The position numbers were made by a program, and so were the translations under genes. 64,000 bases of DNA from Obelidium mucronatum (lineage: Eukaryota; Chytridiomycota; Chytridiomycetes; Chytridiales; Chytriomycetaceae), in assembly GCA_025765595.1 (NCBI GenBank), contig JAIVFH010000048.1, positions 1 to 64,000 of the forward strand, read 5' to 3'. The notes beneath the pieces are model-generated. The model had not been told where the DNA came from. It was given only the letters and a program-made list of their open reading frames with translations, and did not search any database. Positions 1-64,000 of this stretch are shown one piece after another. The first letter of the stretch is position 1, and each line of letters begins with the position of its first letter.

Positions 1-345
1 ATCGGTTTTGCAAGCCCTGGGTTGAGCAATGTGTACTTATTTACTTATTTACTTATTTATTTATTTATTTATTGATAATAAACAGCCTTAATAAACAGCC
101 TTATTTGATACATTTTTTGTGGCTTATTCTTGAGTTTTAGTGATGGTTGGGGGTTAGCGGCCTGTGAACAAGCGGCTTGCGGCTCGCGCCCCACATAAAA
201 AGGTACAGAGCGGCCTGCGAACAGGCCGTGGCACAGGTCGCAAGCGGCCCGCTAGCGGCTCGTCAGCAGGTCGCAAGCGGCCCGTGAGCGGCTCGCAACG
301 CGACCGGTATCGCGACTTGCGAGGTCCGGCCCGCATCCCCAATTG
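1..345 (+). repeat. Repeat family copy A, with the last codons of its ORF at the window edge
   Basis: Bases 1-25 match the last codons of the ORF that ends at 10122 and include its TGA. The sequence then follows 10123-10442 almost base for base. It has a short TTTACTTA microsatellite, a TAATAAACAGCC motif repeated twice, and a GC-rich tail built from degenerate AGCGGCTCG/GCAAGCGGCCCG units. The copy ends CCCC followed by AATTG, after which the flank differs from that of the other copies. The window cuts the element, so its 5' part is not visible. Confidence 0.85.
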
Positions 346-350
346 GCTGC

Positions 351-1343
351 GTGACTTGAGAGGACCTTGATGATGTCACTTGGACCTAAAACAGAGTTAA
401 TACTCTGAGGATTTGAGGAAACAACAGCGGAAGAAAGGATCCACTTACCTAAAACATAGCGGTCTTTCCGATCCAGCACATACGGAATTTCAACAAGCAG
501 CTTTGTCGACTTGTCCGCAATAAGAGTGACTCCAATTTTGGCTTTCAGCGGTTCTGGTGCTGGACTTTTGTCAGCTTCATCTGCTGAATGTTGTTAGCCA
601 AGCAATAAAAACCAATCTCTCACCATCATCGTAATCCAAAGGAAAAGGCTGCGTATCTCTAATGCAGCTGCGGATAGAGTCAGACGACTGCGGCTGGCTT
701 GACACTTGTTCGTCTTTGTGTCATCTTCGTCTTCATCCAAGTCTTCGTCATCACTGCGAGCGTCCTGTCTATCAGACTCACTTGAGGATGCATTGACATC
801 ATTGCCATCAGCGCAATTGTCTGCGTCGCTTCCAGATTGGATTCCCCGTTCGTCTGGTGAACTTACAGACCCTGTTGTGTGATTTAAAAAATTGAAATTG
901 AAGAAACCCCATTTTAACAATGCTTACGTCTTCTGCGCCTTTCCATAGCGGTCTCATTGCGGGCTGGTGTTGGCGATGCTTGGCGCTTAGTCTTGGACAT
1001 TAAAAATAAAGAAACATACCTGCAATTGTTGGACCAACAATTACAACATCGTCGTCGCTTTCCTTTTCTTCGTCATCTGAAATGTGGAGAATAAAGCCAC
1101 TCTCACTCCCATCTTCGCGTTGGCATTGCTCCCTGCAAACTTCATTCCTGATTGCTTCCTGCAGGTTGACCCGCGACTCCCGCAGTGGGACCCTGTGCAA
1201 GCGCTCCGCGTTCTTTGATCCATCCACGTTTGTTTTGCTGGGCTCTATACTCTCAGAAGTCTGCCCTGTATCGCCCAGGCGTGTACAATTCCCCATCAAC
1301 AATTGGGAGCCCTTCCATGAGTTCCCCATCAACCAAAACCATC
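351..1343 (-). pseudogene. 3' part of an unrecognised gene split by the copia insertion
   Basis: The minus strand shows coding-like exons rich in acidic and Ser residues, separated by candidate introns such as the GTAAG donor near 945. Visible stretches include an acid/hydrophobic string (DDDVVIVG) that resembles a SUMO-interacting motif, and a later exon containing LLVEIPYVLDRKDRYVL. The exons end against repeat copy A near 350. The 5' part of the same gene continues on the other side of the retrotransposon at 7565-8091, because the minus-strand reading joins across the 5-bp target duplication. I do not recognise the family. It could be a gene of another mobile element rather than a host gene. 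Exon borders are uncertain and at least one join does not keep frame. Confidence 0.45.
1339..1343. repeat. Target-site duplication of the copia element, left copy (CCATC)
   Basis: CCATC directly precedes the 5' LTR, and the same five bases follow the 3' LTR at 7565-7569. Five bases is the usual duplication for Ty1/copia integrases. The match requires the LTR to end in ATCATA rather than at the canonical CA two bases earlier. Confidence 0.8.
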
Positions 1344-1635
1344 TGTTAGAATCTGTAGGCGTGCGGAGCATGGCCTTAGAGTTCTTAGGAAACACCCCCG
1401 TGTTTCAGAGTTCTGAAGGTATAAATAGGAGGAAATGTCCTTCACCGGAAAAGGGACGAACATGCGGAGAAGTGTGCGCGTGCACGATACTTCACCCTTG
1501 TCGCTTCTGCGGAAGTAAGCTCGTGCGCGAGCGACGTCCACCGCCCCTTTCCCTGAGAGTCATAAGCTGCCTCTTAACCATACAACATCTAGCGGCTGTG
1601 ATCGTCCGGTGCTGCGTCACCTACCGATTATCATA
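1344..1635 (+). mobile_element. 5' LTR of the Ty1/copia element
   Basis: This 292-bp repeat starts TGTTAGAATC and ends GATTATCATA. It is the same by eye as 7273-7564 over its full length. It contains a TATAAATA box at 1420-1427 as the likely promoter core. The identity of the two LTRs indicates a recent insertion. Confidence 0.95.
1420..1427 (+). promoter_or_regulatory. TATA box in the 5' LTR
   Basis: TATAAATA lies in the middle of the LTR; the identical box in the 3' LTR is at 7349-7356. It is the probable core promoter for the genomic RNA, which would place the U3/R border a few tens of bases downstream. The transcription start itself cannot be seen. Confidence 0.6.
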
Positions 1636-1636
1636 A

Positions 1637-1647
1637 GTTATGAGCCC
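1637..1647 (+). promoter_or_regulatory. Primer-binding site for the initiator tRNA-Met anticodon arm
   Basis: GTTATGAGCCC starts one base after the LTR end. It is the exact complement of GGGCUCAUAAC, the anticodon stem-loop of yeast-type initiator tRNA-Met. Drosophila copia is known to prime from the anticodon region of a cleaved initiator tRNA rather than from the 3' CCA end. The position and match suggest the same half-tRNA priming here. Confidence 0.75.
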
Positions 1648-2314
1648 AAACAGCTCGGCTTATGTTGTTATGTGCTTTATGAATGTGCAGGCTGTTTGGC
1701 TTCTCTTTGTTGGCTAGATCAAAGCGTTTGATCGTTTGACGCCTCAAAGTTTCAGGTGTTTCAGATGTAGTTATCACTGAGACTGGCGACGCCCTGAGGC
1801 GCCCTGATTGATCTGTGATCAGAATGAGTCCTTCGATATCGTCACCAAGTTTGGTGGGCGAGCGCCTTGGGGCGCCGAAGCGGTTGACTTGTTTGTGGTT
1901 TGACAGGACATCGATCATCGCTCCCTAGCGTCGAGTTGCGGAATGCTCTGTGGATTTACGATCCTACTGATCATGTAACGAAACGCTGCCGGTTTTTCGG
2001 TAGGTTTGCACCTGCGTGTGGTGTTGCAATGATAGTGGTGTTGCTAAATTTAGAACCACTCGAGAGCAGACCCAACGTCGTCGAACTCATAATAGAAAGT
2101 TTTCTTTATGTTTTAGTAGTTGTTTATTGAATAAATAGTTATCTCTAAGCTATGTAGTATGCAGAAAAGAGTATGACGGCCTGCACTAAAATCGCTTTCG
2201 AAAGCGGATTTCGGGTGTTTAGGAGTATCTCTTGTGTTGAGGTGATTCCTAGGCTTCTGTTCATTGTTTGAATTTAACGCCGTCAGACGGCGTTATTGTT
2301 CTCCAAAACAAAGG
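1648..2314 (+). other. Copia 5' leader, no gene seen
   Basis: About 670 bases lie between the primer-binding site and the gag start. Short ORFs occur on both strands but none shows a recognisable domain. The leader presumably holds the packaging signal of the element. Confidence 0.5.
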
Positions 2315-3511
2315 ATGTCAAAAGACCAAGACGCGAAGCCAGAGAATAAGCGCATCCTCTTAAGTGACACTAACTATCCAGTCTGGAAACGTCTAACGCT
2401 GACAGAGATAGGTCAGTTGAACGAAAGAACTCTGGACGCGAAGTTTGTCCCATTCGTAAACAAGCGCGTTCGCCCAAATCCGCCGGAGGCGTTATTGGAA
2501 AAACTCGCGTTGTTACCAGACGAAAGTGGGAAAACTATAGTGTCTGTTGCCAAAGAAGAGTCGGACGACGATGGCGACGACAATGACGAAGACGCGGAAG
2601 CTGTTGAAAGGGATGGAATCCCATCGGCTCAGACGATTAAAGAGTGGAAAGCAGTCTACCAACAGTTTGAACAGTTGGATAAAATCTGGCAAACCCTAGA
2701 TCGCCGCGCAAAAGACGATGCAGATGCGGTTCAGACGACTATGCGAGCCATCAGAAGTGGATTGACTAGGTCAATGCAAATTTCCTATTCCGGGTTTGCC
2801 ACTCCTGCTGAGTTATGGGCGGAACTTCAACGTACGAAGGACCCTGCTAATCGCAAGATGGATAGTTCGGTTGTGGACGCGTATAAGGCATTAGCGATAC
2901 GCGCGAATCAGTCTATCCCTGATTATATCAAGGAGATTCGCGATGTCGAAGATAAGTGCACTTCTTTGGGTGAAACTCTTCATTTGGGATTCGACTCACA
3001 AAAAAAGGTGCGCTTGCGGTTGGATCATCGATTCGCTCAGGCGGTGATGGCCCTCAAAGTCCAGGAATATCTGTCCATCAAGGAGTTGGAGCAGAAAATG
3101 GTGGATTTGTGGGACAGTTACGTTGAAGCAAACGAACGTAACGCTCCAGTCGCGAAGGTCACGATTACGGGCCATGCTGACAGAAAGCAGCAAAGTACTG
3201 GCTCGAAACAACAGAAGAACGCTAAGAAATCTCAGAAAGTGGCTTCGAAACAACGCAAGTTTCGGAAGTGCGATGACTGTTCTGGATTTCATAACCCGGA
3301 GTGGGAATGCGGTTCTTGTTGGGAATGCGGTGATACGGATCACTTCAGTTCTTCGTGTCCTCAAAAGAAGAAACGTGTTAAAACCAACGGGGGAGTAGAA
3401 AAACCCAAGGGGACTCCCGCAATTCAGTCAAACATGGCGAAAAATGATGTTGGAATTGAACCTAAACATGTCGGTTGGACGCCTGGGAATGGAATTCTCA
3501 GAAACGCTTGA
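2315..3511 (+). CDS. gag: Copia Gag polyprotein
   Basis: This is the nucleocapsid and capsid protein of the copia element, about 398 residues from the ATG at 2315. The reading frame is open upstream to about 2264 but has no earlier ATG. The middle of the protein resembles the UBN2/Gag domain of copia elements: an N-terminal YPVWKR segment is followed by helical segments. The C-terminus is basic and contains one zinc knuckle of the form CX2CX4HX4C (CWECG...H...C). An acidic stretch rich in Asp lies near residue 90. Gag ends in TGA about 130 bases before pol, so the two are not simply fused. No convincing intron joins them, so how pol is started is unclear. Confidence 0.93.
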   Translation: MSKDQDAKPENKRILLSDTNYPVWKRLTLTEIGQLNERTLDAKFVPFVNKRVRPNPPEALLEKLALLPDESGKTIVSVAKEESDDDGDDNDEDAEAVERDGIPSAQTIKEWKAVYQQFEQLDKIWQTLDRRAKDDADAVQTTMRAIRSGLTRSMQISYSGFATPAELWAELQRTKDPANRKMDSSVVDAYKALAIRANQSIPDYIKEIRDVEDKCTSLGETLHLGFDSQKKVRLRLDHRFAQAVMALKVQEYLSIKELEQKMVDLWDSYVEANERNAPVAKVTITGHADRKQQSTGSKQQKNAKKSQKVASKQRKFRKCDDCSGFHNPEWECGSCWECGDTDHFSSSCPQKKKRVKTNGGVEKPKGTPAIQSNMAKNDVGIEPKHVGWTPGNGILRNA

Positions 3512-3639
3512 GTGTTTATTGTTCTCTTTCTTCTTAAAAATTCAGTTTTTCTGGTTGTTTGTGATTGGGTTGTTTTGTTAGTTTTAAGTAAAATTGCATT
3601 GTTGTTTTTCCATTGTATTGTTAAGAGACTTTGAAAGAA

Positions 3640-5397
3640 ATGTCACAACTTTACAAAGGGATTTTGGATCCTGGATGCAACAAGACGTTGATTCCGAATG
3701 CGGATTGGTTTGAATCCTTCAAGGAGGTATCGATCAACATTGGCGTCGCGAAGAAAGGCGCTTGCCTGACGGGTACAAGGCAAGGCGTTGTTCATTTTGT
3801 CATAAATGGGCATAGGATTACAATTCAAGACGCGATTTATTCGGTGGATTGTACTACTACTTTATTCGCCGATGTTGATATACTTGCAAACAATCGCGAT
3901 TGGGAATACAAGGTGGACTTGAGCGGAGCGGTTTTCTTTGACAAGAAGACGCGTCAAGTCTTGTTCAACGCGAAATTGGCACCTTCTGGTTTGAAGATGT
4001 TGCAATTCAAGGTTGAAAATCGAGTTTTCGCAAACACGGCGACGATCAAAGTTGATTCGCGTCTGATTCACCAACGATTCGGTCACCCAAACGCGAAGTA
4101 CTTGATGGCGATGATTTATCGTGGTTCGGTTAATTCTGACCAGTTTAAGTCGATTGTGATTGACGACAAGCATCAATGCGAGTCGTGTGTCGCTGGGAAG
4201 TTTAAGTTGGCCAAAGTTGGTTCAGAGTCGCGTTGGACTGTAATCAAGGCAACTGGCCCAGGCGAAATGTTACATGCCGATGTTACTGGCAAATTCGCGG
4301 ACGGATTTTATTATAACGGTCAGGTGTACCATTATTTTCTAATCGTCGTGGATGATTTCTCACGTTTCTCCTTCTTAAGGTTACTTCAACGCAAGTCGCA
4401 TGCGTTAGCCGAGCTATTGGTAGTGATGGCTTTAATTGAACAGACCGTGCAAAGACCAGTTCGGGTTTTGCGGATGGACAACGGGGAAATTGCAACCAAT
4501 AATCGCTTCATAGAACTCTGCGAAGTTAGAGGGATTACGGTTGAAACCATAGTGGTGGATTACCCACACATGGATGCAGTCGCTGAGCGGACTATTGGTC
4601 ATGTGAAGAGTGTGTCTCGGACAATTCATATTCACGCGTCGTTCTCCAAAGAGCTCTGGGGATACGCAGCCATCGTCGCTAACGATTTACGTAATTTATG
4701 GCCGAACCAGCACAATGATATGGAAAGTCCGTTCTTGCGCTATTACGGCATAAAACCTGAGATAGGTCATTACCGAGTCTTTGAGTGTAAGGTTCTTGTG
4801 CCTGTCTTCAAGAAGGGCAAGAAAGGAGAATTGTCAGCGGATGTAGCTACAAAGATTTACGTTGGACATCACTCTCCGTCGATTATAAGATGCATCAATG
4901 ATCATGGAATGCTGAGTTTTCACAGATTCCAAGATTGTACGTTTATGGAAACGGAGTTTCCAAAGTTGAAGTCTAAGACCGGACGCGTCGAAGACAAAAG
5001 TACTGAGTTGCAATTCCCGGAGGAAGCTCAGGAAGTCCTTACTGCAGAAGGAGAAAGGGATTTTCGCTCGGAGTTAGACGATACGTTAGCTCAAGCGGTA
5101 AATCTGCGCAAGAGAAGTTTATTAGAAGTCGCCCTGCCTGAAGAACAGGGGGAGGGAGATTCTGATAGCCCGACGCGAAGTGAGAGTCCTAGCATTATCC
5201 GTCAGTCGCGACGTAAACGTGCAAAGGATACGCGGTCGGAAAGCGCATCGAGTACTGAGGAATCGGGTAGCGAAAGCGAAGATTCTCAGGAAGTAGACGA
5301 GGATTCTTCATCGGATTACGAGGACTCTCCCGAGAACCTAGGCTATCATGCTATGTTCTGTCAGGCAGAGGTAATCAAAGGAAGAGATCCGATTTGA
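3640..5397 (+). CDS. pol: Copia Pol first part: protease and integrase
   Basis: The first ATG is at 3640. Near the N-terminus is an aspartic protease motif, ILDPGCNKTLI, where most copia elements have DSG or DTG; the catalytic Asp and Gly are kept. Next comes a GAG-pre-integrase zinc motif (HQRFGH...CESC), then the integrase core with its three acidic residues in HADVTG, RMDNG and AERT. The C-terminal third is rich in Ser, Glu and Asp, as expected for the linker before reverse transcriptase. The unspliced frame stops at 5395-5397. A 61-nt intron at 5371-5431 would instead carry the frame directly into the reverse transcriptase ORF. Confidence 0.93.
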   Translation: MSQLYKGILDPGCNKTLIPNADWFESFKEVSINIGVAKKGACLTGTRQGVVHFVINGHRITIQDAIYSVDCTTTLFADVDILANNRDWEYKVDLSGAVFFDKKTRQVLFNAKLAPSGLKMLQFKVENRVFANTATIKVDSRLIHQRFGHPNAKYLMAMIYRGSVNSDQFKSIVIDDKHQCESCVAGKFKLAKVGSESRWTVIKATGPGEMLHADVTGKFADGFYYNGQVYHYFLIVVDDFSRFSFLRLLQRKSHALAELLVVMALIEQTVQRPVRVLRMDNGEIATNNRFIELCEVRGITVETIVVDYPHMDAVAERTIGHVKSVSRTIHIHASFSKELWGYAAIVANDLRNLWPNQHNDMESPFLRYYGIKPEIGHYRVFECKVLVPVFKKGKKGELSADVATKIYVGHHSPSIIRCINDHGMLSFHRFQDCTFMETEFPKLKSKTGRVEDKSTELQFPEEAQEVLTAEGERDFRSELDDTLAQAVNLRKRSLLEVALPEEQGEGDSDSPTRSESPSIIRQSRRKRAKDTRSESASSTEESGSESEDSQEVDEDSSSDYEDSPENLGYHAMFCQAEVIKGRDPI

Positions 5398-5431
5398 GTT
5401 AGTAACTTGGTTGTTAATTCATCTTACGCAG
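5371..5431 (+). other. Predicted intron inside copia pol
   Basis: The donor is GTAATC after CAGGCAGAG, and the acceptor TTACGCAG precedes TCGTTCG. The 61-nt length is typical for introns in this window. It contains the TGA that ends the integrase frame, and removing it joins the integrase and reverse transcriptase frames in phase 0. The reverse transcriptase ORF has no ATG near its beginning, which supports expression by splicing. Confidence 0.7.
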
Positions 5432-7168
5432 TCGTTCGTTCCTATCTTTGAATACCCGGCGACTCTTGTATACTGCTTGAATGCGTCAAGCGAGTCCCCA
5501 AATGCTACCGAGTACACAAAGACTGTGGGCTTGGATTGGGATGGGAAGATTCCCTTAAGACATAAAGATGTATACTTGACGGGGAATATCAAGGAATGGT
5601 TGGATGCAGAAGACGCGGAGTACGCAAATATAGCAAATCATGGTACATACGATGAAATGCTTGAGCGTGACGTGCCTCCTGGAACGGAGATACTCCCTAC
5701 TCAGGAAATCTACGCTGTGAAGAACGGGAAAGATTTGCCAGAGGGTAAGGTGGAGAAGTTCAAGATGCGCGTAGTAGTGCGAGGCGATTACCAGAAATAT
5801 GGGGTCAATTTCGTCGAGACGTATTCCCCGGTAATCAAAATGACTACATTACGGTTCTTGATAGCAACAGCTGCCTGGTTTGGACTTGGTCTATTCCTAG
5901 CGGATGCTGTAGGTGCGTATTTGAATGGAGTTCTGGACGTGATAGTCTATGTTCGACCGCCCCCGAGTTACAAGAAGAAAGGAGTAATTTGGCGTTTACT
6001 CAAAGGCTTATACGGCTTGAAGCAAGCTGGTTTGCTTTGGTATCGCAAGTTATGCTCAATCCTTGTCGAGCTTGGTTTCTCGCAAACATTCGCGGATCCT
6101 TGTTTATTTGTCAAAGTCGTTGATGGATTTACGATATGGGTCGCGTTTTATGTTGATGATATTCTGATTGTCTGTCACGAATCGATTGTGGAGTCAATTG
6201 TCGCTGCGTTGAAGTCAAAAGTTGACATCAAGTATCAGGGCCGTTGTGAATATCATTTGGGACTTGAACTAGAATATGCGTCAGATCGAAGTTATATCTT
6301 CATGCATCAGGCAAAGTACATGGAGCGTATCTTGAAACGGTTCAAGATGGAGAAGTGTAGTGGGATCACTACCCCCATGGAGTCTAGCGCTGATTATTCC
6401 GTTCAACGAGATGACGAACAACCTTTGGATGCATCAAAGTATGATTACAATTCGCTAATTGGTAGTATCATGTATCCTTGCGTTGTAAGTCGATTGGACA
6501 TGTCGTTAAGTGTAAGCTTGTGGGCACGTGCGCTCGCGAAGCCAACTCTGCGTCACTGGAAGGGTGCCAAACATATTCTGAAATATGTGAAGCATACTTA
6601 CGATTTGGGCATCGTGTATCATCGTGCGCCGAATCCCGTTCCTAAGCAGATCCATTTTGTTGGATTAACGGACGCGTCTGAACCGGACAGTGCGAGCGGG
6701 AAAGCTCAAACCTGTTGGATTTTCAAGTTTATGGGAAAATCTCCGGTGTCGTGGAGGTCTTGTAAGCAAGGACTTGTTACTGTGGATCAAACTGCAGCCG
6801 AACATGTTGCTTTCTATCAAGGATCTCTGGAAGTTCCTTACCTGTTGGACTTGTGCAAAGATTTGAATATCGATGTGACAACACCCTTGGCTATGTTCAG
6901 TGACAATACAGCTTTTGTTGAGCGAGTGCGCGAGAACAAAAGAACTGAAGCTAGCAAGTGGATGAACCGAAGGTATTGGAAGGTGCGGGAATTCTACGAA
7001 GAAGGTGTGATTGATTGCAATCACATTCCCGGCCCTTTGAACGATTCTGATATTGGAACCAAACCGTTGGTCTGCCAAATCTTTGTCGGTCATCGAAGAC
7101 GTACTGGTATGACATATTTACGTGTTCTCCGAGGAGAAGCGACTGAGAAACAGTTAGATGGTTGTTGA
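5432..7168 (+). CDS. pol: Copia Pol second part: reverse transcriptase and RNase H
   Basis: This ORF of about 580 codons carries the copia reverse transcriptase (RVT_2). Motifs seen include KMRVVVRGDYQ, TYSPVIKMTTLR, DAVGAYLNG, LLKGLYGLKQAG and the active site FYVDD. The RNase H domain follows, with an Asp in GLTDASEP, a Glu in AAEHVAF and an Asp in MFSDN. The first in-frame Met lies well inside the domain, so the protein is most likely made by splicing from the integrase frame. There are no internal stops. The ORF ends about 100 bases before the 3' LTR. Confidence 0.93.
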   Translation, partial: SFVPIFEYPATLVYCLNASSESPNATEYTKTVGLDWDGKIPLRHKDVYLTGNIKEWLDAEDAEYANIANHGTYDEMLERDVPPGTEILPTQEIYAVKNGKDLPEGKVEKFKMRVVVRGDYQKYGVNFVETYSPVIKMTTLRFLIATAAWFGLGLFLADAVGAYLNGVLDVIVYVRPPPSYKKKGVIWRLLKGLYGLKQAGLLWYRKLCSILVELGFSQTFADPCLFVKVVDGFTIWVAFYVDDILIVCHESIVESIVAALKSKVDIKYQGRCEYHLGLELEYASDRSYIFMHQAKYMERILKRFKMEKCSGITTPMESSADYSVQRDDEQPLDASKYDYNSLIGSIMYPCVVSRLDMSLSVSLWARALAKPTLRHWKGAKHILKYVKHTYDLGIVYHRAPNPVPKQIHFVGLTDASEPDSASGKAQTCWIFKFMGKSPVSWRSCKQGLVTVDQTAAEHVAFYQGSLEVPYLLDLCKDLNIDVTTPLAMFSDNTAFVERVRENKRTEASKWMNRRYWKVREFYEEGVIDCNHIPGPLNDSDIGTKPLVCQIFVGHRRRTGMTYLRVLRGEATEKQLDGC

Positions 7169-7264
7169 CCATAGTTTGCTCAGATGTTGTATCGGGGGAG
7201 TTTATCTAGACAGGCAGCTTTAATTGAAGTCTATTTAAATAAAGTCCGGTTTATTGTTCAGAAC

Positions 7265-7272
7265 TGGGGGAG
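7265..7272 (+). promoter_or_regulatory. Polypurine tract
   Basis: TGGGGGAG directly abuts the 3' LTR, in the position of the plus-strand primer of LTR retrotransposons. A second, similar CGGGGGAG lies near 7193 and could serve as an extra tract. Confidence 0.75.
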
Positions 7273-7564
7273 TGTTAGAATCTGTAGGCGTGCGGAGCAT
7301 GGCCTTAGAGTTCTTAGGAAACACCCCCGTGTTTCAGAGTTCTGAAGGTATAAATAGGAGGAAATGTCCTTCACCGGAAAAGGGACGAACATGCGGAGAA
7401 GTGTGCGCGTGCACGATACTTCACCCTTGTCGCTTCTGCGGAAGTAAGCTCGTGCGCGAGCGACGTCCACCGCCCCTTTCCCTGAGAGTCATAAGCTGCC
7501 TCTTAACCATACAACATCTAGCGGCTGTGATCGTCCGGTGCTGCGTCACCTACCGATTATCATA
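7273..7564 (+). mobile_element. 3' LTR of the Ty1/copia element
   Basis: It is the same by eye as the 5' LTR over 292 bases. The target duplication CCATC follows at 7565-7569. Confidence 0.95.
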
Positions 7565-8091
7565 CCATCCGATCGGGTCCCCAATCCAAACCCACGTTTG
7601 AGCTCGAATACGACAGTATTTCATCATCGTCGTCCTCCGCTTTTGGTGTTGGTCCAGGAGATCCACCAAATCTGTCATCCCCACGATTCCATCCAGCCAA
7701 CAGGTTCCATCTTCACTTGTTCTTTTGATTCCATCTTCATCTGTTCTTTTGATTTGTATAATCCTTTCGACAGATTGAGCCGTATCCGCGCTTTTGGCTT
7801 AGTGTTGCTTTGTCCAGCATTGATGTACTCCACATCTGTTGATCTCCTTGACGCTTTCCCTTGATCAAGCCGAATTGTTGCCTTTGGTTTCTTCCAGTTA
7901 ACTCCGTTGGACAGGACCACCTGTGAGGCCGTGATTGCCTTGGTTTGTTCTGTTGCTTTAGTCTGACCCCCCTGCTTCGATGTTGGTGCTTGTCGACGCG
8001 ATCCTGGTTTGGCACACCGGCTCAGCCACGGTGCCTTGGTTGGATCCACAATTTCCTGAGGATTGGCTCGCAATCGTGTTAATGGGGACAT
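7565..8091 (-). pseudogene. 5' part of an unrecognised gene split by the copia insertion
   Basis: The minus-strand ATG is at 8091. The protein begins MSPLTRLRANPQEIVDPTK and is rich in Lys, Gln, Thr and Ser. Near 7685 a one-base shift is needed to continue in a coding-like frame (GDDRFGGSPGPTPKAEDDDD) that runs into the target duplication and on into 1343 and below. The product is low-complexity and I do not recognise it. The shift may be an assembly indel or decay. The copia insertion should abolish the full-length product. Confidence 0.45.
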
Positions 8092-8548
8092 AATATTTAA
8101 AATAGATAGTTAGAGAAGAAAACACACATACCACAATCAGCAATCAATGAATCATGCTTGCTGTTTCAGCAGGGAGGCCAACAAAGATTAATGCAGCGAT
8201 AGGGGATTGTTGTACAGGTGCAGTTTGACATTATTGCTGTTTAATTTCGTCCCGCCAGAAATGTCTTAACAAAAAAATGGCAAAAATGCGCAGTTGGTAG
8301 TGATGAATGGGCTTTCTCATTCTCCTACTTTGCAGATACGCAGATGATGAATGGGCTTTCTCATTCTCTCTGTCCTGTGGTGCGAGTTTGTTGTTTGATT
8401 CAGTGGTGATGAATGGGCTTTCTTGTTCTCCCGCTCCCAAACACTTCCATGCAGATGATGAATGGGCTTTCTCATTCTCTCTGATCTGTGTTTCTCACTG
8501 TCGACGCAAGGGGCGCTAAAACCAAGTTCGTAAATGTGAGTTTGTTAT
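8092..8548. repeat. Intergenic stretch with four spaced copies of a 23-bp repeat
   Basis: Copies of a 23-bp motif starting GATGAATGGGCTTTC begin at about 8302, 8346, 8408 and 8457. They are separated by unequal spacers of about 20-40 bp that are themselves partly related. No gene is convincing here. The spacing is too irregular and the copies too few for a CRISPR array. Confidence 0.7.
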
Positions 8549-9525
8549 TTATTCATCCTCTTCTTCCTCATCCCCTTCCACTCCTTCACCATCATCTTTG
8601 CTGGCGTCTTCATCATCCTCCTTGTCATCCTTTTCTTGTTGTTCCCCCTCGGCTTCCATTTGGTCTTCGCTTTCGTTTCTAATAACTCTTTTCTTCTTTG
8701 AAATTCTGTTCTGGATGTCTGCGTTTCTCAAGTCTGCGAGACACCACATAATGAAATCCGCTTGGACAGGCTCATGGAAGGGAATCAGGTGAGCGGTTTG
8801 ATCGAACCACTTGGCACACTGTTCCGCCGCGGACGTGTTAAACCTTCCCTTTCCATTTGCAGGCCCTCCTGACGTCAATTCCTTGAATTTTGCTGGATCG
8901 CAATGCTCTGTACAGAAGTTGTCCCTGTGCATCCGAAAATGGAACCTGTCAACCACAAACGTAGCAGTCTTGTACAAGAACCTGATTCCAACAAAGATCA
9001 GTGGTAAGTTTAAGAACAGTACACTATATAATAAACAGAGTGCATAATAAAAAATAAGTAAGTGCACCTTTCATATATTGTGAATTTTCCTGCAACGTGT
9101 CGGGCGCGTAGGGATTGGAGCAAGCGGCAGGCTCTATCGTAGAAAAAAAAGGTAGGTACTTCGCCCATTTGCGCAAAACAGTGGCATAAGAAGCGAGAAA
9201 TAAAGGTAGAAGACTCAAAAGAGTACATCTTAGATATTCCAATGATCATGCCGCAGCTCCACACAGCCATAAATATTCCAGGCAGGAACCGCTGCTTCAG
9301 ACTGTACTTGAACCGCTGATCCGCTACTAACTCTTTTTCTTGTGTATCAATATGCACTGTAGATGTTCGCGTTTTCTTGGACTTTCGCGTCGCTTTAAAG
9401 TCATTGTTCCACTGTTTCCCAATGATTTCCTGGACAGTCGCGTTGTGAGAGCTGAGTCCGCAGGTACTCAAAACAGTGTCTGTCTTTTTTCGCTTGCAGC
9501 TAGAGATGATGCACTCATTCTTCAC
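8549..9525 (-). CDS. KDZ-like transposase fragment (CxC-associated type)
   Basis: The first exon (9525 to about 9077) holds a motif series ending GEVPTFFFYDRACRLL. The second exon (about 8985 to 8549) begins FLYKTATFVVDRFHF, then CTEHCDP, and later NTSAAEQCAKWF. This pattern (FYD, then VDRFHF..H...C, then N.S..EQ...WF) is what I associate with the KDZ (Kyakuja-Dileera-Zisupton) transposases of fungi. An intron with donor GTGCAC joins the two exons in frame as GAA-AG/G. The C-terminus is a long acidic tail. No complete N-terminal domain is visible upstream, so this is probably a truncated copy. The assignment is from motif memory only. Confidence 0.55.
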
Positions 9526-10122
9526 GGGATGTTGGCCAACATTACAAAGGTATGGGTTTGTTATAGTTTAGCGCTCACCTTCTAATTGCGAAAACGAGAC
9601 CAATAGGAAGTTGCAACCACATGCAATCCCATCTTTGGGATCTTCACTTCCTCGTTTCTTGCGTGCTCAAATAACGGGGACTTCAAGTTCCACTTGGACA
9701 GCAAGAATTCAACGTTCGGGATCAACTTCAGTGTTGTGGTGGATGAGGAAGACGCGGAACCGCCTGTGGTATGGCCAGCGCTATACCTACCGGATCGAAA
9801 CGTGGTGATCCCAGCGGAGCATGGGGAGGCGATTGTTTCCATGTTCAAGCATGAAAAACATGGGACCAGGATGTGGCATTCAGGGGAGCGACGATTTGTG
9901 GAGGCAGCGGAGTTGGCGGCGGAGGCAGATACTAGAAAGCGGAGAATCTCGCTGATTCTGGCAGATGGAATGGGAACAGCGAGTTGGGCGGTGAAGCGCA
10001 ACCAGGACAGGTTGGTGGGAAGCGCTGTGGTGGAGAAGCGGGGAGTTACCTTCAACATTAATCGCGATGCCACAGATCGCAATCGGAAGATACGGGAATC
10101 GGTTTTGCAAGCCCTGGGTTGA
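9500..10122 (+). CDS. Unrecognised ORF linked to the repeat family (two exons)
   Basis: The exon ending at 9549 is joined by a 57-nt intron (9550-9606, GTATGG donor, CAATAG acceptor) to an exon running to the TGA at 10122. The reading stays in phase and gives LANITKEVATTCNPIFGIF, then a Val/Asp/Glu-rich stretch and a basic C-terminus. The last codons also occur at bases 1-25 of the window and, in degenerate form, at the start of repeat copy C. The ORF is therefore part of a dispersed element, not a single-copy gene. The N-terminal side overlaps the antisense KDZ-like ORF, and the true start is not clear. I recognise no domain. Confidence 0.5.
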
Positions 10123-10442
10123 GCAATGTGTACTTATTTACTTATTTACTTATTTACTTATATATTTATTGATAATAAACAGCCTTAATAAACAGCCTTA
10201 TTTTATACATTTTTTGTGGCTTATTCTTGAGTTTTAGTGACAGTTGGGGGTTAGCGGCCTGTGAACAAGTGGCTTGCGGCTCGCGCCCTACATAAAAAGG
10301 TACAGAGCGGCCTGCCAACAGGCCGTGGCAAAGGTCGCAAGCGGCCCGCTAGCGGCTTGTCAGCAGGTCGCAAGCGGCCCGTGAGTGGCTCCCGACGCGA
10401 CCAGTATCGCGACTCGCAAGGTCCGGCTCGCTTCCCCAATTG
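10098..10442 (+). repeat. Repeat family copy B
   Basis: This copy aligns with 1-345 along its full length with few differences. It includes the ORF end, the ACTTATTT microsatellite, the doubled TAATAAACAGCC motif and the GC-rich tail. The tail ends CCCC-AATTG and is followed immediately by the reverse transcriptase fragment. Confidence 0.9.
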
Positions 10443-11290
10443 CAATAGACCCAGCAATATATGACGAGCTAGAAAAAGAAATAACAACAGACCAAATCAT
10501 GGAAGCACTCAGACAAATGGGAAAAAACAAGGCACCAGGACCATCAGGGACTACAAGGGAATGCTGCTGATGGGGGGAACTGAAGCATGCAAGTACTTCC
10601 GCACAGTCATCCAACTATGCAAAGACTTCATGTTCACACCAGAAACCTGGACAAAGAGAAACATCCGACCAATCCCAAAATCAGAAGAGTGGGCTGGAGA
10701 CCTCCTAAAAACAAGGCCAATTGCCCTGCACCGTATAAACTAATGGAAACCATCTGGTACAACCCGCTCAAGAAAATCCTAATGGAAAACAAACAGGAAC
10801 TGGCAGGCCAAAACTTCAGCGTCCTCCCAGGGGAGTCAACAGAAACCTCCCTACAAATGATTAATGCCATCATTGAGTACTGTAAAGAAAGGAGCATGAC
10901 AGCATACCTCCAATTTAATGACATTGCAAAGGCCTTCGGCCCCACAGCAGTAATGAGAAGCCACAGGAGGCTGAAAATCCCATATAAATACTCAGCATGG
11001 AAATGGGACACACAACAACACATGACAGTAAAAGTACTAACCAAATTTGGACCAACAGAAGGCTTCAAATGCGGAACCGTTATACAGCAGGGGAGTGTAC
11101 TGGCCCCCCTAGAATGGAGAATCTTCTGGGACACACTGCTATGCACTCTAGACAAAGAAACAGAAGGGATAATAGACGGCACTACAACCGGCCAGACCCT
11201 ACAAGAGCGGCTCACGGGGGAAGCATTTGTGGATGACACAGGGGCCTTTGCTGGAAACTGGACGGAGGCCGAAAAGCAAGCTGCACTAAC
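10443..11290 (+). pseudogene. Degenerate non-LTR reverse transcriptase fragment
   Basis: The reading frame shifts at least twice, near 10560 and 10740. The pieces together follow the LINE reverse transcriptase order: MGKNKAPGPSG, a RPIPKSE/KTRPIAL segment, a helix with LQFNDIAKAF in place of the usual catalytic Asp block, GVLAP-like SVLAPLEW, and the active-site FVDD near 11232. It lacks the N-terminal endonuclease and the C-terminal part. Its base composition (A-rich, regular CCA/ACA codons) differs from that of the copia element. It sits between two 62-bp direct copies of the repeat-family tail. Confidence 0.8.
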
Positions 11291-11352
11291 GTGAGCGGCT
11301 CGTGACGCGACCGGTATCGTGACTCGCGAGGTCCGGCTCGCTTCCCCAATTG
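11291..11352 (+). repeat. Repeat family copy D (62-bp tail only)
   Basis: It matches 10381-10442 with a few substitutions and again ends CCCC-AATTG. It starts abruptly after the reverse transcriptase fragment, so the fragment is bracketed by 62-bp direct repeats. Confidence 0.85.
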
Positions 11353-11538
11353 CGCTACTGCTATTGGAGTCGGAGTTGTCGAAGTCGGAGTCGTTGGAGC
11401 TGCCGTCTGGGGAGGAATTTTCCGTCTTATTCTTTTGAAAGGGATGTTTCTTTTTTGATTGTTTGGTTCTACGAGGTGACTGTCGGTGCTGAGGCAGAAC
11501 TTCAACATTGTCTTTAACAATTTGGTTGGTTCTGGCTG

Positions 11539-11940
11539 CTACTCTTCCTGGTCTTCCTGGTCCTCATCCAGGAGCACACCCCCTTGACCGACTGGACGAA
11601 CGCGGCCGGCCGCAAGGTGAAAACAGTATCCATTGAAGACGTCACTAATGGGGAACGGTTTAAAGTTGTCCCTCATGTACGTCATTACGTGGTGCTGCAG
11701 CACCGCCACGGACACATTTCCTGGTGGAGGCTTGATGCCGCCTGCCGCGCATGTGGCAAGTACCCCTGGGGTGGGCAAGTGGCCCAACCACATGAAACCA
11801 TTGAGAACAATCCTGTTTGGAGTTAATGGCGGATCCCACACCAGACCTGGAGGCGGAGGAGGTGCCAGTTTGGGCTGAGCGTTGTGGTGGGTCTTGCATG
11901 CGGAGCGTACGTGAGCAGATGCTTGCCGGAGGTGAGGACA
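11539..11940 (-). CDS. Unrecognised minus-strand ORF, C-terminal part of a gene
   Basis: The minus strand is open from about 11940 to a stop at 11539. It gives a Pro-rich segment (APPPPPGLVWDPPL), a middle part (HHVMTYMRDNFKPFPISDVF) and an acidic end (DEDQEDQEE). There is no ATG at the upstream end, so earlier exons or a truncation are implied. Codon use looks coding, but no domain is recognised. Because of the setting among transposon debris, it may belong to a mobile element. Confidence 0.35.
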   Translation of the reverse strand, partial: CPHLRQASAHVRSACKTHHNAQPKLAPPPPPGLVWDPPLTPNRIVLNGFMWLGHLPTPGVLATCAAGGIKPPPGNVSVAVLQHHVMTYMRDNFKPFPISDVFNGYCFHLAAGRVRPVGQGGVLLDEDQEDQEE

Positions 11941-12217
11941 GACCCAACTTTTGGGGTCAGAATTGTTATCTCTAAGTGCCTATCAATTAATCACACAAAT
12001 TGGAAATGTTAACCCTTCTCAAGTAAGTTTATTGTTGTTGTTATCTCCTCCAAGTGATGCTTCACATTTCATGAATTTATTCACTACAAAGTAGGCTTTG
12101 TGGTTTGCATGCAATTAAGAATTTATTAAAGTTGAGATAGTGCAGTTAAGAAATGGCAGTGGCTTTGAACATTATCTGGTGAGACAAATATTCAAAGTTA
12201 GGCTTGTGAGATAAATT
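11941..12217. other. AT-rich stretch, no feature seen
   Basis: I see no ORF with support, no tRNA-like fold and no clear repeat in this stretch between two unrecognised minus-strand ORFs. Confidence 0.4.
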
Positions 12218-13193
12218 TTAAAGGTTCTCTGTAAGGCAAATATTAAAATTGTTAATAAACATGCAGGAAGATGAGAAAAAAATGTATTTCACATCTGCAG
12301 TAACAATAAAGCCAACTGGCATTGGAAAATACACAGCATCATTCTTCTTTCTCCACACATTGGGCTCCCCGCCCTCAAGTTCTTTTGTAACATCAATCCA
12401 ATCCCCCCCTCCAATTTTTTCATACACAAAACGGGTCGGAGTGTATTTGACATTGCATACCTTCTTGTCCAATGGGATTACAAACTCAATGGTTGGGAGC
12501 GGTTCTGCCCGGAATGAGGCCAAGATTGCTTGACTTTGAAGATCATTTTTGAATTCCGAAGCTTGCAGCCCATCTTTAGTGTACAGGTAGGGAGACAAGT
12601 TTTTTGGAGTCATTGACACTTCAATGCCAAACGCATTTGCTGCAACTGCAAATTTGGCAGTGTGGCCGGCAATAATGGATACTTGAATTAAGTATGATTC
12701 CTCCAGAGGAATCACTCGGTAGAGTTGGTCACAACTTGTGTCTTGATTGTCAGAGTCAATTTTTGCCTCATTGACGGAGGGAGGCAGAACCTTCGGTGGC
12801 AGGGGTGTCTTTTGAGGATGGACTTTTCCAGTCAACAAGTAATGGAATTTGTCAACGCCAAGCCTGCCTAAACCTAGGGGCTGCCCGTTTGAGCCCAACA
12901 AAACAGGTTTCGAACTTGAGGCCGCCAACAACGAGTTAATAGAAGATCCTATACAAGTAGTCGTTATATTGCAGAATTAAAGATAAATGTACAATATCAC
13001 CTGAAGATACTCCAAGCGGTGCTTTAAGTTTGTTTTTGAGAGATGTCTTGTGGACTTTGACAATCACTCTCGATCACTTGGTCGACATCGTCAGGAGTTG
13101 GTTCTTGACCGTGGACCTTTTTGAATGATGCCCGAGCTTGGTTCAAAGCAGCATCAAGCTCGGCAGACCATTTAAGCTTGATCGCTTTTGACA
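12218..13193 (-). CDS. Unrecognised protein gene with an intron and one frame break
   Basis: The likely ATG is at 13193 (MSKAIKLKWSAELDAALNQA). A one-base frame change near 13075 leads into TSLKNKLKAPLGVSS, and a short intron with acceptor TTGTATAG near 12955 continues in frame to the long last exon (stop at 12218). The last exon holds beta-like segments such as TIEFVIPLDKKVCNVKYTP and VYFPMPVGFIVTADVKYIF. No known family is recognised. The frame break may be an assembly indel or decay. Its position among transposons makes a mobile-element origin possible. Confidence 0.4.
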
Positions 13194-13540
13194 TGTGTGA
13201 ATTTCGAAAACTTTGTAAATCTCACAAATTGAATCGGCTGCTGTTTTAAAACACCATTAAAAAATGATCAAATAGCCAAGGAGTGATAAATCAAATTCCA
13301 ACAATTACAGGGCTTAAAAGATGGCTTGTATCTTTTTATTGGCTGATCATCTAATGACGCCATAGACGCTATCTCATGGAGCAGCTCCTGGCGCTTCAAA
13401 TGCACCTTTTTTTTGAGTATTGACATAGAATTATGTAAACTGTGTGGGTTTTATTGAAACAGAATAGAACAAGTATCAAATCGAAGAAAAAAAAACACAT
13501 TTGCAAAAAACCAGTAAAAAACACCATCCAACAACTGCAG
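13194..13540. other. Stretch without a supported gene
   Basis: AT-rich sequence lies between two unrelated ORFs. Nothing is supported beyond short chance ORFs. Confidence 0.4.
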
Positions 13541-14290
13541 TATGACATCCTTCTCCAGCATAGCCGCAAGATACATCTCCCAGAAACGCGTTGCACAAGG
13601 ATCAACAGCGTTTGATCGCCAGTTCCGATCCCACTTCGGGATGGATGTCGGTGGTGTCTTGCGAAGATGTCTGGCAAGAGCTGGCTGCTGCAAATCTTCA
13701 TGTATCCCTCAAAAAGGTTCATCTTTTATGGGCTTTATTTCACTTAAAGGTTTATGCCTCAATTGATGTGTCATCCTGTCGATTTGGAACAACACCTCCA
13801 ACGTGGCGAAAATGGGTGAAGATAGTGCTTGATCGTTTACTCCAGTTGGATGTTGTAAGTAGCTCTCTTTTGTAATGTATACGAGATCGCCACAGCATTA
13901 GGAGTTTCAAAAATTGTTCATGTTTCTGGTGGTGTTCCTGCCGGGGATTGGCCAGATCTGAAATTGGCCCGTTCAATGCTCGTGCCACGACTACTTCCAG
14001 GGGAGCGTGTCGCTGCTGACAAAGGCTATTGGGAGTAAGGTGGGAATGGGAGTTTTGTGACTCCAGTGACAAACAGAGCCAACGAGCCAGCCATTGATAC
14101 CCACAATATTGTCCTTAAAAAGATGGGTGCCCGGCACAAAACAGTCAACAAAAGAATGAAAGATTATCAGATTTTAAAGTCGTACCGTGGCAAGCGAGAA
14201 GAGTTTCCAAAAGTGTTCTTTGTTGTTGCTAACCTCACACAAATTAAATTACGGACCGAACCACTTTATTTTCTTGAATCTCTTTGTTAA
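13541..14290 (+). pseudogene. DDE_Tnp_4 (Harbinger-like) transposase, internally deleted copy
   Basis: The N-terminal part reads HVSLKKVHLLWALFHLKVYA and then a helix-turn-helix-like TPPTWRKWVK segment. After a short intron near 13857-13900 the frame continues ALGVSKIVHVSGGVPAGDWP, RLLPGERVAADKGYW, and an end that matches the second copy. The block that holds the first catalytic Asp (VDGID in the copy at 15196) is absent, and a TAA follows GYWE near 14037. The copy is therefore unable to make an active enzyme. The order of motifs is that of DDE superfamily endonucleases of the PIF/Harbinger type. Confidence 0.7.
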
Positions 14291-14786
14291 AAACAAACGA
14301 AATTGAATAAATAGATAAATGTGTTTTTTTTTCTCATCTTCCAGGGTGGCAAATTGAAGTAGGGAAGAAAATTTGCCATGAAATTCAATGAGGATAGAAA
14401 TGTGCACTTGTACAGAGTTGAGAAAATTTTCATTTTGGTGTGAATCTGTTTGGCAACAAAGTCTTTGTTTTGAGCTTTTTTGAGGTGAGCTATTTCTGTT
14501 GATTTCGCGTTTCCCTGGATTATTTTCAGTTTTAGTGATTTTTTTACCCATTTTTGCTTTCTTTTAAAAATAAGGAGTATTTACTTCATCGGTCAAGTTT
14601 TTGATTTGCTTCTCGTACAATGTGATTGGATCTTTTCCAGGCAGGAACTTTTTGATATTCGGTTGGACTTCCGTCAACATGACGTCTTCTCGTTAACGTT
14701 CACTCAGATGATTATGCTAGGTTGAAAATTCTCATAGTTTTCAAGTATATATTGCAAAAGAAGAAATTTGTGAAGTTAAATTGCTA
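14291..14786 (-). other. Stretch with a possible small minus-strand ORF
   Basis: A minus-strand ATG near 14680 starts MLTEVQPNIKKFLPGKDPI and may continue by splicing into a Lys-rich segment (LKKAQNKDFVAKQIHTK). I could not find a splice that keeps frame, and no domain is recognised. Otherwise the stretch is AT-rich without a feature. Confidence 0.2.
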
Positions 14787-14811
14787 CAGGAGAGCACGCG
14801 AATATCAATTT
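14787..14811. repeat. 25-bp target-site duplication flanking repeat copy C (left)
   Basis: The 25 bases starting CAGGAGAGCACGCG are repeated exactly at 15033-15057. A duplication of this length is typical of target-primed insertion of LINE or SINE elements and unlike that of LTR or most DNA elements. Confidence 0.9.
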
Positions 14812-15032
14812 CTGCTAGCGGGCCGCTTGCAACCTGTGCCACGGCCTGTTGGCAAGCCGCTCTGTACCTTTTTATGTGGGGCGTGAGCCGCAAGCCACTG
14901 GTTCACAGGCCGCTACCCCCCAACCATCACTAAAACTCAAGAATAAGTCACAAAAATTGTATCAAAGAAGGAAGACAGCTGTTTATTATCAATAAATAAT
15001 TAAATAAGTAAATAAGTACACATTGCTTAAAC
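14812..15032 (-). repeat. Repeat family copy C, bounded by target-site duplications
   Basis: This reverse-oriented copy corresponds to about bases 15-245 of copy A. In its own orientation it starts just at the ORF end (GGTTTAAGCAATG) and stops inside the GC-rich tail at CGCTAGCAG. An exact 25-bp duplication on both sides proves that this short piece inserted as a unit. The duplication at the 3' side begins AAATTG, close to the AATTG that follows the other copies. Confidence 0.9.
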
Positions 15033-15057
15033 CAGGAGAGCACGCGAATATCAATTT

Positions 15058-16012
15058 ATTTATTTTATTTTAAATAATATTTCTTAATAATATTTTTGAC
15101 ACCCAAAGGCAGGTTCCCTCCTCATCTTCACTTGAGTAATCTGACAAACGGCTCCAAAGATTTGATGGTGCTCCGATGGGCTTCCACGATACATTTTACA
15201 CAAGATTTGGAAATCCTTCAACCGTCCATTCATGCCTTGACTGCATCAATGACAAGTTTCGGTTATACTTCTTGACAGCAACAGTGGCAGTCCGACCTTT
15301 GATTGGTATTAGGATGCGATCAGGCTCTCCCAAGTACCCACAATCAGCATCCACCTTTTCTCCTTGACGAAGCTTTGGCAAAAGGTTTGTCCGAACCATT
15401 TTAATATCAGGCCATTCACCGCATGGTACGCCACCAGACACATGGACAAATTTAGAGACACCAATTGCACTAGCAACTTGATAGCGAAGGCCAGCATGCT
15501 TGAACTTATGACTAAAAAGCCCTTTGTTGAATGGTCGGGTCTCCTGAATAAGAACGTCAATGCCGTCAACGTAGCACGATGGAACCATGCTGTTCCAACC
15601 TTCAAATCTATCCTCAAAATGAATCTAAGAAAATATTCTTTCAAATACGGATACACCCAAACATCACAGCAAATAAAATAAAAGTTACCTCATTCATGCC
15701 ATTGAAGATGCGAATCATTTGCCATACAGTTTGTCGGACTTGTTTTAAAGGTTGACGATGATGACAACTCTGTGTTGTATTCCTTGAGGAAATTCAGAGA
15801 CACCAGAGGAAGTGGACCTTAGTTAGCTTGTCAGCCAAGACTGGCTCTGCGACGATGAGCCAAAGGTCTACAGCTGATTGAATAGAAAGGCCAAACTTAG
15901 CCACAAACCGCTGTTTCTAAACAAGCTTCTTGCGGTAGAAGGAATCTCCTGACAGATTGAGTAGCGTGGCAGCGCGAGAAACCATGAGGGTGAGTTGCTT
16001 GTTCCAGTCCAT
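15058..16012 (-). pseudogene. DDE_Tnp_4 (Harbinger-like) transposase, second copy with stop and shifts
   Basis: The ATG at 16012 starts MDWNKQLTLMVSRAATLLNL. An in-frame TAG follows after about 33 codons, and further shifts occur near 15790 and 15210. An intron of about 65 nt near 15690-15625 leads to HFEDRFEGWNSMVPSCYVDG, with the first catalytic Asp in VDGID, then TRPFNKGLFSHKFKHAGLRY, GVSKFVHVSGGVPCGEWPD and KVDADCGYLGE. The end of the protein is found out of frame down to about 15060. It is the same family as 13541-14290 but diverged. Either decay or assembly indels may explain the breaks; the TAG argues for decay. Confidence 0.7.
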
Positions 16013-16608
16013 ATGAAAAGAGTTGTTTGATTTTTTGGAAGAAGTTTTTTGATAAGTGATTGCTCAGCATTTGTTAAGTCTGTAAATGAGTTAGGTCTGT
16101 AAATGAGTTTTCAGAGGCTTTCAGTGTCACGTGCCTGTCCGCACGACTTACAAGGCATGCGGGTGCTTCACGGCAAATTTACAAGACAATTTGGAGACAC
16201 TGAAACACAATTTTGAGACACCGAAACACTATTCTGAGCCACCCAAAGTTGAATCTGAGCCACCCAGTTTGCAAATATATGCAAAACATGCGATTCCATT
16301 CAATTCAGCCAGCAAATCACCCAAACTCATCAAAATACTGAAGGTGCGCTATTCAGCCAATGTTTTCGCAACTGACATTATTTTTTTTTATTTTTTTTTT
16401 CACTCGATTCTAAAGAAAAAAACCACACAGTTGTGAACACCAGGGGATTCTTTTCAGCTACAACAAATAGGTAAGGAATTGCACTTTCATTTTAATGGAA
16501 GACACTCATTGAAGATTCATTTCGAATGCCATGCAAATTTTCATGGGCTTGTTGAAACAAGGGTATAAAACTTGAAGAAAAAAAAAAACGAACATCCTCA
16601 AGTTCAGA
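16013..16608. other. Stretch without a supported gene
   Basis: A short plus-strand reading near 16190-16275 shows a repeated HNFETPKHYSEPPKVESEPP pattern caused by a small internal repeat. No gene start, domain or RNA fold is supported here. Confidence 0.35.
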
Positions 16609-17736
16609 AATGGCTGGCCAGAATCTTGGTGCTACCCACTGGACTGTCGACGACTCCAAGCGCTTGCTACCAATTGTCAAGAAGAACCCTGGCATGAAAG
16701 GAGCAGGAGTAAAGCCATGGACGGCTGGTTTGGGAAGTTCAGTGCTTCTTGCTTGAACTCCAAGTTGAAAGTCTGTCAAACTGCTCTTCAAAAGAATGCT
16801 GGTAAGTTCTTTATTGTTGTGTGAGTTAGGAGTTAGTTTCTTCCTGACATCTGTTCTATTTTAAGATTGGGAGCCAGGGACCAAGAAGCCACCACCTGAC
16901 ATTGCTGGACACCTGAGACAACAAGATGACAAATCTAATGACGACGACTATGAAGATGACTCAGATGTTGAAAACTTTGTGCCTTCTCTGCTTCAGGAAG
17001 TTAACGGTGCTCCGCCAAGCCCCCACCTGCAAAGAAGCGTCGTCAGACTGCCCCAACTGTTCCAATCCCAGCCAGTCCAAAGTTTACTGGCGTGGATCCA
17101 TTTCTGATTCAACGCGTCATGGGTGGCAAGAACTGGAAGAAATACTGTGCTCAAGAAATCCATGAGTACAATGCAAAGATGGGATACAGACCTACTCTGC
17201 CTACTGTGACGGCACCACCTCCTGCAACTCAAGTGCAATCATTGGTCTATTCAAAAGCAGGAGTCAAAGCAGCAAAGAACTTTCACTCCAACCTTCGTCT
17301 TCATGAGGTCGTTTGGTTCTATGATGCTGGATCAAAGCTGTGGAAGGTGATCGTGTTTTTGCGACTGATTCACGATACTACTTTTGTAATTTCAGTCTCA
17401 CCTGATGGCAGAAAGCTGCTGTACAACATCACCGTCCAACATTCAGAGTCTTCTTTCTACGTTGACCCACGTGACAAGGGTGCTCAATTGGCTTCAACTC
17501 AAGCCATCATCGGGTATTTCGGAAATGATCCTGGAGCTGAAGAGTTTGTCTACGAAGTGAATATGCCTGAAGCAGTTGACTCAAATGAGCTGGAATCTTG
17601 TTTTATTCACACCCTTGTGAAGACGCGGGATGTTCGCAATGGTCATGAATTAATGGCGAAGAAGAATGTAGCAGTTGCTCAAACCTACTTGGTATCGGGA
17701 CAGAAGTCGGAGCAGCGTTGTAGTACCCGGTCTTGA
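16609..17736 (+). CDS. Unrecognised two-exon gene with two frame breaks
   Basis: The ATG at 16609 begins MAGQNLGATHWTVDDSKRLL. A frame change near 16718 and an intron (donor GTAAGT near 16801, acceptor TTTTAAG near 16865) lead to an acidic stretch and then, after another one-base change near 17012, to KPPPAKKRRQTAPTVPIPAS, which looks like a nuclear-localisation segment. The last 215 residues are open to the TGA at 17736 and contain FVISVSPDGRKLLYNITV. I recognise no family. It may be a damaged gene or an intact gene with assembly indels. Confidence 0.4.
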
Positions 17737-18006
17737 TTTTAATTTTAATAAACGTTCATTGCTCTTTTCTTTATTTTAATGAGATTTGCGTGATCTCCAG
17801 TCTGAATTCTGCGGCTGTGTAAATATATGTTCTTGGCAGAATAAATTTATGTTCACTGGTGCAAAGGTCTTAATCAGTGGAAAACTCCCAGTTCAGAATT
17901 GTTTTAAAACAATTGTGTGAATGGATTCACCTGTCAAGCATCTACTAATGCATCTAAAAGATCTTTATTGATGAATAAAATGAATGGGGTGAAAAGGGAG
18001 GCAATT
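17737..18006. other. Intergenic stretch, nothing seen
   Basis: AT-rich spacer between two 3' ends. It marks the border between the transposon-rich block and the gene-dense block. Confidence 0.5.
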
Positions 18007-21000
18007 TCAAGGGAATGTAGGATTCAGATTCAGCGGCTTATTTTCATCAGCAAGAGTATTAATTGTCTTTCTTGATGCATTGAAGCTTCTCAAGTTGCTC
18101 CTTGTGCTAGCATTCAATTTTTCAATGGAGCTCTTCTTTCCTGATGCAATCATGGTTCTCTTTCTTGTGACTGTCTGAGTTTGTGATTGACTTTCAGTGT
18201 TAGAATCAGTGAAGCCACTTTTGCTGCTTTTGCTCCCATTCAAGCTTGCTTTTCGAATAACTTGACCAATAACTTCTTTATGCTTTTGGTAGTTTCCTTG
18301 GATCCATCTTATAATGTGGAGGACAGGTGGCAAGAAAATGGCAAATCCAATCTCTGCAAGTGCAAAATTGGATACTCCATATTGGTCTGTAAACTGACGA
18401 AGAGCAATCATTGCCAGGATTCCAAGAGCAATTTCTCGATTTAGGTAAGCCTCCAAGTGGTTGGCAAATGGCTGCCAATAGATCCGTGTTCCACACAATC
18501 CAGATAAAACAATAATGTATGTGTTCATTTGAACCAAGCCTATTGTGAAATTATTTTAAACTTAACGAAATTCCTAAGTTTTGTTGAGATGCAGTCTCAC
18601 TTGGATACCGTGACATCATAGCAAACAGAATTGATATAACACCCTTCTCCACAATTGTCACAGGCAACATATAAAACATCTCTGGTTTGAAAATAATGTA
18701 TAAACATTGAAATAGTTTCTGAATTGGCGTCAATCCCTCCTCATCATATACAATCAAATCTGCTTTCCAAAGTTTATAGAGAACCAAACTAATGAGGCAA
18801 GGTAGACCAACAATCATTGCAATTAGCACTACCACAGCCAATGCTGCTGCTGCAGCATGCTGGGAGCTAAAGCACTCTACTTGTGGAACCTGACTCAATA
18901 CATTCTTTCCTTCAATTTCTGTGCATTGCAATCTGTAGTGACAATTTTAGTTTGACATTTTTGATTCATATGGTGAGGCTGACAGATCAGAAACTCACAA
19001 AAGCAAGCTGCTGTCAATCAAAGGCATTGTAACAAAAGTCATAACAATGATAATAGCTCTGAAACAAATTAGGCTGACAGATTCATGGCGCAAATGCTCA
19101 GGTGCCCAACTCATTAATATTGAGTGTGTTTTAGGAAAACGTGCATTCAGTGCTCGCAATCCAAAGTAAATGGTAACAATATAAACCAAAATCAATGATG
19201 GCAAAAAAAATCTGAAGAGCAGCTTATTGATTCCTGATAAAGGCAGTGGACAGTCAGTTACAAATCCATCCACATTCAATGAAGCAATGGACAAGAATGT
19301 AGAAATTCCAGGAACATTAAGAATCCCATTCACTTGAGTCTCAAATATGTATCGAGCCACTTGAAAATAGAAAAACAGCAATTCCACAGTTGGTGCTTCT
19401 TCATAGGGTAACAGAAGGAGCGCAAATGCACAGACAAATGCCAGCGCCACCACAGCATAGAAACTGGCGCCGCCAGCTGATCCACATTGATGGCATTCAC
19501 TTCCCCACAAGTAAAAACCTTCTTCAGCACACTCTGTGCATAAAATTCCTTTGAAATTGTGGGCACATGTCAAGGCTGGACAGCTGTGTTGGTGACAGCA
19601 TGATGAATGCATTGGGCAAGTGTATGCCACTGGGATGTCTGTTCTATTTGGCATCCAAAGCCCTTCCAATACATTGACTGTTAAGCCACCTTGGCAATCA
19701 AAGTTGTTTGGACAAGGCTAGGGATAAATAGAAGAGTCAGGCCTCATTGTGAAGAATTGATTGGATTTTGAACATACTGCACATTGCTGAGTGTTATTAG
19801 GTTGCCAATTGTAACTGCCTATAGGACAGGAGATGCATGAGTACGCTGCCCCTGTTAAATATCGACCCATTCCAATAGGACAAGAAACTGGGCAAGAAGG
19901 AGTTAGACAGAAAAGAATATCTCACTTAATAGCAAGAACAAGATGTACCAACGGATTTGGGAAGTGCAGGAATCCACGAATCCCACAAATCCTGATTGTT
20001 TTTCAGCCACAAGCAAGCCACATGAGCTGCATCCAACGAATCATGTGTCATGGCCTTGAGCATTGCGTTTATTTGGTCATCCGGTATTTGATATTTTGTG
20101 ACAAATGAATTGAGTTCAGGAAAATCTGCAACAAACTTCAATGATGCCACTTTTTGAAGAATGCTGGATTGTGGGTCTGTTGTTAAAACTTTGGACATGT
20201 CTGTTTATAGATGTTCCAAAAGAATAGTTTCAGATTCATTTGTTGGTGAAATAATGATGTACCTTTTGCAAAAGCTGCATATTGAGAGGGATTATTATTT
20301 GGAAAGAGCACTTTTGTTAAGTTTGTGTTGGCAACAAACTTTGTTGGAGTCCAATTAAAAAGCAATATTGCCTTTTTTTGCATCAATGGATTCCTGGAGA
20401 ATACTTTCGGCCCCAAATCCAAGAAAGTTGATCACCACAGGCAGTTTCAAGCCGTCAATCAGCCGCTGAAAAATGTTTGTGGAGTATCCTGGATCGTAAT
20501 GCCATAGTTCTATGCATTTACTGCTGGGGCTCAGGCATTGTTTCGGAATGTATGACTTTGGATTGACATAATACAATTCACTTTTAGCACAGTCATTCGA
20601 TCTGCAAAAAAAATAGAATAGAATTACCCCGTTTACACAAAGTCCTGGTAACGAGTCACATTCCGGTTTTCCATCAATTAGAATTCGTGGACCAGTTCCA
20701 AAAGCAGGAAAGATTGACCGAGACTCAGGATTCAATAGAAACCTCCAAAAATCAAGAGACCAATCGGGATACTGATCAAGGAGATATGTTGGAATATAGA
20801 GACCAATGTTTCCATTATATCTTAAAAAAGTAGAGAAGTAAATCGCTTCTTCAAGAACATCAAATTTAGCAAAAGGTCACAAACCCTGAAGCTCCCAAGC
20901 TTACTGCCACTTTATCAGTTTGTGTAAGCTGGACAAAATTTGTAAAATCTTGGGGCCCTTTGGTTTAAATACAGGTTTGTCAAAATTTTGCCAAGCAGAA

Positions 21001-21508
21001 GTAAAATTGACTCACACAATTCCATTTCCAAATCAACGGTATTGTGCTCAAATTCTGGTCCCAAAATGTATTGGATTCTCTGATAAAGAAAAATATCAAT
21101 ATCCAATAAATTTAATAAAACAGTACCGTTACAACTTGAACTCTTAAGTTAGGGAGGAAAATGGAAAAGTTATATTTTATCGTAATTCAAGAAAAGGCAT
21201 AATTTATACTCCATTCACCTGTATCCCATTCCTTCTAGCAAGTACTGACCTACGTAGCTATTCAACATTGAACTTTCCCACGCGTCATATAAAATTGTTA
21301 TGGGCCTCTTTGAGGCTGTGTAGAGCGATCCATCAGGATTCTTCAAATTATTCCACCCTAGATTAGGAAGCTGACAGCGTGGACCGTTGTAAAATTGATT
21401 GTTGTTAGAATCAACATTATTCTCTGTCCAGTTGACGGCAGCCGCAAGGGCTGACAAAGGGGAATAAAAAATTATTAAATTCCAGAGCATCGATCCGGCG
21501 ATCATCAT
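18007..21508 (-). CDS. Multi-membrane receptor with OpuAC-type substrate-binding ectodomain
   Basis: The ATG at 21508 starts a signal peptide (MMIAGSMLWNLIIFYSPLSA). The ectodomain reads like a glycine-betaine/proline (OpuAC, type II) periplasmic binding protein: RPITILYDAWESSMLNSYVG, then RIQYILGPEFEHNTVDLEME, a conserved-type LWPQ, and later DSLDAAHVACLWLKNN. A 16-nt microexon (21142-21127) and a spliced TGG codon keep the frame. A Cys-rich block follows (CPIGMGRYLTGAAYSCISCP; CTECAEEGFYLWGSECHQCG), like TNFR/ephrin-receptor repeats. About seven to nine membrane segments come next (for example FYAVVALAFVCAFALLLL and ALAVVVLIAMIVGLPCLI), then a Ser-rich basic cytoplasmic tail. The likely role is sensing a small extracellular solute. 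Exon structure is from my reading of splice sites. Confidence 0.7.
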
Positions 21509-21708
21509 GCGCGGTGGGCTTTATACGTGTCACGGCGGCGAGTTTGCTCGTTTTTTTTTTTGACTCCTTGCCCAACGAAATTGTCACTCTATCGCAAATC
21601 CCAAAAATTCAGTTAAACACTTCACTATTTTTACTTTGAGTCCTTTTACTATTCAAACCAAAGGAAAAGGCCATGTCTTTTATTTCCTCATAAATAATTG
21701 AAGTCCAA

Positions 21709-23153
21709 ATGTATCGATCATTCAAAACACGCAACATACTTCAGATATTTGGGTTCGGAGTAGTCGTCACAACCTCTCTGAATCTGGAAAACACGCGTTT
21801 TCGGGGCTCATTCAACTGGTTTGGGCCAAAGCGATTGCATTGCGAGTCTATCCTTTGGCCAACCTGGTCGCAACCAAAACGGCACACATGTGTTTGCAAA
21901 AGTCGAAACTTTGTTGCAGACGCAGCAGAAAAAGTTCTTGAGTCTGTGGTCAATATTATGCTCGAGACTGGTAACGATTTGTGATGTGCTAAAGAGCTGT
22001 TTGCTGAGTGCATTTTGAGATAACAGAAGTCTCCGGATATTTTCTCTTCAAAAGTAGTTTGCTCTCGCGGATCTGGTTTTATCGTTGATGCAGATGGACT
22101 GGTGCTCACGAATGCCCATGTGGTACAGGATTGCACTGAGAAATCCAAGGTGCAACTGCTGATGCGTTCAAGTATTCAAAGCTAACGGATTCCCAGATTA
22201 TAGTTACCCTTGCGGACGGTCGAGAATATCCCGCCGTTATTCATGCTGTGGATTTCCTCTCTGACCTTGCAGTCCTCAAAATCACTCCAAGGTCAACAGA
22301 TGTTGCTCCGAACCTTACACCTGTAACTCTTGGATCAAAAAATGAAATGAGGTAAGGAACGCCCTCATATGAATTCGAAAGTTAAGAAAGGGCATTAGAG
22401 CCGGAGACTGGGTTGTATCGATTGGCAATCCATTTGGTCTGCAAAATACAATTACGGCTGGAGTTGTATCTTCTCAACGGCGCAAGAGCTCTGACATTGG
22501 TGCTTTGGATTCACGCGTCGAATATCTTCAAACAGATTGCATTATCCACAGTGGAAGCTCTGGTGGCCCATTGGTCAATTTAGATGGAGAAGTTATTGGC
22601 ATCAATACTATTCGGGCTGATAGCGAAGGAATATCTTTTGCCATCAAGATTGATCATTCTTTGGATATGATCAAACAACTAATGGAATTTGGCAAAATTA
22701 CTCGACCTTACTTTGGGTTTGGAATGGTCTCGTTGACGCCATATGTTTGGCAGCAACTTCGTGTACAAACTCCACAACATCTACTGCCCCGGACAGAATC
22801 TGGAATTCTGATAACATCGGTAAAGCGCTGCCCTCTCATCTTTTTTTTTGGCTGATTTATCCCCAGGTTGAAGTGGATTCTCCTGCTTTCCGTGCGGGTT
22901 GTTTGGAAGGAGACGTTATTGTTGAAGTCAATGGACAGACGATACAATCGGCGTCTAAGGTATTTTTAAAGCCGTTTTTCCGGCAGCAACTAAAAATTCT
23001 ACCAGCTTCTGAAAGTGATTGGTCTCCAGGTGAGAGATCCTGTTCAAATGCGGGTCAATGCGAGTGGTTTGTAAGGTATCCGCCACGTCAGGCCAAGAGA
23101 GTTGTGAGGATAAAGATATCACATTGATACTTCAACCAACTGAAAAGCAATAA
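21709..23153 (+). CDS. HtrA/DegP-type serine protease with PDZ domain, probably mitochondrial
   Basis: Exons read are 21709-21970, 22020-22149, 22182-22351, 22399-22819, 22867-22959 and 23006 onward, with a last 49-nt intron before the short final exon. The N-terminus is basic and amphipathic (MYRSFKTRNILQIFGFGVVV), suggesting mitochondrial import. The trypsin-like core has the catalytic triad: His in LTNAHVV, Asp in LSDLAVLKI, Ser in HSGSSGGPLVN. The usual GNSGG reads GSSGG here. A PDZ domain follows (SPAFRAGCLEGDVIVEVNGQ) and ends ITLILQPTEKQ. HtrA2-type proteases degrade misfolded proteins. The 32-nt second intron is unusually short and should be treated with care. The stop lies 7 bases from that of the convergent neighbour. 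Confidence 0.85.
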
Positions 23154-23160
23154 ATAGCGA

Positions 23161-25797
23161 CTATTTATTTTGAATTCCAAAGCGCATATTTCTTGCCGCA
23201 TTGATAGCTGCAGCTCGCTGTAGCTCAAAATCATTGTCGTCGATTGTAAGTTTACTCTTTATCCTTTGAATATCGTCTTTGGCTTTGCTTTTTTGCTCAC
23301 GAATCAGCTTGCGCATTTCCTGTCGAAATTTAGTTTTTCAAGTGATTAAAACATCGTTAAAGATTGTGTAGGTGTGAGTCTTCACCTCTGCGTGGGCTTT
23401 TGCAATCAATTCCTCTTCTCGCTTTGCTTCTTTTAACTCTTCTTCAAGAAGCCGAATTTGATCTTTAACATATGATTCCTTTGATTCGCGCTTGATCTTT
23501 TCAGCTTCCATTTTAGCTCGCCGTTGGTCGCGGTCCATCCGCGATAATTCACCAATGTAAGACCTCTGGGAGGACAAATATGACTCGTATAATTGCCGCG
23601 AAAGCTAGATAAAATGCATCAGTAGAAAATCATCACTCAATTCGCACCTCTTTTTCACGCATTCGTCGGCGTTGAAGGATGCTTTCCACGTCTCTTTCTG
23701 CATCCGCCAGACGCTGCTCCATTTTAATAACTCGGCGATTTTGATTTGTAAGTGATGCTTTAGTTTGCCGCTGGGCTTCACGTTCCCGTTTCACTTGTTG
23801 CTACAAAAAAAATTCAACATGAGGCCAGACTCTATAGAATTCGCGCCTTCTACTCACCGTTCTAGCAGTTCTTTCCACATCCTTTCGAAGAGCCTGTATA
23901 GGTCGAACGTCACTAAAAGCAAGGACTTCCGCATGCTTGCGAGACGTATAAAACATAATCAGCCCCCAACATGGTTTCCACAACAAGAAAAAGATACCAT
24001 ATTTCTCTTGCGTTGATGTAACCTGGAATTCAATGCTCGCTTGCGATCTTGTACTTGATTATTCCATGCCTTTGTCTTGATGGCGTTGGGTACTTCTTTC
24101 ACACATAACTCTTCTTTGATCATCTTTTCAAATAAAGAGAAGTTCCGCTCGGTAATAGTCATATTGGATGGGTTCTGATACGCGTTCTCCTCATCATCAA
24201 ATTGGTTGGAGACACTCTCTACAGAATTTTCAAAATCGGACTCCATATATTCGAAGCTATCAATATTCGCGCTTCTGTCGCTTTGCGAAGCCAAGGACTG
24301 CGTGGAGTAAATTTCATCTGCAGCCGAATCATCCAGCCCAACAAAACCCTCTGGAGGCGAAATACTTGAAAGATTGGTATCACTCTGAATCGAAAAACCT
24401 CCCTCGTTGTTCTCATTGGGGTCGATTTCAGATTGATTCTCAATTCTGAGAAGGAAACTGAAAAAGGCCTCTTCCCTCCCACCAACGTCTTTCAGAGTGA
24501 TTATCGACAAAATTAATGGTTTCAGATGGCGCCCGCGTTTTCTTTCTTCTTTTTGGCGGAGGATCCAATGTTGATTTGCTTTGGCGTGTCGACGATGGAT
24601 TTCCAGAAGCATTGGCAAGGGACTGACGCAAAATTCGATTTGAAGACTCAGTGCGGGCTTTGGCCTCATTTTTAGCTGCAATTAATCGTTGCTGGCGCAA
24701 TTTAAGAGCACGAGTGTGTGGGGTATCCGTCGGAAGAATTTTCAAGGCCGATTGACGAGGTGTAGAAGTTGGCTGAAAACAAATTTTGTTTATGCTTTTA
24801 AAGCTGTCTCAGTAAAGAACGAACTACCTTGAGATTAAATCTTATAGTCGTTTCATTGCGATTACCACGACGTGCAGCTATTCGAGCCCCCTCTACTGAC
24901 GAATTCAATTCTGAATCAATCTTTTCTCTGGCTCTGGCCAAAATATAATGTTCCACGTCGTCTACAACGTGAAGGAAACCATCGTCGCGGCATTTTTTTC
25001 TGCCTAAAGAAGTTTCTTTCGATGTAGAGCTTTCGGTGGTCGAAGACTCATCGTTTAATTTAGTGGGTATGGGGACTTTTGGCTTTGTTGTTGTACGGGT
25101 TGTAGATGATGATGCGTTGGCATAAATAGTGGCCGGCAGCTTTGTTTCAGCTGATCCAGATGCTCGATTTATAGTTTTTACTGGTGAAAACGCGACAACC
25201 GGTTTTCGCTTCTGCAGCAAAAGACTTTTAAGATGAAGATTCGCGCGAAGGAAAACCGGGAAATGGATATTACTTTCGGAGAATGATAATTTTCCACGTG
25301 AACCTCCTTTGATTCTTGTATTGTGGAATCCTCAATCGGATTTGTGGATGCACTGATGGCAGCAGTCCAAATCACCAAAGAGAAAGAGTAAATTACTAAT
25401 GACATCTTCAGAACCATCCACTACTTTTGAGGCGGAAATATGACTTAGGGATTCTCTGCCACCTGTGGAGGCTACCGTTGTAGAATCAGAATACAACACT
25501 GTTCCCATTTCTCCATACCCAGAACTTTTGCCTCAAACGCACGAAGCACCAAGTCCACGTTATGGATTTTATCATCCCTATCCATCGCATTCCTGCCAAA
25601 GTCGGATGGAAAGCAGTTAGCGTGCTGGCACCTGAATAAAAAAACACAAACCTCTTGACACCGTCAAGTCGGATTCTTAAAAGCCCTTCAAACAAAGCGA
25701 CAAACAGCGAGCTGACACATTCTCGCAAATGCGACACGCGAACGCCGACGCCGATGCGGCCAAGAAGCGCATTGGCGACGTCGAGGGCGGCTGCCAT
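23161..25797 (-). CDS. CEP95: CEP95 (CCDC45)-like centrosome/basal-body coiled-coil protein
   Basis: The ATG at 25797 starts an N-terminal helical domain (ANALLGRIGVGVRVSHLREC, FVALFEGLL, then HNVDLVLRAFEAK and SLSHISASKVVDGSEDVISN) that follows the calponin-homology-like N-terminus of animal CEP95. A long Ser/Thr-rich middle follows, then a coiled-coil C-terminus with RQLYESYLSSQRSYIGELSR and LLEEELKEAKREEELIAKAH, which again is in the style of CEP95. The protein ends NMRFGIQNK. There are several introns. Near 25530 one base appears to be missing or extra, because the two matching parts of the N-terminal domain are in different frames. In animals CEP95 localises to centrosomes and ciliary bases, and a role at the zoospore basal body is inferred. 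The match is from memory, not from a search. Confidence 0.6.
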
Positions 25798-25829
25798 ATC
25801 AAAAATTGTCGTGAAATAAAAACAAAACC
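25798..25829. promoter_or_regulatory. 32-bp bidirectional intergenic region between CEP95-like and IFT38
   Basis: Only 32 bases separate the two divergent start codons. The segment is A-rich and shows no TATA box. Both transcripts must therefore start inside or next to the opposite coding region, or share a minimal promoter. I see no convincing RFX X-box in it. Confidence 0.6.
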
Positions 25830-27689
25830 ATGTCGTTTCGAGAGCTGCGTTCGTTCACAGAGAAGATGCGATCGCTGGGTTATCCCCGCATGATTTCCAT
25901 GGACTCCTTTAGACAGTGCAATTTCGATGCCGTGGCCGATATTCTGCTGTGGCTCGTAAAACAGTGAGTCACATAAACTCTCATCATCCCTAGCATTTCA
26001 CTAAAGACGCGTAATTAGCTACGATCCCTCGTTCGAAATTTTGGAAGATGTAGAAACGGAGCAGGATAGAGTCATTTTTATTAAAACGATTGCTGTGTTC
26101 ATGGTATACACTTATTCAACTCCATGTCATGTCAGTTGACTGAATTTTCATACAAAAGGCATCTAAAGCCAATATCAAACTGAATACGCGTAAATTATAT
26201 ACGGGAGATGGGTATGCCGTGAAGGAACTATTCAAAATTGCCTCCGTACTTTATGACGCAAGCCGTGCCCATAAGAACGAAGACTTTGTGAGCTGTGCTT
26301 CATAATTATCACCTGGAAATAATTCGTATTTATCAATCAAACATCAAAAAAAAAAGGACGCGATTGTTCAACCCCCACTCGACATCTCCTCAAAACTAGC
26401 CCAGCTTAAGTCATGTCGTACATTGGCTGTCGCCATCACAGAACAGGGATCTAAACTATATGACTCACTGAAGCTGGAACTAGAACTGCGGGATGTCCGT
26501 CAACAAGTGATATCTCGGCCATTCGACCTTCGCAGCATGGAAGCTGCGGTCTCTGGGGCTGTGGAAGCACTTAAATTACAAATCAACGAAACTAGATCCG
26601 CCATGGAAAGTCTATCGGCAGATGAGACGAACTTGGTTGCCAAAATCGAAAAGAGAAAGACTGAATTGGAGAGAGCGGAAAAAAGACTCAAGAGCTTGCA
26701 GGGTGTCAGGTATCAGGCATCAAAAGACAGAACAAGAAGAAAAACCTCGATTTCTCACCATTGATTATAAATTAGGCCAGCATATATGGACGAATACGAA
26801 AAGATTGAAGTGGAACTCGTCAAACAGTATGAAATCTACATGGACAAGTTCAGAAATCTTGCCTATCTTGAGCAACAACTTGATGAACATGATCGTATTG
26901 AGCAAGACAAGTTTGAGGTACTGATTTTCCTTTGATTCGTGAACTGGCTTGGTTTGCTTACAGACGGAGCTTCAACAGGAAACCGAACAATCCCTCAAAA
27001 AGATGCAAACAAGACTACGCGAAGAGGAGATGCAGCTTCTTCGCGGAGACAAGGAAATGCGCGATTCTGTTAGAGGTGGAAGCAACTCGTCCCGGCCAAG
27101 CCGACCACACGGTACCTGTTTATTACTTGGGTGCCAAATGTAGAGCATTGCTTAACTAAATTTAAAACAGCTGCTGGTCGTCGAGAGCGCGCGAAAAGAA
27201 AGAATCACGATTCGGACTCAGATGGAATGGGTGCTGGGGGTGAAGGAAGCGAGGTACCTCGTTTTTATCCTGTTGTTTATTTGAGCTCAAACTTTCCTTT
27301 TTCTTTTACAAGGACGATGAAGAGGATGGTGCCTCGATGAGAATGTCTGAAGGTGAAAGTACTGGGGAATCAGACAGAGAAGAAAGAAAGGATGTACGAG
27401 CAGCGTCGGCCAGGAGAAGGTTCCGGGAAAGTAGCTGGTGGTGGCTACAGCCGGATTGGGCACCAGTCTCGCTGGAGCTGCGGGAAGAAAAGAGTTGACG
27501 TCCGATGAGTTATTGATTGACCGCCGTGAAGGAGATGATGATAGCGATAGTGATGATATGGACGATGATGACTTGGGTATGGAGCAGCGTCGAGATGGAG
27601 ATGATAAAACTGGCGGAGACGGTCTTGAGCACGAAGATGATTCGGAAGAGGACGAAGATGAGGACGGACAAAGCGAGAACGACTTCTGA
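25830..27689 (+). CDS. IFT38: Intraflagellar transport protein IFT38 (CLUAP1)
   Basis: The protein starts [20 protein letters not shown], continues [20 protein letters not shown] and, after introns, reads [16 protein letters not shown] and [20 protein letters not shown]. This N-terminal calponin-homology-like domain is diagnostic of CLUAP1/IFT38, a subunit of IFT complex B needed to build cilia. A long coiled coil follows ([20 protein letters not shown] and later exons), then an acidic tail ending EDGQSENDF, as in the animal protein. Introns are short. Near 27440 the frame needs a one-base change or a further intron to reach the last exon. Together with the neighbouring CEP95-like gene it shows that the organism makes a flagellum. 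Confidence 0.93.
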
Positions 27690-27718
27690 GTTATTTATAT
27701 TTATTCCAACAACACGCT

Positions 27719-28371
27719 CTAGCCAGCATATTCAGTTTCTCCATAAGGAGGTTTGCCAAGCGCAGCTAGAATTAAGTCTGCAATCATACTGTTCCAATAA
27801 GCAGTTGGCTTCCCCGCAATTACATCACCCAACTTTTTTGGAAGCACAGCCGCTTCGTTTGTACGGAATAGGAGGAATATTAATTCGAGCTTGGTAAACA
27901 GCACTCATGAAGCGGTCGAACCCCAGAAACGTCCTTGGAACCAGGTTCTTCACGTAGTCGTTCAGCCCTTGTTCATCCAAGTCCACCCCGAATTACCTTG
28001 AAGCGCTCTTCATCGCTAAGATCTCCTTGGCACAGAAATGTCCAGGCAAAGCTCTGGTGGTCTGTAAACATGTAGTCGAGATTTGGAAGGCCGCTCTCAA
28101 GAAAAACAGGTTGTTCAATGGACTTGTCGTCAGCGCTGAGATAGTGTATAGCAAATAGAAAACGCAAGAGCCAGATCCTGTTTGGTTCCTCGTCTGGAAT
28201 CACAGTTGCGGCATCATCTGCAGGTCCAAACTTGCGGCGGATAGACTGGAATGTCGTTGGGTAAAGGTTTCGCAACGCCCAGAAACCATAATCTTTAATC
28301 ACAAGGCTTTTCAAGGCGTCGTTCTTTTGAAGCCGGCTGGTGTGGTTGATGATGTCTGTCAGATTGTCCAT
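27719..28371 (-). CDS. Unrecognised conserved-looking protein, about 220 residues
   Basis: The ATG at 28371 begins MDNLTDIINHTSRLQKNDAL and the frame is open for about 130 residues (FGPADDAATVIPDEEPNRIW, TDHQSFAWTFLCQGDLSDEE). It then needs two single-base changes, near 27987 in a run of four C and near 27868, to continue through LNDYVKNLVPRTFLGFDRFM and VIAGKPTAYWNSMIADLILA to the stop at 27719. No intron fits either break. The protein looks globular and soluble, without a signal peptide. No family is recognised. It ends 29 bases from the IFT38 stop and starts 73 bases from the divergent RPC53 start. Confidence 0.5.
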
Positions 28372-28444
28372 GCTGTTTATGTAGCATGATTTCTTTCTTT
28401 CTTTTTTGATTTGTTTTTATTTCTCAATAAACAAAAACATCACA

Positions 28445-29674
28445 ATGCCGCCGCGCCTCGTATCGCTGCGCGACAAGCGCGCGCCCGCCAAGCCGAATGC
28501 GCCGCCGCCAGCGCCAGCCGCAGCGGCAGCGGCTGTGGCTGAGGCTGAGTCAGTGGCTGAGCCGGCGGCGACCAAGACAAAGAAAAAGAAAAAGACCGGA
28601 AAGTGTTCAAGCCCAACTCGGCGTCCGTCGCCAAGGCGAAGGCCACGCGCGCCGACGACGCCGACGCCGCCGCCTGCCGAGCGCCGCGAGCGCCGCGACC
28701 CGAAAGGACCGCGTGCGGCCGCGCCGCGAGATGCTGCCGCGCACGCGCATCGAAGACACGATGCTGCCGTCGAACCTGGCCGGCAACAACGCCCGCGCCG
28801 GCGCCGCCGCCGCAAAGAGCGCGTTAGGCGGCCGCGCGTCCGGCGGCGGCGGCGGCAGCGGCAGCGCGTCCGGGTACGGCGGCGCCGCCGACAAAGTCAA
28901 GGCCGAGCCAGGCGGCTTCGGCGAGTACGGCGGCGGCGGCGACGACGACAAGGACGCGATCGGGCGGCTGGACGAACGCGACCTGGCCATGATTGCGGAC
29001 TCGTTTGCGGTGGGCGATGAAGACGCCCCCGTGAGTCTCGGCTGGAGTCGGCGCGTGCGCGACAGAGAGCACTTTATGGGTGAGAGTCTCTGCGGGCGCT
29101 TTAGGTTACTGATTCCTACGTCGCTCTTTATACAGCCAGTAAAGCATCTTCAGACGTGAAAGTGGATGCAATGGTCGAGGACAATGAGAATGAACTTCAG
29201 AGTTTCAACGAATTTGTTCAACCAGAGGTATGTTTTTTGATGATTATTAATATGGTGTTTAATTTTGTACTAAGCTCTTGTTAGCAAAAACAACTCTTCT
29301 TTTTCCAACTTCCGAAAAAGCTACCGCATTTCGATGGCCTAGAAACTTCTTTAACTGGAACTGGGATGGACCCCAGCGGTGATTTGGACATGTCATCAAA
29401 GTCGGAAGGTCTGATTGGGAAGATTCTTGTTCATCGGTCGGGAAAGATGAAACTTGTACTGGGAAGCATTAGTCTTGATGTATGTACTTATATTATATTT
29501 AAATAGTTGCATCTAATTGCTAATCTGTTGTCGTAGGTGGATGTTGTACCATATTCCGACTGTGTTCAGGAAGCCATGGCTATCGACACTGTAGGAAAAA
29601 CTTCCTGTATTCTTGGGAAAGTCTCGAAAAGATTTATTTGCACGCCCGATATCAATGATCTTCTCGAATCATAA
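28445..29674 (+). CDS. RPC53: RNA polymerase III subunit RPC4/RPC53
   Basis: The ATG at 28445 starts MPPRLVSLRDKRAPAKPNAP, and the N-terminal region is very GC-rich, with long Ala, Arg and Gly runs. After introns the conserved C-terminal domain reads LFFFQLPKKLPHFDG, EGLIGKILVHRSGKMKLVLG and ILGKVSKRFICTPDINDLLE, which is the RNA_pol_Rpc4 signature. This subunit forms a heterodimer with RPC37 and acts in initiation, termination and reinitiation on tRNA and 5S genes. Single-base frame changes are needed in the GC-rich exon near 28601 (a run of A) and near 28710. As the C-terminus is intact, these are more likely assembly indels than gene loss. Confidence 0.88.
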
Positions 29675-29696
29675 TTATTTTATTGCACTCTTCCTT

Positions 29697-30455
29697 TTAT
29701 CGTGGCGGTTGTTCCTGCCTTGAGGCATTTTCATCATTTACACTTTCATTCTGTTCACTTTCTTGCTGCTCAAGATTCCTCTGATGAGCCAGAATATTAT
29801 CCAATTGTCCACTGGCAATCAGCTCTTGCAGCTTTCCAACATTGATGCTCAACACACCATCTCCATTCTCACCACCACCGTGCAAATCCGCAGCACTCAA
29901 GACATGCATCAAATCCTCCTCTGAAAGCTGTGAAATGTGCTCTAATCCAGCATGTTCGCGCATAGCCAATGTCACGTAATCCTTGTTGTAGTTTTCTTTC
30001 AAATATGAAACAACAGGCCTGAAACCCTTCTTCATCGGCATTGTCAATCGGCAAGACTCCGTCATTGTTTGCAATCAATGGAAGAGTAGGTGTGTGGCTG
30101 ATGAGCAATTTGGCCATTTCCACAGTTTCAGTGACATGAAGTGGTGTGTCGCCGTCGACATCAACAGGCATTGTTGTACTCGGACCAAGCTGCGCGAGAA
30201 GATACTCCATCATTTCAATGTGACTTGGGAATTCCCCGCCAATAGGGTTTTAGTGAACAAGTTTTTCAAATCTTGGAAGAGAGAGGTGCAAATTTACTTG
30301 TATGAAGCAGCCGCATGAAACACACTGTATCCCAGGTCATCCTGGTCTGTGACTTTGTTTCCATTCTCCAGAAAGTACTGAACAAGTTCCAAATCGCCAT
30401 CCGATGCGGCAATGAACAAGTTTGTAGCGGCGATATCTTCTGGTGCTGGTGCCAT
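29697..30455 (-). CDS. Ankyrin-repeat protein, YAR1-like
   Basis: The ATG at 30455 starts MAPAPEDIAATNLFIAASDG followed by LELVQYFLENGNKV and a second repeat (DQDDLGYSVFHAAAS). After an intron near 30295-30240, further ankyrin repeats follow (VDGDTPLHVTETVEMAKLLI; NNDGVLPIDNADEEGF). A one-base change in a GGG run near 30026 links to the C-terminal part (RPVVSYLKENYN) and an acidic/Gln-rich end. The size and the N-terminal ankyrins resemble YAR1, a chaperone of ribosomal protein Rps3, but ankyrin repeats alone do not fix the function. The stop lies 22 bases from that of RPC53. Confidence 0.6.
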
Positions 30456-30564
30456 GACTTTTTTTGTGATTTTCCAAGATTTTTGTAAAAAAATAAAAAA
30501 AAAAAAAACGTGAAAAGCAGGAATTGTATTCCCGCTCAACAAAAAAAAACCTCCAAAAACAAAC

Positions 30565-31381
30565 ATGAGCGAAGCTATTTCGAACCCTTCAGCGCGAATT
30601 GCAGAACCAAAGCCCATCAAAACAAAGGGAAAATGCTGGTGCTGTTGGGAAACCGACGAAACCAATTCGAATCCCCTCATACGCGTGTGTCGAGGTTGCA
30701 AAGACCCGGATCTTCAATGGATACACCAAAATTGCATCGACAAGTATCTGTCAAAGCTTCCATTACCGCGACCGCCGCCGCAAGCACAACCGCCGCTTGA
30801 TGGTGGTGGTGGTGGTGGTGGTGATAATCGGAATCAAAACAATAGACGACGGTCGGCGTGGCTATGGGTTCAGCCGGCGGTCGATCCTCGTCGACAGCAG
30901 CGACGCGGTGCAGCAGAAAACGCGTCCAAAGAAATGGAATCACATTTTAGATGCACGCGTTGTCGGGATACCTATCTGGTTCTTGAAACTCCAACTCCTC
31001 TCATCACGTCAATCTGGCAAGACAAGTACCTCTCGTTTGCTGTCACGCTTCTTCTTGGAAGTACATCTTTTGTTTTATTTGCGCTCTTGTACTGTCTCTA
31101 TCAAGAGCAATGGGTAGTGGTAAGTACAGGGAAATCTTTGTGGTATTCCATCCATTCACTATTCAACTCGAGTATAGGGCCAAAAATTGAGACTTGCAGT
31201 TCCGCTACCGTGGGGCGTGTTTGGAGGCCAGTTTTTGTTGGATGTGACCTTGTTTGCTGGGAGCATGCTTGCGATTTGCTATTTCATGTGCTGGTGCATG
31301 TGGTGTTTGCTGAAAGACTTTTTTCGAGGGGAGGTGACGCGCCATGTGAAGGAGGTTGAGATTCTTGCGGAAGAAAAATAA
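30565..31381 (+). CDS. RING-CH (MARCH-type) membrane ubiquitin ligase
   Basis: The ATG at 30565 leads to a RING variant zinc finger: CWCCWETDETNSNPLIRVCR, GCKDPDLQWIHQNCIDKYLS and, after a Gly/Arg-rich insertion, FRCTRCRDTY. The C4HC3 order identifies RING-CH. Two membrane segments follow (LSFAVTLLLGSTSFVLFALL and, after one intron at about 31120-31179, LFAGSMLAICYFMCW). The protein ends in a basic/acidic tail. MARCH5-type ligases with this plan act in the mitochondrial outer membrane or ER; the exact membrane cannot be told here. The Gly run is coded by a GGT microsatellite near 30800 and may vary between strains. Confidence 0.8.
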
Positions 31382-31442
31382 AGGGAGAGTAGAATTATAG
31401 ACTATAGTATTTAGAGTATTTCTATTCCATTTTAAAATAAAA

Positions 31443-32284
31443 ATGAGTGGTTCGGACAACGACAACAACATGGAAGTGGACACTGCTGGCAATAATGCTG
31501 CCACCCCGACCGCGCATGCTCACCCGAATCGAAAGCAAAAGCTCGATGCTGTTTTTACGGGAATGTTAAATGCTATTATGCAGAAGTTCAAGTTAGTGGT
31601 GCAAGTCCATTGATGATTCAGTCGGTCAATAACAAAAACGCCAGTCCGACAGATATAGGGAAACTGATTCCTGCACTTGTTGAATCCGGGTATGACGAGA
31701 TTGAAGCTGTGCGGGATGAGACAGGTGGCATTTGTTACAGAGGCCGCAAAGGTGTAATTCTCCATACCAACTCTCACCTTGGCCAAATGCTAAAACCGAA
31801 AGGAAAACAAACACCATCAACAACTATAGGAAGACTACAATTTAATAATGGAACAAAATAATGTGACTGAACGACTTGCTGCTTTCGATGAAGTCCTGGC
31901 AAAGGGGAAACAGGTTTGTTTGGAAGCAACAAACCACAAATTATGGAAACTATTCACAACTGCCCTTTATCGTATCACAGAATCTTACAAATAGTACAAC
32001 AAAGGAATATCTGCATACCTGGTACCCTCTGCAAGTAGCAGTTGGATGTCGATCGAAACAGTTTATGAAAGAAAGCGAAGCGCAGCTACAACGCGAAATG
32101 GACGAGGTAAAAGGAAAAACAGAATGAAGGTAGGAAAAACGCGTTGATTTGACTGATTCGTTCATTCACTTAGATTGTGAAAGCGAACGCACAACTCGGA
32201 GGGCTTCTCGTGCAAGAATCTCAGCGCCGCGAATCTCTCTTGCAGCAAATCAGCGAATCGTCGCAATGTTCGCTGCGAGGTTGA
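31443..32284 (+). CDS. NNF1/PMF1-like kinetochore (MIS12 complex) subunit
   Basis: The ATG at 31443 starts an acidic N-terminus followed by KLDAVFTGMLNAIMQKF. After a short intron the protein continues PTDIGKLIPALVESGYDEIE, a KEDYNLIMEQNNVTERLAAF segment and a helical C-terminus (CRSKQFMKESEAQLQREMDE; QLGGLLVQESQRRESLLQQI). The pattern of an N-terminal helix, an E.N...E.NV...L..LD-like block and a long C-terminal coiled coil follows PMF1/Nnf1. One junction (31690-31840) has two competing frames, so the model is incomplete there. NNF1 is part of the four-subunit MIS12 complex that links centromeric chromatin to microtubule-binding proteins. The identity is tentative. Confidence 0.5.
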
Positions 32285-32358
32285 AAAAAATTGTCGTTTG
32301 TCTTTCTTTCAGCGAATCAAATCGAAACAAATCGAATAAAAAAATTAAGATCGAAAAA

Positions 32359-35141
32359 ATGCGACTTTCCGCGTTTCTCTTAATTCCTCTCCTTCTTCTA
32401 TTTGTATCTTTCTCCGCTGCCGAGGATGTCGTTGCTGCCGAAGAATTGCCGCCAAATTACGTACCGTCAGCGGCGAATGTCAAAGGGGGTTGGTGTTGTT
32501 GCTCTTACCACTGTTTCTTGGGCTAAACAAGCGTAAATACAAACAGACAAGTTCGAATTCCAAAGTGACAACAAAAAGATTCTGAATATTGTCATCAACT
32601 CTCTGTACAAGACGAAAGAGATTTTTCTGAGGGAACTTGTGTCGGTATGTAGTTTTTGTTTGCTAAGCATCCCCGCCTTTTCTTAGAAACAAATATATGG
32701 GCTTTATAGAACGCCGCCGATGCTCTTGATAAAATTCGTTTCAAGTCCTTGACCAAGCCTGATATTCTTGGTAGGCCTGACCACCTGAAATTCATGTATT
32801 GCCGAAATCACTTGAGCTGACTACCAAAAACCTCTGTTAGGCGAAACGACCTGATTTGGCAATCCGTATTGTTGCTGATAAAGAGCGCAAGTTGCTCATT
32901 ATTAGCTGATACCGGTATTGGAATGGTATTGCACTTCTAAATTCGAAGTGCACTATTGTCCAACAATTACTGAGGAAGGCACTTTTTCCAGACAACTGAA
33001 GAGCTGAAAAAGAATTTGGGTACAATTGCGCGCTCGGGTACTTCCGAATTTGTATCCCTTCTCGAAGATAAGAACGCGGATTTGAGCATGATTGGTATTT
33101 AAAGCACCCTTTTTGCTTACGCACAATATTTCCAAAGCCGGCATTATTACCTCAAAACATATTCAACTAACAAAAAAAGTTCAGGTCAATTCGGTGTTGG
33201 ATTTTACTCTGTGTTCCTTGTGTGTGATCGAGTTACTGTTGCTTCAAAGTCCAATGACTCTCCAAAGCAAATGATTTGGGAATCAACTTCCGAAAATGAC
33301 TTTACTATTGGCGTCGATCCACGTGGAAACACTCTTGGACGTGGAACAGAGATTACTTTGCATTTGAAGGATGATGCTTTGGAATACCTTGAAGAATACA
33401 AGCTGGGCGAATTGATCAAGAAGTGTATGTTATGAAAGTTTTTAAGGTTTATTTATTCACAATTAACTCGCGTTTCTTTGATTGTTTTTGTAGACTCTGA
33501 ATTCATTACTTTCCCCATCTACGTTTGGAAAGCCAAAACCTGAAACTATTGAAGTTGACTCGAACGAGGATATTGCCACGGAACCAAGCGAAGATGGAGT
33601 TGAAGATGTTCCTGAAGACTCGAGCCCCAAAAAGACCACTGAGACCAGAACTTACCACGCTTGGGAACGTGTGAACCAGAACAAACCAATTTGGGCCCGT
33701 AAGCCATCGGAGCTTTCCAGTGATGATTACAAGGAATTCTACAAGGCTTTCTCCAAGGACACTCAGGAACCATTGGCGTGGACCCACTTCCAAGCTGAAG
33801 GAGACAATGAATTCAAGTCCATCTTGTTCATTCCAAAGAAGGCTCCATCCAACTTTTTGCAAAAGCTGGAAGTTTCCATGAAGAACGTCAAGCTGTTTGT
33901 GCGCAGAGTCTTTATCACTGACGAAACTGTAGGCGTCATTATTTCTTTTTATTTAAAAGAGTTGAGTTAACATAGTCTATCTCTTTGCTTTTAGGAACTC
34001 GTTCCCAGATGGTTGTCATTCATCACAGGTCTTGTTGACTCTGATGATCTTCCACTGAACGTCTCCCGTGAAACCCTTCAAAAGCACGCCCTGCTCAAGT
34101 CCATCAAGAAGAAGATGATTGCCAAAGCCATTGAGATGATCCGCAACATTGCTGGTGACGAATCAAAGTATTTGGACTTTTTCAAGCAATACGGTGTCGC
34201 CATCAAGTTGGGAGTTGTTGAAGACAACAAGAACAAGGATAAGCTCACCAAGATTTTGAGATTCTACTCTTCAAACAGCGAAGATGGTATGACTACTCTT
34301 GGAGACTATAAGAAGAGAATGAAGAGCAAGCAACCACAAATCTACTACATCACTGGAACAAACTTGGTTCGTTTCCGTGTCCTCTTTCTCTCTTTTTTAT
34401 GTTTTTAACTTGCATCTCGAGTTTAGAAGGAAATTCAAAACTCTCCAGTTGTGGAAGTTCCTCTCGCACGTGGCTATGAAGTCCTCTACATGATTGACCC
34501 AATGGATGAATACTTGCTTCAACAACTCACAACATTCGAAGGCACCCCACTGCAATCACTCTCAAAGGCAGGTCTTGAGTACGGTGACGAAGACAAGGAA
34601 GAGGAATCCAAACTCAAGGAAAAGTTTGCCGACCTCAGCGACTGGCTCTCCACTGTTTTGTCTGAACACATTGAGTCCGTCCACATTAGCACCCGTTTGG
34701 CTAAGTCCCCAACAGCCGTGATTGCCAACAAGATGGGTCTCTTCTGGAAACATGGAGAAAATCATGAACGCCCAGGCTCTCCAAAGTGGTGAAAATGTCA
34801 TGCTTATGTACTACCAAAGCTTGAAGAAGACAATGGAGATTAACCCCTTCCACCCATTGATTCAAGCACTGGCCAAGAAGGTGGAGAAGGACAGTGCCAA
34901 CCCAGAGTTGACCCAATTGGCATTTGTTTTGTATGAGAGCACCTTGATTCGCAGCGGCTTTGAACTCAAGAATCCTCACGATTTCGCTGGACGCGTGGAA
35001 CAGATCTTGCGTTCTAATTTGGGTGTTGCGGCTGATGCTGAGGCGGAATACACTGTTGTCCCTGCCAAGGAGAAGGTGGATGGTGAAGACGATGAAAAGA
35101 AGGACGATGAGTCGGAGGAAGTTGAGCACGACGAACTTTAA
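32359..35141 (+). CDS. HSP90B1: Endoplasmin/GRP94, ER-resident HSP90 with HDEL tail
   Basis: A signal peptide ([20 protein letters not shown]) starts at 32359. The N-terminal ATPase domain shows [39 protein letters not shown] and [17 protein letters not shown]. An acidic charged linker follows, then the middle domain ([45 protein letters not shown]) and the C-terminal dimerisation domain ([11 protein letters not shown]). The protein ends EEVEHDEL, an ER-retrieval signal, which separates it from cytosolic HSP90. GRP94 folds secreted and membrane proteins. At least five introns are seen. Single-base breaks near 32850, 33540 and 34736 interrupt otherwise perfect HSP90 sequence and are best explained as assembly indels. 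Confidence 0.95.
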
Positions 35142-35398
35142 GTGGCGTTAAATGAGATGAATAACTTGCATATATCGTACAAATAAACACCAATGCAAGA
35201 ATGACGCTTCTTTCACTAACCTTGCGGTTGCTCCGCACTGAAATCAAAGCTTCAACCAAAGTATCGAGGCTCAAAGATATTTTGATAATGATATGCTGTA
35301 ATATAGGTATTCGCGAGTGCTGGTTTTGCAAACTGAAAAGCGCGTCTTCATTGAAGGGTCTGGACACAGATAGAATATTTTAGTAATATTCCAAAAAA

Positions 35399-38300
35399 AT
35401 GACGCCCCTTTCGCTCACGCAAGCGACAGCTATTTCGCGCAAATTTGCAATTGAACGCGAAAGGCTCTCGCAGGAGAAAGCAGACGTGGAAAGACAACTT
35501 CGATCGCTTGAACATGGTCCAAAGGAAGGCCCCAAAGTATTGCCACCAAAGTTATCCCTACCGCATTTACCACCGCTTCCAAAGTTTAACAATGTTCCGA
35601 GAGATACGCCAAAATCCGAGGAGGAAGCTACTACAACTGATGAACCTAAAGCTGCTAGCAGAATTCAGAGCAAAAGCACACATGTCCTAAAAGAAATAGC
35701 TACTCTACGGATGGAATATTTAAAAAATGGCGGGGTCAATCCTCTTATATTGGAGCAAATTAACCAACTGGAAGCTAGGGCCATGACAGGAACCATTCGT
35801 GTCAAAGAAGGGCAAACCAATAACAACAACACGGACCCGACTTTCCAAGCAGGCAACCATTCTATCGATAACTCAAACATGACAGCGGCTACAGCTGCCG
35901 AACGTGAAAATCTCAAAGGAATAACGTTTGAAGAAATTGACATGATCAGCATTCCCCCTTATGACGAGTACCGTGGCCTTTCATTATTTTTGGATCTTGT
36001 TACCGGGGTTCCTTACTTTGGCGGGGGATCGACAGCAAAACTGGATTTATTCTATACTGTATTTAATGGTGCCACTGCATCGTGCCCTGTAGATACAATA
36101 ACAACCACATGTCATCGACAGCCCGTTTCATATGTCGGAAAAGCAATTATATCAGAAGTGCAACGTTTCTATGATGTATGCAAAATTTTCTACAACATCA
36201 ACATGAAATAACTTGAATTGCGGATACAGATTCCAAGTACTTCAAAGCACAGACTGCTTTTTCAATTTAGTACTTCGGATTCTTCAGATTCACATACAGA
36301 TGCAGAGATTCGACCTATCGCGTGGACTTCATTTGATTTGTTCAATGATAATGGCTCCTTGAATCAAGGAAGATGGTGAATATCAGACGAATAAACCCGC
36401 CAAATCTCTAAATCGCAAACACACACCTAGGCGCTTGAGTCTTTTTCATCCTCCGGTAGATTTCAGGGCAACAACATACCACCTCTATTCCAATCTGGCA
36501 ATGTAACCTAATTTGGGGGTGCATAACAGCAGCTGCAAAATCAACTGATCATTTTTTTCGTAAATAGAATACCAAATATGTTTCTCTATATCCGTGTTGT
36601 TCATCCGATGCTTCAAGCGCACCATAAGAGAATCAACGTATCAGCAATAGATGTTCGCAACACAGCTGCTGGATCTGAATACCGAATCTTCAAACCGAGC
36701 TACAACAACTTTGAATTTTATGATGCCGTTCAGATTAGCTACCTTTCGGAAAAGCGAAGTATGAGTACTATTCTGGATATTCCTCCGGAAATAAGTGCGA
36801 GCGGGAACTTGCGGGGCTCGCGAGTGCTTGGAAGCACAAATACGTTAAATATGAACCAAGTATTGCACTGCAGGTAAACCAAAGAAACTCGCTCGCTTCT
36901 GATAAACTTCTTAATTTATTTTACCTGAAAGCGTTGGATTTCGTGTTGACCAGCTCAAGAATCTAGACATTTCAAGCGATACCAATGTAAGAGTCAAAAT
37001 CATGATTGGAAACCAGCAAAACCCTTGGGTGTCAGGTTTTGCTGAGATGGGGTTTACCAAAAACACTTATGGATGGCCCGACGATGTCGCAGAAGTCAGT
37101 TTGTAATGATTTGCCGATTATTGCGGGAACCACAGCAACTGTTACGCTTTTAGCCTGTGTTGGTGTGAGTTCCCCCACCTTTAAAAATCATAGCCATATC
37201 TAAGTCCTATCAAAATCAGGGACGAAGACGAACGCGTCATTTCTTTGGAGCCGATTGTTCTTGAGCTATTTTTGGAATTAGAGGACTCGATAGGTTGCTG
37301 ATTTATCGTGCTGTGAACCAGTTTGTGATTAAATACTACTATCTACTGCAGTTGTAATGAAGGAGTTTTCAATCCAATCGCGAGAATCATCAACACCCAA
37401 ACTCCCTGTGAGCTTACCATTCGGATATATTCTGATGCGCGAATTCCTGCACCATTCAACTTCGATTCCAAGAGACTCGATAAGCCGATGCCGCAAGGCG
37501 CATGGCTAAATGTTTCAAGAGATTCCACAGATCAGTGTGTGAAGATATCAGGAAATGGCGGCCTTGAATCATTCCGAATATCCATTGATGGAGGTTCCTG
37601 TTTCTCCTTTGCTTTTCATAATTCGCGTTTCTGAAGTACAGACCATAGTTCGATTCTTGCCCGAAAATTCAACAATCTGCCGGATTCAGTGTCAATTCGT
37701 GGACCGTGATGAAAATGTAGTTGAAGGGACTCCTCAACTTGACCTTCTACCAGACAATGACAGTTCAGCATATTTCCCACAATATATGAATAGTACCCAG
37801 ATTGATTTGCCGCCAATTATTGATGGAACCATGATGGCGTACATCAAGATATTTACAATTGATCGACACACTCGGCAATTAGTCACAGTTGGATTTGCTG
37901 TTTTCAACATATTCATCACGGAAATGAATGAAGATAGGGACGGTGGAATTCAGCCATGCACTGCTGATGAGCGGCCCATATGTTTAAATGATGGCTATCA
38001 CCAAATCCCTGTTTATAATTGGACCAGCAAAACGACTTTCAAGGATTCTGGGGGGCTGCAAGTTTCTGGAATTAGGAATCAAAGGGTTCCATGCTGCTCA
38101 TTGTTATTGCGTATCTCTGCTGGGCAAGGTAATGCGTTGAATTCATTCACACTTATTTAACAATAACAATCTAGATTTACCTATCAAACAGTACAAGGAA
38201 AGAGTATACATATCTACTTTGTGTACTCCTTTGCCGTATGAATCGGGAATCTTTTACTTCCTGGTCAGAGAGCGCCCATTGAATGCAACTATCCGAGCCG

Positions 38301-39489
38301 CATTGCAGCAGCTGAAACAAGATGTACAGGCTGCGAATGACGAAGCCTTGGTGATATGGATGGCGCGTAGGATAGCAAAAGAAAAGGGTGTCATCCCTCC
38401 AATGGATTTAAGCTGCATTCTCAAATTCCATGAAGGTTGGGGATTTAAAATCAGTATTGACATGGCGGAAAACTTAAAAAACAAGGTGATAATCAGCGCC
38501 GAAGAATTTCCGCCATTTAATTTGAGATAATATCTCATTCCTATAGGCGTTTTCAATCGCCACGTTGTGTTTGTCACCTCCAGCAATTCTCTACGCATCG
38601 AAACGAAAAAGTATCATGAATGCAACAATGGAAGATGTTATGTATAATCAGAAACTGAATTTTTCGACGACTGTGCGGTCTCCTGAATGGAAGGATGGGT
38701 TTCTGGTAAAAAAGCGAGGTTCACTTTTATCACGCTCATGCAAATTTCAACAAAAACAAAGTGGTATAGAAAATACCCCTTCAACTCTCGTCTCTTGGCT
38801 GTGGTTGATATTAGGTGCCTGGGATATTCCGAGCAAGACAAGCAGTATCGACTTCAATCCCAAGGATGGACGTTATTACCTGTATTCCACGATTCAGGCT
38901 TCGTCAAATATGGAACTTATCAGTTGCCCTTGGTAATTACGTTATTTTTGCTACCTACCCTTTTAAAGATAAATTACTACAGTTTGATGGCTTGCCAACA
39001 CCTGATCTGCTGGATCAGTTTAGCAAATCAGAGATTGATACCGACGAATTAATTGCGCAAAACATAAAATCAAAAGTAATTCGCTATGCCAAAAGGCACG
39101 GGACTGTTTTTGTAAGGATCTGTGATGGACGAAGGGAGAGGGAGTTGCCATTCGTTAAGGTAGTGACACCTCAAATGTATTGAATATGCTCTCATTTAAT
39201 GGAACCTTGTTTAAGGATGACGCTGTACCTAAAAACGTCATGATTCGGACTCAAGGGTTGTTTGAGTTTGATGATTCGCTGCCATTTACTAAACTTTTGC
39301 CCAAGGGAGTTTCCGAAGATGTAAGTTTCGTCATTATATTATCCGAGAATTTAATGTTGCATTTCAGGAATATGAACGAAGGTGCTTAGGGACGCTTGTT
39401 GATGTAAGGAATTTAACATGCAATGTTCAAAACTAAATTGAACGCAATAGTTGACTGGACTCCCGAGGCCGATGAAACCGCGCGAATAA
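35399..39489 (+). CDS. CCDC17-like coiled-coil and C2-like domain protein
   Basis: The ATG at 35399 begins MTPLSLTQATAISRKFAIER with a coiled coil (ERERLSQEKADVERQLRSLE), a Pro-rich linker and a second helix (HVLKEIATLRMEYLKNGG). After an exon with YRGLSLFLDLVTGVPYFGG come several spliced exons, including TSFDLFNDNGSLNQGRW, MFLYIRVVHPMLQAHHKRIN, VTVGFAVFNIFITEMNEDRD, LNDGYHQIPVYN and GFVKYGTYQLPLF, ending near 39489 (TGLPRPMKPRE). The layout of coiled coil, beta-rich domain and a second similar beta-rich part recalls vertebrate CCDC17, a protein of ciliated cells, but I am not sure. More than ten short introns are implied. Expression with flagellar genes would support the call. Confidence 0.45.
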
Positions 39490-39567
39490 CAAGAAATGTA
39501 TGAATAATTGGTAGCAGTATAGTGAAAATTGTAAAATAATATTCCAAAAACAGTTCGATAACAAATT

Positions 39568-40626
39568 ATGAAATTTACAAACGCAAACTTTCCTCTGGTA
39601 TATAAGCTATCTTGTCCCTATACCGTAACGCGGGCTTTTCTTTAACCTGTTTGGTGCCTGCGGTCTTTTTCCAGGGCGAAGACGGGCGGACTTACCATGT
39701 GGGCACAAAACTCGGAGAAACGGCAAATAAGATCCTTACTGTCGGGGATTCTTCGCGAGCACGGCTCATCGCGAACACGCACTTTGACAAAGACACTCCA
39801 ATCACCGAAGTGACGTCAAAGAGAGGCTTTCTCACTTTGACTGGGACATATCAGAAAGTGCCCGTGTCGATTGTCGCCATCGGCATGGGATTGGCTATGA
39901 TGGACTTCTTTGTTCGGGAGGTGCGCGCTGTTACTGAAGGCCCGCTGGAGATTATCAGGTTTACTTGCAGCCAATATCGCCCAATCACTGACCACCAAAC
40001 TCAAGATTCGGTTCATGTGGATCCATTTCGCCAGAAGCTAAAGTTGGAATGGTGGCTGTTGCTACTGGTTCTGCTTGTGCCACTCGGAACTACAACCATT
40101 TTGACGGTGTCATCAAGCCCAAAGGAACAAAAAGCAAGCCATATCTCATAAGTCGTGTTGTTCAACCCGATATTCAATTATCGAAGAATGTATAGTACCT
40201 CCTTCAAAGAATGTAAACGTTGTCTTAATCAATTATTAGCTTCACATAAAGATTGCTTCTTCGGTTGGAGCATCGAATACTGTCATGGGTCTGAATGTAA
40301 CAGCAGATTCGTTTTATTCCTCACAAGCACGAGTAGATCCTCGTTTTGCCGATGAAAACCAGTCATTGATTGAGGGCATTCTAAAGGAACACAAAGATGC
40401 AATTACTCTCGAGATGGAATCATTCATGCTGCTGCACCTGGCTTCTTGTGCCGGGAGACGTTTGGATGGATCCAAAGATCCTCAGCTTCAAATACGCGCC
40501 GCAGCTGCCACAATGATTTTTGCAGATCGCACTGGCGGAGGATTCATAACTCCTGCAGTGGTAGAAAAAGGTGGAGATTCTCGGCGGAAAGGCCTGCCTG
40601 GAAGCATTGGTCACTTTGAATTCTAA
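39568..40626 (+). CDS. Uridine phosphorylase
   Basis: Four exons join in frame: 39568-39597, 39675-39958, 40006-40189 and 40252-40626. The start gives MKFTNANFPLGEDGRTYHVG, and the core shows ANKILTVGDSSRARLI, GFLTLTGTYQKVPVSIVAIG, MGLAMMDFFVREVRAV, IIRFGSCGSISPEAKVGMVA and EMESFMLLHLA. These are the phosphate-binding and substrate-binding motifs of nucleoside phosphorylase family 1, uridine type. The enzyme splits uridine to uracil and ribose 1-phosphate in pyrimidine salvage. It was found only by splicing, because the first exon is 30 bases long. No frame break is present. Confidence 0.9.
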
Positions 40627-40694
40627 TCTTTAAGTAAAACAAATGAGAGAGTATTTAAAGGGGTTGTTGTAGACCATAATATTTCCACTGAATA

Positions 40695-43600
40695 ATGGCG
40701 ATTCCTCGCTACAACTCATCATCGAACGTCACGCCCGGCCCTAACCAGGCGCCGGCAACCGCCGTAAAAAAGCCGGCGTTGATGCAACTCAGACAAACAG
40801 TCGGTCCGCGAGTTCAGGACGCGGCTGTGAATAAGAATCTGCTGGTATCGAAGTTCAACAACCAACCTACCTGTAAGCCTCGGCGCTGAGATTTGATTGC
40901 ATAGGTCCTCGCATCCGAATCTTCCGTTTTACTGCATTTGTTGCCGTCGCTTAAATTCACTTCGTCGTTCTCGGTTCAAAACAAAATTAACGCTGTCGCT
41001 GTTTCGCCCTCGGCTATGGTCAGTTGGACCAAATACGATTAGATTAGACGCTTAATACCTTCTTTAACAGATTGCTGTCGCTCATGGCCCGTCGGTTTCA
41101 TTATACAAAGCCAGCAGTGCATATTTCTGCGGATTCGGAGTCTTCGGTTTATTCAACATGCTCATGGATCTTTTGGAAGAATCTGGAACTGCAAATTGGC
41201 GCGTCTGCTTTTTGTTTGGACTGGAATGCTGATGGTAGGCGAGGCTGGACTGAAATTTGGATTCAACACTTACATTTGTGATGGAAAGGATCACGTCTGT
41301 TGATCGGCGGCACGCACTTCAGCATATGGGATTTCAAAAGAAAAGATAGTGATGGCTCCGATGTAGATCCACAACCTGTCTGGACCATAGTTTCTCCAAG
41401 TCCAGTCAAAATGATTAGATACTCTCCCAACGGCGACCTGTTCGCGTCAATTGCTGATGTATGCAAAAATCCAGCTCACCGTATTGTTTGGTTCCCTTTG
41501 TGCTAAATGCTAATCAGAACCGTATTCGAACAGAATGACCGATTTGTTAAAATTTGGTACACAGTGAACACTACCAGCTCTATGACAAAAAGTCTTGCCT
41601 ATGATTTTTTGTATTTGCCACATGCAGTTCCTGTTTCAACATTTGAGTGGAGGAAACAAAATGGAGCTGGAACCAAGTATGTTTGTGTTAGGCGCCGTTG
41701 CGTTCATAATAACTCTGCGACACAGTGGATTTTCTTCAATGAATGCAATTCTGACTGTTACTGCTGACTCTGTCTCGCGTATCTGGTGCCAGACTAACAC
41801 ATCCAACAGTTTAACGCATTCTGCCGCCCGCAAACGGCATAACAACGCCGAATTCGAAATGCGTGCATCGATTGTTCCGGACTTAGGAACTACCTCGTTG
41901 CACTGGGTCCAGGGTCGGGCTGTTGCGGAATCAATTGAAGGTTCAAATAAGGAAACAGGTGGTAGTTTCCAAAGTGGGAAAAAGCTTAAGGGTAGAGGCG
42001 CAACCGCAATCAAAGACTATCCAGATATGCTGTTTGCCGTTGGAAAAGAAGGAAGCGTTGTTGTGTGGGGGATCCAGGTCAGTATCCTTTCACTGTTGAA
42101 TTGCGTTAACAACAAACAATATGCTAGGGCTTAGAGGGGCACCCCCAACGGGTACCTAAAGTTGTAATAATTTTGAAAACTCAGTCGGGAGTTCTTCCTG
42201 GGGATTTTGAAGCATTCATGGGAAACATTGAGATATTTTACGATTCCAGATTACATGAAGACTCCGGTATGGTACAGGCGCAGATAATGATGCAAAACTG
42301 ATTTTTTGATCGAGAAGCTATTTATTTTCCGGCCCAAATATCGATGCTGGCAAAAAGCGCAGAGTCTGGGCTGTTGAACCTGTATTCAATGAATTTGGAT
42401 GAGTTCTTCGGCTCTCCTTGGGCAAACCCATATCTTCGTCTGGAACACTCTTGGTGTGGTCACAAATCGCGAGTAGAAAAATTTAGTCGGCATCCAAGTC
42501 TTCACATTGTTGCCAGCATGTCTGTTGATAACGAAGTTAACTTTTACAGAATTTCGCTACCTCAGGTATTTTGATGCTGGGAATCAGTTTTTTACGCTAA
42601 AAAATAATAGGTTGCTATTCGAGTGAATGACGGGCTTGATTTGATCTCTCATCGAAAGTTTGGCCCTGGATTGCTTCTTATTAATTGGATCCCTAACAGT
42701 ATGCCTACTTCTGGTTGCTATCTATCTTCTTTTACTAATGCCTGTCTAGATGAAACTGCCGTAATTTGTGATGGGAATACGATTTGTTTACTTCAAATCG
42801 CCCTCCTGTCAGACAATCAGTTAGTTCCTTTGGAGGCACCAACTCTTTTATTCCCGATCACTTTTGTGCATGTGATTCACAATCCATCGTTTGACCAATC
42901 TACCACCAAGAGTGTGTTTTTTATTATCGGCGTCTCAATCGAAGACAGAGGTGTCTACATTTGGGAAGCTGTTTTCGAAGGTGACGGTCCAAAATCCCAT
43001 CTCCATGCCACTTTTTAACATTTTTTGCAGGTTCTTCCTTTATTTCAGATAAGGCTACTGATTAGTTACCAATTTGGATGGTGTCACAAAGCCTATTCAC
43101 TACATTCTTGCGACGGACATATTGTCATCAGTATTCTCACCGTTTGCCAATGCACCCTCGCATTCTTTTGCCACAGTGGACTCAGACAATAAATGTATTC
43201 TATGGAATGTGGTAGTAGCACTATCAGGGACAGCCAAAGTAGAACGAGCGGGGGAGTTTGATTTAGGGAGTTGGGAGGGTCGTAGCAGTGAAGGCGGATA
43301 TGTTTGGTCGTCTCATTTCGGGTAAATTTCCCCATTCGATAATTTAAATATATTTACACTTAATTTAGTGCACTGTAAGGATGGTGCCCAATTGTGGGAG
43401 TTGGCTGTTTGGGACGAGCAAATTTATAATCAAGGCTTCATGCAGACATGGCGTAGACTTTGGACGTGAGTCCTCGATGAAGAGCATTTATTTTAATGAT
43501 CTCAAGAGTATTTGTCTTTGTTTTTAAGATCGGAAATTGTGGCAGTCGATATCGTAGTTGCTTCCGATGGCCAATCATTGATAGCAGTGGCCACAAGTTC

Positions 43601-46600
43601 GGGTGTTGATATATTCTGCCAAGATAGATTGAAATTGTTTAATGATTCTGTCGAATGGACTCAAGTTGCTGAAATGACTGTCCCTTGGTATCTTAATTCT
43701 TTATATGTGAATCGTTTAACCAAGAGCTCATCGCAGGGAAGACACCGTGAAAGCAATCTCTTGGCTTCATAATGGATTTCTTGCGGCAGCTTTAACCTCG
43801 AAGGTTGCCGTTTTCAGCAAGTGGAAGGACACCTCTGTCCGGGCTATTACTTCGGAAGAAAACAGCACAGTTCCAACAAGCCTCCAATCAATGGTTTCGA
43901 AAATCAATGGAAGGTTGCCAGACTTATCATCCAGGTCTCCTCATACATTATCTGATTTGGGGAAAATACGACTTCATCAAGTTCATCTTCTCACTTGTTT
44001 ATAAGTATGTTAAACTTATGACGGATGAAACGGATGTCAGACCAATTAGAGACATTCCATCTGTGCTTTGGAAGTTTTTCGAAAAAGAAGGCCAAGGGTC
44101 AAGTGGTGCCGCAAACTACGATGAATTATTTGCTGAGACAAATGAGCTCACAACGTAACTGTTTGCTTCGTGTGTCACAATTTTAGTCTTAACCTATTGG
44201 AATAGAGATGGGGAAATCGGCCATTTTTCTCAAACACATTTGGACTATCTTGTTGAATTGGGCGATAGATTAAACCTACCTCACTTGAACTCTTCTGATC
44301 AATCGCGACTGCTAGCAATGATGAGTTCGTTCGTTCAAGTCGAACAACAAAAGCGGTCTGTTGATGAGAATGGAAGTCGATTTGTCTTTTTTGCACGACT
44401 TTTCGTGGCAACAGAACGTGTTGCGGATATTTCCACTCTTTGCTCTAGAGATATATCTTGGGCATTTTTCTCAGATTCGCAGGTATTTAATTCAGTTGTT
44501 CCGTATGTGCCTGCCCTTAGAAACTTTGAATAGGACTTCCTCGTGGATTTTGTTTCCCAAACTTTTGGAGGAAAGCCTTTGTGGAAAGACGTTCGTGCTC
44601 TCGGCATGGGATTCTGGTTAAAAAACACAGAGTCTTTGGTAAGATTAGGTGACAATGATTAAATACTAAGGAATACTGTAGCGTCGACAAATTGAATCCA
44701 TAGCACGGAATCATTATATGGCGAAAGAAGACAAGGACCCAGTAGATTGCGCTTTGTTCTATATATGCTTGAGGAAAAAAAACGTGCTGCTTGGACTTTG
44801 GAAACTTGCCAGCACCCATCCTGAAGCCTGGTGCTATGTTGAAGTTTCTGGCCAACGATTTTGCCGAAGACAGGTGGCAAAAAGCGGCTGTAAAAAACGC
44901 ATTCGCTTTACTGGGAAAGCAACGATATGGTAAAACAATCTTTTCACCGATTCAACTGATATTTCCCCAATTTTTAGAGTATGCGGTGGCATTTTTCTTG
45001 CTCGCCGACCGATTAAAAGACGCCGTTAATGTATGCTTAAAGCATTTGAAAGATTTGCAGTTGGCTATTGTGCTATGTCGACTATTTGAAGGAGATGAGA
45101 GCCCCACATTAGTCGAAACTTTGAAAACCTCAGTTTTACCAGATGCCTTCAAGGAGGGAGATAGATATCTGATCAGTATGATTTATACGCTCTTGAAGGA
45201 AAAAGAAATGGCGTTGAAGGCGACAATGGTGTGTATTGTCTCGGCAAAACTCGTCTCTTAGCTAACACCCATGATAGATCCCGTTAGATAAGCTAGAGGA
45301 TGCTCCGGAGTCCCTTTCTGAAAAAGATGTGATCGACCCACCATTGCTTGTGATTTATTCATACCTTCAGAAAAACTACAAGAGCATGCGAGTAAAGATC
45401 GAAAAAATACCTGTCAAGCGACAATTCCAGTTTATGTCCAGCAGTGCCACTATTTACGAAAATATGGGCTGCCCGGGACTTGCCTTGGACATGTTGGAGA
45501 AAGTGGCAGAATTGAGCGCTGCTGCGATTACAGAAGACGCGCCATCTGTAGGCGGAATCATTTCCACTGGTTTGACTGGTTCTTCTGTTGACCAGCCAGT
45601 ATCTAGCTCTAGTGCTGTCATGGACTGGGGGGCTCCGGTCAGCCAACAAGCACCGGCAGCGAAAGCAATGGATTGGGGGGCTCCCGTTAGCCAACAGGCT
45701 CAACAGGCTCCGACTTCGCAAGGAATGGATTGGGGGGCTCCTGTAAGCCAACAGGTGCCGTCAACGCAAGGAATGGATTGGGGGGCTCCTGTTAGCCAAC
45801 AGACTCCGTCCTCGCAAGGAATCGATTGGGGGGCACCAGCCTCGTCATCTGGAGGCATGGACTGGGGTGCGCCTGTTTCCTCTTCCAGTGGTATGGATTG
45901 GGGCGCTCCTGTGAAACCTAAGGCTGTTGACGCAATGGATGAATATGAAGCTTTCAAACGATCGATGCAGCAGCAGGAGTGTGATGAACCTGATGAGCTC
46001 GAACTTCTTGAGCGTGAATTGGAACTTGCAGAAAGGAAGGCTAATGGTGGAAAAACTTTGGACGAACCTGCTGTCACTGATGAAGAAATCGTCCTCAACG
46101 ACGATCAAAAGGCCAAGTTCGACAAAATCCACGAGTTCATTCGATTCCAAAAATGGAAACTGGCTGTTAGAATGATACACTCTTTACACAAATCTATCGC
46201 AGTGGTGTCACTGAACATGGATGTCCTTGGAGTGGATTCTACCTTTAAAGGATACTTTAATCTGGTTCAGACAGGAATTCAAAAGTTGGCTGAGAAAGCT
46301 GAAATGCCACTGGAAGTTATGGATTTAGTTATGACAACAAGATACAATGAAATGGATGCGTTTGTGGCTTTCGTGGAACTACCATGTTTTGCTTCCAACG
46401 AGCGCACAGCGAGTGCCTTTTCTTCTTTGCTGGTTGAAGGATCCAATCATCTGTCGACGCTGCTTTTTGGTGGCTCTGGCGATGATTCAAAATCCGTTGA
46501 CCTCATTGTTGATTTTGCGAAGTAAGACTCCATCTTCCCTTGTAAATTTCATTAATTCTTTCATGCAAGGCGACTTTTATGGTCTATTATCAGATGGTAT

Positions 46601-48982
46601 GAGAAGGAAGATTCTGGATTTTCTCCGATGGGGTTATCCGTTACATCTCAAACAGCAGCAACAGCTTTCCTGGCGTTAGCGGTCTGTTCAATCAGAACTA
46701 AAAACTACAGAGCTTTGTGGTGGATCGCTGGTTTGAGCGATCGGTTTTTCGAAGTGCTGGTGGGAGGCGCCAAAAAGAAAAACTTGAAGCCGTTGATTAT
46801 GGATCTATTGACTCATCGGGAGCCAATTGTTTGTACACAAGCGATTATTTTCAGTCCATTCTAAACTATTTTTCAGATCCAACCAGATTCCGAGAGTGAA
46901 GATGATTCAGATGTGGATGACTACTTTGGTGAAGTTTCAGCAGAAAAGGCCCTTTTGGCCGAAGCACTTCTTGGTTCAATTGCGTTACAGCATATTGGCC
47001 TTGATTTTGAGATCTTTGTAAGGCACTTGAAGGACGGTGGCAATGTTGATGAGGCTTATGGGTTTCTTTCTGAAGTTGTGTTGACTAAACTCTCAGGCTA
47101 TGTTATTTGAAATGCACGAACAAGTTCGATCAAAATGGTCTGGAAGTATGAAATTCAAAATATGTACGTTCTAGAATTTTGTCATCCTGAGTGGTTAGCA
47201 TATTAATCCATTTTCATGTAGCGAAACTCTCTTCATATTTGTTGAACAAATACTCACAGGGAGTTTGGGCCCTTATAAAGAGAACCGCAAACGTTAAGAA
47301 ACTTGCGAGCTTGATTGTATCAGGCAAAACAGATGCATCCAGTAACGAGAAACCGATTGAACTGTTGTCACCAATGTCGAATACTCCCGAGGATCTTGTT
47401 TCTGACTCTCCAGAGGAAGGAACGCCAAAAAAGGCAATCCATGTATACGATGAAAGCAGTTACGAGACTGTGTTTAGAACTAAAGATATCATTGGAACAT
47501 TTGTGATCAATCCCCTCGATCCCAACAGCTTTGCGGTCGCCACTCATGAAACCATTGTAGAATTTGATTTGGATGCGTCGATGCGCTTCCACTCTGTAAG
47601 TTTTCGATGAACAAAATTGGGTTTTTGATCTCACACGTCATGTTAGCGCCAAGAAGTACTGGCCAAGAGACGCGAATCTGTAGACGATCTGGCGATTAAA
47701 TCTACTCAAAAAAAGTTTTTGGAACCAGTCAAGACTCTCCAAACCCTCAGAGTAGCCGAAACAGAACAAAGTTTGAGACGAAACCTCAGTTACGACTCTC
47801 TTCAGAAAGCCGTGAAAGACTCCATGATGGATTTGAGACGTCGAGGTGAACGATGCACTTGACTGATGTCTATTTTGCTGATACCTAGATGTACTTCAGA
47901 CTCTGAACTTGATAGCGGCCGTCGAATCCACCGTGACGTTGTTGCAGTCTCGTCTCTAGAGGCTCACCCCAGCTTAAATTACTGTTTGTACTTAAAAAGC
48001 TGGAAATTATCCGCTTTAATTTTTATTTTTAAAATAGATTTGGCGGGTGTTGGAGATGGAAATATTGAGTCTATTGTGAAATTGTACCAGTTCGGCCAAA
48101 AAGGCGACTTAGTCTGTTATAATAGCGGGACTTCTGCTCGCATCACGAAATGTCGGTTCGACCCATTCGGTGGCCGGTTTGGGTGTGCCGATGCGAAAGG
48201 AGAGCTTCGCTTGTGGAAATTTGACGCAACACAGCAATCATTGAGTCCCAGCCAAGTCATTTCTTGTCATTCAGCGATTACAAATGACTTTGCATTTATC
48301 AATTCCTCAACTTTAATTGCAACTGCGGGTGTTTCATCGAACGGCAGGTTTGTTTGACTAAACTCACAGAAACGTGAATTCCACTCAACAAAAACTTCTC
48401 CCAGCAATATTTGCCTCTTTGATACGCTTCTTCCAGCGCAGAAGTCCCGAATTAAGAGTTTCCATGTGACAGAAGGCGGTGCTTACTCTATTGCTCATAC
48501 AAACAAATACCAATCTATTGTTGCTGGCGGAAAGAAGGGAGACATCTGTTGAGTCATAAATTTGTTTTTTTTTCGGTTGGTCACCTTGCTAACTGCTCGA
48601 CCAAGTCATCTTTGACATTCGTCAGATGAGACACCGCAAGACATTTCGGGCACATGACACTACCGTGAAATCGCTTTGTATCGACGAAGAAAATGGGCTT
48701 TTGATATCTGGTGCTTCTGGTGGTGACATCAAGGTTGGTTTGATTGTGATACCTTTTTTTGGCTGTGTTTAATTGAAGCATTGTAAGGTGTGGGATCTGA
48801 GCATGTTTAATAATGAGAATTGGGGATCCGATGATGCAGCATTATCCCGTCAAGGAAAGTTCCCGGGTCACTCGGAAAAGGCTGGAGGAATATCATCTTA
48901 TGGAGTCATGCAGATTGCCGTCAAAGACAACCGTATTTATGCTTGTGGAGCGGATGGGTCCTTGTCTCGTTGTAAGATGTAA
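40695..48982 (+). CDS. RAV1: Rabconnectin-3 alpha / RAV1 (DMXL) V-ATPase assembly factor
   Basis: This large, many-exon gene begins MAIPRYNSSSNVTPGPNQAP at 40695. The N-terminal half has WD-like blades (HSWCGHKSRVEKFSRHPSLH, ASMSVDNEVNFYRIS). The Rav1 C-terminal domain follows with FYICLRKKNVLLGLWKLAST, MLKFLANDFAEDRWQKAAVK, NAFALLGKQRYGK, and ADRLKDAVNVCLKHLKDLQL, which is highly diagnostic. Seven tandem DWGAP repeats lie at about 45618-45920. C-terminal WD40 blades follow (GGRFGCADAKGELRLWKFDA; IFDIRQMRHKTFRAHDTTVK; SGASGGDIKVWDLSMF) as in animal DMXL1/2. RAVE/rabconnectin reassembles the V1 and Vo sectors of the vacuolar ATPase. Exon ends were not all resolved. The stop lies 42 bases from the convergent UTP22 stop. 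Confidence 0.88.
45618..45920 (+). repeat. Seven in-frame DWGAP repeats inside RAV1
   Basis: Units of the form M-D-W-G-A-P-V-S-Q-Q plus a 4-8 residue spacer occur seven times. The first five have spacers rich in Gln, Pro, Ala and Ser, and the last two have Ser-rich spacers. At DNA level the ATGGATTGGGGGGCTCC core is nearly invariant, which suggests recent tandem expansion or concerted evolution. Confidence 0.9.
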
Positions 48983-49024
48983 TAAGACATGGAGCAAATA
49001 AAAATAAAAAAAGTAGCGAGTTTA

Positions 49025-52000
49025 TTACTCAAATGAACTTGAGACGGACGTGACAAGACCCAAACCCAAGCGCTCAAGCGCTGCCCCAATAGATGCATAA
49101 TCTGGCTCAACCATAGCCCGCTTTTTCTTTTCCTTCTTGTTTTTTCCTCCCGCCTCTTTGTTTTTCTTGGATTTGATGTCTTCGACAGTTTCATCTGCGG
49201 CTTCTTCCAATACTGGCTTGACGCTATACGGCAGATTGACTCTCCAGGGCTGCAAAGGAACTACGATTTTCTTGTTCAATAATACTCCAATTCGATCGCA
49301 ACCATTCCCATCATAAAAGAATGCCATCGTTTCTCCAAAGGCTTGCTGCAGATCTTCTAGATATTTTTCCACAGGGTTGAACTCTTCCAAGAAACGCTGC
49401 AAGGGATCTTTGTCAAGGGCGGCCAGGTTCTTGAACTTGGACTTGCTTTTGGGCAGGCACTTGTCATCGTAACTTATGTTTTGGTGGTATTTAGACAGTT
49501 TGCTAGGGTCTAATTGAATAATGTAGTCGTAACCTTCGGTTGGAGTGATGAATATTTTCTGGACACAATATTCAAGGGTTAGCTTTCTTCTAAAAATATT
49601 TGAAGGACTCACATCCACTTCTTCATCATCTCCAACCATGACTGCTTCCTTCAAGAGCTTCAGCGAAGCTTTCGCCAGTTGCTTGACTCTCTTCATTACA
49701 ATCAAACTGGGTCCATCGTCAGTCCAAAAATGACCTGTCAAGTCATCCAACGTCGCCAAGTTCATCACAGCCTTTCGTTTTTTGAATTCTTCCTCTCCTG
49801 CTTCAGCTACAGCAGCATCTTCGATCTCTTGCTCCTCATCAGTCTTTCCAGTAAAGTTGAATCGAATCTGCGCCCTCATTTCTGTTGAGAGCTCATTCTT
49901 TTCAAACTCCACAACAAGAGGCTCACTCTCAAAGTCCCATTTCCAAAGCAGCTCCAACACACGCATGAATCCTGTGAATGCGCAGGCCGGTGCAGTTGGG
50001 TAAGGTGCATGGTCCACAAAGACCTTGGTCACCAGAAGCTCAATCGCAACATCTGAAAAGTGCGGTGCCAGCCAATGTGCCGCCAGCCACCGCTTCACAA
50101 GCCGTACCGTTGTGCTCAACTGTGTGTATCGATAGTGAACGTTTTGGAAGCGGTTTGTGTGAGATGCAATTGCCCGGAATAGTTTGTCCACGTTTCGGAA
50201 TCGGGTTGTAGCAGCATGGATGAGTGCACTGTCTTCTGTTCCTTGGGCTGTTTTCAGAGCTTTTGCAGACATGGGAACTTCGAGGCCTGTTCTTAACCTG
50301 GCACGGAAAGAGTATCCTGACGGCATTCGGACGTTCAGACAGCCGGATGATAGATCAGCAAGGTCTGGTTTTGTTACTGTGGCAAGGGCTCCGGATACTT
50401 TTTCAGCAATCAATTCGGCGAGTTTGATGTAAAAGGCAAGTTTCATGTGTTGAAGGGCTGGGATGGTTTCTGGCCATTTTGTACTGCTTTCAAAGTCAAT
50501 CAAAACGTCCATGGCATCCTTGAGAATTGGAGTCAAGCGAGTTGTTTCCACTCCAGGACGGCTGGGGAATAAAGACACTGGAGTAACGGAGGCCAGGATC
50601 GCATGCAATAACGCCCGTTATATCCAAAGGAATTCCTTCCAGTCCTTTTATGGCCCGCGAGAATGCATTGAACGCTTCGGTTGCAGCAGAAAAACTTCCA
50701 GTTCTCTTTTCAGCTACGGCCCTTGATTCAACGCCTCCAAATTCATGAAGAAACTGAGTAAATTGACCACCCCAGAAACTTATATCCTCCTGCTGGAACA
50801 CTGATGTGTCGGCTGACAAGGTAACTCGCCATTTGTCCCTGTAATCAGAACTTTTCCTTCAGCGCTCCCATCAAAGTCCCAAACAACACTTTCCAAAATA
50901 GTTCCGTCGTTAAAGCGGCGCAGAGACGATTTTGTTCCCCAAATACGCCTGAAGTTCTCAATCAAATTCTCATCTTCTCCACTTGCTGGCCCTTGCTCCA
51001 CTGGCTCGTAAGCCGTTGCCGGGTTCAAAATGAGACCAATGAATACGGCAGACTCTTCATCGTCTTCTGGGACACTTTCATCTACTTCCCAAGCAATAGA
51101 AGGCTGGTGATTGACGTCAGATACTTTTATCAGTTGAGTTCGAGTTTTGATGGCCAGTTTAAGTAAGCGGGTAGTGAAATGTGAAAAGAATTGGCGCTTG
51201 GATGGAAAGTCGAGTTCGATGCTTGACTTGTAGGCAGCGAAAGTGGATGGAATTTTGTTAATTCTGAAAAATATCCAGTTAATCATAACCACCCGAAAAA
51301 CAGGCGGAACATACCGCAGCACCAGGTCATAATATCCAATTGGTTCAGTCAAGTTCTTGAGGAATATGGAATCAAATCTGTCACCTCCAAGATCCTTGAA
51401 AAGAGATAAACTTGCTTTCGCTTCAAATTGGAGCTGTTAACAAGAACAATTAGTTTCAAATGCAAATCGTGTGCAAACGTTTATACAAACATGATTCAAC
51501 GCCGAAGCGTTCAAAAAGGCAGCTAAATTAATTCGGCCTGTGGAATCAACGATAACACAATCAAATTGCTTTGTGAAAGATTGTGCAGAAAACTGAATGG
51601 AAAAGTTAGTTAAGATATGACCACAGGAATTCGACAGCTAACTCACGTCTGGGTGGTCAATGGGAAGCCCATTAGGAGTCATGAACAAAGGTTCTTCCGC
51701 AAAGTTGTGGTTGGCTATTGATTGGTTCGTCAGTTGAGCCAAATTGAATGTCAATGCACACACCGAGAAAATCAAGAGTCAATTTCACAATTTGGTAACT
51801 GCTAAAAGATTCCTTTAAGAATATGTCTGTGCTCTTGTTGACCTTGTTTCCAGATCCCATCAGATAGACGATTACAAGACTCCATAAGAATCCTCCAAAT
51901 GAGGAAGAATCCAATCCTCTTTGGTTCAACCACACTTTGCCGAGCATAACAGCATCTCTGAAAGCTGAACACGATGCAGCTTGTTTGTGCAAAGCGTTGA

Positions 52001-52896
52001 GGTGACTGACGAGTGAAGTGTCCATCAAAATACTGGAATTGTAGCGCGGTGTTGGGGGCAAATTCTCTGTCACGGTATTTCCTTCGCCACCAGCGGCCGA
52101 TGCCGGTCTATTGTTGTTTCGAGATGGTGCAAGCTTGTGAACTGGAAACAAGTCTGGGGCAATTACAGGAAGAATGCGGATTTTGACGCCGCCTGGTCCA
52201 CCCAAATGCCCAAAACCAACGCTTTTGTCTTCAGAAGCACTCGTAACAACAATGATCGGCCTCCGAGGATCTTTGTTGAGAAGCTCAAATGAAATATTTG
52301 AATACTGTTCAGTTTTCCGGAGAGCTGCTGCGATTACTGCAAGATAATATGCCCTCTTGTAGAAATATCTGTTGTTGACATGGTCTTTTTCTGTGAATAT
52401 CGACTGTACGAATGATTCTCATCAGTACAGACGCGGTTTCAGGCATTTAACTCACACTGGGCATTTGAACTGCTAAATCCACGTTAAACCCGGCTTTCGA
52501 CTTTACAATAGTCTTTACGAGATAGCTTCCAGCAATAAAGACCTTTTCCGGAGTCTGAAATGAAAACTTGTATTTGATGGCTTCTGCATCGGGCTTTGAC
52601 GGGAATGGAACAATGACGCCTTGCTTTTTGAGCGCAGCCACAGCGGGACCCAAGTCCAGATCCTTCAGCGGCTTGCACGCATCGAGCACGGCCTTGATGC
52701 CGTGCAGCGCCTTGTCGAGGCTTCCCGTCTTTGCGTAGTCGAGCCCCGCCTCGTTCACGAGCTCTGCGATCTGCAGGCGGAACAAGTTGCTCTGGAACAA
52801 GTCCGTTGTTTCCTTCAGCGCCTGGATTTCGTCGCTCGTCGGCGCTTTGAACTTCTTTGCCGCCGGCGGCGGCGGCGCTTCTTGGCTGCGCTTCAT
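49025..52896 (-). CDS. UTP22: UTP22/NOL6 (Nrap) ribosome biogenesis factor
   Basis: The ATG at 52896 starts MKRSQEAPPPPAAKKFKAPT. The nucleotidyltransferase-like first Nrap domain reads FQTPEKVFIAGSYLVKTIVK and FNVDLAVQMP. Later exons show VWLNQRGLDSSSFGGFLWSL, SYQIVKLTLDFLG, and a long last exon (50608 to 49025) with FRNVDKLFRAIASHTNRFQN, RLVKRWLAAHWLAPHF and PTAPACAFTGFMRVLELLWK. A one-base insertion in a TTT run near 50571 breaks the match to IACDPGLRYSSV. UTP22 is a component of the small-subunit processome required for early cleavage of pre-rRNA. A basic/acidic tail ends the protein. Confidence 0.92.
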
Positions 52897-53192
52897 TTGC
52901 GTTTTTTGAAAAAAAAAAAAAGAAAGAGAGAAATCAAAGAAAGGGGTCGCTGCCTGCCCCTGGTCGAAACACAACAGTTCCCTCCCTGGTCGAAAAATAC
53001 ATGTTGCGATTTTTTGTTTCGTTTTGAAGATCGTCTGCTCGTCCTTTTGCAAATCTCAACTTGCAAATTCCTCAAACTGCAGCGAGCCAGAAAACACTGT
53101 CAACCTCGACTCCTCCAGCCACCCACGCAACAAATACACTCAAAAAATACCCCGATACTCAGCCAAACTCGCACAATTTTTATCCCAGAAAA

Positions 53193-54155
53193 ATGACGGC
53201 AGATCCCTCAAAACTTGTCCTGTTTGACGAATTGATTGAACAGATCCTCTCTTGGATCCATCCATCGAAAGTATTTCGCTTTCGCGCACTTTCCAGAATA
53301 TTTGACGCGAGACTATGCGCGTCTCTTCACTTTGCGCGATTGAATTTATCGCGTTTCCTTGTGCCACTCGGGAAAGGTTCCTCTTCTACTGACCTCACTC
53401 TCTCTTCATATGCCATGAACGACTTTGATAAACTATGGTGGAACCATTGGCCAAAAAACTTTAAGCAGGTCTACTCTGCAGCCTACATTCACCAGATATA
53501 CAAGATTCAATGGCCTCATATGCTCACAGAAACACACATTCCAACCCAAATCTCCAACCTCGTCAATCTTACTCAATTGGACCTCACAGACTCGAATTTA
53601 GTGGGTCCGATTCCAGCCGATCTCATGAAACTGACAAGGCTCCGGTTTCTTTCCCTTGCTGTCAACAAACTGAGTGGGGAAATCCCTCAAGAGATTGGGA
53701 ATCTGGTTCATTTAACACACTTATATCTCGAAACAAATGAGTTTACTGGATCTATTCCGTCCTCTATAGGAAACTTGAAGAATCTACTTTACCTCTACCT
53801 CCACTCTTCTAATTTGACTGGCGAAATTCCTGAATCTATTGGAAACTTGAAACAGCTTGAACGCCTTACACTGCGCCACAACAAACTCAGCGGCACACTG
53901 CCTCTGTCTTTGTTCACAAACTGCACACGGCTCACGTTGCTGTACCTCTATGGAAACCAAATCAGTGGCGTGATTCCCAAAGAGATTGGTTTATTAACGC
54001 GACTTCAACAGCTGAAAATGGGATACAATCGATTGGGAGGATATTTACCACGAGAGTTGCTAGAATTGGTCCCGGGCTTAGTTGAATGTGACTTTGTAGG
54101 AAATCCTGGGTTAAAGTGTGATTTCAATGTTATACCTCAAGTCGTTCGGCTGTGA
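53193..54155 (+). CDS. Leucine-rich-repeat protein with a possible F-box-like N-terminus
   Basis: This single exon of 320 codons starts at the ATG at 53193. Residues 8-45 (DELIEQILSWIHPSKVFRFR) resemble an F-box helix bundle but lack the usual LP start. From about residue 110 there are eight or nine 24-residue repeats of the plant-like LxGxIP type (NLVGPIPADLMKLTRLRFLS; NKLSGEIPQEIGNLVHLTHL; NEFTGSIPSSIGNLKNLLYL). No signal peptide or membrane segment is seen, so the protein is probably intracellular. Proteins of this plan are common in chytrid genomes, and their partners are not known to me. The start codon is about 300 bases from that of the divergent UTP22. Confidence 0.75.
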   Translation: MTADPSKLVLFDELIEQILSWIHPSKVFRFRALSRIFDARLCASLHFARLNLSRFLVPLGKGSSSTDLTLSSYAMNDFDKLWWNHWPKNFKQVYSAAYIHQIYKIQWPHMLTETHIPTQISNLVNLTQLDLTDSNLVGPIPADLMKLTRLRFLSLAVNKLSGEIPQEIGNLVHLTHLYLETNEFTGSIPSSIGNLKNLLYLYLHSSNLTGEIPESIGNLKQLERLTLRHNKLSGTLPLSLFTNCTRLTLLYLYGNQISGVIPKEIGLLTRLQQLKMGYNRLGGYLPRELLELVPGLVECDFVGNPGLKCDFNVIPQVVRL

Positions 54156-54622
54156 TTCATCTTTCCTATAATAAATTATTAACGAGAAAAGCAATTAATT
54201 AGATGGAAGTCGGTCTCCGGGCAACGGATACGACGAGTGATGAGCAACCACAGATAGTGGTGATGTGAATCTGTGCAATAAAATAATAATTAATCTTCCT
54301 ATAAACTCTCGCTCCACGCACCGCCTCCGGTTCCCGGCTCCATACAGTCGCCGCCACCACACAAGGCTAAGTGCCCGAGAGCTGAGACACGCTCGCCTGC
54401 CATTTGTGCCTTCGAGTCCCCAATACACCTTCTGCCTTTATTCTATTTCTTTTTGGGCCCTGAAAGTGGCGTAAAAATGGTTCTTGAGAAAACTCCTTGA
54501 ATGGTTCAACCAAATAAATCATATATAACGAAACTTTACTCTATTCTGACCAACATAGATGCTTCAAATGAAGCTGAAAAGAATAGAACTACTACTTCTA
54601 CTGTAAACCCATGAAAGAAAAC
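54156..54622. other. Intergenic stretch between two 3' ends
   Basis: The stretch holds a possible minus-strand GC-rich ORF of about 75 codons (54428-54195), with no domain, in an otherwise AT-rich spacer. I looked for a tRNA in the GC-rich part and could not fold one. Confidence 0.35.
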
Positions 54623-56359
54623 TTATGGAAGAGCGCACTTGGTGTTGCTTCCAGTTCCCTGGCAAACTTGTCCATCAGGACAAGCAGTAACAACCCACTT
54701 GTTGTTTGTGCAAGTCGCCAACGAAGTAGCAGCGCAACCCTTGGCTTCCTTCTTGGCATTACACTTGGTACCATGGTTGCGACGTGGGTCCTTAACCAAA
54801 CAGTTGTGCATCGCAGACATCAAGCTTCTCTTGCTCTTGGAATCTCTGACATCGTTGGCAGCTTCCCACGCAAACAAACCGGCAAGTCCATGGTCCCAGA
54901 CGTACTGGCACTTTTCAGCAACAGAGTAAATTGTGTCATATGTCAACATGTCGCCTCTTTCCGCGTCGAGACTGTATGCAGCTTTGGAAGCAGAGTCCCA
55001 GTATTCAACATGGCCTGGGAGCGGCATCCAACCATAATCGCAGGAACCGTCGTTAATACACTTGGAAAGCAGGTATTCGGAACCTTCTCCGCTGGTGGTT
55101 TGGTTCAAACCCTTGGTGTTTCCGTTGGCACGCGTGTAGAACGCGACACCAATGTTGATCTTGTTGGCTGGAACTCCCAGGGAGAGGAAGGTCTTGACAG
55201 CACGGTCTGCAGAGGATACAGCGTATGGTTCCACAGAGTACAGGTTGCTGTGTGGGCCAGCAATCTCAGATCCCCAAGCAGAAGATTGGAAATCGTCTGG
55301 CATTTTTAGTGGACGATTTAGACTCAGCTTTTTTTTCACTTTCTGGCAAAGAAATAAAACAACTTACAAGTCATAATGTTGAAAAAGTCCAAATAATCAA
55401 CCATTGCCTTGATTGGAAGCTGGACAATCGCTTTCGGGTTGGCAGAGAGAGCAGCAGTAATTTCCATATTGCCCAAATGTTCCTTGTCAAGACGTTCACG
55501 AAGCAGTCTCAAGAATTTGGCAAAGTTCTTGGGGTCATCAACGCTGGCTTCGTTTCCGTTTCCGAATTGATCGGTTGGAGTGTTCTGGACGTACTCCCAA
55601 TCGCTGAAGTAAGAGCAAAGGTTTAGCTAACAAGCCCAGGTCATTGGTAAATCCAAGAAGAGAGGTATTACATATCAATGTGGTTGAAAAGCCCTGGGTA
55701 CTTCTTCAAGACATCAATAACTCCGTCAACGAAAACAGCGGGGGTCTTCATGGCACTGGAAAAGTAGGTGGAGTCGATCCATCCTCCGATCGCAAGTCCG
55801 AAGTTGTACTTGCTCTTTCTAAAAAGATAAAAGGACCCATCGGTTAAGCCTCTCATAAAGTGGATTGCATCGCTACAATTTTAGTTCTCCACCTTTTCAG
55901 CTTCATGAATTGGCCAAAGTTTCCAAAGTACTTTTGATCGGGGGTGTCTGGTGTAACCGCGCGGATGGTTGGGTTCTCCTTGTTTGAAGGGTTAAACACT
56001 TGCTTGAAGTCGGCAAAGTTGTCTTTGGATGCAGGGACTTCAGACATGACTCCTTGTGTCTTGTTGGCAATGACGTAGAATGAGTAGTTGACGTCGGTAA
56101 GGAGCTTGATCGGAATGTCGGCTGGCTGGTAGTTCTCCAAAGGATATGGAAGGGAGGGGGCATTGCCGTAGGTTCGGCCGTTGTAGGTGCTCCAACCGCC
56201 GTAGTAGACAGTCAAGCGCTTGCCAGAGTCCAAGTAGACAGCTGGTGGGTTGATCGGGGCAGAGAAGTCCTTCGAGAAAGAAGTCTCTGGCACAACAGCT
56301 GCACCTGAGGCAAGGGTAGCAGCAAGAGCTGTTGCAATAAGCGAAGTGATTGGAAGCAT
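54623..56359 (-). CDS. GH18 chitinase 1, secreted, with CBM19-like C-terminus
   Basis: A signal peptide (MLPITSLIATALAATLASGA) starts at 56359; an upstream in-frame Met is less likely. The barrel starts KRLTVYYGGWSTYN and continues NFGLAIGGWIDSTYFSSAMK, GLFNHID, then across an intron DWEYV; the spliced codon gives the catalytic DIDWE signature with its acid Glu. Later segments include AVVDYLDFFNIMTYD-like sequence, NINIGVAFYT-like sequence and GLAGLFAWEAANDVRD. The last 45 residues hold six Cys (CNAKKEAKGCAATSLATCTN...CPDGQVC...C) like the CBM19 chitin-binding domain of yeast Cts1. The role is cleavage of chitin in its own wall or in a substrate. It is a paralogue of the gene at 59114-60820. 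Confidence 0.92.
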
Positions 56360-56639
56360 TTTGAGGCTGATTTCTATTGGAGTTATTTTCCATCTTTTCC
56401 AAATTTTCACTCTGATTTAATCAAACGGGAACATTGTTCACGGCAATAATGCCAAGATATTGTCTTTGGAAGCTAGTAAAACAGGTTTCTTTTCGTTGAT
56501 ATTTCGTTCAAAACTTTGTTTCTGGGTGGTACTCGACCCTCTTGAAAAGATATCTAGACACTCATTGTGTTTGGACACTACCATCACGTGATACAGAATT
56601 TGGGCGCCTGTCTGGCTTCATTATCTTACCTCAATCTTA

Positions 56640-56900
56640 TTACCCGAATCTTCATATATTTCTACTCCGTGAGTGGAAACCCTTAACTAGATGTCAAACT
56701 CGTCCCGCGAATTTTTCGAATTTGATTCATTGAACTTACATGAAACTCATTTGAAGCCCAACTTCTTGAATGTGTTGTCTTTCCCAAATGATGGCATTCG
56801 GGTGCGTTGAGCGATAATGCCTTTGCAGAAATGTAGAAACATTTTGATCCCGCCTATCGTTGTTAAATAGAGACATTCAAAATGATCCCAGGTCTGATCC
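56640..56900 (-). pseudogene. Decayed partial copy of the BtuF/DUF5522/PP-loop gene
   Basis: The plus-strand sequence from about 56660 to 56880 parallels 57120-57500. Shared stretches include CATGAGTGGCAACAGTTAAC versus CGTGAGTGGAAACCCTTAAC, AACTGGATGTCAAATTCGTC versus AACTAGATGTCAAACTCGTC, TTCTTGAATG.GTTGTCTTTCC in both, and GTTGAGCGATAA in both. Roughly 140 bases present in the intact gene between these blocks are missing. The relic has no open frame. It lies only about 130 bases downstream of the intact gene, so it is the remnant of a local duplication. Confidence 0.8.
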
Positions 56901-57032
56901 CAGGTTGCAAGATACTTGCTTCTAAGTTTAAAAAAAGACAAGCATAATACTTTCGAACGACAATTTGTGGAAAGTATTGTTTCAGGCAGTTATCTGCACT
57001 ACAGGTATCTCATTGTGAGTCCAACCGAGAAT

Positions 57033-58910
57033 TTATTGCAACATACTTCGAAATTGGACCACACTGGGCACCCTTCTGTCATCATCTTTTAGTCCCAAAG
57101 TCTCCCCGGAATCGCCTGCGTCTACTTCTTTTCCATGAGTGGCAACAGTTAACTGGATGTCAAATTCGTCACACAAATTTTTCAATTTAGCTGATAAATC
57201 TTGACTGCTCATTGAACTCAAAGGAAACTTGCAGTCCAAGCCCAGATTCTTGAATGAGTTGTCTTTCCAAGTCATGATATCGCCAAAAGAGTCCCCAGAA
57301 ACAAGAAATTGAAGTTCCCCAACCCCCTTGATTGTGTCAAGTGCGTGAGACACAGTTTTCATATACGAATCATTTCCTTGACCAGAATGGATGGGGACCA
57401 AACAGAGGGGTAGGTTGAGCGATAAGGCCTGTGCAGCAATGTCTGGTGCGGAAACGTTTTGACCGGTGGCACAATTGTTACTTGTGTCTATCGTGGTCAA
57501 AAGAACGATTTTGGTGCCAAGAGGAGTGGTTTCAAAAGTGCTTGCTAACGCCAGGAAAGAATCTCGCCCCCCGCTCCAAAACACAACGATTGTACCATTT
57601 CTTGCAGAATGTTCTGGTGGCAGATTTCTTGCACGCAAGGCATCCAGATCACCCACTTTTCTGGTAGATGGTGGGTTCAGGTAAACAGTCGTTTTAACAT
57701 GGTTCTTCCTGCGTGCCGGGTCTTTGACGCGAGAATGGCCGTATGGACAATGTCTACAAGCATTACCACAGCACGTTTGACGTTGTTTGAGATAGTGTTC
57801 CGTCATCACCGAATATCCAGTTTTTGGATCTGTGTAGAAACTCTCGTGACGATCACATGCAATGCGATGGCACTCTTCAATTTCGGGGTCCAGTTGCGCG
57901 CGAGTAAATTTAACATCCTGTTTGGATCGAGTTTTTTGAAGCTTCCTTGTGTCATAACGAACAACCGGAAAGTCCGAATCGGCACCGGACAAAGGTCGAG
58001 TGCGCCGTAACGTGTGAATCAACCACTCCAAAGCGTCCAATAGTCTGGGAGTTGGTCGATGAAACATTGAATTTCCATCAACAACAAAAACTTGATTCTT
58101 TCGAACGGCTTCTAATTTGTACCAAGATTCACTTTGAATGAGCTTCGATTGCTCCAGTTCTTTAACAGCCGTTGAAGTTTCCAAACCGCAAAGACAAATA
58201 ATGATGAAATCAATGTCGGGTGTGTTCAGACCTTGAGCCAGATTCTGTAAAACGCTGTCGGGATGGCGACCGCTGGATCCAATCAAATTTCCACCCGCCA
58301 GCTTTACAAGTTCGGCAGTCCATCCACTGCCCAAGAATAAAGGTTCCATCCACTCAACCAGAACGACACGGGGGCTTTGCGGGAGAGATGTCATTTCCAA
58401 CTTCAGGGAATTAAATCGGGCCCGGGTTTTTGCAACCAATAGATCAGCTTCGTACTCCATTTCCAACTCCTTCCCAAGAAACAATATGCTATTTTCGAGA
58501 GCATCGTCCAGCGTTTTTGAGTTTACAGACACGATGCGAGTGGTAGCCGATTGACCAGCAGCACTACTGTCCCGACTGCAAGCCATGCCCTCGCTCAAAG
58601 TGGCCAGATCAATAGAACACACTTTGCATGTGTCTTGGGCAACAATAATGGTTGGTTCGAGTTTTGCCATTTTCTCCTGGTCGACCGTGTAGAGCCAGTT
58701 CTCCGTTTCAAAGACGTTCAGCACCTGGGCGTGAGTCTCTGCGGACGACGAAAACGCGGCGGTGCGCGGCTGAGTCAGCATGGGCAGGCCGCGCACGAAC
58801 GCCGGCGGGTGGTCGCACTGCGGCTGAGTCAGCGGCGCATGCTCCGGCAGTGACTCACCTCGTGCGAGCGGCCGACGAGCTCCACGATGCGGCCACGGCG
58901 CGTGCGGCCC

Positions 58911-58942
<32 letters not shown>

Positions 58943-59067
58943 CGGCTGCGCGAGCGCAACGAGGCCGGCGATGCTGGGCGCGCGTGAGTCACCGCTCGCA
59001 AACACGAAGACACTCACAGCTCCGTCGCCGACGGCAGCAGCGACACGATGCGCACGTGCTGAGTCAT
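57033..59067 (-). CDS. Fusion of BtuF-like domain, DUF5522 and PP-loop ATPase
   Basis: The ATG at 59067 gives MTQHVRIVSLLPSATEL and, across two introns, RIVELVGRSHE-CDHPPAFVR, the start of a BtuF/cobalamin-type substrate-binding fold; it continues LEPTIIVAQDTCKVC and VEWMEPLFLGSGWTAELVKL. There is no signal peptide, so it is probably cytosolic. Next comes a Cys cluster of DUF5522 type (CHRIACDRHESFYTDP, then RQTCCGNACRHCPYGH). The C-terminus is an N-type ATP-pyrophosphatase domain with the P-loop FWSGGRDSFLALA and VSGDSFGDI, like diphthine-ammonia ligase relatives. The substrate is unknown; ligand-linked adenylation chemistry is only a guess. It sits between two chitinases, 46 bases from the upstream one. 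The first exon is very GC-rich and has a poly-Ala run. Confidence 0.75.
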
Positions 59068-59113
59068 CTCGTTTATTTCCAGTTTTGACAATTCTTAAAA
59101 ATTAGTAAAAAAT

Positions 59114-60820
59114 TCACGGCCGCCCGCACTTGGCCGCAGCGCCGACGCCCTGGCACACAAGCCCGTCGCCGCAGTCCTTCACCGTCCACACATTGTTGCT
59201 GCACGTTGCCAGCGCAGTGAACTCGCACGCCTTGGTGTCCCGCTTGGAATTGCACTTCTTGTTCTTGAGGCGGGGGTCCTTGTTCAGACACTTGTTCATG
59301 GCTGCCATCAGGCTGCGGCTGCTGCCCGCATCTCTGACGTCGTTGGCGGCTTCCCAAGCAAACAAGCCAGAAAGCTCGTTCTCCCACACGTACTTGCACT
59401 TTTCAGCAACAGAGTACACCGAATCGTATGTAAGCAAGTCTCCCGTCTTTTCATCGAGACTGTATGTTGCCTTGGACTTGGAATCCCAGTATTCGGTGCT
59501 TCCCTTCAATGGCAACCAGCGATAGTCACAGGTTCCATCGTTTACGCAAGCGTCTTTGTAGCTCTGGGATCCATATCCATTGGATGGCTTGCCCATGCCA
59601 GTTGTATTTCCAAACAAACGAGTGTAAAGGGCAACACCCACATTGATCTTGCTTGCTGGAACTCCATAGCCCAAATAAGCTTTAACCGCCTGATCAACTG
59701 AGCTTGGAGCATAATCAGTCGAATACACGTTGGTTTGAGAGCTGGATACTCCAATAGTGTTTTCATCATCAAACCACTCAGAAGAACCAAAGTCATCTGT
59801 AGAACAAAGACGTTTTAAATTTGATAATAAATGAAAAAAAAAACATTTACATGTCATAACGTTCCAAAAGTCCAAGTAATTGATCATTGCTTTAAATGGA
59901 AGTCCCACCATCCGCTCTGGATTTCCAGTAACAGCAGCACTGATTTCAAAGTTACCCAGCCCTTCTTCATCAAGGCGTTCACGCAAAAGTCTCAAGAATC
60001 GGCCAAAGTTTTTGGGGTCATCCACACTGGCTTCGTTTCCAATACCAAAGTGATCGGTTTCAGTGTTTTGGATGAACTCCCAGTCACTATGAAAGAAAAA
60101 AGAGTGTTAAAACACAAACGAAAAAAAAATGAAAGAACAAAACTTGCATGTCGATATGGTTGAAAAGTCCTGGGTAAGCTTTCAAAACATCCATTACTCC
60201 ATCAACAAAAAACTCGGGGGTCTTCATGGCACTGGAAAAGTAGGTGGAATCAATGAATCCACCAAGAGCAAGACCAAAGTTGAATTGATTCTTCCTAATA
60301 ATTTCTTGGCATTAGTGAAAAAAATTTTTAACTTTGAGGGAGGGCAACCGTACTTTTTCAACTTCATAAATTGTCCAAAGTTACCAAAATAGGCCTGGTC
60401 AGGAGTGTCTGGAGAAACAGCACGAATAGTGGGGTTCTCCTTGTTTGTTGGGTTAAACACTTGATTAAAGTCAGCAAAGTTGTCTTTGGAGGCTGGAACT
60501 TCAGACATGACTCCTTCGGTCTTGTTGGCAATAATGTAGAATGAGTAGTTAACGTCAGTGAGAAGCTTGACTGGGATGTCGGCGGGCTGGTAATTTTCCA
60601 ATGGATAGGGAAGTGTGGGAGCGTTGCCATATGTCTTGCCATTGTAGGTGCTCCAACCACCGTAATAGACCGCTAGACGTTTTCCTGAGTCTAAATAAGC
60701 CGCAGGTGGGTTGATTGGGGCCGTAAATTCCTTGGAAAAAGGGGTTGGCACAAAATCAGGGTCAGAGAAAGCGGTGACACCAGAGGCAACAAAGGCAAGA
60801 AGAATGGAAAATGGGAGCAT
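59114..60820 (-). CDS. GH18 chitinase 2, secreted, with CBM19-like C-terminus
   Basis: The signal peptide starts MLPFSILLAFVASGVTAFSD at 60820. The barrel follows chitinase 1 closely (KRLAVYYGGWSTYN, FGLALGGFIDSTYFSSAMKT, GLFNHID/DWEFI, GLPFKAMINYLDFWNVMTY, KINVGVALYTRLFGNTTGM, ELSGLFAWEAANDVRD). The catalytic DIDWE is again split by an intron, here 60147-60087, whose donor reads GCAAGT instead of GT. The C-terminal Cys-rich domain (CNSKRDTKACEFTALATCSN...CGDGLVC...C) is CBM19-like. The two genes arose by duplication and differ at many positions, so the event is not very recent. Confidence 0.92.
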
Positions 60821-60966
60821 TGTTTTATGAAGCTTATATTTTCCCCCATTAATTTTAGAAGTTGGCTTTTATAGTTTTGTGGATTTATTCTAGAAGGCCG
60901 ACACTTCGGTGAATTATGCTCGTGCACAACCGTTTTCTGATTGGAGCACCCATTGGCAATTTATTT

Positions 60967-62750
60967 TCATAAAATCCAGCGAAGAACCGCCAACAAAAGA
61001 AGGAGGATAAACGTTGCCGTAACCCAACATTTTCTTGCTTGCAATACATTCCGTCCACTGAGAAAAGCGGCACCAGCCGATATGCAATATTCTTTTCTTT
61101 TCCCAGAATCGGCTTTCAAGCTTAGCACATGCTGTATCACCTGCCTACCGGCTCGTTGTCCGCTCAACAATGCTCCATGAACAGTTGCGAAATGTGTCTG
61201 TATCGTATGCTCACCCGCAAAGACAAGCATTCCAGAATTTTTCCGTTTTCCAAACATGATGGGTTTTGTAAATTCGGCTTGATCCTTGAAATCACTCGCT
61301 TTTGAAAGATACTGAAGAAAATCAGCTGAGTCAAAACAGCAACTACAAAAAAAAACACAAAATATCCTCAACCGGGAGAATAAAACTCACCGAGTAACTA
61401 CCACACGCGTATTTTTCTTCCCGCCACTTTGTTACAACAAAGGAAACGAGACGCGTAACATTCTCCGTTCCAAACATGACTCCCAACTCATCCAATAACA
61501 TCTCCTGTACTTTTTCACTTGCAAACTGCTCCATCCAGTCCGCTACATTTGCTGCATAATAGCAGACGAGAATATTGCAATCCCCATTGGCTTGAACTGC
61601 TTGCTTCAAGTTGAAGAACCATAACATGGATTCCTTATCCTCGCCATCATAACCATGATGCTTCGGCCCATTCAAACGAGCAGAAAAACCTGTCATGTCG
61701 GGGGGCCAGAACCCTTTATCAAAAGTCAAGACGGCCTTATTCAGAATCCCGAATCCTAGGTCACGAATGGCGCTTTGAAGACGATGAGGTAGCGATGGTC
61801 GGAATTCTGGGCAGTATTTTTTAGACTTGAGTACACCAAGTGGTAAAGTCGAAATCACAGTGTGGGCTTTGAGAATTCCTTGCGAAGTGTGAAGGATTGC
61901 GTATTCTACAAGGTGCGAAAAGTCCAAGAGAGAACCAATAAATACACTTTTGGACAAAAATTCAACTTCCATTCATACCTTGAGTGTAGTCAATGACGTG
62001 AACTTCACAGCCAAGTTTGAACTCTGTTCGATCCAATCCTTCAATGATTGTCTCCAGCAGATGGCGGTACCCTCTCAGTGGAATAACATTATCTCCATGA
62101 AATCCTCCTTCGCCTGCGTATTCTCCGATACTGAGATCCTCTAGTGGCCCAGCTTCCACATTCTCCAAGTTCTTTGCGAAAAACAGCTTGATTTTGCAGG
62201 AAGGACAGGACAATGGTTTACAAGGCGGACATGTCCCGAAGATGCACCTGTTCCATTCCTTGTCGTGATGCATGAAATGTGCCATAGACCCGCGTTTCCC
62301 ATGCCTATAAGATTCCGTCATTCTCGCTGTGAGTTCAGACACAGCGTCAGAGCATTTCGCCACCACTTCTTGAGGAACCACGGAACCATCCGAATCATAA
62401 ACGATTGTTTTTGAATGATCTGTTGGCTGTGAGATTTCTGGAATCAGGTGGAGGAGAGGATTCTTGTTTCCATCGATTCCATGAATCCACCTGGCGGGTA
62501 AAAAAAGGGCTTGCATGGTTAATATTACTTTGATCTTCGGGTTATGACTTCTTCTTCTTAACTGGCAGCCAAGCTCTACTGCAACCCTGCCGTCGCCTGG
62601 GTAAGTTGTTTTGATTCTCCCGCCAATTCTTTCTCGGGCTTCGACGACGAGCACTTGGATGCCCTTTTTATCGAGAACTTGAGCAGCTGCAATACCGGCC
62701 ATACCGGCTCCGATTACAATGCAGTCGAAGACGGGTGAGTCGGGGTACAT
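60967..62750 (-). CDS. FAD-dependent amine oxidase with C-terminal membrane anchor
   Basis: The ATG at 62750 begins MYPDSPVFDCIVIGAGMAGI with the dinucleotide-binding GxGxxG, followed by VVEARERIGGRI, the second FAD-binding motif. The middle has GGFHGDNVIPLRGYRHLLET and STLPLGVLKS. The C-terminal FAD-binding part reads MLVFAGEHTIQTHFATVHGA and LLSGQRAGRQVI. This is the polyamine oxidase / monoamine oxidase / LSD1-like family, with PAO-type spacing. A Cys-rich insertion (CIFGTCPPCKPLSCPSCKIK) lies in the middle. The protein ends with a single hydrophobic segment, CWVTATFILLLLLAVLRWIL, which looks like a tail anchor as in monoamine oxidases. The substrate (spermine, spermidine or another amine) cannot be told. 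At least four exons are present. Confidence 0.82.
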
Positions 62751-62823
62751 AATAAACACTTGTTAAAAAAAAGTATTTTCCGATTAAAAACAACAGCCAG
62801 CCGTCAAATCAAAGATCTCAATA

Positions 62824-63624
62824 ATGCAACTTCTTGAAAGGGTGAGGTTCTTCTGGTTGATTGAAAAAAAGGGGGTTTCTAATAATGATTGTTTAAAACC
62901 AGACTGGCCAGATTGTGATTGGGATCACAGCCATCATGATGGTTGGCACTCGGTTTTCACCAGATTCGGTACATTATGCGATCGGAGCAGTTCTTGTTGT
63001 CATGTTCTGTTGTCTTTTATTATCCTTTCTACTTCTTGTACCATTCAATTCTGATGGAAAGCCCACAGTCTGGCGAAATCACTGAAACGAGTTGTGCGCC
63101 AACCACGCCCAAATTCAGGACAAAAGGACTATGGAATGCCAAGCTCTCATTCGACTGCTATGTATGTAAATAGCAACAAACCGTTTTTTAAAAAAGCGTT
63201 ATTGAAATCTGGTGTCATAACAAAAAAAGCATGTATATGGCCTGTTATTCAATGCTTTGGGTCGCGGATGAGCTGGATCCCCCACTATCAAATTCTCCAT
63301 CATGGAGCATTCTTTCGCTACTTTATGATCACGCTCAATCAACGTTGCTAATCAACGGCGCGATTCTTGCCACATGTTTATTTGTCGCTGGCTCGCGGGT
63401 GCTTTTGGGTCACCACACGATGGAGCAGGTTCTTGTTGGACTTTTAATAGGGGTAGGATTTGGATGGTTTTGGCGCCGGCTATTGCGTGCGTCTTTTTTG
63501 GCTTTGGCGGCACCGTTTCTGACGCATGTGTCGGCGACGCGGCTTGGCGTCTTTTCTGCATGTTGTTTTCTTTTGTTGTTTGTTTTTGTTGTTTGTTTTG
63601 CGCGGGAGAAGAGGCTTGTTTGAA
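62824..63624 (+). CDS. PAP2-family phosphatase, dolichyl-diphosphatase-like
   Basis: The ATG at 62824 (MQLLER) is spliced to TGQIVIGITAIMMVGTRFSP, a membrane segment. A second intron or a one-base indel near 63050 leads to the PAP2 signature LAKSLKRVVRQPRPNSG (K-X6-RP), then GMPSSHSTAM (PSGH-type) and, after another intron, VAGSRVLLGHHTMEQVLVGL (SR-X5-H). Two more membrane helices follow, ending FAREKRLV. The signature and length fit DOLPP1/CWH8, which recycles dolichyl diphosphate in the ER for N-glycosylation. Other PAP2 lipid phosphatases cannot be ruled out. Confidence 0.75.
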
Positions 63625-63915
63625 ACTTTAATACAGGGACTAACTCGTTCGCTGTTGTCAGGTTGACTCTTTTGGTATTATAACTGTTGTACACATACCA
63701 GGTTCCCTGATTATGATGATTACGAAGAGTTTGTGTGTGACACCTAAAATTCTCGCAACGCGACTTGGAACTCGGCGGTCTTCCAAGTGAGTATTTTGAA
63801 GACGGAGGCAGCCAGGCTGTTTTCATTCATGTTGGTGCTCGTGGTGGCCGCGATTGGCCGATTGGCCGTATATTCCAATTTGTTTTTTTCAAAAAAACAA
63901 AAAATTGCAGTTTTG

Positions 63916-64000
63916 ATGCATTCCTCCAAACCCAAAGGCAACGCTAAGAGGCCTGGTACTGCGCGAGCCCCATCGATTCCTGGTGGAACCACTGCATCTT
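63916..64000 (+). CDS. Possible 5' end of a further gene, cut by the window edge
   Basis: An ATG at 63916 after a pyrimidine/AG acceptor-like TTGCAG opens a frame starting MHSSKPKGNAKRPGTARAPS and stays open to the end of the window. The product is basic and low in complexity. Too little is present to name it. Confidence 0.25.
   Translation, partial: MHSSKPKGNAKRPGTARAPSIPGGTTAS

Follow-up and report, generated by a model that had tools for sequence, protein, structure and literature searches.

A flytrap joined through a neck to a membrane bundle is usually read as the signature of a class C GPCR. In the metazoan class C receptors that carry NCD3G (mGluR, CaSR and TAS1R), the flytrap is of type I, the neck is Cys-rich and the core is 7tm_3. 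Type II binding modules on fungal receptors are already known: six proteins of Allomyces macrogynus carry OpuAC on a 7tm_3 receptor, a position that further type II domains can take, also in Spizellomyces (PMC3251606); in gut fungi, approximately half of the class C GPCRs have type II ectodomains resembling sugar-uptake binding proteins (PMC5168858). The receptors in PMC3251606 were retrieved by 7tm_3 and are reported to be without NCD3G. A classification of fungal GPCRs relies on their Pfam domains and on the prediction of seven helices (PMC12842992); a core without 7tm_3 would fall outside it. DmpX (DMSP-binding, 7yle) and TmoX (TMAO-binding, 4xz6) are soluble bacterial binding proteins that serve ABC importers.

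The window analyzed here, a stretch of 64,000 nucleotides from Obelidium mucronatum, contains a gene (18007..21508, minus strand) that shares with the fungal receptors a type II ectodomain on a multi-pass membrane domain, and with the metazoan ones the succession of flytrap, Cys-rich neck and membrane bundle. It differs from the receptors of PMC3251606 in having a Cys-rich neck and no 7tm_3, and from the metazoan receptors in both its flytrap type and its core. Translation of the window places the start and stop codons at coordinates 21508 and 18007, on the minus strand, and the coding sequence is distributed over 11 exons (21508-21219, 21142-21127, 21079-21016, 20957-20885, 20820-20628, 20555-20263, 20200-19949, 19887-19778, 19717-18999, 18932-18601 and 18539-18007). 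The final model yields a protein of ~957 aa which runs, from N to C terminus, through a predicted signal peptide, the OpuAC ectodomain, a 15-Cys neck, the multi-pass core and a Ser/Thr/Lys-rich tail. Start and stop codons, exon model and domain matches thus confirm the three-part gene that the sequence-only reading had proposed at this position. Residues 1-24 (21437..21508, minus strand, start codon included) are the putative signal peptide, judging by a hydrophobic stretch at residues 7-25 (mean 1.65). The tail (18007..18255, minus strand, stop codon included) contains an S-I-E-K-L stretch common among the relatives and would be cytosolic.

The ectodomain was examined by an HMM search. Its OpuAC-type (periplasmic binding protein type II) module, residues ~66-392, is encoded by exons 1-7 (19953..21313, minus strand) and matches PF04069 in the final 957-aa model with 50.5 bits (E 2.9e-13, cut-off 21.2), in agreement with the type II assignment made from the sequence alone; the attachment of such a module to a receptor is, as cited above, not unprecedented in early-diverging fungi. 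A version of the model retaining the 72-base intron 5 scored 50.3 bits, and one open frame by itself clears the cut-off with 25.5 bits. In the Pfam search OpuAC was the only match in this ectodomain, and the ANF type I flytrap was not among the matches. Its predicted fold is that of onium-binding SBPs. Four OpuAC matches are listed for the Obelidium genome, all of them inside the 12 loci of the receptor family.

The ligand cage of TmoX is formed by W55, W102, W177 and W222, plus E131 and F220, with E131 hydrogen-bonding TMAO (PMC8918994); that of DmpX comprises W35, W84, W152 and W202, plus E113 and Y200, with E113 contacting DMSP via water (PMC10030565). Alignments equate W77 of the window protein (21278..21280, minus strand) with TmoX W55 and DmpX W35, W124 (20956..21016, minus strand, its codon split by intron 3) with W102 and W84, and W280 (20351..20353, minus strand, within F-N-W-T-P) with W222 and W202. 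W230 (20502..20504, minus strand) was assigned by spacing only as the probable equivalent of W177 and W152, because the distance to the next cage Trp is 50 residues here, 50 in DmpX and 45 in TmoX. With this assignment, all four cage tryptophans are present in the window protein.

Conservation of the cage was tallied in an alignment of 27 rows, consisting of the window protein and 26 relatives; outside the tally were P0001 (a duplicate), P0015, P0017, P0032 and P0033 (no ectodomain), and four ANF proteins. Trp occupies sites 1-4 in 18/21, 22/26, 20/25 and 22/26 of the rows with a letter there, and 12 of the 19 complete rows have all four. It is missing from site 1 in P0002, P0007 and P0016, from site 2 in P0003, P0007, P0011 and P0034, from site 3 in P0018, P0021, P0026, P0029 and P0030, and from site 4 in P0003, P0007, P0014 and P0030. 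F or Y fills the F220/Y200 site in 24 of the 25 rows with a letter there. The glutamate of TmoX E131 and DmpX E113, on the other hand, was found in none of the 25 rows with a letter at that site, where I or V mostly stands instead; recognition must therefore differ from that in the two bacterial proteins. An earlier 22-row alignment, without P0014, P0030, P0031, P0034 and P0035, had given 11/16 complete rows and Glu in 0/21, figures superseded by the 27-row tally; in it, the four Trp columns lie at the 80th-89th percentile of ectodomain conservation, well kept but not at the top. As judged by these alignments, the pocket may be read as an onium pocket with its polar half changed.

The neck (19472..19887, minus strand, exons 8 and 9) is Cys-rich, as foreseen from the sequence, with 15 Cys in 120 residues, and is ephrin-receptor/TNFR-like in appearance. 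Ephrin_rec_like scores 17.5 bits in the window protein, under the cut-off of 23.1, and is matched at E<=10 by 22 of 28 relatives (best E 4.7e-5). Unlike in the metazoan receptors, NCD3G was not matched by the window protein at E<=10 in the Pfam search; it appears at that threshold in 5 of the 28 relatives (best E 6.8e-4), below the cut-off wherever bit scores were given.

To the C-terminal side of the neck lies the multi-pass membrane core, residues ~514-875 (18256..19468, minus strand). The predicted model of the core of a paralogue, P0015, has nine long helices, three of them weakly hydrophobic; by extension, the window protein would cross the plasma membrane through a similar bundle. No GPCR family was found in the window protein in Pfam at E<=10, 7tm_3 (PF00003) included. 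Nor was 7tm_3 detected in any of 16 relatives scanned singly, and it is not among the 25 Pfam families listed, out of 26, for the 28 relatives, the twenty-sixth having one member. None of the 150 7tm_3 matches listed for the Obelidium genome falls in the 12 family loci. When the core was compared by hhalign with class C receptors encoded in the Obelidium genome, with a control run alongside, the probability was 0.2% and no profile-profile match was obtained. These results bear out the earlier impression that the membrane part resembles no named GPCR family.

The homolog searches retrieved at least 35 proteins including P0001, the window gene's own model, and hence at least 34 relatives, from 12 genera among the matches listed: Obelidium, Rhizoclosmatium, Podochytrium, Chytriomyces, Siphonaria, Entophlyctis, Irineochytrium, Dinochytrium, Zopfochytrium, Blyttiomyces, Phlyctochytrium and Physocladia. 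A protein is scored in these searches only if it shares short words with the query, and for two of the three the candidates covered were the best 8000 and the best 7997. A taxonomy look-up placed Obelidium (Chytridiales), Irineochytrium and Zopfochytrium in the Chytridiomycota; the nine other genera are presumably chytrids as well. Within the Obelidium genome, each of the 12 family loci has matches to both ectodomain and core; we delimited these loci from the matches, on nine contigs (one each on C48, which holds the window, C72, C121, C301, C82 and C36, two each on C5, C9 and C288). The locus pairs of C9 and C288 are near-equal in score, and these two may be duplicate contigs. Single proteins of other genera have the same domain order.

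In four of the 28 relatives (P0020, P0022, P0024 and P0025, from Irineochytrium annulatum and Chytriomyces hyalinus) ANF_receptor stands where the others have OpuAC, neck and core being the same. The database records of P0020 (I. annulatum) and P0022 (C. hyalinus) describe them as GABA-B receptors despite their non-7tm_3 core. A tree of 28 cores was constructed with a midpoint root and 200 bootstrap trees; P0013, P0016, P0031, P0032, P0033, P0034 and P0035, covering <75% of the core, were left out, as was P0001 as a duplicate. The ANF proteins occupy two places in this tree. Its well-supported branches force at least two changes of ectodomain label, and 0% of the 200 bootstrap trees need just one. 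The ectodomain type on one core has thus changed at least twice; with a midpoint root, the tree does not settle the direction of change. The window gene clusters with three Rhizoclosmatium proteins (support 96/96), and P0019 and P0021 form long rows of unsure place. Among the proteins checked individually, the label "opu" was also given to some without an above-cut-off OpuAC match, namely P0015 and P0017 (no match), P0026 (18.4 bits) and P0030 (12.1 bits). The P0015 sequence starts within the final portion of the OpuAC domain; P0017 is encoded on contig C121, and the locus there does have ectodomain matches. In the open-licence papers that we searched, no report was found of OpuAC with a non-7tm_3 core; as far as could be found, the novelty lies in the membrane core and in the swapping of flytrap types upon it.

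Taken together, we consider it reasonably probable that these proteins are a plasma-membrane chemoreceptor family of chytrids, in which an onium-binding OpuAC flytrap is coupled through a Cys-rich neck to a core that is not of class C. The OpuAC module, on the secreted side, would work as a Venus flytrap and close on a small methylated onium, a quaternary ammonium or sulfonium compound such as betaine, choline, carnitine or a DMSP-like solute, held by the cage of four tryptophans. Closure would be relayed through the neck to the probably nine-helix core, whose change of state would give rise to a signal inside the cell. For the earlier suggestion of an osmolyte chemosensor, the four-Trp cage adds weight, but the absence of the ligand-contacting Glu from all 25 rows takes some away. 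For four chytrids that parasitize marine diatoms, a chemotaxis study found osmolytes, among them glycine betaine, to attract weakly, and its authors did not accept that most of them play a major part (PMC5334607). This counts against the osmolyte-attractant idea; it concerns other species, however, and sensing need not be chemotaxis.

One possible sharper form of this explanation, not exclusive of it but held only tentatively, is that the protein is a ligand-gated TRP-like ion channel in which the flytrap gates a cation pore, the response thus being ionotropic. PDB fold searches with the core returned nothing significant, and a BFVD search matched it to a viral protein named TRP (E 2.8e-4), although the label is the record's own and the match has an rmsd of 13.5. 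Fungal TRP-like proteins (PF06011) might accordingly have a similar membrane core, if this one viral match is a guide; yet PF06011 is not matched by the window protein at E<=10, and in the relatives it was found in 2 of 28 (best E 0.024; 10.7 bits against a cut-off of 28.5 in P0026), no better than noise matches to DUF families. No pore motif was identified in the core, and we know of no OpuAC ectodomain in the PF06011 family. Mainly from the one structural match, we lean towards a channel-like rather than a G-protein-coupled core. A wider proposal, equally tentative, is that chytrids evolved, independently of the class C GPCRs but with their three-part plan, a superfamily of flytrap receptors of their own with a nine-helix, TRP-like core. 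Its members would take flytraps of type II (OpuAC, onium-binding) as well as of type I (ANF) and would give flagellated fungi an ionotropic sense of osmolytes. If the main reading is right, the plan of flytrap, neck and bundle can be built on another membrane module, chytrids gain a candidate sense for methylated osmolytes, and onium compounds become a ligand class to be tested on receptors that databases at present list as hypothetical proteins, ephrin-receptor-like kinases or GABA-B receptors.

An additional, rather improbable scenario is that of a very divergent class C-like GPCR, whose 7TM bundle has drifted beyond profile methods and couples to the many G-alpha subunits of the fungus. The absence of 7tm_3 from the window protein, relatives and family loci detailed above, the hhalign result and the nine long helices of the P0015 model argue against it, and a channel-like core is favored. 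Less probable still is a transporter that captures osmolytes by a tethered binding protein, like OpuA with its fused substrate-binding domain: the window protein has no match at E<=10 to the permease and ATPase families of such an importer, and a long Cys-rich neck and a Ser-rich tail are unlike OpuA.

The exon model itself was also considered. All ten introns are GT..AG and 47-76 bases in length. Intron 5 (20627-20556) was set by homology to the relatives; reading the 72 bases 20556-20627 as coding leaves the frame open, yet the relatives have no counterpart to them, and this version was dropped. At a run of seven A (20373-20379, minus strand) the reading frame slips, and the NCBI model P0001 (BDR26DRAFT_489201, Obelidium mucronatum, 688 aa) begins just after it. 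From its residue 3 on, P0001 is identical to the translation of the exons past the slip, that is, after residue 271 of the window protein, and because of the slip it lacks most of the ectodomain. The Rhizoclosmatium relative P0035 is unbroken at this position, and no second copy of the stretch was found in a search of the Obelidium genome; the slip could reflect either an error of the assembly or a true lesion. A decaying pseudogene at this locus, or a fusion created by the gene model, as the single slip and the late NCBI start might suggest, is the least likely of the alternatives, since with the introns removed the frame is free of stops both before and after the slip, over 957 residues, every intron has regular borders, and the same order recurs in all 12 loci and in relatives of other genera.

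Several features of the surroundings were also recorded. A divergently transcribed neighbor (window 21700-23130, plus strand) carries a Trypsin_2 domain across more than one open frame and is HtrA-like by eye, and a 243-codon open frame (window 17005-17736, plus strand) converges on the receptor gene and has no Pfam match at E<=0.01. The Obelidium genome has a very large class C repertoire (e.g. L005-L014), with at least 150 7tm_3 matches (150 of 175 candidates scored) and 60 ANF_receptor matches listed, both counted by exon and not by gene. Most fungi have few G-alpha genes; the 147 G-alpha (PF00503) matches in this genome, many of them clustered on few contigs (C1, C7, C22, C42, C66, C249, C488 and others), suggest dozens. 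ANF_receptor matches also lie ~5 kb downstream of a family locus at G000:C5:184526-185032 and G000:C301:15755-16258, and this parallel between the two contigs points to a possible duplicated block.
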